64,000 bases of DNA from Terebella lapidaria (taxonomy: Eukaryota; Annelida; Polychaeta; Terebellida; Terebellidae): the NCBI GenBank assembly GCA_949152475.1, contig OX424566.1, positions 31,286,423 through 31,350,422 of the forward strand, written 5' to 3'. The translations under genes and the position numbers were made by a program. The notes below the pieces were generated by a model. It was not told where the DNA came from, did not search any database, and was given only the letters and a program-made list of their open reading frames with translations. Of the stretch, positions 1-64,000 are shown in pieces (the first letter of the stretch is position 1; each line of letters opens with the position of its first letter).

Positions 1-651
1 GGTCGATGAAGCAGAAGTGTGGTCCCAACAGACCGATGATTATTTCAACAATAATGAATTGATAAGGATGCGGCCAAATTTTCACTAAGAGTGTGGCCTG
101 TACCTTCATCACTTATCACTGATAACGAAGGTTGTTATCGGATTGATTTTGGTACATGTATCATGTACAGGATTTGAGCATGCTAACGTGTGCGGTCTTC
201 GGTCTTGGGACTGGATTACACCTGCGGTTTCTCAGTGTGTTCCGTTTGTGGGAAAACTTACAATGGGATACCAATACTGTCACAATATTGGGACATTATG
301 GATGTCTGCACCCAGTGGAACGTGTTCAACATTCTGATGATTTGTTCAAAGTGGATTTTATATTTTCACGCATCAATATTGATTTGCGACATGAGAGCCT
401 TTACCATGTTTATGGGGTACTAGGGTAGTACATTCTTGTTCAGACCGTTCAACGTATTTTAAATTTATGACAGTCATGAAGCATGACAAACAGACGGACA
501 AACGGACTAAATTGTAGATCAAGATGTACATGCAGCTGTTTTGACAAGAAATACTCATTCTTGTACTGTAAACCCGTGAAAATTAATTGACACATGAACA
601 AAGCATGTCACATGCTTGCCATGAGAATCGTCATGGAAACAGTAAATTGCC
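1..651. other. Upstream flank, nothing recognised
   Basis: AT-rich sequence with only short, overlapping open frames on both strands and no splice-linked coding signal. I see no gene here. Confidence 0.5.
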
Positions 652-1301
652 TACCGTATTTATTCAATTAGTTCGAACAGCTAAAAATAATTAAATTTTG
701 AAATGTTCGAATTATTAGATTCACGATAAAATCGTCCGTCAAAACGAAAAAAAATCCCAAACCCAGATCGATCATGCCATGGCAGATAGGCCTACGCGAG
801 TTGACAGATGCCGCTCATGCTGGCTGGTTAGGACCTGTACGATTGATAGGTTAACTGCTGACAACTAGCATTTAAAAAAAAACTTGAATAACTGGCTGCT
901 AAATCGCCGGGTAACTGTAATATATAATCTCGCATTGATGCTAGATTCTAGTCATATTGCAAGTGCATTCGAGTCACTCGACTCGGAAATCTTCAATGGC
1001 CCGCAAAACGCCTGGCACTATGAGGTCCGCGCTTTCTGTCACATACCCTAGCATTGGAAGGCCTAATCGCGATCACTGCCACCTGGCGAATATATCGCTG
1101 ATTACTCATTTCGTAGTGCTGCCACCTGGCGAGTTGTATGTTTTGGCAGCTGACAAGTTGATTTCGTTCGTTGTTTCAATCGAAATTTCGATCGTAAATT
1201 TGACTGTTCGAACTAAACGAGTCAATTTGAAAATTATTTTCTTGAATAATTTTTGGTGTTCGAATTATTAGAGTGTTCGAACTAATTGAATAAATACGGT
1301 A
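652..1301. mobile_element. MITE with mariner-type ends and TA duplication
   Basis: The left end, starting CCGTATTTATTCAATTAG at 654, is the inverted complement of the right end finishing at 1299. A TA dinucleotide flanks each side (652-653 and 1300-1301), as expected for IS630/Tc1/mariner-type insertions. The 646-bp body has no transposase frame, so it is non-autonomous. TTCGAATTATTAG also recurs in inverted arrangement just inside each end. It lies about 0.8 kb upstream of the first RXR coding exon. Confidence 0.8.
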
Positions 1302-2138
1302 GTCTGTGGAATATGTGTGAAATATGAACCAAATAAAACAAATTATCCTGGGTTTAGTAACTATAGTATATCCCTGATTGGTAGGTTTATTCCCAGACAG
1401 ATGTATGGGTGGATTACAACACTGCTCACTTGACAATGGAGGCTTCGTAATTCTAAGGGATGGGACTCGTGAAGATAAAAAACGGGAAATTTTCATTTCA
1501 AGTGTTTTCATTGTTATTCCTGTCTATATATAGATCCCTCTGCATATTGCATTGAGTAGCGTGGAAAGCCATTAAAGACATCACAAATTGAGACAGAACT
1601 GAGCATCACCATCTATGGAAAGGCTACAGGGACATTGGCAACACTGGGTTATAAAACTGTGATGTGCCTCTACCAAAGAACGATAAAAACCGGCAGACTT
1701 ATAGTCTCTGATAGACACTTAAACTGATGTAATAATATTGTCTGGGCGCATCATCGGCAGACTGGGAGACTACTGTCGAAATCCACTGGTAACAATCATC
1801 GATCGGGCTGCAGAACGGAAACCCTGGACGATTTCTGGATATAGACACACTTTGGATTGTAGACTTTACATATATATACATATACATCTGTGAAACACTC
1901 GGCTGATTTGTACAAAAAACTGTCAACAGCAGATAGCGGATAAGACACTTGTGGTTCGTCCAAAGGCCAAAGAGGTAGAGATTTGATATCATCCTATCAG
2001 ATTGATAACGGACGGCGCTGAGAAAACTGCCGTTTGGTTTGTTTCGCTTATCAAAGTATGACCAAACGTTGGGTGTTTGGTACGTAGTTTAGTGGATTTG
2101 TCGCGTTTATTCTGGATTCACTGAAGCACAACGACAAT
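1302..2138 (+). other. RXR upstream region / probable 5' UTR
   Basis: No long open frame continues into the RXR start. An in-frame TAG at 2085-2087 precedes the ATG at 2139, which supports that ATG as the first in its exon. The transcription start cannot be placed from sequence alone; I see no clear TATA box next to the ATG. Confidence 0.35.
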
Positions 2139-9778
<7,640 letters not shown>

Positions 9779-9786
<8 letters not shown>

Positions 9787-9853
9787 GGCCGTACGCACTT
9801 CCTGCAGATAGGGCCGTACGCACTTCCTGCAGCTAGGGCCGTACGCACTTCCT
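9779..9853. repeat. 25-bp x3 tandem repeat across the RXR stop codon
   Basis: Three consecutive 25-bp units (9779-9803, 9804-9828, 9829-9853) start GCAG(C/A)TAGGGCC and end GCACTTCCT; the middle unit differs by one base. The RXR stop TAG lies in unit 1. Because 25 is not a multiple of 3, the repeat is not a protein repeat. Confidence 0.9.
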
Positions 9854-12101
9854 GGGGGTTGGAGAATTACAGCGTTGTTGATGGCTTGTTGTTTTTGTGA
9901 CGATTTATGAAGAATGACGGAAATGGTGGGCATGTTGACAATATATAAGTATATATATATATATTGAAAGTATTGTGTATGGGTTTTTTTTCAGGATATG
10001 GGGCTTGGGTTTTGGGGAGGGGGGGTGGACACGATGTTGGGTGGGGGCAGTTCATTGTGACATAGAAAGGATAACAGAGGTCTGAAGTTTGACAGATGAA
10101 CGCCACTATTTCAGAACTGTCGATGTTTGTCGTTTGACGGCTTGACTCAGTCTTATACAAGGGAAATGACTTCCGCACGATTGTTAAAATGTGTGGGCAC
10201 AGTTTCTCTGCTAATGAACATAATTCGTTGATATTTGCTTCAAAAGCAAGCTTTCGATGAACTGTTGCCTGATGTGAATTCTTTTGTAGACAAATAATGA
10301 ATTTGAAAAGTCAATTGATTGATAAGTTCTGTAGGATCATAAGGATGTTTACATCTCATAAGTATATAAATAAGTATATATAATCTAGTTATTATACATG
10401 ACTAAGAAAACCATGTTGTATAGTAAAATGCTGGCCATTGCAATGTTGTTGTTTATTTGTTTACTTGTGTTTCTTGAGAAATATGGCAAGAATATATTTT
10501 CGTGCAAACACATTGTATAATAAATGTTTAGCATTTTAAAAGTGTGTTTAATGTCTCAAGATTTTAGTGCGTGTCTTGCTCATTGGTTATTGTTCTGTTA
10601 ACCACGTCTCAGTTATTTGATCGTGAGTCCAAACTTAGAAAGCGCCATATTTAACCACAAGTTGATGTTGAATCAATCGTGTATGTGGACATTTTGTATT
10701 TGTAAGATCAAGTGATGTTGTTAATGATTTATTCACATTTAAGCGTATTGTAAAGAAGATATTTTCATCTGACAATTGCTAAAAATTTCTGAAACCCAAA
10801 AACTGCAATAACTAATAATTTATTGCCGTGCCCAGATGTGACCATAGGCATCAGCCAATAACTCTGTGTGACCGTCATGTGTTAATATCATGATGTACTG
10901 GTTGTGAAATTTGTTTTGTGTATACTTTTTTCGTGCAGGTGCCTGATAAAATTCCTACTTTAGCCTTTTCCGGCTCCAAACAGTGATTTTTACCTTGGAT
11001 TTTTACCTTGAATTAATTTTGTCAATTGGCCCTGGATATACGTGCATTTTAAGCTTTTGTGGTATGTCATGCGGCCAGATTTTGGCTTTACAGTTTTTGC
11101 TTAAGTGTGACATCATTATGTGTTATGGAACATAACAGGGTATATCATTATTTGATTCTTGTAAATAATATTTTTTTGTTTTGTAGTGGTAACAATTTCT
11201 AGATGTAGAAAAATTATTCAGTGGCGACCAGAGCAAAGTTGAAATCCTTGTACAAATATCAATAGTTCTACGGATGGGAGTCAAATTGACTTACCAGAAT
11301 CAAATACAAACAACTATTCTTATTGAACAATGTGTATATCTTGCCAAATATTAATATTGTATTGTTCAATAATGAATTGTTACTGAAAAGAAAGAGACAA
11401 TATTGAATCACTGCCTGATTCGAAAACGGTAAAAAAGACGATATATGTTGTTGCCCCTGTCATGCTACTGTTTGTGTTGCTGAGTTACGTTTTATGTACG
11501 CAATGGTGTCTATATTGTTTTGGTTCCTTTCCATGAATTTGTCCATGCTTTTAGTGTTTACATCTGTTACTGCCTGCCCTAATCTCACAAATATCTATCT
11601 ATATTTTATGAAGTTTTTTGTTTTTTCCCTGTTTCGTTTTTGGACTGTTTGCAAAAGACATAGACTATAGTTATACATGCTGAACACTATGGAAAGTATC
11701 AGTTTCACACATTATTTGTGGGACGTCCTTGTAGCCTGACACACCTCTCTCTGTACAGACGAGGGGATGTCGGAGCTACAAAGTGACACAGTTGTTTGTT
11801 GTTGTTTGGCATTATTTCTGTTTGCTGCCATTGTTTTTTGCAACTTGTGTCGTATTTCAATCGCTTTCCACACAAATCCCTGGTTGACAGTCACATTTGG
11901 GGGAATTCCTCGCACTGAGAGATTACTGTAGTGATAATACTATAGAAAATATTCCATTTGTGTATCTATCTACTGAAAGTGAGAGTGAAATAGATGGAAT
12001 TTCCCAACTGCACTATCCTAAACATATTTGTGTATTGTACGAGGTGACATCAAACATGGATCATATGGCTGTCCTGTCACGTGTTTGGTCAAACCAATAA
12101 A
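9787..12101 (+). other. RXR 3' UTR and downstream
   Basis: There is no coding signal. A canonical AATAAA at 10519-10524 is followed by GT-rich sequence and is the best poly(A) signal for RXR (3' UTR about 740 nt). A second AATAAA at 12096-12101 could serve a longer 3' UTR. Confidence 0.45.
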
Positions 12102-15100
12102 GGAGTTGGGTGTAGTAAAATTGAGGCGTTGTGTTTTCATTCACACGAAACATGTACATAAATATTCCACAAGATAAATCACACACAAGAGGCATATCGG
12201 GAGTCACTTGAGAACAACATTAGAGGCGTACAATATGCACCCAGTGGTGAAAATGAGGGTTGATCCGATGAAGCTAAACAAAGTTATGTCCGAAAATCAT
12301 ACGAGGTTCTGAGTTGAACTGGCCTTTATATAAACAGAATGTATCCATCATAACGTCACCAACATGTTCAGAGGTAGGATTTCCGAGAATGGCATTAGCA
12401 CAGGATATAGGTATATATGGAATCCCGGTCATTACATGCGAGCTATAAACTGGGACCTGCGAGTAAACATTGCAAACTGGGACTTGAATATTTTGTATAT
12501 ACATTTTCCGTTTATAGTTTGCAAATCGTGACAAGGGTCTCCTAGGTATACCTCATTGGTATATTAAATTGAATTCCATATTGTTCTCGCAAAATTTCAT
12601 TCACCTATAAAGCATATGAACAAATTGGAGAACATCGACTAAAATGTTCAGGATGATTACACATTTGTAAACAGTGCCTTGTGGATCAGTCGAATAATTT
12701 GGTGTCAAAAGACTGAATGCTTATTATTAATATGCATTTCGAAACCGCTAGTCAGTTTTGTAGAGAGACACGTTAGCAGTTAATACAATTGTATTCACAT
12801 GAAAAGATACGTTAGCAGTTATTAATACAATTGTAATCACATGGAAAAAATAATATTCAAGAGCAATGCAAATTTTCTTTATTTAGAAATATACATAAAA
12901 TTTAAAGACGCATTACTACTGGATTACACAAACTATATACATTAAATAGTCAACATGTAGAATTCAAGTATAACTATTCTGACAAGATAAATTAGTTCAC
13001 CTGAAACTAGACTGGTTAAACCACACACAAATAGCACTGGAGTAAGACATTACACTTAGGTTGGATTTAGGCAAAATCTGGTGTCCACATTTTACTCGCT
13101 TCTATTCTTATTTTCTGAAGTGCTACACATTTGATACTTTGAAATTGAACAAATCTAAAGAAACAGTAAAAGACAACTTGCAAATTCAAAATAGTCACTA
13201 TAATGCTAAAATCTTTCCATCACCTGGCTTAGTTACCTTTCTATTGTAATTTTGTTCTTGGAATTTTTCTTTATTATGGACACATTTCATTTGCAACAGG
13301 AATTTCAACCCCTTCATTCCAGTATTATATAGTGTAATGAATAAATATTCTTGTTTCCTGTTCACCTGGTTTGTCAATATACTACTACTACTTGCAGTTA
13401 GAAGTTCCAGAAGTTACCATGCTTGATTTCATGCACATTTCGTTCACACTCGTTATTTAGGACGAATATGATGCTTTTGCTGGTTGACAAAAAAGGGAAG
13501 TTTTTTTATGTGAAATACACTTCAACACCAAACATGTAATTTACATTGCACATGTCCTTATACAATCATTATTTCACAAGGTTTTCCTGTTTCTAAGCCA
13601 CATTTCAACTGATTGAACGCTGATATATTGGCCCACACTCACCGAGTGAGCAGAGACCGCCAACAAATTTGAAGCATGGGCGATTTTTCAGACAATCAGT
13701 TCAGACGTATTACATGTATGTACATGTAACTTTTACACATTTGGGACTATTGCTATGCACAAAATGTAATTTCTAGGTCTCGTAAGGGCAAAAATAAATA
13801 TTCTACGAGTACTGATGACGTTGTAATACTGATTTATCAAGTGTTGCTGTGGAGATTTCACCAGCTCTACGCAAAAAAAAAAAAATCCACTCCGAGCGCA
13901 AGTTATGATTGAAGCCATCAACACAGTGTTTCTTATGTTGGGTAACACTTCGTTCACATATACTACAGATCTACACGTGTCCAAAGTCTGGCTTTTCACC
14001 ATTAATCCTACGTGTGAAATACAATGTGTACCAGCTCATATGTACTTGAATTGCCACATACAAGCCACTCTGGAAATCAGAAAGGAAGTTTTGTAAAACC
14101 ACAATGAAGACAATTATGATTATGGTATTTAGTAAAGGTATTTGTACAAGATAACGTACAAATAGGAAATCAGAAAGGAAGTTAAACTAATTGTAAAACT
14201 ACAATGAAGACAATTGTGATTATGGTATTTAGTAAAGGTATTTGTACAAGATAACGTTGGTTGTTAGTGACAGAATATTCTGTTACTTATTAATTTGATT
14301 ACCACAATCACCTTTTTGGTCCATGTTTCTACCATATACAATGCAAGAATTTATGGCAAGTTGTAAACTGAATTTTTACAACTGAGTAAAAGTATTGGAT
14401 ACTTCGAAATGTAACTTTGTAATATTATTCATTGACTCCTTTGTCTGTGTTTTGTCTTTCCTGAGTTTGCTGGCAGAAGGTATCCTATCAAAGCAACAAA
14501 TTACAATACACTGTACATGAATACCCAACAAATGCATATTTTAATGACTTCAGTACGCTTCTTGGGCATCTCTGCTCTGGCATAATTATTTGTTGAGTAA
14601 CCTAAAACGTTGTCTGTACAAAGCAAAATGACACAAACGAGTATTTTCTCTAACAAATAGAAAACAACTGAGGATACAACAATAACAGAGAGACAACACG
14701 AGAAACTAATATCAACATTATCATCAACAAACAGAGAAGGGACTTGATTCTAGTTCACAGCTGCACACTTAAGCATTGGATAAACAACCAGGCTAACAGT
14801 AGAATCGCTTAAAATATATATATTTATATCTATTCATTTTTTTGTACACAACACTGTACATCTATCATACAATTCTCTGACAAAGTACATGTAAAATTAG
14901 ATATTCTATTTACAAACAAACAAACTACTGGTTCACAAACATAGATCTGTAATACACCAGTCCTATGAACAACTGTCAACACACATCTCGAAATCGCCAT
15001 TGCAAGCAGCAGTCTTAATAAATATTTAAAACCAGGCAGGCGGACATCATATAACAGCAGGAACATTCTCATGTGGATAGGACTGTGAGCATAAAGACAT

Positions 15101-15734
15101 TTCTATATGAGCACATACCATAGAGGGGAAAATTTGATAATTGAAAATGACAAATTTACACATCATAAACATCTAGAACAGATCTCAACTGATAATTCAA
15201 CAACTCAGTGAACTGCGACCTGCCACACAAAAGTAAACTTTTCTAATTGCCTTATATACTTTTCTCTACATATATTCATAAACATCTGCCAGACTTTCAC
15301 AACAGAGTTTACATTATTTCTCAGGACACACTGATAACAAAATGGCTACAGGCCTGCAACAAAATGGCATACTTTAACATAATTATCTGTCTAGTTAACT
15401 TAAGACCTGGGAAACATACACACACTCCAATAGGTAGATTCCATCAACAACAGCTACTATACCATGTACGTACATTAAAGATGAATTCTACAGACGTCCG
15501 ATACATGTATGTATAAATGTTCAAGGAACACCGATGTAGTAGAAAACTTTGTCAGCATGAGAGGCACAAGCGGATCATATCGAGGGAGTGTGGATGGGTG
15601 GTGAGGGAGGAGCACCGAGAAACGGAACAGCCAATACAGCAGTCTACTGGGTGATGTACGAGTAGCTATGGCGATGGGAGGATGAGGGGTAGTGTCCGCT
15701 TTGATCAATAGTATGTTGCCACGGTGATGGTAGT
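12102..15734 (-). other. Gap between convergent RXR and FLOT1; probable FLOT1 3' UTR
   Basis: AT-rich, with no gene. It includes a short duplication around 12768-12840 (GTTAGCAGTTA...TACAATTGTA repeated) and an 85/92-bp direct duplication at 14073-14257. Reverse-strand AATAAA (TTTATT on the + strand) occurs at 12878-12883 and near 13270, so the FLOT1 3' UTR could be up to ~2.9 kb, but the end cannot be fixed. Confidence 0.35.
14073..14257. repeat. Local direct duplication (~85-92 bp x2)
   Basis: 14073-14157 and 14166-14257 both run from GAAATCAGAAAGGAAGTT to GTACAAGATAACGT. They differ by a small insertion and a few substitutions. Confidence 0.9.
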
Positions 15735-18700
15735 CTAGACACGTCTCTGGGACAGCTTCAGAGCCTGAAATAGCAAAACAAGGTTATAGTCTGAAAATAA
15801 ATTTTAATTTAGAGACTGATCGATCGAGAAAAATACTATGTTCTAAAGAATCAACTTATTTTTAAAATATGTGTCAGTGCATATCAATGTGGGAAGTTCT
15901 GTCAAATACCTTACATGCCGAAACTCAACAAAAATACCCAAAATATATTAATTTGGAAACCTAGAAATTGAACTGCTCTCTAGCCGCAAGTCAGAATACA
16001 CAAATCACCACTGACCTTGGATATATCGACTCCGGTCATGCCCTCGACGACTGAGGGCAGTTTCTGCATGACCTCTAAAACCTCGCCGGTCATCTTGGAG
16101 GCTCCCACGTCGCCCTGACCGCTCGATACCATCGTGATCTTCTTGGCCTGAGAGAGCGGAGCAGCTACCTCTGCTGCCACCTGGTGGACATCATGGGTAC
16201 CAAGGTAAACGAATAAAAAGGCTGCTCAGAATCTATTGAGACAATTTTTTCCCCATTTTGAAGTCAGATTATTGTACTGCTCGCCAAACGACCACACAAT
16301 GTGAATTTGTGTCCAAAATGCTTATTCCAGAATAGAATATGCTGAGTAAAATGGATGAGCGCCAGGATGTTCACTCACCCCCCCAATTTATGCACTAAAC
16401 AGCACATGACTAAGGACTATCAACTTTAAATTCACATTGTTTGGTTCTAGCTTTTCACGCCCTCCAATTACTCTTGAGTAGAATAGAAAATCATCCCCGT
16501 ACCTTAGGCAACATCTCAAGAACCATGTCGATCATGGCAGCGTCCTGGTAGTCCTTCCAAGCGTCCGCTTTCTTCGCCATCTGCTCGGCTTCAGCCCTAG
16601 CCTTGGCCTCTACCGCGAACGCCTCGGCCTCGCCCTTCATCTGTCAGTGGGGCGCAGAGGGTTAAAGTTAGAGAGGTCACATGGGAAAGGGTTAAAGTTA
16701 ATTTGCATCGCTTGAGTTATGCATTTCACTGCTAATAATTTTGGGATATGTTTCATGAATGTTGAGAGATTGTTAACAAGTTCAGAAGAATTGCAATCTA
16801 CTCATAATTGATATTACATGTACATATAGAAAGTATGCATGCATCTAGGTTAGTTCTGTCCAAGTCTCAGAAATTTCAAAGTCATATTCATGTCACTTCA
16901 AGCATAATGCAGATGATCATATTTAATGCATCATAAACAATAGTCTAAATAATTACCAGCCAGTTATATTTAAGTAATCATATATCACATATATTTAAGT
17001 AATCACAACTTACAAAGTAGGAATACAAATATACAGAAGATTGCTAATAATTATATCATTGACTGCCAAGCTTGAATCAGTAGGATACTTGTGTATATGT
17101 CAAATTAAATTTGGCTTTAATTGCTAAAATTGAGAATAATGTCAAGATTTTGACACAGATCTTCTGTACATTGGAATTTGAACAAGAACCTTTCAGAAAA
17201 ACAATTTTGCTTGGCTGGTGTTTCCATGGTTACCTGAATGGCCTGTGCGGAAGCCTCTGCTTCCAGAACTATGCGATTTCTGAAAGCACAGCGAGCACCC
17301 AAGAGTAAACAAAACATACCTACAGTACACAAACACTGTTCCCCAGCACCACATGTCATATCACATTCATACACTACAAGGGTAATGGGAAGCATAACAA
17401 TTGTTCCTGATCACAAGAGCTAATGGATTTGTTCAGAGTTGAATCTCTGCCATTGCCACCACAATTGATGTCGCAATGAATCAGGATTCTGTGCCAGACA
17501 AATCCACAGCTCATTTGTAATTGGGAACTAAAGCAAAGCAAGACTTAGACAAAACATGCACAGAGCTCAGCAATCAGCATCCACTGGAAAGTAATACTAC
17601 AAGTGTATTATATAGCTAGAACAGACAAGGACTATTTCCATGCCAATTTATTGAGACTCAAACCATGCACAATATTTCTTTCAACACATATCCGTATAGC
17701 CCAGTACCATTACCAAAATGAAACAAAGACACCAAACTAGAAAAGGAATGTGCTATATTATTAGGGTTGTAGTATCGCATGGGTATCCAGGTCACATGAC
17801 TAGTCACATGATTACCCTGATGGCTTCAGCTTCGGCCTCAGCTTCCATGACTATCTTGTTCCTGGAACGCAAAAATATTTCATGTATCAAAGCAAGCCAT
17901 TTACAATCACATAACCCATATCATCTAAACTGCATTCTTTTCTGAAATGAAATCTGCAGCAAATGTATCAAAATTCATACCTTAAACATTCTTGAGCAAG
18001 TTGTTATGCATTTATACAATAAATACACAATATTCCTGAATCAAAGGATATACAATATTCATGAATAATTTATATCCTTTGAAATACAATTCACTTATTT
18101 ATTGCATCTTCCCATTTCACTTTCTTGCTTTCTCAGTCCAAGCTATAAATAACAATGTGCAACCCAACATATTCTCCATCACATCTTCAAGTACGAGTAC
18201 GTACTTGTTGGCCTCGGCGAGTTTTTCCATGCGGTACTTCTCAGCCTCTGCGGGTTTTTTGATGATGGCCTCGAGTTCTCGCTCGCGCCGGACGATCTCC
18301 TGCTCCTGGACCTGGATCTGCTGTGACCTCTCCACGACCTTGATCTGAATGTTCTCTTCCTGGATCCGCTGCTTGGCCTTGGCCGCCTGGATAATTTTAT
18401 CATGTCAGAAATACATGAAACAGTCTCATGTTATGTATTTTGGAGATGTTTTTATCTTTTTGTGACATTTCATGAAATCCAATATAGTTCATATTTTTTT
18501 ACCTAAATGTACTAAAATGGGATATCCAATTATCGTTAGATATCTTTCATATGATTAGGTTTTAATCAGCAGACATCCAGGATAAAATTTCACAACAGTG
18601 TCACTATTCCTTTCACTATAAGTTTCACATTTTTTCTTTAAAAACCCTAGTGTTGATTTTCAGGCCATTGCAAGCAAACCTTTTCTGATTTGATGCACAT

Positions 18701-21700
18701 GCACGAACAGCATCACTTCATTCACATACCTGCAACTCATAGGCCAGCTCTGACTGGGCTTTTGCCGTGAACACTTCTCTGTCGTAGACTGCTTTCTTCA
18801 GTTCAAAGTCTCGCAGGGCCTTGGCAATGTCCACGTCGTTAGCAAACTTGGCCTCCAGCCTCTGCTCCTCCGCTATAGCTTCCTACAGCCAACAAAGCTT
18901 TCAGTTGTTTACACTAGCGACAGAAAGATCATGTGTTCGAGACACAGTCCTACATCAGGATCAGTTTATGTCTGGCTGTGCAAAAGGCACGCAATTTGGT
19001 CAATCACCACAACATCTATATATGCCTGTTGAATTCCCCTATGCAAAACCACTTAAATACATTCACTAGGAAACAAAATAAATCCAACAGCTAAAGATCA
19101 TGGTTGCTATCTAAGACAAACTGAGTTATAGACACACCTTCTGGCCGGCATCACGCCTTGCCTCGGCCTCGCCCATCCTTGCATCTCGCTTTACCTGTGA
19201 TGTTCTTTTCATACCCAGGGCCTTCAGGTAACCCTGTCATAAATACAGCAGAGGTGGTATTGTACCATAAGTATGAATCATGAATGAATGTCTGAAGTCA
19301 TAACGGCACTCAAACAATGAAACAAGTGTAGTCACTATGTAAATACTTCACATTGTACAATATAAACACCAGCTTTGTGTTCAGTGATAGAAAATGTTTT
19401 GCCACAGTTCGCCGAACGTTGCCACATGGTTGCCATGATAGACCAATAGAAAACCCTACTTCCGTCCTGTGGCGCTACGAAACGAGTGACTGAACGCAAG
19501 GCTGGATTGTCACCATTCAAATTGTCACTAATGTTGGCCAGATTTAGGTATTATTTAATGGAAAAGCTTTGACTTTACCTCGTCGTCTCGGATGTCCTTA
19601 ATGGTGTAGCTGACAACCGTGATGCCCATGTGCACGAGGTCGGACGAAGCGACCTCGAAGACAGCCGTCGCAAACTTCTTACGATCCTGATAGAGCTCCT
19701 AGAGACAACGTGACAAGGAAAAGAGCATGTGTATGTATTAACATAGATGACTAAAATGCTTGACCTTGTCTTACGTGTGTGCTGAATAAGGACATTTCAA
19801 AAACCTTATCAGACATGAAACACGTCAACTTAGATCTACTCCTGTCAGAAACTATTTTTGCAGGCTTATATTTTTCTTTGTTTGGTCTACCACATTATTT
19901 TTTTTTGCACATTACCTCAATGGTTATCTGCTCCAAAATCAGATGAAACATGGTTTTCAAACATGATTTTCCATTTACTTATTTATCTATTTACTTTTTG
20001 GGGCACAGTACCTCGACAGTCATATTGCCCATGATGGCGCGTTGATGTCCTTCAAGAGTCTCCTGAGCCACTCGTTTGATATCATTTTCAGACTTGCCGA
20101 GGAACTGCTCACATGCCGCGTCCAGCATCTCCTCATTCTGAGCCTGGAACTTCACCTGTACGGGGGAGAAACAGCTCGTTCTTGAGAAGCTTTGCAATTG
20201 AACAGGTGTTTGAGTTGCATGACTCCATGTAACAATACCGAGCCATGAAAACTTTATACGTTCATAAATATGGATACAAATTCACAATGGATACAAATTA
20301 TCATGGAAATGTAATAATTTATGAATCAGGAAGACAGCAACATGTGCATTGATTCGCATCAATGATACTTTACATACATGTTGGAAATTTAGAATTGATT
20401 TAGTTTCACATTTGAGCACTGCCATTCCCTTAGATAACAACCCATACCTGTGCAATGCCGGTTACAGTAATGGGCACACCATGTTTCGAGTACACATGCT
20501 CACTTCGTATTGGCAGCGTCATTGTATTCAGAGGAAGCCTGCAACGAGGAATCTTTAATGTACATCAAATTCGCATAATTACTACTCCGATCACAAAGTC
20601 AATAATCCTTTCTTAATTGTATCCTTTTTTTACCGAGATAACAAGTATTACTAGTATCAATCTAATATTAATTTACCGCATTATTCTAATTTAAGGATGA
20701 ATTTGTCCAGCTATGTTACATTTTGACCAACTTGGCATGATGCACAAAAAAAATTATATGCATATTACTGAATAATAATATACTAATATTAATATATTTC
20801 TTTTCTTTTAATCCAATGTATTCCACTATCACTCGAACTAAGTTGGGAATCTACAAAAATTGAATTCTACTACCGGTATATCTATGATATTTAATGTACA
20901 AATTATACAGTACATTAACGCTGATTCGATGAAATTTGGCTAAAACAAATTTTAATATCACCCCAATTGATGTGGATAGTATCCAACAAAAATTACAATT
21001 GCGATGATGATTCAACGTGCATTGTACCGCCATAAATACACATACCAGAATGACACTCAAGTTAATCCCAACGTATACCGGGTGTGCATGTATACATATA
21101 TATAGCAGGAACAAGCTACAATTTACAAGCCACAGAGATACAAAGCTACCCATTATCCTATATAGCATGGACAAAACTTAATATTATTTAACTTTGACAG
21201 TTAAGTGAGAATCGAAGCAGAAGGACAAGCAACATAGTTGTCAAGGTTACATGTAGACATATATAGTGACATATATACATAGAAAATGCTGCATGTATCC
21301 AGATGTATATATTTAATATTGGTTGACAACATGTTCTACCTTTGTTCTGATGTTGTTGTGCGTTTTGTATCATACTAACACAATATTCATACTTTCAGGA
21401 TAAGAAGCTTCAAACTTTAAATTTGATTCACAATTATTACAGAACTTTTCTGCATAGTGTCAAAAACAAAGACATTAATGTTATCTGGTTATATCATTTA
21501 CCAAGGTTACATGTTATTGAATCTGTTTTAGACTAGAAAGTTGTTTATGATAATTAAACATGTACCAGAAAAACCCTGGTTAAATTTTCATTTTTCAACA
21601 GATAGCCAATTAGCCATGCAATATTTATTTACACTACAGTTTGTAATCAAGTTCTTGTTATAACTTATTACACAGTGCTAAGAAAAAAAGTTTCAATATC

Positions 21701-24380
21701 TAGTGAATACAAACTCACATGACAAGGCACTTAAATTTAGGTGCAATGAAAACAAAAACACTATTATCATGAATATCAAAACTAAACACAAGGAATCATA
21801 TATATCACGATACATCATGATATTACTAGTCAGTGAGATGATTGTGAAATTTGTGAAGTTTAGTTTGAAAACAACCGATGCAAGGTGATAAAATGCATTA
21901 TGGATAAATATAATCACTAATATATATTGATATATCAATATATTTTTTTGGGGAAAATTTTCCATATATAAGATCAAAAACAAACATTTATCTAGATTTG
22001 ACAAGCTGAATGATATCATACCTCTGAGTTTGTTGACCACAGCAACAGACCCAGATCACTCCACCAACTATCTTATAAGGTTTACCGTTGGGGTTTCCCC
22101 AACCTGTGGAAAAACCAATATCTCACTTAACTTTTCATACATGATTACATATACCAATAACCTCCTCGGAGTGGGATCGCTGGCTAATGTTCTGTGCCCA
22201 ACAGTCACTGTCTGTGGTAATATTCCAGCACCATGCTTGTTTTGGAAAAGCAATGAAGATTTGAACAAACCAGAAGACAATGCCAAAATGTTCATTCAAT
22301 CAGCTGATGAAGAATTCATGGCACCAAAACTTTCTCCTGTGCAGTTCAGCATGTTCAGCCAGCACATATATACAGCAATCACTGGATGTCACAAGTGCAA
22401 TTTACAAATGCTGGTACTAGTAAAGGGCGTATAGCCATGATGCAAATCATCCAATGTATGAAGAATCTGGTTCTGAGTATGCAGAAAAAAATTGATTAAA
22501 AAGGAAAAAAATGGTGATTACCAACAAATCAAGTGCCGTGTTTTTGATTTTCACAAACTTGCACACACAAAATTCATACACGTGTACACTGGAAACTACG
22601 CTCTGCTTGTTCATTATTAATTATTAAATTTGTTATTGCACTATCTCTTCCTATTCCATTACCACTATCGACATTAGGACCAGTGAGAAGGATTACAGTA
22701 GGGGAGTCAGTGAACTCAATGCTACTGCTTTGTCAGAATGCATGCAAATATTTTAATAAAAGCGAACAAAAAAGATATATTTACACCTTGAGAAAATGTT
22801 ACCCAAGAATTTTTTGAGAACTGCCTAGTCTGCTTTCATTTACATATGTATATTATCCAAATAAGTAATTTTTTTCAGCATGTCACTGACAAAAACACTA
22901 AAGATGATTAAGTATCATTTCTTGGTTCTTTTTATTTCGATATTCCTTCAAAACTTATACCTTCCACCACAAAAAAAACTGCACTAAACAACATCATTTG
23001 TATGTACATAAATATTGTAAAGAAAAAAAAGCATGCACAAATCTTGGATAACATACGCCACATATTTACAACACCAAGTCTGGTCCAAATGTGTGATCTG
23101 GATATTGGGAATGTAGTGACCAGCCACCAGGTGTCAGTACTGTACCTCTGTATACGTTGACAACACATCCAGACCCAAACTCTTCCTCCCGCAACCTTGA
23201 AAGGCTCCGACTCGCAGCATCCTAGCAACCCCCATTGGAATTAAACACCAAAAGTGGCCAATGGGTGAAAATAATTTGAAAGGAGAGAAAAAGATCAATA
23301 TAATTAATTAATAGCCATTTGTTCCATCATTTATGTTGTGACATTGATCATGTTGATGGTGATAGCTTGCATTGAAAATATATTGAACATACCACATTTC
23401 ATTTCATTCAAATAGAGTTTGACCACAGTGGGTTAAGATAAAATGATTAGTAGGGCAATTTATTTCGGAATATGGTGGGAATTTTCTAATACATTATCAT
23501 GATTTAGCAATGCTGCATCATGGAAAACAAAAAGGGGCCCACTTCTCATGATTTATTCTAAAAAGGACAGCTATTCCAGAGTCCCTTACATGCAATACCC
23601 GGTTACCCGGTACATGTAATATACGTTTGTATCGTCCAAAATTCTGTTGCAGCTACAGCTTGCATTAGTAGGCCCAATTGCAAGTTGCGAATTGCGTCAA
23701 CATTGCAAATTACTTGTTCTTAATTGTACAGCGAAATCAGGGGTGACTTGTTAGTTTTGTTGGTAATTTCAGTTCCACTTGTCTCCGATAGGGCCAGACT
23801 TGTATAGACTGTATAGCATACGTTCCTGGTCAATCCAATCTTCATAAGACATTTGCATAGGGGCCCAGGGTCTACATAAAGGCACACCAAAGTGCATACT
23901 GTATCTATATGAGCCATCCGTCCTAAATTCGCCGCATTCCCAAATTCACCAACGTGGATTTCAGGCCTTGTAATGTAAATAAAACTAACAAATTCGATCG
24001 TCAATCGAGACTCTGATATTCAATCTTTGTTCCAGAAATTTATTTGACACAAAACGAGCTTCTAAGTTCTGACTCTATTCTACATGTAAGTTTAAACCCT
24101 GATTTTGTGCGAATAGACCATCGCAAGACACTTGGGATGGGTTAGCCCTGAATACAAGGCACAATGATCGGTCACCCCCAGCCTGAGCGACGCTGATCGT
24201 TGTGCCTTGTATTCAGGGCTAGGGATGGGTGGGTGTTTCCATTCATAGTACGTGATCCTGAATACCGACCAAACAAAATATACAAGAGATCTGAACATGC
24301 CAAACGTATCGCATACCTGATTTTACAAGCACTTCATTCGGCCCTCCGGTAACAAATCCACAGTCACAGCAATTCCCCAT
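15735..24380 (-). CDS. FLOT1: Flotillin-1 (SPFH/PHB-domain membrane scaffold)
   Basis: Exons in transcript order: 24380-24317, 23221-23146 (2a) or 22103-22022 (2b), 20538-20448, 20155-20012, 19698-19579, 19233-19138, 18882-18730, 18386-18205, 17861-17816 (9a) or 17279-17234 (9b), 16640-16503, 16180-16016, 15764-15735. All junctions are GT-AG and phase-consistent; the product is 434 aa with 2a or 436 aa with 2b (human FLOT1 is 427). The SPFH domain covers roughly residues 8-190 and contains [18 protein letters not shown] and [11 protein letters not shown]. The flotillin coiled coil with EA repeats follows (~190-370; [17 protein letters not shown]), then [15 protein letters not shown]. Flotillins oligomerise on the cytosolic face of plasma and endosomal membranes and organise microdomains, endocytosis and signalling. 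Sequence motifs fit FLOT1 rather than FLOT2, yet the N-terminus begins MGNCCDC, a FLOT2-like acylation signal. Two exon positions are duplicated (separate entries). Confidence 0.97.
16016..16180 (-). CDS. FLOT1: FLOT1 exon 11
   Basis: This 55-codon exon encodes residues 371-425, containing [15 protein letters not shown] and [13 protein letters not shown], the diagnostic flotillin-1 C-terminal motif. It splices in phase 0 to the last exon (15764-15735), which encodes ALKLSQRRV and the TAG stop at 15737-15735. Confidence 0.95.
17234..17279 (-). CDS. FLOT1: FLOT1 alternative exon 9b
   Basis: A 46-nt exon between TTTCAG and GTAACC. With the two bases carried from exon 8 it encodes [16 protein letters not shown] and ends in phase 0, exactly like exon 9a. 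It has the same length, the same phases, and 11 of 16 residues identical to 9a. It lies 536 nt downstream of 9a in the transcript. Including both would shift the frame, so mutually exclusive use is predicted. The residues lie in the EA-repeat coiled coil used for oligomerisation. Confidence 0.85.
17816..17861 (-). CDS. FLOT1: FLOT1 alternative exon 9a
   Basis: A 46-nt exon between TTCCAG and GTAATC, encoding [16 protein letters not shown] (residues 309-324). This version has the full AEAEAEA run seen in typical flotillins, so it is probably the canonical form. Compared with 9b it has two more glutamates and an arginine in place of the last glutamine. Confidence 0.92.
22022..22103 (-). CDS. 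FLOT1: FLOT1 alternative exon 2b
   Basis: An 82-nt exon preceded by a good polypyrimidine acceptor (TTGGTTTTTCCACAG) and followed by GTATGA. With the G from exon 1 it reads [15 protein letters not shown], then [12 protein letters not shown], and leaves AG for exon 3, the same entry and exit phases as exon 2a. It has no stop codon. It aligns with 2a over K-V-GG, W-V, CC and Q. It carries three consecutive cysteines where 2a has two, in the segment aligned with human FLOT1 Cys34. The protein would be two residues longer. Confidence 0.82.
23146..23221 (-). CDS. FLOT1: FLOT1 alternative exon 2a
   Basis: A 76-nt exon between TTGCTAG and GTACAG. It encodes residues 22-46: [17 protein letters not shown] then WMCCQRIQ. 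The match to human FLOT1 (VAGGRVFV...IQQIQR) is closer than for 2b, so this is probably the canonical exon. It contributes two cysteine pairs (23/24 and 41/42) on the membrane-facing hairpin. Confidence 0.92.
24144..24220. repeat. 26-bp-arm hairpin in FLOT1 intron 1
   Basis: The arm 24144-24169 (AGCCCTGAATACAAGGCACA...) is the inverted complement of 24195-24220 with one mismatch, separated by a 25-nt loop. It lies about 97 nt downstream of the FLOT1 exon 1 donor and would be transcribed in the FLOT1 pre-mRNA. Confidence 0.9.
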
Positions 24381-24542
24381 GTTCTATGAATATCAATGAT
24401 GCAAATCACTAATATCTTAGGGCTTGTTTGACTGCAAATCTGGGCGAAAATGGGGAAACGCTAAGAATAATTTACGGAGATATGGCCGAAAGTTGAGTTT
24501 TCCAGGCGCAAGTGCAGAGGTGTGCATTTGGGTCAGGTCAAG

Positions 24543-24560
24543 TGACGTCACGTGACGTCA
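24543..24560. promoter_or_regulatory. 18-bp perfect palindrome: CRE / E-box / CRE
   Basis: TGACGTCACGTGACGTCA contains two full cAMP-response elements (TGACGTCA) overlapping a central E-box CACGTG. It starts 163 bp upstream of the FLOT1 ATG. CREB/ATF bZIP factors bind the first motif and bHLH-ZIP factors (USF/MYC/TFEB type) bind the second. Binding here is inferred, not shown. Confidence 0.7.
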
Positions 24561-25657
24561 CCGCTCGGGGTCACCACCACGCGGTGCAACCGGCCACAGA
24601 GTGCAAGGAACGCTCTGCTACTGAGATTTCACCGACAGTAAAAGGTACTTTCAATTCAATTCAATTCATTTACTTCATCAACAACAATACATGTATATTA
24701 AACAAGCAAATACTGTATGAGAATTATGAAAAGGAGAAAGAAAAGAAGCTGAAGCTTATGGAATTCTCTCCCCTGAAATACTTGTTAAGCATAATACAAT
24801 TGTGCAGATATTACTAAAAAGAAAAGAAAAGAATTGAAAAAAAAAAAAAAAAAAAAAAAAAAACTTGGATATTGTCACGCTTCTGAAGAATACCCGAATT
24901 ATATCAGTGTATATTTTTAATTTCAAACATGAGTGTATGAGTTCGTTGAAATTTGTTAGCCAAAATTCCCATGTAGAAAAATTATGTTGTGATAAATTCA
25001 TGTTATAGGCTAAGATAAGTCATAAGCCTATTATTGAATTGAATTGATATCATTTCTTCATCAATCTGACATATTTGTATACATGATATGCCGATACAAA
25101 CTTATAGACCCTAATTTCCATTATATATTACGCTAGTTATACGGAAGTAGAACACAAAAGAATCCAAATCGACAATATAAACAAAACAAATGGATTATAT
25201 GCATGCATGTGAACTATTGTGAAGTAGTTACATCAAAAGTCACCCAGTTTCGTTAGAACTAGTCAAATAAGTCATGCTGATTTTTGGTCACTTTACTCAG
25301 CGCGTTTCATGAAACTTGATTATTTTTTTCTGAACTTTTTTTTCCGTCAAATTCTTGCAGCCTTGATAAACATTTTTTTTTATTAAGAAGATTACTTTGA
25401 TTATATTAATCAGAGTGTGTCTGTGAAAGGGGTCTAACTCACACATGTTAATGGATGTGGGAATGGGTGACAGAACTACGTTGAACATTGAACTTCAAGG
25501 ATTTATTTTCTATTATTCACTATACTCCTGAATTAAGATTTGTACTGTTATGTTTTGAATGTGAAATATTAAAAAAAAAACTTGAACAGAATCCAATTAA
25601 CCTCTCACACCTCTATTAAATATAGCCGGAAAGGAACGCTGCCATTTTGACCAGCTG

Positions 25658-25843
25658 ATGTACCATGGAGCTATTACCGATGACGGTAAAAATGCGTGCA
25701 AAGTACGGTATATTGACCTACTTTCTAGAGGAAGTAGGGATTCCCCAGAAAAAGTCCATGCTTGCAGCAGTATATTTTCTGGTCTCTACAGATTCATAGA
25801 CAAATTGATGAAAAGAACTATTGTTAAGGAGCAACTGCGATAA
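25658..25843 (+). other. Possible upstream ORF of CACYBP
   Basis: A 61-codon frame starts at ATG 25658 and stops 11 nt before the CACYBP ATG at 25855. If transcription starts upstream of it, it would be a long uORF able to limit CACYBP translation. The peptide is not recognised, and it may simply be promoter DNA. Confidence 0.25.
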
Positions 25844-25854
25844 AAAAAAACACC

Positions 25855-28745
25855 ATGTCTACCATAGATGATGTAAGTTGGACACAAACTAAATCTAGAT
25901 CTAGATAGGCCCTAGATCTAGTTGCCAGGATGGCTCTGAGTCTAGAGCCATTCCTGGCAATAGATCTAGTCATCGACTGTAGATAACTAGATAACACACT
26001 ATAGATCTAGATAACACACTATTACACAGTCACAAGTGCTGCAGCTGGTGCTGTCAGTGGTGAGTGGGGTACACGACCAGGCCGTCCTTTACGGTCACCA
26101 CACCAGTTTCTCTCATAGATGTTGCTCTATATATCATAGTTCAAGTAGCTTGACAACACCTTTCTGAAATATTGGGTCCACATGGTCATACAATACACCA
26201 AAAGAAAGCTTGAAGCTTCAGGAAAACAAATATGTAACAAAATTGACTGTAGGTAATGATGCAGAGGTGCTGGAGCCTTTCAAAGAGGAGTACCGTCAGG
26301 TCCTTCTGAAGACAAAAATTAGTGAAAAGTCCAAAAAAGTGAAGCTCGCTGTTTACTCGCAAACAAAACGTGATAATACATATTTCAGGGCTTGAAAATA
26401 TTCAATATTAATAACTTTACACATCGCAACATCATACACACTACAAATTTATGACGTTAGTGATATCACTGTGCCCAAAGTTGTCAAATTTGCCCTCATC
26501 AGGCCAGTAGAAGTAGAACAAATGATCACTGAAGCCATTTCTGACAAAATTCTAGTCACAAATAATCGTTTAATTTGTAGCACAATGCCTAAGGTACTCC
26601 TTTACTGCAATGTTATCAAAGTTCAATAAAAAAAATCTTATGAGATATGCCCAAAATAGGAATTTTATCTGATGTCTCCAAAAAACGATAGTCAAGCTAG
26701 TTTACATGGACGATGTAAACGATGTAAACAAGTGCCAACCAATACTAAACAGATGGCGGAAGTGCAGATGAAACACGACAGGCCCCTCATTTCGAATCAA
26801 TTTCCCAAGCAGTACGGGGGTTTATGATTGAAATATTGTTATATTATGAAAGGAAAAACATTCATTCACAAATTAAACCATGTCTAATCGGCGACAAGAA
26901 GTTTAAACTTAATTTTTGGAGTGAAAAAAACCTTTGAGCTGAACTTTCACCTCCGAAATTGGGTCAGATCTCAAAACGAGGGTTCTTGTCATCTAGGCCG
27001 ATGTCTAACCTTCCCATACATACCAAATATGCTATGTAAAAGACTTTCTAATTGGTCGAAAATGACCGTAACATGACCCCACCCAAATCTGGTTCAACAA
27101 GCTTCACTTTTTTCGCTCCCGCGAAAAACTGCTTGCGCGCGCCGCCTAGCGGAGTGTTGTCATGCTAGTTCAAGGTTCTGGGATGTATTATATAGACTCA
27201 TTATATAGACTCACGTGAGATGTTTGGCAAATCATACTTAATGTTGTTTACACTAATGGTTTTTTCATTTTACCTGGTGCCAGGTGGCATCCGTAATCTG
27301 CTTCCAACTTCTAAAAGATTCTTCACGGCTTTTGTAGATGTCAGCTGTCCGTCTTCATACTTTTAAAACCATTTCTTGACAACCAAAAGCAGAGAGATAC
27401 ATGTACTGTAGGTCCTAACTCGTCCGATGACGATAGTTCATTCATGTATTAAGAGTCGTGCTTCGAGCACGCTATTCCCTATCCTGACAATCAGCACCTG
27501 TCAATCAGCAAATTATATAACATGTTCAATTATAAATCTTCAAAAGTTCAATGCTACGATGAAATCACATAAACCACATTTAAGACCCCAAGCGGAAGGT
27601 ACAATATACAATATCATATGACCACATCGCGCAGAGCAGCAGTGTGACAGCCGAATATATGAGAGGTAATGGGCGGCCGGTTCGTGTCAGTGGCCGGGTT
27701 GGGTGTAGACCGTCACAGTGAGTCCAGTGACGTTGTGCAGCTGGTCAGCTGGACCGTGAAATTAAAACGCTGCAAAATCATCTGGACATAAAAACCACAA
27801 AATTTTCGAGCTGCGAATATATCCTGTTTTACAGTATTTAGTCTTATATGATTCAAGGGCTTTTAGAAACAGTAACCCATGGATGATACTGGCATGCCAA
27901 TCCGATGGCTTGAATGGAACAATACCAATTTCATTTCTGTCAAGATTTTGAAAGGCGCACAACTCCTCGTTATTGGATAGGTTAAGAGTTATTACCATGT
28001 AATGCGAAGTTATAAGCAATTCTCACACACCTATTCTGTCCGCTTTAAAACCGTTACGACAGGTAATGGAGTGCATTGTTAATTTTGGTTGAGCAAATTA
28101 CTAAATTTTCGGATAAATCATTCTATATTGTCCCATGTCACTGATGTCACTAATATCAGAATAATATGTTCGCCTATATACTCTCATGTTTCATGCTCGT
28201 ATGATGTAAAAATGTTTGATCTTCCAGCTCAGAAATGATCTTGCTGAATTGGAGAAATTTCTGGCAGAGGCTGCAAGACAGAAAGTGAAGTCAATTTTAA
28301 CTGTGGAAGCTCACAAGCTTCGAACAGAAATAACACATCGTCTAGAGCAAGAAAAGTCCAATGGAATTGCTAGCAAAGACACTGCAGAGGGGAAAGTCAC
28401 AACCGCTCCCGCAAAATCCACGAAATATGCAACAAATATCACATCATATGGTATGTCCTTTAATCATAAATTGTCTTTCACCAGTTTAATGTATTTGTTT
28501 CAGTAATGAATCTATGTAGAAATTCCCCCTTCCGGTGTACCTTGTGTGAATTGTTCTATTTTTCTCCAGCTTGGGATCAGTCCGACAAGTTTTTCAAGGT
28601 CTACGTCACTTTGAAAGATGTCCAGAAATCGTCTGAAGGAAGTGTCACCTCTGAGTTCTCTGATAGGTAACTTGTGATCTTCGATTAATAAACATCGTGC
28701 CATCATTAAGGCATTTCGGCAGAAATGCCTTTATGGTTTTAGCAG

Positions 28746-28784
<39 letters not shown>

Positions 28785-31700
28785 CTTCTTCCGCCACTTT
28801 TGGTTTCCGGACGATAACTTTAGATTGCCTTGACGGATCCTTGTCAAATTTTCACCGCAAGTCAGAAATGATATGAGGAAGAACCCTATTCTTTTTGAGC
28901 CGGATCGGAGGTCCGTGAGGTCCGTGAGGATGAAATCAAGGCTAATTTTAAGACTTGGTTTCCGGACGATAACTGGAAAAATATTTATGCAATAGTTGCA
29001 GAACTCTGCATGGAGGTTCGTATGCCACCAGGGAAGAACCCTATTGATTTTGGGATCGATCCGTCAAACGACCTTTGACCTAGAGGTCAAAATAATTTTT
29101 TGCTGATTCATCCTTGAGGCTTCCTGCATATCTCGGAAACCGTGCGTCGTAGAGCGAAACGGACGTTATTTTCGGACTCGTCGCCCTAGACAAACATCTC
29201 TAGGGTGTACTTTTTTTTTTGATCCGGCTCCGAGGTCCGTGAGGTCTGTGAGGATGAAATCGAGGAACTTGGTTTCCGGACGATAACTCAAAAAATATTC
29301 AGGCAATAGTTGCAGAATTTTGCACGGAGGTTTATATATCACCAGGGAAGAACCCTATTGATTTTGGGATCGATACCTCAAACGACCTTTGACCTAGAGG
29401 TCGAAATAATTTTTTGCTGAGTCATCCTTGATTCATCCTGCATATCTCGGAAACGGTGCGTCGTAGAGCGAAACGGACGTTATTTTCGGACTCGTCGCAC
29501 TAGACAAACATGTCTAAGGGGTATTATGGATGAACTTTGACCTTGACCCGAAATTTTTTTGCCGAGTCGGCATTTTTCGTTTTCGTCGATATCTCGGAAA
29601 CGGTGCGTCGTAGAGCGAAACGGACGTTATTTTCGTTTTCGTCGATATCTCGGAAACGGTGCGTCGTAGAGCGAAACGGACGTATTTTCGGACTCGTCGC
29701 ACTAGACAAACATGTCTACGGGGAATTATTGATGAACTTTGACCTTGACCCGAAATTTTCTTGCCGAGTCGGCATTTTTCGTTTTCGTCGATATCTCGGA
29801 AACGGTGCGTCGTAGAGCGAAACGGACGTTATTTTCGGACTCGTCGCACTAGACAAACATGTCTAAGGGGAATTATGGATGAACTTTGACCTTGACCCGA
29901 AATTTTTTTGCCGAGTCGGCATTTTTCGTTTTCGTCGATATCTCGGAAACGGTGCGTCGTAGAGCGAAACGGACGTTATTTTCGGACTCGTCGCACTAGT
30001 CAAATATGTCTAAGGGGTATTATTGATGAACTTTGACCTTGACCTGAAATTTTTTTGCCGAGTCGGCATTTTTCGTTTTCGTCGTTATCTCGGAAACGGT
30101 GCGTCGTAGAGCGAAACGGACGTTATTTTCGGACTCGTCGCACTAGACAAACATGTCTAAGGGGTATTATGGATGAACTTTGACCTTGACCCGAAATTTT
30201 TTTTGCCGAGTCGGCATTTTTCGTTTTCGTCGATATCTCGGAAACGGTGCGTCGTAGAGCGAAACGGACGTTATTTTCGGACTCGTCGCACTAGACAAAC
30301 ATGTCTAAGGGGAATTATTGATGAACTTTGACCTTGACCCGAAATTTTTTTGCCGAGTCGGCATTTTTCGTTTTCGTCGATATCTCGGAAACGGTGCGTC
30401 GTAGAGCGAAACGGACGTTACTTTCGGACTCGTCGCCCTAGACAAACATGTCTAAGGGGTATTATGGATTAACTTTGACCTTGACCCGAAATTTTTTTGC
30501 CGAGTCGGCAGTTTTTGTTTTCGTCGATATCTCGGAAACGGTGCGTCGTAGAGCGAAACGGATGGTATTTTCGGACTCGTCGCCCTAGTCAAACATGTCT
30601 AGCGGGTATTATGGATGAACTTTGACCTTGACCCGAAATTTGTCGACATTTTTCATTTTCGTCGATATCTAGTATTATAAATTATTCATCACACCGAAAT
30701 GCCTCCAAGGCATCTTTAGGCCTTGACGTCTAGTTTGGCTTTTGAAATACATGTATCTCCAACACGAGTGAATAATCTATAAATATTGACTGTAGACATT
30801 AGATTCTCCATTTTATCTGTCTATATCAAATTTTGTCTGTATTTCTACATCTGAAAGCTCCTTTAAAGTCAGTGTGGCTGATTTGGACGGGAAGGATCAT
30901 GTTTGTCACATAGCCCACCTGTATGGGAAGATTGTACCGGACAAGTCTTACCACAAGGTATGGCATCTTGTATTCCTTCCAACAGAATTGATAGTTGGAG
31001 AAAAAAATACTGCAGTCAGCTGCAAATATGGTATATGGAGGTTTACTATTGCGGTAGAGAGATTTTGTAATGATTGGGATTGTGTGAAGTACGGTTTGAT
31101 TGAAAGTTCGATGTACATGTAATGTTTATGTATTCGGCAAGTATTGAATGACTATACATGAATGACTATACTATTTATAAATCACTTTTGTAGGTGAAAA
31201 CAGACATGGTGCTGGTGATGTTGAAGAAGGCCGAGGAGAAGACCTGGGCGTACGTCACACAGAAAGAAGCAAAAGCCAAGGAGCGAAAGTGAGTATTAAC
31301 TAGACGTCAAGGCCTAAAGATGCCTTGGAGGCATTTCGGTGTGATGATTAATTTATAATATATACTAGATATCGACGAAAATGAAAAATGTCGTCTCCGC
31401 AAAAAAATTTACCGTCAAAATAATACCCCTTAGACATGTTTGTCTAGGGCGACGAGTCCGAAAATAACGTCCGTTTCGCTCTACGACTCACCGTTTCCGA
31501 AATATCGACGAAAAACGAAAAATGCCGACTTGGCAAAAAAATTTTGAGTCAAGGTCAAAGTTCATCCATATTACATATAAGACATGTTTGTCTGGGGCGA
31601 CGAGTCCGAAAATAACATCCGTTTCGCTCTACGACGCACCGTTTCCGAGATATCGACGAAAAAGAAAAATGCCGACTCGGCAAAAAAAATTCGGGTCAAG

Positions 31701-33266
31701 GTCAAAGTTCATCCATTATACCAATTAGACATGTTTGTCTAGGACGACGAGTCCGAAAATAACGTCCGTTTCGCTCTACGAAGCATCGTTTCCGAGATAT
31801 CGACGAAAACGAGAAATGCCGACTCGGCAAAAAAATTTCGGGTCAAGGTCAAAGTTCATCCATAATACCCCATAGACATGTTTGTCTAGGGCGACGAGTC
31901 CGAAAATAACGTCCGTTTCGCTCTACGACACCATTTCCGAGATATCGACGAAAACGAAAAATGCCGACTCGGCAAAAAAATTTGGGGTCAAGGTCCAAGT
32001 TCATCCATAATACCCCTTAGACATGTTTGTCTAGGGCGACGAGTCCGAAAATAACGTCCGTTTCGCTGTACGACGCACCGTTTCCGAGATATGCAGGATG
32101 CCTCAAGGATGACTCAGCAAAAAATTATTTCGACCTCTAGGTCAAAGGTCGTTTGACGTATCGATCCCAAAATCAATAGGGTTCTTCCCTGTTGATATAT
32201 AAACCTCCGTGCAAAATTCTGCGACTATTGCCTGAATATTTTTCGAGTTATCGTCCGGAAACCAAGTTTCAAGATCAGCCTCGATTTCATCCTCAAGGAC
32301 CTCACGGACCTCGGAGCCAGATCAAAAAAAATAATACACCCTAGAGATGTTTGTCTAGGGCGACGAGTCCGAAAATAACGTCCGTTTCGCTCTACGATGC
32401 ACGGTTTCTGAGATATGCAGGAAGCCTCAAGGATGAATCAGCAAAAAAATATTTCAACCTCTAGGTCAAAGGTCGTTTGACGGATCGATCCCAAAATCAA
32501 TAGGGTTCTTCCCTGGTGGCATATGAACCTCCATGCAGAGTTCTGCAACTATTGCGTAAATATTTTTCCAGTTATCGTCCGGAAACCAAGTCTCAAAATT
32601 AGCCTTGATTTCATCCTCACGGACCTCACGGACCTCGGATCCGGCTCAAAAAGAATAGGGTTCTTCCACATATCATTTCTGACTTGTGGTGAAAATTTGA
32701 CGAGGATCCGTCAAGGCAATCTAAAGTTATCGTCCGGAAACCAAAAGTGGCGAAAAAAAAAAAAAAAAATTCTGCTAAAACCATAAAGGCATTTCTGCCG
32801 AAATGCCTTAATTAGATACTGCTATGAAGTTTTCCTGGACACCTTAATTCAGTACTTGACAGATAATATATGATATGTACAGAAACGTTTATCATCTGAC
32901 AACTCCTTTGATAGTTTAGACATAAAATATGTTCTTACTCATGTCTCCTGATATCATTGTATCATGATTATTGCAGAATGGTTTTACACAATCATGTATC
33001 TATTATCTATCACTACATACCACTAGTAGTAGTATATATTCTCAGTTATGATTTCACATCATCGCTAGGCACTGTTACATATTTGTATCCATTTCGATCT
33101 CACCCCCAGACCCCCGAGTGGAGCAGGTAACAGTGAAGACCCGCAGGCCGGCCTCATGGACATGATGAAACAGATGTACGACGACGGCGATGACGAAATG
33201 AAGCGAACTATCGCCAAGAGCATGTACGAGTCACAACAGAAGAATACCACCGTCGATATGCCCTGA
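25855..33266 (+). CDS. CACYBP: Calcyclin-binding protein / Siah-interacting protein
   Basis: Six exons: 25855-25872, 28228-28450, 28570-28666, 30858-30957, 31194-31288 and 33110-33266. They encode 229 aa (human 228). The start sits in a CACCATGT context and exon 1 encodes only MSTIDD before GTAAGT. Residues ~1-50 form the N-terminal helical hairpin (LRNDLAELEKFLAEAARQ). A CS domain follows (~78-175), with AWDQSDKFFKVYVTL and YGKIVPDKSYHKVKTDMVLV. The C-terminal SGS region (~178-229) contains GLMDMMKQMYDDGDDEMKRT. The protein is a cytosolic and nuclear adaptor linking Siah1-Skp1 ubiquitin ligase to beta-catenin degradation and binding S100 proteins and Hsp90-linked complexes. Introns 3 and 5 each contain one copy of the same transposon in opposite orientation. 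Exons 4+5 total 195 nt, so skipping both keeps the frame. Confidence 0.96.
25912..25969 (+). repeat. Short hairpin in CACYBP intron 1
   Basis: The arm 25912-25937 (CTAGATCTAGTTGCCAGGAT...) pairs with 25944-25969, with only two 1-nt bulges and a six-base loop. It begins 39 nt after the exon 1 donor. Further AGATCTAG copies surround it (25893-26015). Confidence 0.85.
25970..28227 (+). other. Remainder of CACYBP intron 1
   Basis: No exon is recognised. A 61-codon open stretch around 26210-26395 looks mildly protein-like (KLTVGNDAEVLEPFKEEY) but has no homology I recognise and no clear splice link. A GC-richer patch lies at 27110-27170. Otherwise AT-rich. Confidence 0.4.
28708..30733 (+). mobile_element. 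Helentron-like non-autonomous element, copy 1
   Basis: It starts with a hairpin, AAGGCATTTC-GGCA-GAAATGCCTT (28708-28731), followed by a 37-T run (28748-28784) and unique sequence. A 147-bp tandem array follows (~29.4-30.67 kb), then a second hairpin around 30697-30713 (ATGCCT/AGGCAT), and it ends GACGTCTAG at 30733. No target duplication is visible; the flanks are ATT on the left and TT on the right. No protein-coding frame. It begins 41 nt after CACYBP exon 3 and ends 124 nt before exon 4. Confidence 0.75.
29380..30670 (+). repeat. 147-bp tandem array (copy 1)
   Basis: The landmark ATGGATGAACTTTGACC (or ATTGATGAAC...) recurs at 29526, 29728, 29875, 30022, 30169, 30317, 30464 and 30611. Successive spacings are 202, 147, 147, 147, 148, 147 and 147; the first is longer because of an internal 55-bp duplication (GTTTTCGTCGATATCTCGG repeated). 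Each unit contains GCCGAGTCGGC, a perfect palindrome, and a TTGACCTTGACC motif. Confidence 0.92.
31300..32810 (-). mobile_element. Helentron-like element, copy 2 (inverted)
   Basis: Same family as 28708-30733 but in reverse orientation. CTAGACGTC at 31300 corresponds to the 3' end, and the AAGGCATTTC hairpin is at 32787-32810. It has only four to five 147-bp units (landmarks at 31560, 31708, 31855, 32000) plus the same unique flanks. Reading on its own strand, the flanks are again ATT before and TT after. It starts 12 nt after CACYBP exon 5. Confidence 0.75.
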
Positions 33267-33942
33267 TAGTGGAAATAGCTATGAGTAATGGGTTAAAGGG
33301 GGATATAATATTATAGTAATGATATTGATGTATTATGTATTTAATATAATTCAACGATTCCAATGTCATTTATTTGTATTTTGCTATAGATTCAATGTTT
33401 TTTTTTTTGTATACAGTGTATCGAAATGTGTACCTTCGTCCTTCATGTTTCACATATTGAATGTATCCCCAAGTGGTCTCGCAAGAGGACTTCATGCTGA
33501 AATTTGTATGTGATGAAATGTTTTCAAATTCGAATGTACAGGAGAAATCTTTTGCCGAGTGATTCTTGTGGTCCAAGTGCTGAACAGTGAGGCTTGTTCA
33601 GATCACCAGTTTGATATCAAGTCACTATCAGTTTTTATATCTGGACCCCCCCACCCCCACCCCATTAATACTGATCATGAATAATGTAGGCGGTCTTCGC
33701 CGCATTTGAATCATTTCTTTGCATTTGATTGATTTTCTGATGATCACTTAACAGCAAATTTCTCCCATCAACAACAAGATTTGTGAAGTAAACAAAATAA
33801 ACACTGTCAAATATGGCTTATCTACGGTATATTGCTTACTGAGCTACGGAAGTTATGCAACACTACCAAAAACAAGTTGCTGGCAAATATGGTATATCTC
33901 ATACAGTGATGGAACAACAATTTCTGAAACATTTTCTCATAT
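33267..33942 (+). other. CACYBP 3' UTR and downstream
   Basis: No coding signal. An AATAAA at 33796-33801 is a candidate poly(A) signal. Two CCCC(A)CCCC stretches lie near 33647-33662. Confidence 0.4.
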
Positions 33943-35478
33943 TAGGTTATCGGACCTTTGGTCCGATAACCTATTGGCATGGCGTTGCGTCCGTCGTCCG
34001 TCCGGACGGACGGTCCGTCCGCCCGTCCGTCCGTCCGGCGTTAACATTTTTATCTTTAAAGTTAACGATCGAATCTTTCTGAAATTTTGCACAAAAATGC
34101 CTAAAAATATTTTGAGAAGGAGGTATTTTTTTGTTTTATGATTTTCGCATTTTTTTCAAAATGGCGGCCGTTTTTGTCGAAAAACGCTGAATTTTGGACT
34201 TTGACGGCCATTTTCTCAAAAACTGTCTGATCAGTTTTGAGTTTTTGGTTTCAAAAGATTCCCCTCATATACCTCTGTGATATGTATAAGTTTGGTTGCC
34301 CTAAATCTGCCGGTTTTCGTGTGGCGGCCATTTTGAATTTTTGGCGGGTCGGCGAAAAAAAAATTTTTCGCCCCAGATCGCATTACTATCCATTTTGGGC
34401 CATTTCTAGAGCAAAAAAAAATTTTCACCCTTTGAAAAAAATTTTGGACTTAGAAAATTTTCGGCACTTTTTCCCTTCATAATGGGAGCTGTCCGGACTG
34501 TACTCATAGAACGCTTGAAGATAGAGCTTAGAAATTGGCACTTTCAAATGGGAAGTCATATATGGCGACTTGTGTGGTGACCTTGAATTTGACCTTGGAT
34601 GACCTTGAAAGGTCAAAACAGCCATTTTTGGGTCGAAAAACGCTCAAATTTGCACCTGGTCTGTATTTTCTCAAAAACTCTCTGATCAGTTTTGAGATTT
34701 TTGCTTAAAAAGATTCCTCTTATATACCTCTGCGACGTGTATAAGTTTTGTTGCCCTTGAATCGCCGATCTCAGTGTGGCGGCCATTTTGAATTTTTGAC
34801 GAGTCGGCGAAAAAAAATTTTTTCGCCCCAAATAACATTACTATCCATTTTGGGCCATTTCTAGGCAAAAAAAATTTATCACCCTTTGAAAAAAATTTTG
34901 GACTTAGAAAATTTTCGGCACTTTTTTCCTTCATAATGGGAGCTGTCAGGACTGTACTCATAGAACGCTTGAAGATAGAGCTTAGAAATTGGCACTTTCA
35001 AATCGGAAGTCATATATGGCGACTTGTGTGGTGACCTTGAATTTGACCTTGGATGACATTGAAAGGTCAAAACAGCCATTTTGGGGTCAAAAAATGCCCA
35101 GATTTGCCTTTGTAGATGAAATGCTTGCAGATAGAGCTCCTGTTTGCATTATGAACATATAGGAAGACATATATGGCACAACTAATGATGACCTTGAACT
35201 TGACGTCAGATGACCTTGAGTGCCAAATGTCTGACTTGGAATGTGTAAATTGACCTGAGCGGCCTAAACGATTCCACCCAACATATAGAATATCAAATGC
35301 CGCACACATACATGTAATGGTTACATCGAAGTTCATACGGATGACCTTGATTGGTAAATCCCAAGGTCATATGTTTACACTGCGAACCTTGATTGGTAAA
35401 TCTCAAGGTCTGTTACTTGCCAATGCTGCCATGGCCAAACCAAAATTGTCCGGTAACCTATCTTAGCCTTTGGGCTAA
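33943..35478 (+). mobile_element. Hairpin-ended repeat family, intact copy
   Basis: The left end is a perfect 12-bp palindrome, GGTTATCGGACC-TTT-GGTCCGATAACC (33946-33972), followed by a GTCC(GTCC)n tract to about 34040. The right end repeats GTCCGGTAACCT and closes with a TTAGCC-TTTG-GGCTAA hairpin (35463-35478) before a T run. An internal direct duplication of ~454 bp (roughly 34180-35080) contains AAAATGGCGGCC-type blocks and clustered TGACCTTGA words. No credible protein frame. Confidence 0.75.
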
Positions 35479-36345
35479 TTTTTTTGCATTCATGTTTTCA
35501 ACCCTGTATACATTTGTTGACCAAAGTAGTCGTCAAAATTTTTCGGCTTGAAATAAAGGTGGTACACAACATTTGGTTATCAGTGTTAAGCATGTATCAG
35601 TACAGCAGTGTCTACTGTAGGGTCATTGCTTGTCTGCTGTAAAGGTTAGCAAAGATTTCCTATATACCTGGTAAGATAGCCCACTCAGGCGAAAACGGAA
35701 TTCCCCTGGTGACCAATCTGCAGAATTATTACATTTACATTTTTGTGAAGGAATATCGGTCACCAAAACGTCTTTATACCTCAAACTTTCAGTCTCGCTG
35801 CCCGGATCGACACTATCCTAATGGTCATTTCCGTTTTGGCTCGAGTGGATTATCTTCGTATAGAAAACCTTAGATGTTATGGAGATCGTTCAGTCCAGAG
35901 GTTTGATTATATTTCCATTCAATCTCACCACTTACATGTACAGTATGTACCAAAAAGCAGGTTAATTGTATTCATGGAATCTGTATCGAGAAAAATCAAG
36001 AAAGTTTCATATCTTTATTTCTTAGAATATCATGTACATTCAGAATATCACACACTCATACTTTTGCATAATGTTACACATCTTACAGGTGATCTTAACA
36101 AACAATACATTGATCGCAACATGATACATGTTCACAAGGGACACAAAAACTGACAAAGTACTTGTATGGTAGGAAGCATACAGCAATCAGGCAATCATAA
36201 TTATCGTATACAAGAAGCTGGTCGGATTAATTTATGTAACTTGCCCTAGACAGACAGAATATTTGAGACTGAGATGTATGGATTCATTTGATTGTGATCT
36301 TGAGCATACAAGGAGTGTTCCGCAGTTGTTTTACGATATCCCAGA
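35479..36345. other. Spacer between hairpin element and OSTC; probable OSTC 3' UTR
   Basis: No gene is recognised. A reverse-strand AATAAA (TTTATT, 36014-36019) about 330 nt past the OSTC stop is the likely OSTC poly(A) signal. Confidence 0.4.
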
Positions 36346-37646
36346 CTATCCAATCAGGTAACCTCTGAAAGATACAAATGCAGAGAAAACTGTAATGTTT
36401 CATACATACATGCAAATATATTCATCCATAGGCTTGTCTATCTTTTGAATGCTCGATCCAATGACATAATATATTTCCAATCATTTGGACTGCCATAAAA
36501 AACACTAGCAATACTCACGGAAGCTTCATTCTCATAAAGACGCGACACATGAAGAATGACAGAAGGATGCAGACGAATCCCACACACAGCATCAGAATAC
36601 GATTCAGTCTTGGTGTTGTTGGTTTATTTGTTTGGTCTAGAATTACAAATCCCAAACCTCCCATCGAGAATAAAAAGCTGGATGCCAAACCCTCCATGAT
36701 ATATTGTCCATTGACCCGATAGGGAAGGAACGCCACCTATAAAACAGAGAAGTTTAATAATGACATATGTAAATATATTTAATGAATATATTAAATGATA
36801 TATATTATAACCACAAATGAAAGCATTTTCAAGTTTCATACTTACAGGTTTAGAATTCCCCCTTTCATCTGTTGTAGAACCGATACTTGGTGGTTCAACA
36901 ATGACGTCATAGATGATCCCTGCAAGAGAGAACATTTGGTAAAATTAACGTTGGCGAAAATGCAATTAGCCTCTGGCATTGGATATTCATGAATGACGGG
37001 AAAATCCGACTTCATTGAGACAAACATAACATTACAACAGAAATATTGAACGGTATGATGGCATCAAAGTTCCAACTAGGCAAACTTGTACAAACAAATA
37101 TATTTTGAAAGATGTTTGAATAACTACAAAGAAAACTGTTACAAACATTGTGTTATGTTTTCTATAAATGGATGATCAGATGATCTGGGTTTTCTTTTTT
37201 ATCAATTGCGATCATAACGTTCCAAAATAAATACAAGATCGAGAAATTCTAACGGGACACTGACTGGACTTGCTGAAGAACTTACATTTCTAATTAGAAA
37301 TAATCCAATCAAATGCAATTGAACAGAACAAAATATGGTTAAAGCAGTGAATATACCACATATCAATGATAAAGCAAAGATTTCATTTCACGAAATCTAG
37401 GCCTGCTGGAGAAACTTTTTTTATCATAACGTTCAGTATTGAGCGGCGAAGTCGGCTAAGTAACAACAACCTTAGTCAAATGGTCGATTTGTGCAACATT
37501 TGCTTACCTCCCGTAACAAGAAAATATGAAACCATGACGGCACTGAACATGAACATTGCAGACGGTTGTTTGAGCCATGTCGGCTTTCTAATTTTGAGAT
37601 TAGGGCATTCTAAAACAGTGAAAGGAATACTGTACAGCGCTTCCAT
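36346..37646 (-). CDS. OSTC: Oligosaccharyltransferase complex subunit OSTC
   Basis: Four exons in transcript order: 37646-37508, 36919-36846, 36736-36519, 36364-36346. They encode 149 aa, the same length as human OSTC, and all splice phases agree. The protein starts [19 protein letters not shown]. It contains three predicted membrane helices (about residues 32-52, 84-105 and 117-137), the luminal/cytosolic loop [15 protein letters not shown], the highly conserved [18 protein letters not shown], and ends MKLPGYLIG. OSTC (DC2) is an ER membrane subunit of the STT3A-type oligosaccharyltransferase, which docks it to the Sec61 translocon for co-translational N-glycosylation. Nothing is truncated. 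The last exon is only 19 nt and was found from its conserved GYL-G ending after TTTCAG. Confidence 0.97.
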
Positions 37647-38009
37647 GTTGACAAGTTGCCGATGTGGACGTCAAAGACCCCGGATTTTGCCACGGTACTT
37701 CCGGTACAAATTACTGGAGGTAAATGCACGACTAAAACGTATCACCACAGAAGCGGGACACCCGGCACGATTCCTTTTTCTAAACTTTCATGTGTAGATG
37801 GATGCCCAACGTAGCAATAGAAGGATAGCAATTACTCTTCGGATTTTTTTACTGGAGTAAAATGAGCATAATGAGCATAATGCGCACAATGCTGATACAC
37901 TCATTGATGAAAATGCAATACCCCTATACCCACTTTTTACTCGATTTCACCCAAATGATTGATTATTATTATTGTGTGAAGTACAGAATCAAATATTCAC
38001 TCTTCTTCG
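37647..38009. other. OSTC upstream / promoter side
   Basis: No gene is seen. AT-rich, with short ATGAGCATA steps near 37863. It presumably contains the OSTC promoter, but no clear element is visible. Confidence 0.35.
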
Positions 38010-38284
38010 CCTATGGTCCGATAACCCATTGCCGTGATCTTGCGTCCGCCGTCTGTCGTCCGCCGTCGTCGCCCGTCTACATTTTATCTTCTACTATCTA
38101 CGGTCGATTTTTTTTTGAAATTTTTTCAAAAAATGCCTAAAAATATTTCAATAGGGAAGTATTTTTCAGTTTTTTTATTTTCTTTTTTTTTCAAAATGGC
38201 TCTAATGGCTCTGAGCTACTGTCTGACTCAAAACTGGTGACAGATATCAAGGACGTACTCCAAGTTTGGACACACCACAACTGG

Positions 38285-38530
38285 CCACCCCAGGGGCGCA
38301 ACCACGGTGTAAAGGTTGGGGGGGGGGGGGGGGGGGGTTGGGGGTTGGTCGGTCCAATGTTTGGATATTACATGCTTTTCCAACGCGAAGGGGTGAAGCA
38401 ACACTAAAGGGGTGTCTGGGGGCATGCCCCCGGAATTTTTTTGGAAATACACATGATAAATGGTGGTATTGCTTTCATCTGATGGCTTTTTAGGGGGGTC
38501 ACCACAAATGATGGGGGGTCTACAAAGATT
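38285..38530. repeat. hAT-like repeat fragment with 20-G run
   Basis: CAGGGGCGCAACCACG at 38291 resembles the terminal CAGGGGCG of hAT-type MITEs, followed by a G20 run and GGGGGCATGCCCCC. No matching right terminus is visible, so this is a fragment at best. Confidence 0.35.
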
Positions 38531-38663
38531 ATCTCGTCCTACAACTTCAGACCACCCTAGACGCACAGCCTGGAAACCCAATTACTGAACTAGAAGTCGA
38601 TAAGTTATCAAGCCACTGAACTCTGGAAAAGCTGCAGATATCCATGGACTGCAAGCAGAACAC

Positions 38664-40469
38664 GTGAAAAAAGCACTGCCAGCCATCTCAACAGCTCTGA
38701 CTCGACTGCTTTCATTCTTAATAGAAAATACCCTACTACCAGTCCACAAGAAAGGCAAGGACCGCTTGCTACCAGACAATTATAGAGGCATAACTATAAC
38801 ACCAATCCGTGCAAAAACCCTCGAACACATCGTCCCACAGAGAATTGAGAGCAAGTTTGTCCAGGCAAACCTTCAGTACAGCTTTATCACGGGACTAGCA
38901 CCCACCATGGCAGTACTGGCTGTCACGGAAGTCATCTTTGATGCTATGGACAACAAACAGCCGCTCTACCTTCTCACCCTATATGTCAGGAAGGCCATTG
39001 ATGTCGTTGACCATGCCTGTCTTCTCAGGAAGCTCCATGATCAGGTCGATGCTACAACCTGGTGTTTTCTTGAGGAAAATCTGAAGATGACAACTGCGGT
39101 CAAAGCGTGTGGTGAACCGGGGTCACCCTTTGCTGTCGAACAAGGCATAATATGTCAGGGAAAGATCTTGTCTACATACTGCTCTAAGACCTATGTCAAC
39201 AACCTGCTTACCCAATTGAAGAACACTGGAACAGGCTCCTGGATTGGACCATCTTTTCTAGGTTCTCCCACCTGCGCAGATGACGTTATCCTGCTAGCCA
39301 CAAACTACACCGACCTGCATACCATGATTGACATCATCGCTGACTATGCCAGCCGTGAGCGATACCAGATCCATCCGGATAAATCACAGTGTGTCACTTT
39401 CAACATCAGCCACCCAACCTACCCAGTAATACGCGACAAGACTATTCCCACAGTCAACGAAGCGACGCATCTAGGCATTGATAGGTACTCAGACCTCCTG
39501 TCTCCTGACCAACTAATCGAAAGCCACCTGTCTCTAGCCAGAAAAACAGCATACTCCCTGATGGGAGCTAGATTCCACGGAACAAATGAGATATTACCAT
39601 CTTACTCGATACCCATCTATACCAGACATACGTGCTGCCCCGTCTAATCCACGGATTGGAAGCCACCATCCTCAAGGACAAGCACTTTGCATTCCTAGAT
39701 GACTTTCACAGGATTACCCTAAGAAACCTCCAATCACTACCCGTACGAACTGCCCAATGCTCGATCTATGTTTTAGGTGGCATGACTCCCTTTGACGGTA
39801 TCCTGGATACTCAGATCTGCTCTTTACTACATTGACTTAGCAAGCACCCAAGTAGACTACCAACTCGCCATCAAGAAAAGCAAATCTAAATCCTGGTTTG
39901 TCTACGCAGGAAGGAGACTGTCTCGCTACAGAATCAACCCACTTGATATTATCACCAGCCATGGCCTCGGTCTCAATACACTGAAAAAGACTATCCAATC
40001 CTACTGGACTAAAAGACTTACAGAAGAAGTAGCACTTAAGAATTCCCTCCGATACCTGGACGTTGACGACTGTTCCTTGAGCAAGATCCACCGCAACAGG
40101 ACAGCAACAGGACCAAAGCTTCTGGAGACCCGCAAAGCCATACTGAAGGCTAGACGGGTAACCGGTATGTACACCCTGCAATCTAACAAGGCAGCTTTCA
40201 ATCACTACAAAGTTGATCCCACATGCCCCTTGTGTGAAGAGGAACCAGAGGACCGAGCCCTGATCCCCCGATGCACGGATCTGCGGATCCCAAGAGACAA
40301 GCACATGGTGAAAGTAACAGACCTCATTCCAAATTTCAAGAACCTAACTGAACATTGTGAACTTTCCGTCATCCTCAACTCTGTTTATCCTGACATGAAG
40401 AGTTCACACGGGCTGATCTGGAGGCAGCTACCAGATCTCTGTTATTCAGCATCACCTGCAAGAGGATAA
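38664..40469 (+). pseudogene. Reverse transcriptase remnant of a LINE (broken)
   Basis: The reading frame runs 38664-39647, shifts by one base near 39605-39632 (continuing as YVLPRLIHGLEATIL), and returns to the first frame near 39792-39835, ending at 40469. Recognisable pieces are the RT entry block (LLPVHKKGKDRLLPDNYRG), the motif A region (RKAIDVVDH), the catalytic-box region CADDVILLA (normally [FY]ADD), and a C-terminal CPLCEEEP zinc-knuckle with a later Cys and His. At least two frameshifts and the changed motifs make it non-functional. It is a LINE without a recognisable 5' ORF; the clade is not assigned. Confidence 0.85.
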
Positions 40470-41547
40470 GGCATCTACAACAACAATGGCGGCCATTTTT
40501 AATGCAAAAAAATGTCAATTTTGGATTTTGACAGTCGTTTTCTCCAAAATCTGTCCAGTAACTCTTTTTCTAATTGGTGCATAACACGTATGTACCACGG
40601 TGATGTGTATTATTTTCATTGCCCTTGAATCACTCGAAGTGGGCCATTTTGGCCCAAACTTGGCCCAAAATGAGACTTTCCCATGCTAAAATATCCAATG
40701 CTTTATAATGGGACACATTATTCCTAAGATATCACTTAATATTGAGATTAGACATTGAGAACCAATCATGGATATATAGGAAACGATATACATGCTGAAA
40801 CTTCTCATGAACTTGAATTGAGGCTATGACCTTAGTTTCAAAGTCACAGCACAAAATGGCTATTATTTCACTTATTATCAACTTTACAGCTTAGGATTCA
40901 ATTGTGCACGTATAGGAAATAACGTAGGCTGAATATTCTCATGACCCTGAACTTGACCTTATTTACAAGGTGAGAGCACAAAATGGCTGATATCTCGTTT
41001 AATATCGACTTTACAGCTTGGGAATCAACTGTACATATATCGGAATTGATATATGCTGAACTTGACTTTGTTTCAAGGTCACAGCACGAAATGGCTATTG
41101 TCTCGTTTATTATCGACTTTACAGCTCAGGATTCAGTTGGGCACGCATAGAAAATAATGTAGGCTTAATATTGTCATGACCTTGAACTTGACTTTTAGCC
41201 TTATTTTTAAGGTCAGAGCACAAAACGGCTAATATTTCGCTTATTATCAACTTTCTTAGGAATCAATTATGAACACATACGAAATGATATATGCTGAATA
41301 TTTTCATGACCTTGAACTTGACCTTTGATCTTATTTCAAGCTCACAGCACAAAATGGCTAATATCTCCCGTGTGTTACCGAATTTACAGCTTAGCAATCA
41401 ATTGTGGACATATAGGAAATGATATATGCTGAATATTCTAGTGACTTTGAATTTGACCAGTGATTTTACTTTTAAGGTCACAGGACAAGATCTCCACTAT
41501 CTTAAAAATATATGTTGTCCGATAACCTTTCTTAGCCCTTAGGCTAA

Positions 41548-42650
41548 TTTTTATTGTGTGCCTACTCCCCTACAGTAACAGGAGCTTCTACAGTCAACCT
41601 ACACACCATACAGTCAAACTGGACTGTTCTGTTGAATAGTCATAGTACCATACGTTTTGATGGTGTCATCTTTATTGTAATGTGGTTCCTCTCATGTTTG
41701 GCCTCACCACTGCATTCAATAAAGTTTAAAATTCCCCCTCAATTGCCGGGACCCTTGAGAACTACATAGTAGACATAGACATAGACATATTTATTGACCC
41801 ATTATAGGAATTGGTGTGCTGGTACACAAGGCATGAAATGATAAACTTAACTACTAGTACATGTACGTGTTGAAAATATGAACAGACGCAGGGTGAAAAC
41901 TCATCCTATAACCTGATAACGTTGTGTTCTGCAGGGTATGGCACGCAGTCTGGAGTTAGACATCATCTTGGAATACTGCAAAAGAGGACACCTGCTTGCC
42001 ATTATGGCACACACTTTGTTATATACACAGTTGACGTATAGTGTGTGAGGGTCAGAAACACTGGCATTAATAAGCTTTGAAGCAATTTTACATATCCTAT
42101 ACAATATATGTAATCCACTGCCACTGAGTATCAGTGAATAAATTTTTTTTTCGTCAACCTGTCAAAATATTGAAATGGCTACCACATGCAGACTGGCGAT
42201 TTAAGGGCAACGAAATCTACATGTATACACCTCACAGAGGTACATATGGGGGAATATTCTGAAAAAAAACTCTCGCAACTGATCAGACAGTTTTTGAGAA
42301 AATGGCCACCAAAAGTCCAAAACTAGCCATTTTTCGTCAGAAGATAGAGCCTAAATCGGCATAAACGATTTAAATCGGCATAAACAATTCAATCAATTTT
42401 TTTTGGGTAAAAAATGTCTTTAGATGTATAGGCCCAAGGTATGTTCTGAGGAAATTATGAGGAAATTCACTCATGAGGAAATTCACTTCACACACCGCAC
42501 CCACCCCTTTGAGTTAAGTGCCTCCATGTATTCGATGATATGTTGACGTGTAAGAACCCAAGAACCTGTTGGTCATTTGTTTTGCCATTTTTTGCTTTGT
42601 GGTTTGTCCATTTATTTTAGAGATGAACAATAGAATTCAAGCAAGTTTTT
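41548..42650. repeat. Spacer with inverted fragment of the hairpin-ended family
   Basis: About 42150-42345 matches the 34.2-34.35 kb part of the 33943 element in reverse (CTGATCAGACAGTTTTTGAG, AAAATGGCC, GCCATTTTTCG). The rest is AT-rich with ACATAGACATAGAC steps near 41772. No gene. Confidence 0.5.
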
Positions 42651-42934
42651 TTTCTTGAGCGCTGATCTGTGCTGCCCCCTAACGCCAGGTAGTCCGGTTT
42701 GAACGTCCGTTGCATTGATATTTCCATCGTCTCCAGATTTTAGCAGAAGTCGCCGGAAGCGTCCACAGACACGAAAACTTTGTCTGACAAGAACATGGAT
42801 ATTTTCTGATGTTTGTGTTTTCTGTGGAAACAAGGGATATATTGAGCATTGGATACGTGAAATAGGTGTTAGGGATACGGAATGCAATTGTTGTAGCGTA
42901 ATCGGATTAAGTCGAAAACGGAATTATGTTGCGG
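42651..42934 (+). other. Possible 5' UTR exon ending at a strong donor
   Basis: A locally CpG-richer stretch ends GCGG|GTGAGT (donor at 42935). It could be the noncoding first exon of the + strand gene whose coding exon begins at 50903. This is inference only; an 8-kb intron would separate them. Confidence 0.25.
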
Positions 42935-45900
42935 GTGAGTTTGTTTCGATGACCCGTGACGAGTCTAAAGTCAAAACTTATCCAAGTGAATCCTTTCAGA
43001 TGTTCAGTTTGCCTAAGCCAGTTGGGAAATGTTTCTAGGTCAGGTCAAGTGGTATCAACAAAACGTTCCTACGCGCCATGTTCAAACGAGTGACGCGATA
43101 AACTCGAAGTATACAAAGTATTTAGGATCGTACAGGCAAAATGGAGTAGTTAGTAGATCTAGATCTATTGTGTATCTGTAAATCATAAAATAAATGGCGT
43201 GACTCGACAATAGTACACAGTAAAGTCGTCGTCATTGAACTCTGACCCACTGTTTTCTCGCGATAATTTAATTAATTTTTGAGATAGCCGCATGAAATTT
43301 CGACAGCTTCCATTATTCTTGGCGGCCTAATTTGGTATTAAATTCTAGAAAGATTGGACAGTACACAAAACAGTTAGCCCATTTGGTCTATACATAACGT
43401 AAATCGAAAATGTCAAAACGTTATCTATATGAGTGCTACGTGGTTGGCAGGTCCAAGGCTAAATATCACCATAAATTTACTATAGGCCAAATAGGCAAAC
43501 TATTTTGTTTACTGTCCAAACTCTTCCGAATTGTATAACAAATTAGGCCGATGCATGATGAACGCTGTTAAAATTTCAGAAAGATAACTTTAAACCATCA
43601 GGACCCATGCCATGGTTATTTATTATTGTATAAAGTTTGCCCAGGGCGAACTGATATTCCCAATTTGTCTAAGTTTGTCAAAAATGCAAGTTTGCACAAA
43701 CCTCTAATGATTCTCACCCATAAATTTTGTTTTGAATTGTCGGATCAATTTGAAATTTCATTTGTTCTCATTTGGCATGAGAACCATATATTTTTCCCCA
43801 ATTTGAGACTTCCCACTTCTATCTTTAAAACTGAACTCAACCAAAGCAGCCTTGGAAGCAATGTTCATTATTGATCAGAAAATTTGTCAGTAAAATTCTG
43901 ACAGTTGATTTTAGCACCTACTAGTATGTCATTGTGACCAGGCCCAATCGATTCGCATACAGGCCCAACTCTATACATATCACCAATGCACATGCATAGC
44001 AGCAAATTTTGAAATTCTTGATGAGCTTCAGTTGCCATCATACACATATTCTAGTGTCAGAATTATATATTTCTTGAGCTTCCATCTAAGTGTTAGTGTG
44101 CTGTACAGAAGTATAACCAAGTTACATGCAGCAAGAACTGCAGGTGAAGCAGTGAGTCAATGGCAGAGAAAATACAGGTCAAATTTTCCCTGCATGTCTG
44201 ATAGGACGCAGTTTTTTTATAGAAAACAAGTGCAATAGTACACAGAACAGATGGTTCATGTGCCTACATCATGTTCATACATGTGTGTTCTGTCTTTAAA
44301 AAACCTGTTTATAATGAAACAAATGTTAGAACTATTTGTCAATTTGGATGATGTTTTTATTAGGTGAATTTTGTTAAACATTCATTAAAACTATACAATT
44401 GAATTATATTTTTATCCGGTGTATTCAGAAGAGATAATTTCACAGGAAAAATATGAAATAAACAATTACACAATTTTCTCTGGTGATTTACTAAATTGCA
44501 ATACTTACGTGTAGAACTGATGAAAGCAACAAGCTACTAACATTTTGCAACAGTTTGTTTCTAAATATAAATGCTGTAACAGCTCTTGAGATCAGCATTA
44601 AGTAAAGTGCTCGGTGGTGTTCTCTGTGTTTTATAGCGTGCAGTACTGGTCTATATCTTGATCCTGGGAATGCCTAGGAATTACATGGACTTATTATAAA
44701 AACAAATACTAACATTTATAGTTGCGACTGGTTGGAGTCGAGGCGGAGTGGTGCATGGTAGCCACTAGCTTAGCTTTGGTGATGGTGGTTCATTGCTCCC
44801 ACAGACCGGTAGTAATTTTTTGTTAGCGGACAGAGATTGCTCAGTAGCCCAGTTATCATATTAATTACGGTGGCTTTTCTTTTGTGGTACTGTATTTGAC
44901 CTTTCCTTCCAAATACGTTGTAATTCTGGGAATGATATGCAATATGTGCCAAAATGTACCAGTGGCTGAACTACTGATATGTACATGTATTATATATTCT
45001 TGAACATATATTCACATTCATGGATGTACTATTATTACTGTTATAATATTTTCAAATTTTGAGATCACGTAATATCATGCTTACCGGTATTTCAGTTGCG
45101 AATCATAAAGCTATATATTATCTTGTGTCATACATACATGTGTTGTAGTAAATGAATGAAATGATTCTATTGAACCCAACGGAAGAAAATCACAATTCCG
45201 TGGCACCTCTTTTTTTACTGTGTTCATGTAGTCATGGTAACATTGTAATGTGATAAGCAACCAACAACATATTTAACATGAGTACAACCATACTGGTAAA
45301 CAAGATATCAGGCTTGTGAAAATACCAGATGGACATATTTTATCTCCATGCATTGCGCATGATTTATATCATATAAAATTTTGCATTGATAAATGTACAT
45401 GTATAAACATGATATGTAATATGTATGCATTTATATTGGAATTTAGTAATGTACATGTTAATTTAAACTTCAAAATTGCACAACTTGGCTGGAATGGCTT
45501 CTCTGATGTTTATTGCACATGTGGTAGGTACATGTATCTATCCCTTCACCATGTTCACGTACATTACTATTTCACTTGTGACAGTAAATCGTCTTTCCAT
45601 TGCCTCATTAAGCAAGGGCCATTATGTTTGATTGTGTTTGGCTGTTAGTGACTCATTTTGTTCATCATTTTGTCAATCGTCATGGTTACTGTGTGGACAG
45701 TTGCTGCTTGTAACCCTGGTAACAGATGTATGATCAGCTCACACAATGTTCTGTCCAGGCGGCCAGACAGTACTGGTATTCACCGAACGAAAAAAAACAA
45801 ATTTATCCTTCTTCCTTGATATGTGACTAGTGTGTGTGTATATACAATCCATCAACATGATCAAGTAATAGCAAAAAAATTTCAGGTGCAATTTTGTTGC

Positions 45901-46529
45901 AATCACTTTGATTCGCAGCGGATAGATAGCAGACTGTCTGACAATTCTTGACATCATAAAAGTATTGGACATTTGCAATTTTGCATTTATATACTGTAAG
46001 CATGATCAACATGATCAAGGAAATTGGAAAACATGGTCTGTGTGTATTCATATTGTTATGCTTCAGGGGGTATGAGTATACATCTGCATAATATCCTTCT
46101 TGATTTATTTGAATCACTCCACCGGCTTTTATCAAGCAATATCGAATACTGTACTTCTTATATACACAAATAGGTCATTAATTATGTATACAGGTATTGT
46201 ATCATGCTTGAACATGATGAAGTGATGTCAACAGAGAAGGGTTACAGAGTCAATACATGATTGGCATAAAATGATACACTGATTGGGAAAAGGCAGCTAC
46301 TGTCAAATGGTTTCCATGGTGACTGATTCGTAATTCGCAGGTTTACATCTAGGGGTTCAATGTAGTCGGTATAATGTAAATCATATTGATTTACTGACTA
46401 TTATGTTCTAACTGAATGATTGGTTACCATGGTTATGGTTAATTATGTCTTTGGCACATTTATCAGATCATATCATATAACATGATGTATAATCACTAGG
46501 TTGTAGCTGCCTTGTATGTTTGAATTGTA

Positions 46530-46710
46530 TACAGTGGTCCCCCTCAGATAAGACCTACCCTTCTGCCACAAAATTAAGGTCTTATCTAAGGGGATGTCTT
46601 ATTAGAGGGGTTCATTTATATGTTAAAGTCATTCCAGCGCCACAAGAAAAAGTCTTTACAGAGGGGGAAGTCTTTCTTGAGGGGGGTCTTATCTGAGGGG
46701 GACCACTGTA
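46530..46710. mobile_element. 177-bp MITE, TA-flanked
   Basis: Perfect-looking inverted ends CAGTGGTCCCCCTCAGATAA / TTATCTGAGGGGGACCACTG at 46532-46708, each flanked by TA. The ends and duplication fit the pogo/Tigger-like branch of mariner elements. Non-coding. Confidence 0.88.
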
Positions 46711-46957
46711 GTGTATACTAGTTGGTATGGTAAGTCATTGAATAAGTTAGTGCTATCATAGTTTTGTCTGTTCATGTGCTTTTGTAAGGCAGACACACGT
46801 GTTACATACATACATGTACATACATATTAATTTATGACTACATGGTCAGAATTTATTAGCCTACTTAGCATGCTTAGGTAGTGAACGGATAGATGTATTG
46901 CAAAGTATGAATGTCAGAGTCCTCGGTCATGGTATAAAATGAAGATGCGTGTTTGTG

Positions 46958-46958
<1 letters not shown>

Positions 46959-46983
<25 letters not shown>
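46959..46983. repeat. (TA)n microsatellite
   Basis: About twelve TA steps. Confidence 0.9.
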
Positions 46984-46988
<5 letters not shown>

Positions 46989-47117
46989 CAGTGTCTCCCT
47001 CAGATAAGGATGCTAGGATGATTTTAGCATGTAAATGAACCCTTCCAATAAGACTCTTCCTTAAATAAGACCTCAATTTTGTGGGAGGATCTAGGTCTTA
47101 TCTGAGAAGGGCCACTG
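46989..47117. mobile_element. Degenerate relative of the 46532 MITE
   Basis: CAGTGTCTCCCTCAGATAAG at the left and CTTATCTGAGAAGGGCCACTG at the right match the 46532 element with several mutations. The TA duplication is no longer clear. Confidence 0.7.
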
Positions 47118-50100
47118 CAAATATTTATCAGACATCCAGACAATCTGATTAATGATTAACATGTACCCGGTAAATGTATGTGTATCGTAACATTGTGATG
47201 AATATGAATAGAACATTTGGCACAATTATGTCATATATTGAAAACACATAAGCTGGGTGAATTGTTCAAATATATGCGTATGTACATTGTACAATGACTT
47301 TTGCACCAGTCTCTGATTTCGTGGACGTTGTCAGACCTGTACAACAGTCACGGACGGATCTTGGAAGGTTTATTCTTAACAAGATTATCATGATTATGGC
47401 AAACTTGAATTATTGATTATAGTGCAAATACATTGGTCATGCCACGATGCCAATGATAACGTAGTCATGGCCTCGTGGAATTGTAAAATGAAATATGCAT
47501 GTCACATACCCCCTTAATTATACCTGTATACATGCATGTTGAACATGTTTGAAGTGCCTTTATGTTGGAATAATGACTTTGCATGTGAAGCTTCAATGAT
47601 TTAAAATTAGATATATGTACTAATGACACTACCGGTATTACTATTGTGCACATTTAGCTGTGTCTAGATATTACATTGCACATTCAGTTCTATTTGTGTC
47701 CTGAGCTTGCAACTGGAAAGTTTGAATATCTTTGCATTATATGTCAGTCTTTTATATAACAGAAGAAAAACTTTGTGTTGAGTGCGTTTTGTGGAATATA
47801 TTGACCACAAACACCCTGTTAGTGACATGGGCTTTCAAAATTTATATGCTCTCATATATCTACTCTCTATGATATGCCAAGGGGTGACATCATGTACCAT
47901 CATGACATACTCATTCATATATTATGACACTGAGATCATAAAGAGAAGATACGAGGCATCATACTTTCCAACTAAGCTTTCATACCTGGCATCAGATGGC
48001 TTTTCGCCACTCAGATACTAAAGATAACTTTGAAAGTGACCTGAACATAATCAGAACTTTAACCATGTTGACCTTTTTATGGTGTCCTGTTTATCTGAGT
48101 TGTGTTCATGGTGTATAAAAACTGGATCTGTAAAACTAGTATGGCGTATACATGCAACTCTTTGTTGCAACATACATTCTATACCACCAGGGTTCCCTGT
48201 ACATACTAATAGGCCTGTCGAGGCTCATGGGCTTATATTTTCATTTGGGGACCATCTCCATTTAAATACAGTAAGTCTGTGGGCTTTGTTCTTATGTAAG
48301 TTTTAGCAGATGACCTTGATCAGATATTAGTACATTGTAGTGACCGAAGATGAGTTTGTATTTTGGGTAATTGTTTGAACTGTACATGTACATAGGGCTG
48401 GCACTAGTGGGGCTTTGAATCACTCTGGAAAGGATGTGAACCTGTCGTGTGGTTCCATACACACATGATATGAAAATGTATAAGAAATTTATGAATTCTT
48501 AAATATGGATGGATCTCTTTGGGTTTCTTCCGCTGAGCCGTCCTTCCCAAGTATAAGCCCATCAGCCCTGAGCCTGTATGCGAGGAACTGCAATATTTGA
48601 TAGGTGCAGCTTGGGTTTTATTTTCCAATTCTGATTCCCATATAGAAGTAGTGTTGCGCACCAAACCTTGTACATGTAGGCCATTTAATCATCGTGTTCG
48701 TATGACACCCCACCCAGGTAATATTATAATCGTATGGAACCCCACCCAGGTAATATTATCACCATAATATCATGCTTATTACATCAATAAGTCCATCTTG
48801 GCCTGCCTGCTACCAAGCTCATCAGATTCCATGTCTATACTCGGCTTTCATTCATCCAATCAGTTTTGAAGTTGACACTCTCACATATCATGAGCATATG
48901 AAGTCTTGGCAGAGTGCTTATTGCATACAGAATGTTTTCACCTGTCTACTGTCTACACAGACTGAAAATTGACAGAGTGCTCGTCCACCGATTGTCCAGA
49001 TGAATTAATATCATTTCACATGAATGCATGTGTTATGTAACATAGCAGCGCAATATGATCATACACACGATGAATTTGCCATATTAAGAAAATCCATGGA
49101 TGTACACACCCACAGTAGTTTTCTTTTGCGATTGACTTGCGTCATTGCACAAATGCACCAGGGTCCTTTGCTAGGGACATTTGCTATTGCACAAAGACTC
49201 TTGAATCTATTTTTAGCAGATTAAGTTTTGCATTTAGCATGGAAGCTATTGGTCTAAAGCTTAAACGTCAAACTTTTGAATCAGATTCTTTGTGGAATAG
49301 GCCTCTGATCTACCGTAATCTAAACTGGTACAGTTTCAAATCCGTAAATTGCTGTTTTTGTGCATGCCAGGAACTTTCCACAGTACTATATTTAATGGAC
49401 AATTTGTCTAAACTGTAACACTGCAAAAATTGAACACTAATATAATATAATGTGCTTACAGTATTTTGCTATTAAAGCTATCATTTGACATCATGATCTG
49501 GGTGCAGAGAGTTGTTGATTTTTGTTCATGAGTTGGACGTTTGAGCAATTAAAATATTGATTGGAACAAATATTTTTATCCGGAAAAGATAGATTTCGTT
49601 CTTGAACTCAGTTGATTGCCAATGCCGATATCAACAGTTAATTGAGGTTGGAACCCCAGACGGTTTTCCCGGACCGGAAATAGCCTGGAAAAAGAAACTC
49701 AAACATTTGGAAACAGGCCCCAAGTGTGATGTTCATTAATTGGAATGGATAGGCTAGCAGCCAGCCATGGGAGAATACAAAACAGTCAAACAAGATTTAA
49801 TTTGGTCGACTATAGTCAACTGGGTACTGCCCTGTAGAATACTACATGTAGTAATCAATACCAATATACTCAGTCTGTAATGTACTTTGAACATGTAGGC
49901 AGCCAAACAAAATTGAGCTAATATGTGTTCAAGTGATTTTTTTCATGTGAGAGTTGCGTATTGGTTTTGTCATGGATATTGAAATTATTTTTTTTTTACA
50001 TGATTGTATTCACATAATCTTGTCAATGTAGTAATAATAATAATAAACTGATCATATTTACATGGTTAGTCAGCTTTTTATACTGCATGTACCGGTAACT

Positions 50101-50902
50101 AACGGTAGGGGAAATGAAACATAAAAGAATGTCCATGAAACAACAAAATTTCACCGGTTGCAAGACAATTGTTCATTTTTTATCTGATTATTGATGTTCA
50201 TATTTTTCTGCACTCATTTTTGCTACATGGTTTCAATAACCTCACAGTTTCAATCATCTGTTGTTGGTAGTGTCAGATTAAGCTATTCAAAAACCGTGAA
50301 ATTGGCTGAACTTCCAGGATGTAATACCGGTACATGTAGATCTACTTTCTATGGCAAAACATAAGCATGTTGAATTTTTATAATTTCATTGCCTGCATTG
50401 ATTAAGATACCAACAGAAACAAATGATTGAGATATAGATTTTGTAAAAAAAAAAATTGAGGTATGTTTGCTTTGCATCGCCATCTGGTAAGTGATTGATT
50501 TTCTTGAAAAATACCTGTGAGAATAGAGATGGAATATTTATTTTTTATTGGTAAAGAATTTCCATGATTTCAATGCCAATTTCACAACAATCACCAGTTT
50601 TCTTCAGGCCTTTTTACTGTTTTACTCCAGAAGTCATGACAAGACAATGATACAGGCAAATATATAAATTGACAATATTTGACTGATCAAACTGAACCAG
50701 TCATCAGAAACCCGCAAATGATTGGATTGGTGAAATAGATACTAGTATCTGGATATATTCTTCAAGGCATAACATTGAGCCAGAAATAGATACTTCTGAT
50801 TGAACATTGCTTGAGTCCTGTTATCATTGGGTATATGGTAATATTGAATAAATTATGATGAAATAAATTTTTAATAAAAATCCTTTCTGCCTCAAATTAC
50901 AG

Positions 50903-51208
50903 GTGGTACGAGGGATGCGCGGCCTGCAGCGACGGTTTGCGACAATCGTCCTAGCGTCGGTGCTGATCTTCCTCGTGTACCTGGTGCTGAGTCACTCCGG
51001 ACACCTGCAGTCCGTGCGCTCCGTCCAGGAGAGGGACCATCCAGTTATCCTGCCCGACAGGGACCAGTCGTTATCTCAACATGGCGGCGTTATACACATG
51101 CAGCGGGAGCCAGACTTGCCCAAGAAACCCATCATCGTCAATGGAGAACCCATGGTCAAGGTCACCACGACAACCACCAAGAAACCAGAACCACCCAATC
51201 TCGTAGTG
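50903..51208 (+). CDS. First coding exon of a type II membrane protein (partial)
   Basis: The exon lies between TTACAG and GTAAGT. The ATG at 50915 opens 98 codons to a phase-0 donor at 51208. It begins MRGLQRRF, a short basic cytosolic tail, followed by a signal anchor (about residues 9-25, ATIVLASVLIFLVYLVL). A Ser/Pro/Lys-rich stem then ends in TTTTTKKPEPPNLVV. GC content is clearly above the surroundings. This layout is typical of Golgi glycosyltransferases (short tail, single helix, stem, then catalytic exons), but no catalytic domain was found in the remaining window, so the family stays open. N-acetylglucosaminyltransferase-I-like enzymes are one possibility. Upstream noncoding exon(s) are implied by the acceptor 12 nt before the ATG. 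Confidence 0.8.
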
Positions 51209-53162
51209 GTAAGTGGTGTCAGCTATTTGTATGTTTTAATGTGTACTATGTATCTCTGTTCGAATTCTGTTTTACAGGCTCGTACTATTTTGAAAACCAA
51301 TCTGAAGTACTACCGGGGCATTGTACAAAAAGCATTTTTTGGAAACTGTCACTGTTTATGAAATTTGACAGGAAGTACAAGTACTTCTAAAGTACATCCT
51401 GTACATGTATGTGAACCACTACAATCTCTAATTCATGCACCACTGAGACTGCAGTCACTGCACTCAACAAATTATACATACTGGCTTTAAATAGTGATAT
51501 ATTGAAAAAAAAAGCATGATGTATGATGTATGAACATGATGAATAAATTTTGAGGACAGCTATTGTTGGCGCAGTCAATTGGCAGATGGTTGCAGTCCAA
51601 AAACCAACATGTACAGTATTGTCATCCACCAGAACTGCTGTTTCATCACTGGGATACCATCAAAGGTAGCGGCAGATTGCTGAAGCTCTCATGCTATCTG
51701 CCGATAGATCTGCCGACAGATTGCTGTGGATTACTGGCATAAATGTGGCCATGAACATTGTCCAAACATGGAACCTGTGCCTTTATGGTTGGGAAATCTG
51801 ATTCTCGCGCTTGTAGGCCATCAAACCCTGGCCATCATCCAATTTTTTACTGCCCATCAACAATTTACACCATCGTGAGCCGTTCTCCTGTGACTCCTGT
51901 TATTTTCATGCTGCTCCTCATAACACATGGCGGAATAACTATGGAACGACACTGCCCTTTCACTGATTTTTTCGCGCTGTTTTGTCTGGGAATTCCCGCA
52001 GTGTATATACATGTATAGCCGAATAATGACATTATATGTAGCAGTAAATCATATCTTATGCCTGTGTATTTTGGTTGTCCTTCGGTTTGCAATGGCCCTG
52101 CTCCACGAAATACTAAATTCTTGATGGCTGCATCATTAATGTCACAGAGGAATTGTGATGTGCATCAAGCTAAATGGTTGCTAGAACATGTGGAAAATGA
52201 CCCAATATGACGTTGTGCAACCATCAGGCATACATTGTGTGGCAAATGGCAAGATGTTTGGCAGCATTTATGACTTAATGAGGGTAAACATGTTATGTGT
52301 GCTGATCAGCATTTTCGGGGATAACAAAAATGGATAAGATGTTTTTAGGCAGCTTCCATGATTCATATTCGTCATATTTGACATGGGAGAATTACGCCAA
52401 TTATCCCCGTTTGTAGAAAATACTAGTATCTTTGCTATTTTGATGTTTCTCCGAAATTTTTGTTGGTGAAATTCAACCACTGCTTGTATGTGATTTTGTG
52501 ACCAAATTGCATGAATTCCAGCAGCACTGGTACATATATAAAGGTAACTCTATACATGACATGTATATTTTATATGATTCTAGTCATTCAATATGGCATA
52601 GAAGTGGAAGAAATTCTTTTGAGTGAGTTTCAAACTGGTGTAGCTTGAGGATGTTGGCATTCTCTGTAAATAATCCTCCACAAGGGATGAACGACCTTTT
52701 ATCTAGGGATCGACTACTTCAGGAGACTTAGAACTTGATTTTGAACACCACTGGAGGCCGGGATAGAATTAACTCTAGCATGTAGCAGAGTGGGAGATAT
52801 CAGTGACTAAAGACCAGGACATGAGGAGGTTCTAGAGAATGCTGAAATCTGGGATGATGTATTGCGAAACCACTTCGGTTTTTGTGGCCAAATACCAGTC
52901 CAAGTTATAGTTACAATGACATGTACATTGTAGTCCTATTATTGATTAGATATTGCATTTGTGGGGTTGACTTTTGATTATAGTTTGTTCAGATTTATCT
53001 GAAACTTTTCAGATACTGTTATTGCTGAATGTGTTGACCTCTTGACGGTAAATTTTGTACCACTAGATTCAAATCTCTTTCACAATCCGGCAGATTCTAG
53101 GCTAGGAAATAACATTTTAGAGAGAGTGTTCTAAAAATTCATATTGCACTGCATCCTAATGG
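51209..53162 (+). other. Downstream of the type II exon, nothing recognised
   Basis: Presumably intron. CTGCCGATAG/CTGCCGACAG steps lie near 51697-51720. No exon was recognised. Confidence 0.4.
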
Positions 53163-53581
53163 TAAGTTGCCCATATTTGCTCAAGAATTTATTTGCTGCA
53201 GACCTGAGGGGACATTCAGTTTTCTTCTTGTGCTTTCCTCATCTCAGTTTATGTGTGCAAATAACATATACCTCATAAAATGGGAAACCTCATGTATCCA
53301 ATCGATGGAAACTTCATTAAGTTCTTGGTGAGCTTCACATGACCAACTGGATGACTTTGACCGGTGGAGACAAAGTTCTTTGAGACGATTTCATCCAAGC
53401 GACTGACATCGATTTGTTGGACCCACAATCTTGACTGGGACTTGTTAAGTGGGGAAATATTTACTTTGTCACCAACAAGATAACTTAATTTACCAGCAGG
53501 TGAAGCAACTGTTATTTTTGTCTGTTGCACGTCGTCATAGCGCTTTATATTTAGGTGGCTGCATATTTTTCTATTTCTCAG
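53163..53581 (-). repeat. Dispersed ~400-bp repeat, copy A, with conserved open frame
   Basis: About 96% identical over 53281-53510 to copy B at 60411-60640, in the same orientation. Both keep a minus-strand frame including SPAGKLSYLVGDKVN and LWVQQIDVSR, ending FPIL and TGA. The peptide is not recognised. It could be part of a transposon protein or a duplicated terminal exon. Confidence 0.75.
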
Positions 53582-55868
53582 GGTATTCATTGTTGCAACA
53601 AATCAACAAATTTTAAAATATACTCCAGTTCGATGATTTGAGAGAAGTTAATTCTAAAATGACCAAACATTCTGCAAACATTTAATTCTGCAATCATCAA
53701 TGTATATAAAAAATAGTCTCTGCTGTGTTTTTTGGATTTTGTAGTGTCTTATGCCAGAACATTTGTCTGATCCAGCAGTTAGATTTCCTCAGAAATTCAC
53801 TCGGCTCAATACAGTTTGATCTGTATATCTCCGACTTCAAACGGTATCATTGATTACACAGTACGGACGATTTGATCTTAATCCCGCGACATAAAATTCC
53901 GTCTGATGACGTTATTGAGAGAGCTTTGCCTCCATGTTTATGGTGTCATTGATGACCCGGGGTGGAAGCTTTCCCAGTGTCACTTCTCTCCACCAGACGT
54001 ACAACTGATTACTGGGGGTGAGGGGTCCGCTGCATTCGGTCTGGATTCTCCACCACTTATGTGAGCTCCGATGACTGTGAAATGGAGATTCTATTGGACT
54101 GTATTGATTCCAACCAGTTTCCGACATTTCCACAATCATTCTTAACACTTGCTCTTTCACTGGGATGATGATGAAAGTATTAAGACTTTTACCCAAAAAG
54201 TTATGGTTTAGTACGCCCACTGGTATTGTCTGTAGTCTGTAGAGTGGACATTGTAATCATAACAACATGCTACGCATTGAGCTTGGTTTCCAAATGTATT
54301 GTACAATTAATCGCTTCCCTATAAATCTGTAAGGATGATTACCAGTAATCCTGTCATTATTTGGTTGTCAAGGAACAAATCACAATTTAAAATCCTGATT
54401 TATGGAAGCTCCAGATGATAGATCACATTCTGATAGCACACTGTGCTGCCTGATAGCAGCCTGCAGTCATTAGTCAGCTTTGTCCAAAAACTATTCATCA
54501 CACCCCCCCCCCCCCCCTCCCGCCCCGCCGATCTACTTTAGTACCCTGACAACGACTCAGGCATTTATCTTGTTAATTGGCCGCAGGAGGAGACCCAAGT
54601 TAGTGACAGGTTTTGGGGGTTTGAGGTTCCATGAAAAGGCTGGATCAGAAATGAGTGATCACTCAACCTTTGAAGGAACTCATACAACAGGTCAGAACAT
54701 TCTTCTTGTTCAAGATCTTTGCACAAGGATTCGTGAACTCTTTATTATAATATTGTCAAAATTATATTCAAATTGTACACATCAACATGATCAAGAAAGA
54801 TGGTTTGTGACATGCAGGTTTGTGACAGAGGTTTTGTGACACACAGCTTGTGACAGACAGTTTGTCTGTGTGTCTGTTCTGGAGTCTGTCTGGTTTCAGC
54901 AGCAGTGTTGCTGTAGCAGATAATGATCACCGCCATCTGGGAAATGAAATTTGTCCGCTAGTTGCCATGATTAGCCGCTAGTTTTGTGGTTCCCGTGGGT
55001 ACTGTAAACACCCTCCTGTTACCATGGATATGTGGACCATAGCAACCACTGGTACCTGACCCCTGTGAGGTTTTGGTGCCAAAGATTTCATTGATTGCTG
55101 AATTGAGCTGAAGCATGTTAAGTGTAATCAATAAATAGTTTCTCCCTGGAGGAAAAACTACATGTACTGGTCTGATTTGGTGAAAAGTGATGTAGATTCT
55201 CCCAAAATATCACTGTATTTAGCCAGTAGATATCTAGACCCAGGCAGTGAAGCATGTTATTCCAAGTCTCTGGTCAGTTCTGTGTCTTAGTGGGTAACTA
55301 TGGAATTGTGAAGGGGAGTGCTCAGGGCAGTTGTAGAGAGGGTTATCATAGTTATGGGTGGAAAATATTGGTATTTCGGGGGCTGTTCATCAATATTTTC
55401 TATCAGCGTTACATGTTCTACGATCCCGTGTGTCCTGTTTTGTTGCCGGGAAACGTCGTCACAAATCTGCCGCAGTCAGCTCAAACAGCCGGATATCTGG
55501 AGACGGTCACATGGAGAGGAGAGATGATACATGTGTCAACAGAGATTTGTTTGATGTAAATTGCTTTTGTACAATGATAAAAACATTTCTCAGCATGATC
55601 GCATGAGTATCTGGACATGTTTGATTGTTCCAACATGTTTAGTTGTGATTAAAAATTCAGACTACATGTGTATAGTAAGACAGACATCCACAGAATCCTT
55701 TCAAATATTCATTTCAGCTTCTCTTTGTATTTTTGTCTTTGTAAATCGATAATCATTGCAGCAAATTTGGGTCCAGTTGTATTGTATAGATACAGGCTGA
55801 TCAATACAGGCAAAGCTTCCTTCAAGCAGTATTTTTTCACAGAAAAAAGATATGCAGCCCCAGGATAC
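53582..55868. other. No recognised gene
   Basis: Contains a 15-C run (54503-54517) and TGTGACA/TCTGTC steps at 54805-54885. A minus-strand open stretch (53912-54220) looks only weakly protein-like, and splice sites are not convincing. Confidence 0.35.
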
Positions 55869-58099
55869 AGGGATCACTAGGGTGCATCAAATTCCACAAT
55901 GTTTTCAAATTGTGCTGTCCCTATCCTACTTTTGTTCCAATGATCAAATTAAGAGGGATTGCAAAATATGAGAGAATTATTTTAATATTTAGGGGGTCCA
56001 CCTGGCATCTGAATTTTTCAAATATGAATGTTTATCAGTATGATTTACTGTGAATACAATATCATGAAGAAACCGTTTCTGAGGTAGGAACACCTGCCCA
56101 TGTGATGTCAGGCCATATGTTTTGCAAGTATGGATCAAGAAAATAATCACATCCCAAATCAACCCCATACATGTCCTGATTCCTGGTGATGTAAATGTTT
56201 AGAAATTCCGAATTTTCAGTGATTTCAAGTAATCAGTATGTACCTCCCAAGCTATCAGAATCCTGAAATTATATGTAAGTTGTGTCATTTTATGTTCATG
56301 CTGACACAAATCAGTGAATATTACAGTCTTTCTAATAGCAGGTGATGTTCTGATTTCCATCCAATTAAATATGGAAACCATGGATAATTCGCATTTCATC
56401 CCACCTGATGTGTTGAAATGACATAGAATTGTGTCTCCAGCTACACACATGGTAATCACACCAACTGAACAGGCTGCATTCACAGAGGCTTTGAATTGGT
56501 GAAGTGGAGTGTTGATCCTGACAGAGCGCCTATCTCATATGCCAACAGGACCCGGTGCATTGTTTGGTCAACATTGCATAGACTTGCAGAGAACAGTATT
56601 ACATTGGGACTCCAAACTACGGCCAACACTCATCAACCAAGGTGTGTCTTAAGAACACCTCACAGTTGCAGTAGGAACCATAGATGACACAAAACTCTTT
56701 GGGATGCCGTCATATCATAACCAACCACGTTCAGACAGGAGGACCAGAGAAATTATTGAAGAATTGACGGAACAAATACTTGAGTCCTGGAACTGTGCAG
56801 GGCCGATCGTGATTGACACCACAGCATCCAATGATCAAAAACAGGTTATGTTTCAGCTGCTCTTTGTGGCCTCTTCAGTTGCCCACTTCGTGCCCTCCTG
56901 TGATCTGGGTGCAGATACTACATGAGAGGAATAATACTGACTCGTGTTCAATGACCTCAAACACGGAGCTTCAAAATCGCCAGAGTTGATGTTGTTCAGT
57001 CCTTTACAAAAACTTTGAGACCCTGCTACACGACGAATCACAGACTTCTTCTCGTCTTGTCGATCCAATAGTTGGAGAGCAGGAAACGGAGCTCATCGAA
57101 AATTTGAGAAATGAACCTGTTGCAGTCCTTCAGTCTGAACTGAATCTTCACTGTGAGGAGATTGTGAAGCTTTGCCTTGTACTAGAGGTAGAGGAGTCAG
57201 GTAATGAGAATCCAACCTTCACATACAAAGGCCCAGGAGCAATCCATAAAGCAAGATGGATGGAAAAGTTGATGTATACTATCAAACACAGTCTACTGAA
57301 CACACAGATTCAGGGTCTGCGTCCTGGAAAACTTTTGACCAAACAACAGGTTCTAATCCCTTCAGTGGTGGCTTCAGCATACATAAGGTACTGGCACTGC
57401 GTGGAATGACCTCAAGCTGTACAAGAATCTCATCTTGTATGAGAAAGTCAACAAGGTCGTCTCAGACTCTCAAGCAGTGTGCCTTCCCAGGAGGAACAAT
57501 CTGGCTTGCCTTGCAGCAAAATCAGAAGCTGAACTAAAATCCTCATAACATCACCTTGCGGCACAGAAGGATGAGCAGCACTACCATGATGTAGGTGGTG
57601 GAGCAGGACGGCAAAAGCCACCCAAACCTTAGGAAAAAGAAGGCCCACCCCAGTACAAGCCACAACTACATGTAAATGAACATTTCCACATCAACGAACA
57701 GTCGGACATTAGACACTGAAAAGTTTATTATGTTTCAGATAGTTGACTAGGCAATATACATGATAGCATGATTATCATTTTAATTTTGATATTCCCGATC
57801 TGTCTATTTACTATTTCAGTGATGTTAATGGTAATCACTTCTGTGACACAATAGAAATGAACCACAATTACATGTACCTACTGTTTGTTTTACATTTTCT
57901 AAATAAATGACACTTTTTCTGGTATTAGCGGTTATTTGATATTTTCATTGGCTGGGTGGACCCCCTAAATATCATCAGAATTGTCCAATTTTTTGCTGGT
58001 TATAGTTTTATTGGTATTGGAACATTTTTAGACTAGGGACAGAATGATACATGAAACTTTAATTTTTCATGTGGAATTTGATGCACCCTAGGGATCACT
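55869..58099. mobile_element. DNA transposon with 20-bp perfect ends and 10-bp duplication
   Basis: The element spans 55879-58089. Its ends are AGGGTGCATCAAATTCCACA and the exact inverse complement, with imperfect inversion continuing inward (AGGGGGTCCACC at 55993 against GGTGGACCCCCT at ~57955). AGGGATCACT directly repeats at 55869-55878 and 58090-58099. Interior + strand frames (~56496-57535) are broken; one piece reads KGPGAIHKARWMEKLMY. The duplication length fits Mutator-like elements, but the family is not assigned. Confidence 0.85.
56704..57535 (+). pseudogene. Broken protein frames inside the 55879 transposon
   Basis: Several short + strand frames (56704-56925, 57104-57409, 57256-57535) lie in different phases. 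The stretch GPGAIHKARWMEKLMYTIKH looks like a conserved block of a transposon protein, but I cannot name the family. Frame breaks and stops show it is decayed. Confidence 0.5.
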
Positions 58100-60270
58100 G
58101 CACTTGAACTGGAAAATCCCATCTTATTACCTTACTGGGAAGATAGACACAGTCTCCTCTGATCTGCCAATAATCCAGATTAATGTTTATCATCGTTACT
58201 CAGACATGAGTTTTCAGATTATTTGAGAACAGAAGGAGATTAGATCAGTTCTTGTCTGTAGATATTTCCTGTACTTACACAATAATATCCCTGGGTTCAT
58301 CTGTATGACAGTCGTATGAAAATATACAATTTACAAATTATAAATTTTGTATTTGAACCAAATTGTTCTTACTACAGATGTGAGAATTGTGAAATTCTTG
58401 GAAATGTAACAATTCAAGCTACAATAACCGTATGCAAATGTAGATATATGATTCATGGTGGCAGTTTTGCTGAAAGCCCAAAGAGACTTATCAGAATTCC
58501 TGGAGCATCATGTGTCTATGACAGTGAGTCTGTGAGACCTGTCTGGCTTGTGTGAAGACCTCCTGCTGGGAGCTCGCTACTGCTGTCCGTTATGAGTGAT
58601 TTGTAAATTTGTCGTTATGATGGCTTCATTGAGAAGTTTCCAAGATGTATACCCTTGATCATGAGGATATTCGTGGATAAAGTTTTCAACACATCTGCTA
58701 CAGTTGATGCAATGGTATTTGAGAGACATGTTGTAAGAACGCTTAGGGCAAAAAATCACATTGAATTTTACGTCAAACAAAAATTTAGCAATGAAAATCC
58801 AAATCCAAATTTGACAGCCTTAAAGAATGAGTCATTTGATCAATGCAATGCAATAAATTCGGGTGAGATCTTGTTGAGAAGACGACGGAGAAGAAACATT
58901 ATCTTCATGATGATTCTATCATCATGACAATAAGCATGGAATTTTACCTTGTTTCTCAAAAATTACGTTCATATACATGTCTTCTCAGGATCTGTTGCAC
59001 AGAAAAAGGATGACACAAAGTCACAATATCGGTCGCTCTGTGACGCTCGAGGCAGACTGAGAACAACTCTCTCCTGAGACTTTGTGACACAGGTGTCACG
59101 CCGCCGATTACCCGCTTGCTGACAAAAACACGCATCTGTATGGTTCTCACGCGGCAGTGAAATGTGAAAATACAGTGGCAAAGCTGAGAGGAATTCTTGA
59201 GTCCTCGAGTGTCTTCTGGGACATTGTTCTGTGACAAGTAGCTTTTCTCTGTCAGGGTGTTTCCTTGCCATTTTGCAGTGTGCATTCCTGCCTAAGGGAT
59301 CCACAAAATCATGTTGATAGCAGAATAGCTGAGTTTTTGTTGCGATTGTCATGTGAAGTTGCAAGGAAACATCATTGGAATTCAAATTGAGCTGTTAATG
59401 TGGGATTTGTTGGCACATAAATTCTGAAGCATTCAGCAACTTCTCCCCAATTCACTCACTAAAGCAAGTAGAACAGAGCCGTAAAATTACACAGGTAATT
59501 AGGTTTGGAAACAAGTATCCCAAGTGAATTAAACTTTGGCATTTGAATAAAGCTTATTTATCATGCCTTCATTCTTGAATCTATATAATTCATGCAATCT
59601 GGTTATACTTCAGGAAAGAAATCATTTATGTATGGTGAAATACAAAATCTGGTCTTGCATTCAGACAGTGATGTCTTTGCATATATAATTCACAGTCTTG
59701 CAACTGTTTTGCATACAAATTTCTAGTTCATTGTCCATCCTGCTATTACAATGTAGTTGAGTCAAATACTTAGAATGTTTAGACTGTTCTTAGACTGTAT
59801 AAGGAGTTTGTACATTGTGTATGTACATGTAAGCAAATACATGTAATTCCCCTGATGGTTCGTGACAATCTTCAATCCACTCGGACATGGACATCACACC
59901 TACGTCCAGGCTGATGAAGTCCAGAAATAGGAACAATTCCTCGTGAATTATGACATTTCCAGATTGTCAGCTGTATAATTCTGTGAGAGTATCGAGTTAT
60001 GACATTTACCCGAGTGCCAGAAACAATAAAAACTACACTTGCATGGGAGTATTTCGTCTGGTTATTAGACTTTCGTATTCTACTTCTATCCTTTGGGAAA
60101 ATCTTCTGAATGGAACACAATAAATTCTCTACTTTTGCTATGTGTCTTTTCCACCTATTCTGATGGTGATACCTCTATCCACATTTAGCAAATTTATAGC
60201 AAACACCATCAATTTACAGTACTAAGTTTACCTTTCTGTGAACTGTTCACATTCAGCGTCAACCTGCTGG
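58100..60270. other. No recognised gene
   Basis: Mostly AT-rich. A GC-richer patch at 58980-59320 is open in two minus-strand frames at once, and another minus-strand open stretch lies at 59872-60120. Neither has convincing paired splice sites or a recognised product. Confidence 0.35.
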
Positions 60271-61236
60271 CAAGTTGTCTATGTTTGCTCAACAATTTAT
60301 TTGCTGAAGACCTGAGTAGACATTGAGTTTTTTCCTGCACTTTCTTCATCTCAGTTTATGTGTGCAAATAACATGAAAAACAGAGTACAAATACCTCATA
60401 AAATGGGAAACCTCACGTATCCAATCGATGGAAACTTCATTAAGTTCTTGGTGAGCTTCACTTGACCAACTCGATGACTTTGACCAGTGGAGACACAGTT
60501 CTTTGAGACAGTTTCATTCGAGCGACTGACATCGATTTGTTGGACCCACAATCTTGACTGGGACTTGTTAAGTGGGGAAATATTTACTTTGTCACCAACA
60601 AGATAACTTAATTTACCAGCAGGTGAAGCAGGTGTTATTTTTGTCCGTGGCTCATGGTCATAGCGATTTATATCTTCAGTACCGATTTCGCAAAACCTCA
60701 CTAGCCATGCGAATGCTACATGCTAAATGCTAGGCCGTGCGATTACAGGCGACTTGATGCTAGCATCAAGTCGCATGGTGCGACCAGTGGGCGCGATGCC
60801 ATCGCATCAGGCGGCCGTCTTAGTTGAACAGGCGAGCATTGTCTCGCACAGATGCGTGCATCCTTTATTTCTAATGCAAATACTGACTTTAATATGAACT
60901 GAACTTAAACACTGCATTTTCCCATATGATCTACATGATACAGACTGTCTATAAACCACTCGACCATGTGTTTGCGAGCATAGGCGAGTATATAATGGCC
61001 TTCACAAAAAAATGCGAAATGTGAAATGCTTTTAGTGTGCCACAGTGCCAAGAAGCAATGCTAGCATCGAGGGATGCTCACATACACAATGCTAGCATCA
61101 AATCGCATGATGCTATGTCAGGCGAAGTTGGGCGAACATGTGCTAAATGCCAGGTGTCCTGTGCTGGCATTTTGGTGAGGTTTGGCGAAATCGGTACTGT
61201 ATGTGGCTGCACATTTTCTTTACTATGTTCAGTCTA
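60271..61236 (-). repeat. Dispersed repeat, copy B, interrupted by a TIR element
   Basis: Matches copy A (53163-53581) up to 60676 and resumes at 61200 (TGTGGCTGCA...TCAG). The 523 bp between them is an inserted inverted-repeat element. Confidence 0.72.
60677..61199. mobile_element. 523-bp foldback/TIR insertion
   Basis: The ends CAGTACCGATTTCGC and GCGAAATCGGTACTG are perfect inverse complements. Inverted similarity continues inward (ATGCTAGCATCAAGTCGCAT against CGCATCAAATC-type copies). Copy A of the host repeat has no such insert. No clear target duplication. Confidence 0.8.
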
Positions 61237-63290
61237 GAACATTGCAAATTTGAGTAAAAAAAACCTCACGTAAGAACGTGGGAATATTTTTACGCTAGAT
61301 AAATTCCTGTCGGTTAGGCAGGAGATTCTTTCTCCCGCCAGAGGCAGCACTTGCGATCAAGGTATCCATGAATTGTCCAAAATTACATCAATGCTAAATA
61401 CATTCACCAGATGGCGCAATACTGGAAGATTATCAGTCAAAAGAATACCACGCAAAATCGTTAGGTTTCCAACTGTTTTCAACATACTAGTATCTAAATG
61501 TGATTCCCGGTGGTCGAAAGATTTCACGGCTTGTTTTTCACTGTCGCAATGCGGCGGGATCAAACAACGGCTTTTAGCCAGATTTTCTGGCTACTAGTAC
61601 TTCAATTCAACACCCCCTCCCCCGCCCTTCCCGGTCTACTACCAAGCGAAGCAAATGTATATTAACCGTGAAGATAATGGCCCATCTTTGCAAGCTGCAT
61701 GTAGACTGTCTGAAACAAAGTGTTCAGTTTTAAAAATCTTGACGGCATCGTGTCGCTTCGACTGTGTCAGATCGGAAGATTGATCTCGGAGAGTTGGTAT
61801 CCACCATCTTCAGCATCGTGCTTTTGAGGGGGGGGGGGGGGGCGAGGTTGAGGTTCGCAACAACAGCGTTTCATTGGCTAAGCAGATACACTACGTCATC
61901 ACTTATGAATAATTAATCAGATGGTGTTCACGCCTACACTCCCCCCCCCCCCCCCCCCCCCTTCCCACATGTATCAATATCGAACATTCAGTGCACATCC
62001 AGCGGGGAGGATAACGAGATATTAAACAGTCTTTCAAATATTGTAGGCTTTGACCATGTTGACTATTATGTGTGAGCATACAACCCCCCCCCCCCCACCC
62101 ACCGCATCTCAGCCAGCACAGAGAATGGTCCCCTATAGGCTACTAGTATTAACTGTGGGGGTGGAGGTGAATTGGAGCGTTGGTTGACAACAGATCGAGC
62201 ATCCATCCGTCTGTCCGTGTGAAGTAGGCATAAGTACATGCAGTGACTGACAATGTGACATGCACGGGGCTGCACATTGTCGAGGCAGAGAGTGCCAGGA
62301 ATCGTACATTTGAGTAGCAAATGATGTTATATTTACTTGATGCTGTACCTGAACAACATTGCATCTTTACGATAATGACAGACACTACTAAGCATACCAG
62401 TATTATAAATCTGCCCAGAATATAGACTGGTATTTTGTACATATATCAGTCAGTTTAGTAGTATATTCATGTGCATTTATTTTTGCTGTACTGTAAAGTT
62501 TGGGAATTTTATCCATTCGCGAAAATCGCAAAATACATACCTGGAATACAAAATTTTGTCCCATGAATATTGGAATGTGATGTTTGCAAAGAACACATTT
62601 TATATTTTGGATATGGTTATCATCGTAATTAACAATTATTGTGGCGAGTGCAATAGTTATTGCCTCAAAATTTTTTCTTGGTCAAATTGTCTTCCTATGC
62701 CCCTGGAAAAACGCTGGAAAGTTACAAAAAACACCCCTCGAAAAATATAGTTGTGGGAGAGTATGCTTGTTAATTAGGTGTTACCTCATTTGTAGCACAC
62801 TTATTACTTAAGACATCGATTGTTTGAGAGTATGCATGTTAATTAAGTGTTAGGTCATTTGGAGATGTTTACTCAAGATTACTTAAGATTTCGTGTGTTT
62901 AGGTATGACAAGTTCAATGGTCGAAATAAGTGTTCAATGTAAATGTGCATGTCAAATTACTCAATTGTTCAACATTTTGGATCAGTTATCCATAAAACAT
63001 ACATTTTTGTTGCTGTTTGCACGATAGTGAAGGATTGGCTCAAGTTAATGGTCTGCACCCAACTGACGAGTCCTGGACAGACTGTATGGGCCACTAACGT
63101 ATAACGGGATGAAACACAGCCAATAATTTAGTATTGTAAATAAACATACACGTGTAAATAAACCTACAATAAAGAGTGAATTTATTGGCTGTGTATTGGG
63201 GATTTCCTCATTGAATGCAATTGAATAGATTTGAAGATGGTAGGGATTTGAGAATGAAAGGACCTATTTTGATCAGATTGTAATACTTAC
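61237..63290. other. No recognised gene; G/C homopolymer cluster
   Basis: Homopolymers: G15 (61828-61842), C21 (61941-61961) and C13 (62084-62096). A degenerate tandem repeat (TATGC(T/A)TGTTAATTA...GGTCATTTG) lies at 62760-62860. A 12-bp-arm inverted repeat CACAGCCAATAA...TTATTGGCTGTG lies at 63115-63193. Confidence 0.5.
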
Positions 63291-63516
63291 CATGCTGGAT
63301 TTACTGGTCAGGTTTCTCTGAGCAGCAAGCACTTCATGTATGTTTGGGTATGTGAAGTTGGAGGTAAGGGTGATTATACACACCGGCCTCTTCTCCACAG
63401 AAATACATGCTTGAATGAGGTTGTTCATCCATCTCTCCCTCTGTCCGTTCAGATACATGTACATCTTTGTGAACACTGCTCTGTCATGACAGATCTTCAA
63501 CTCGAATCGAAAGTTA
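63291..63516 (-). CDS. Unidentified internal coding exon
   Basis: A 226-nt exon bounded by CCTTAG (acceptor, weak pyrimidine tract) and a strong donor, CATG|GTAAGTATT. It enters with one base completing a codon and leaves in phase 0. The 75 codons include NFRFELKICHDRAVFTKMY, RERWMNNLIQACISVEKRP and LTSNFTYPNIHEVLAAQ. The amphipathic, non-repetitive composition and the strong donor argue for a real exon. The family is not recognised. Neighbouring exons must lie further along this strand or beyond the window. Confidence 0.5.
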
Positions 63517-64000
63517 CTAAGGTATAATCTTTATTAGACACATTGATATTCTTCTGCGGGTGTCTGCTCAGATACGCAGACGGCCTACATAATATTAAAT
63601 TATACGGAATTGGATGCTGTGCACCTACTTCCCTTTCGTCATACGTTTTCCACTTTGTTAGATTTATTGAAAACTGTACATAACAATTGAGTCAAGTTAC
63701 CTACATGTTATCTTCTCTAGATATATATTCTGAAATATCCAATCAATTTAACTGTAACTGTCGGGCGAATCTTAATACACGTATATGTACGAATCTTAAT
63801 ACACGTATATGTGATTCCTTATTGGTTTCTGAATATGATATGCAAGGTTGGGGTTTTGAAGTCAGTATAGACGGCTCTAGCCGATGTTCCTGAGTATCAG
63901 TCTCATTGATAACCCACGTTTTCCATTCACGAAGGAGTTAACCGTACACTAGTGATGAATGTTGTTTGGATATGTATTGTCCTCAACTTTTGGCGATCTT
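63517..64000. other. Window end, no recognised gene
   Basis: Contains a ~23-bp tandem duplication, CGAATCTTAATACACGTATA, near 63766-63811. Possibly intron of the gene owning the 63291-63516 exon. Confidence 0.35.

Follow-up and report, generated by a model that had tools for sequence, protein, structure and literature searches.

If a gene carries two tandem versions of one exon, both may be spliced into messages as alternatives to each other, or one may be a relic from which nothing is made. This question is raised by a flotillin-1-type gene of Terebella lapidaria, which lies on the minus strand of the window (the whole stretch of 64,000 nucleotides that was analysed, to which all coordinates refer). 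Exon 1 (24317..24380) has its start ATG at 24380 and ends in phase 1. Behind it lie two candidate second exons, each beginning with a split residue (G): exon 2a (23146..23221, 76 nt), which encodes the canonical membrane-facing segment, and exon 2b (22022..22103, 82 nt), its derived alternative. Exon 3 (20448..20538) is the downstream partner common to both, and is followed by exons 4 (20012..20155), 5 (19579..19698), 6 (19138..19233), 7 (18730..18882) and 8 (18205..18386). A second candidate pair, 9a (17816..17861) and its alternative 9b (17234..17279), precedes exons 10 (16503..16640), 11 (16016..16180) and 12 (15735..15764), the last of which includes the stop codon.

The isoform with 2a and 9a has both the SPFH/Band_7 domain and the flotillin C-terminal domain, as judged by profile matches above the cut-offs (PF01145, 73.2 bits against 23.6; PF15975, 34 bits against 27). 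It matches FLOT1 better than FLOT2 (564 vs 386 bits), as does the isoform with 2b and 9b (540 vs 371 bits). The protein begins with MGNCCDC, which has the Gly2 of a candidate N-myristoylated, flotillin-2 type anchor but an Asp6 that would not suit the PROSITE NMT motif. In comparison to human FLOT1 and FLOT2 (PDB 9bq2, 9l3g), it matches along nearly its whole length, with exon 2 covering the FLOT1 Cys34 region. It differs in its FLOT2-like MGNC start, its larger number of cysteines, and its alternative exons 2 and 9.

The duplication of exon 2 is confirmed. The coordinates, lengths, GT-AG borders, shared entry phase 1 and shared exit phase of 2a and 2b are as given in the preliminary description, and its frame argument also holds: joining both exons leads to a stop after 53 amino acids, and omitting both to a stop after 24. 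The two peptides align with a local score of 64, which none of 2,000 shuffles reached (maximum 47), and the best unrelated stop-free segments (at least 12 amino acids, in all six frames of the window) scored 41 against 2a and 43 against 2b. The pair resembles the tandem-duplicated mutually exclusive exons defined in the WebScipio manner (Hatje et al. 2017, PMC5740500) in that the two are neighbouring internal exons with equal phase and GT-AG borders, open frames, similar peptides and a length difference that is a multiple of 3, and in that their joint inclusion breaks the frame; this likeness concerns the sequence criteria of that definition. Exons not divisible by three occur in 377 (60%) of the clusters in the same source.

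A constrained search for sister exons (AG...GT borders, equal phase, open frame, length within 60 nt in steps of 3, within 3,000 nt on each side and between the neighbouring exons) was applied to three flotillin genes, covering 31 of their exons but neither exon 6 nor the last exon of paralogues B and C. Starting from 2a, it recovered 2b with a score of 42, compared to a maximum of 14 in 200 shuffled introns. Overall, it flagged three pairs (6 of the 31 exons): 2a/2b, 9a/9b, and a pair 4a/4b in one of the paralogues. No extra copies were found for the other 25 exons of these genes, for which the best ratio of score to self-score was 0.02. The pair 9a/9b, missed by the preliminary description, lies in the long helix of the protein and consists of two 46 nt exons, of which 9a encodes an EA-repeat helix; the observed score was 51, and the maximum in 200 shuffled introns was 6. 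The donor of 9a is weak (rank 98 of 574 GT). Both 9a/9b and the paralogue's 4a/4b are of like design to 2a/2b; a switch between 9a and 9b would alter charged residues in the wall of the cage.

Flotillin-1-type genes number at least three in the genome, which the preliminary description likewise did not notice. The two paralogues of the present gene each have a single exon 9 and a single exon 2, the latter with the same length and the same Cys-Cys as 2a. Since both keep a single 2a-like exon, the sequence comparison identifies 2a as the canonical form and 2b as the diverged one. No exon resembling 2b (score of at least 42) was found in the two flotillin-1 paralogues, nor in the FLOT2 gene of the genome; the search of FLOT2 for extra exon copies used exon 2, 4 and 9 queries, exon-by-exon tblastn and the whole protein. 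Intronless, processed copies of flotillin, in which past splicing might be preserved, were likewise absent from the 30 best-scoring genome matches, all of which lie in the C2 gene or in one of the three C13 genes and the longest of which covers 103 of 434 residues.

The splice sites, scored with a small matrix built on the plain exons of this gene, are not uniformly strong as had been proposed. That description fits the 2b acceptor (rank 10 of 492 AG), the 2b donor (13 of 574 GT) and the 2a donor (8 of 574), but not the 2a acceptor (41 of 492), which is ordinary rather than exceptionally weak, with three of the nine plain acceptors of the gene ranking lower. The pyrimidine tract of 2a lies far upstream of its AG. 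Before this AG is an AG-free zone of 142 nt (23222..23365, with the acceptor AG), the longest among 32 flotillin acceptors measured and the only gap of such length among 706 in the 13-kb region; the corresponding zones of 2b (16 nt), 9a (61 nt) and 9b (38 nt) fall short of 100 nt. Within the 142-nt zone are two candidate branch points, TATTAAT (branch A at -87) and TATTGAT (-74), and behind them comes the pyrimidine tract, which contains TCTT and TCTCT. In these respects 2a is similar to the distant-branch-point exons described for alpha-tropomyosin exon 3 and PTB exon 11 (PMC1431707). In that account, 838 of 67,334 human introns have AG-free zones of at least 100 nt, alternative splicing is more frequent where such zones occur, and no more than one-half to one-fifth of long zones correspond to distant branch points. 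A comparable arrangement is seen at the paralogue's exon 4b, which follows an intron of 97 nt whose AG-free zone measures 74 nt and so resembles OGDH 4a/4b (PMC7969005). The zone before 2a suggests a distant branch point of the kind associated with alternative exons.

How one exon might exclude the other is a separate matter. The predicted branch point of 2a lies in intron 1 with no competing donor adjoining it and therefore cannot exclude 2b sterically, unlike in the systems of PMC1431707 and PMC7969005. The intron between 2a and 2b (22104..23145) showed no steric, U12 or docking/selector signal. Steric interference, for which donor and branch point should be less than about 50 nt apart, was rejected for both pairs because the gaps are 1042 nt (2a-2b) and 536 nt (9a-9b). 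Incompatibility of U2 and U12 sites was also rejected for both, the donors looking U2-type by eye when set against the U12 consensus. Docking/selector base pairing, which had been put forward for the intron between 2a and 2b, was not borne out: in a calibrated scan of 400 nt beside each exon, the observed values for exon 2 were reached in 27 and in 40 out of 60 shuffles. With a looser scan, exon 2 came to -25.9 kcal/mol, a value reached by none of three shuffles, which are too few to calibrate it, and for exon 9 each of the 25 shuffles did as well as the observed sequence or better; all of these scans concern one species.

Several explanations compete with mutually exclusive use. It is unlikely, in our assessment, that 2a alone is used, with 2b a duplicate that is decaying or idle. 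Such a relic could well be confined to this gene, as 2b is, could have diverged from the family to the point of sharing only 8 of 21 amino acids with either paralogue, and could have lost the conserved Cys-Cys. The two exons have 63% nucleotide identity, with NG86 estimates of dN 0.37 and dS 1.57, and the excess of third-position differences over those at first and second positions is not significant for exon 2 alone (P=0.096), which also leaves room for decay; it is significant for exon 9 (P=0.025) and for both pooled (P=0.0033), so that the same gene has a second pair with a third-position excess. Furthermore, 2b has an open frame with the good acceptor and donor noted above, and retains the GG, the Trp, the Cys34 cysteine and the terminal QR. 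A simulated neutral copy keeps frame, AG/GT and similarity together in 838 of 10,000 runs at 0.3 substitutions per site, but in only 71 at 0.5, the value at which the neutral model fits the observed 37% nucleotide difference, and in 4 and 1 at 0.7 and 1.0, respectively.

Two further readings accept that 2b is used. In one, which we regard as highly improbable, the exons are alternative without being exclusive, and frequent double inclusion or skipping switches the gene off by NMD, as with poison exons. The early stops that follow from both and from neither would suit such control by unproductive splicing, although a poison exon needs neither the matching phases nor the family-conserved residues that both exons have. 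The other, to which we give the least credence, is that 2b is transcribed from a promoter inside the gene and joined to a separate first exon, instead of being chosen by mutually exclusive splicing. In its favour, a direct repeat of 19 nt (89% identical) occurs just before exon 1 (24390-24408) and again in the 2a-2b intron (22431-22449); however, the first ATG past the intronic copy has, by eye, no phase-1 donor. No coding segment like exon 1 was seen in the introns, its top three matches (scores 40, 34 and 31) all falling outside the gene, which counts for little because a novel first exon could look quite different.

The reading we prefer is mutually exclusive splicing, an architecture that is well supported at the level of sequence: by the homology of the exons, their phases, the frame logic, the splice sites, an old divergence in which the frame was kept, and the two other pairs of the family. 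The pair is probably an old, functional, mutually exclusive tandem duplicate in one member of a flotillin-1-type family of at least three genes. Each exon would yield a full-length flotillin, the two proteins differing only over 26-28 residues on the side of SPFH1 turned towards the inner leaflet. Exclusivity would be enforced at least by the reading frame, both and neither leading to a premature stop and presumably to decay of the mRNA, and selection between the exons may take place at the 3' splice sites, where 2a would offer an ordinary AG, a predicted distant branch point and a pyrimidine tract open to regulators, and 2b a strong conventional acceptor. Use of both exons, decay of the wrong products, binding of regulators and changed acylation are what we infer from this arrangement.

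The consequences would fall on the membrane face. Exon 2 covers the part of SPFH1 that enters the membrane in the human flotillin cage (PMC11260169) and that carries acylated flotillin cysteines (PMC7177705), which makes it plausible that a switch between 2a and 2b changes lipid anchoring. Exon 2a has the conserved Cys-Cys after SG, at the position of human FLOT2 Cys19/20, a further Cys-Cys at the Cys34 position, and an arginine within the hydrophobic part. In comparison, 2b has two extra residues, a loop without Cys-Cys, three consecutive cysteines ending at the FLOT1 Cys34 position, and a charge-free stretch of 16 residues. The proposed alignment with Cys34 stands in that both exons cover that site, but the exact match is the first cysteine of WMCC in 2a and the third of CCC in 2b; paralogues B and C have Gly there. 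The segments before these cysteines had been taken for unrelated hydrophilic loops, yet that of 2a is not arbitrary: its Cys-Cys recurs in both flotillin-1 paralogues and in FLOT2 of the genome. A simple score of interface hydropathy did not separate 2a from 2b. Overall, the earlier interpretation of the pair is partly supported.

No duplicated or mutually exclusive flotillin exon was found among the open-access papers searched, and the stem 'splic' is absent from the main text of two flotillin reviews. In the available parts of the reports on human FLOT2 and cattle FLOT1, splicing takes the form of exon skipping or isoform switching, not of a duplicated exon. Drosophila Flo-2 (PMC3578937) likewise makes several isoforms from one flotillin gene; the available part of that account lists eight transcripts, including C with a separate first exon and G with a premature stop, and does not mention a duplicated exon pair.

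If both exons are expressed, one gene would make flotillins that differ only in the membrane-facing patch and in possible acylation sites, a natural matched experiment on the role of the lipid anchor in localisation and membrane shape. The structure of the flotillin cage is now known, so the comparison of 2a with 2b would sit in a solved framework, and 9a/9b, if real, would do likewise for contacts in the cage wall. More tentatively, and with more doubt than confidence, the flotillin genes of this lineage may use combinatorial splicing at structural positions (2a/2b at the membrane face, 9a/9b in the cage wall and the paralogue's 4a/4b in an SPFH segment) to build compositionally tuned cages with differing lipid anchors and subunit contacts.

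The minus strand of the window carries a complete flotillin gene (gene A), which runs from an ATG at 24380 to a stop within 15735-15764 and has 12 coding positions and 14 coding exons. With exons 2a and 9a the encoded protein is 434 aa long, matches the Pfam families Band_7 and Flot, and is closer to human FLOT1 (564 bits) than to FLOT2 (386 bits). This flotillin-1-type protein has a FLOT2-like start, MGNCC (24317-24380), and a gain of FLOT2-style N-terminal acylation is possible; human FLOT2 carries myristate on Gly2 and palmitate on Cys4, Cys19 and Cys20 (PMC7177705). Intron 1 contains a MITE- or hairpin-like 27-nt inverted repeat (24143-24221; 96% complementary, 25-nt loop). Among the best-scored candidates, the assembly containing the window (G000, 761.6 Mb) has at least three flotillin-1-type genes, all on contig C13, and one FLOT2 on contig C2. 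The two paralogues of gene A, gene B (C13 35.729-35.734 Mb) and gene C (C13 35.704-35.727 Mb), each have a single exon 2 (76 nt) and a single exon 9 (46 nt), and by eye their proteins begin in a FLOT1-like manner with MFHTCGPNEA.

In gene A, exons 2a (23146-23221, 76 nt) and 2b (22022-22103, 82 nt) both lie between exons 1 and 3, with 1042 nt between them. Each receives G from exon 1 and passes AG to exon 3, so the shared phases of the preliminary description hold, as does its claim that including both exons or neither breaks the frame: the joined pair stops after 53 aa, and skipping both gives a stop after 24 aa. The core peptides have 10/21 residues in common, with a local score of 64 that none of 2000 shuffles reached, while elsewhere in the six reading frames of the window no segment scored above 41 against 2a or 43 against 2b. 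The 80-nt intron flanks of 2a and 2b show no similarity beyond the shuffled level. A constrained sister-exon search over the 31 exons of the three flotillin genes returned this pair and two others, and found no partner for the remaining 25 exons. One is a candidate second mutually exclusive pair in gene A, absent from the preliminary description: 9a (17816-17861) and 9b (17234-17279), on the minus strand, are 46 nt each, share their phases and encode an EA-repeat helix with 11/16 residues identical. Joined, they give 353 aa and then a stop, and omission of both gives 309 aa; their upstream 80-nt flanks are about 2 standard deviations above shuffles and their downstream 80-nt flanks are not above them. 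The other is 4a/4b of gene C (C13:35707527-35707911, locus L014), two 144-nt copies 97 nt apart with 34/48 aa identical. When introns were dinucleotide-shuffled (200 each), the maximum was 14 for exon 2 (observed 42) and 6 for exon 9 (observed 51); 4a/4b, outside this control, scored 172 (self-scores 241 and 243).

The pattern of differences bears on whether the copies are maintained. Between 2a and 2b, third positions differ in 11/21 codons and first and second positions at 12/42 (P=0.096); for 9a and 9b the counts are 10/16 and 8/32 (P=0.025), and the pooled third-position excess has P=0.0033. In gene C, 36/48 third positions and 22/96 first and second positions differ, and because of this excess (P=2.5e-9) both 4a and 4b look constrained at the protein level. 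Neutral decay was simulated with 10000 runs per rate, a run passing if the frame stayed open, AG/GT were kept and similarity was at least that observed. At 0.3, 0.5, 0.7 and 1.0 substitutions/site, exon 2 passed 838, 71, 4 and 1 times and exon 9 passed 132, 4, 0 and 0 times; the 37% nucleotide difference between 2a and 2b fits 0.5 substitutions/site in this model. Given these counts, it is unlikely that 2b is a dead copy.

Splice sites were ranked against all GT (574) and AG (492) dinucleotides of the gene region. The strong sites previously ascribed to the pair are borne out for the 2b acceptor (10/492) and donor (13/574) and the 2a donor (8/574), but the 2a acceptor (41/492) is ordinary rather than poor, since 3/9 plain acceptors (exons 7, 8 and 10) rank lower. 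The 9a donor is weak (98/574). The AG-free zone upstream of 2a, at 142 nt, is the longest among the 32 acceptors measured and contains TATTAAT (-87), TATTGAT (-74) and then a pyrimidine tract with TCTT and TCTCT; that of 2b is only 16 nt. In a comparison devised after seeing the data, which did not take in exon 6 or the final exon of either paralogue, the median zone was 67.5 nt for the six duplicated exons and 26 nt for 26 single exons (one-sided P=0.019, two-sided 0.038). In human introns, long AG-free zones accompany alternative splicing, though the share believed to reflect distant branch points is just one-half to one-fifth (PMC1431707). The acceptors may possibly have a share in the choice between 2a and 2b. 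Docking/selector base pairing, as first proposed, did not rise above shuffles, and steric hindrance is ruled out by distances for 2a/2b and 9a/9b. For 4a/4b of gene C, steric exclusion is possible, given the short intron and the AG-free zones (95 and 74 nt): the last AG upstream of the acceptor falls at nt 20 of the 97-nt intron, where a pyrimidine-rich stretch begins at about nt 38.

Comparison with exon 2 of B and C and with the same genome's FLOT2, whose corresponding segment reads GGCCGAQSKKTIIGNWGWAWCLVTDVQ, identifies the Cys-Cys of 2a as the family's conserved pair, and thus 2a as canonical and 2b as a derived copy. The loop of 2a, earlier described as hydrophilic and unrelated to that of 2b, is therefore not arbitrary; the 2b loop lacks the Cys-Cys. 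A Lys and a Trp are common to 2a and 2b, against B, C and human FLOT1; therefore the duplication is most simply placed in the gene A lineage after its split from B/C, although a Gln present in B, C and human FLOT1 was kept in 2b and lost from 2a, which counts against this. With dS = 1.57 (NG86), the duplication is old all the same. Between B and C (C13:35.704-35.734 Mb), exons 3, 8 and 10 are nearly identical (97-98% nt) and exons 2, 4, 9 and 11 less so, a pattern suggestive of patchy gene conversion between the two genes. In a crab, flotillin-1 comprises nine exons, with about 6-9 stated for invertebrates, and the accessible part of that paper does not mention a duplicated exon (PMC4506021).

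By eye, an RXR-like nuclear receptor gene (about 4641-9786, plus strand) adjoins the flotillin gene. In the human genome, RXRB and FLOT1 both lie within the MHC region, and the adjacency may be an old linkage. Also seen by eye were a CacyBP-like exon (28210-28506, plus) and a broken LINE-type reverse transcriptase (38604-40469, plus). Elsewhere in the assembly, the mitochondrial COX1 of the species is, by eye, consistent with the invertebrate mitochondrial code, which indicates a protostome. A second COX1 at C417:44633-46450 (loci L025 and L026) is very divergent, carries a large insert and an in-frame TGA, and resembles ciliate mitochondria; the contig is probably that of a cobiont.

Exon 2 spans the membrane-entering, acylated region of flotillin: in the human cage, SPFH1 domains enter one leaflet via a Trp- and Cys-rich, partly acylated surface (PMC11260169), and FLOT1 is palmitoylated on Cys34 (PMC7177705). 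The four Cys of 2a form CC at the FLOT2 Cys19/20 position and CC at Cys34, whereas the three of 2b all lie in a CCC ending at the Cys34 position. The longest uncharged run is 8 residues in 2a and 16 in 2b, compared with 10 and 13 in the paralogues and 11 in human FLOT1. Use of 2b would thus shift possible acylation sites from the loop to a hydrophobic hairpin. Over the best 12 residues 2b exceeds 2a in Kyte-Doolittle hydropathy (2.25 and 1.18); deeper burial of 2b would be a guess, against which stands the Wimley-White interface scale, where 2b is not higher (-2.95, 2a -3.20). Exon 9 (residues 309-324 of the gene A protein) falls, in the alignment to human FLOT1, on its EA-repeat region and would lie in the wall barrel of the cage, where charged residues glue subunits in the human structure (PMC11260169). 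In 9b, Ser, Gln and Gln take the place of three charged residues of 9a (two Glu, one Arg), so the choice of 9b could change the contacts between wall subunits.
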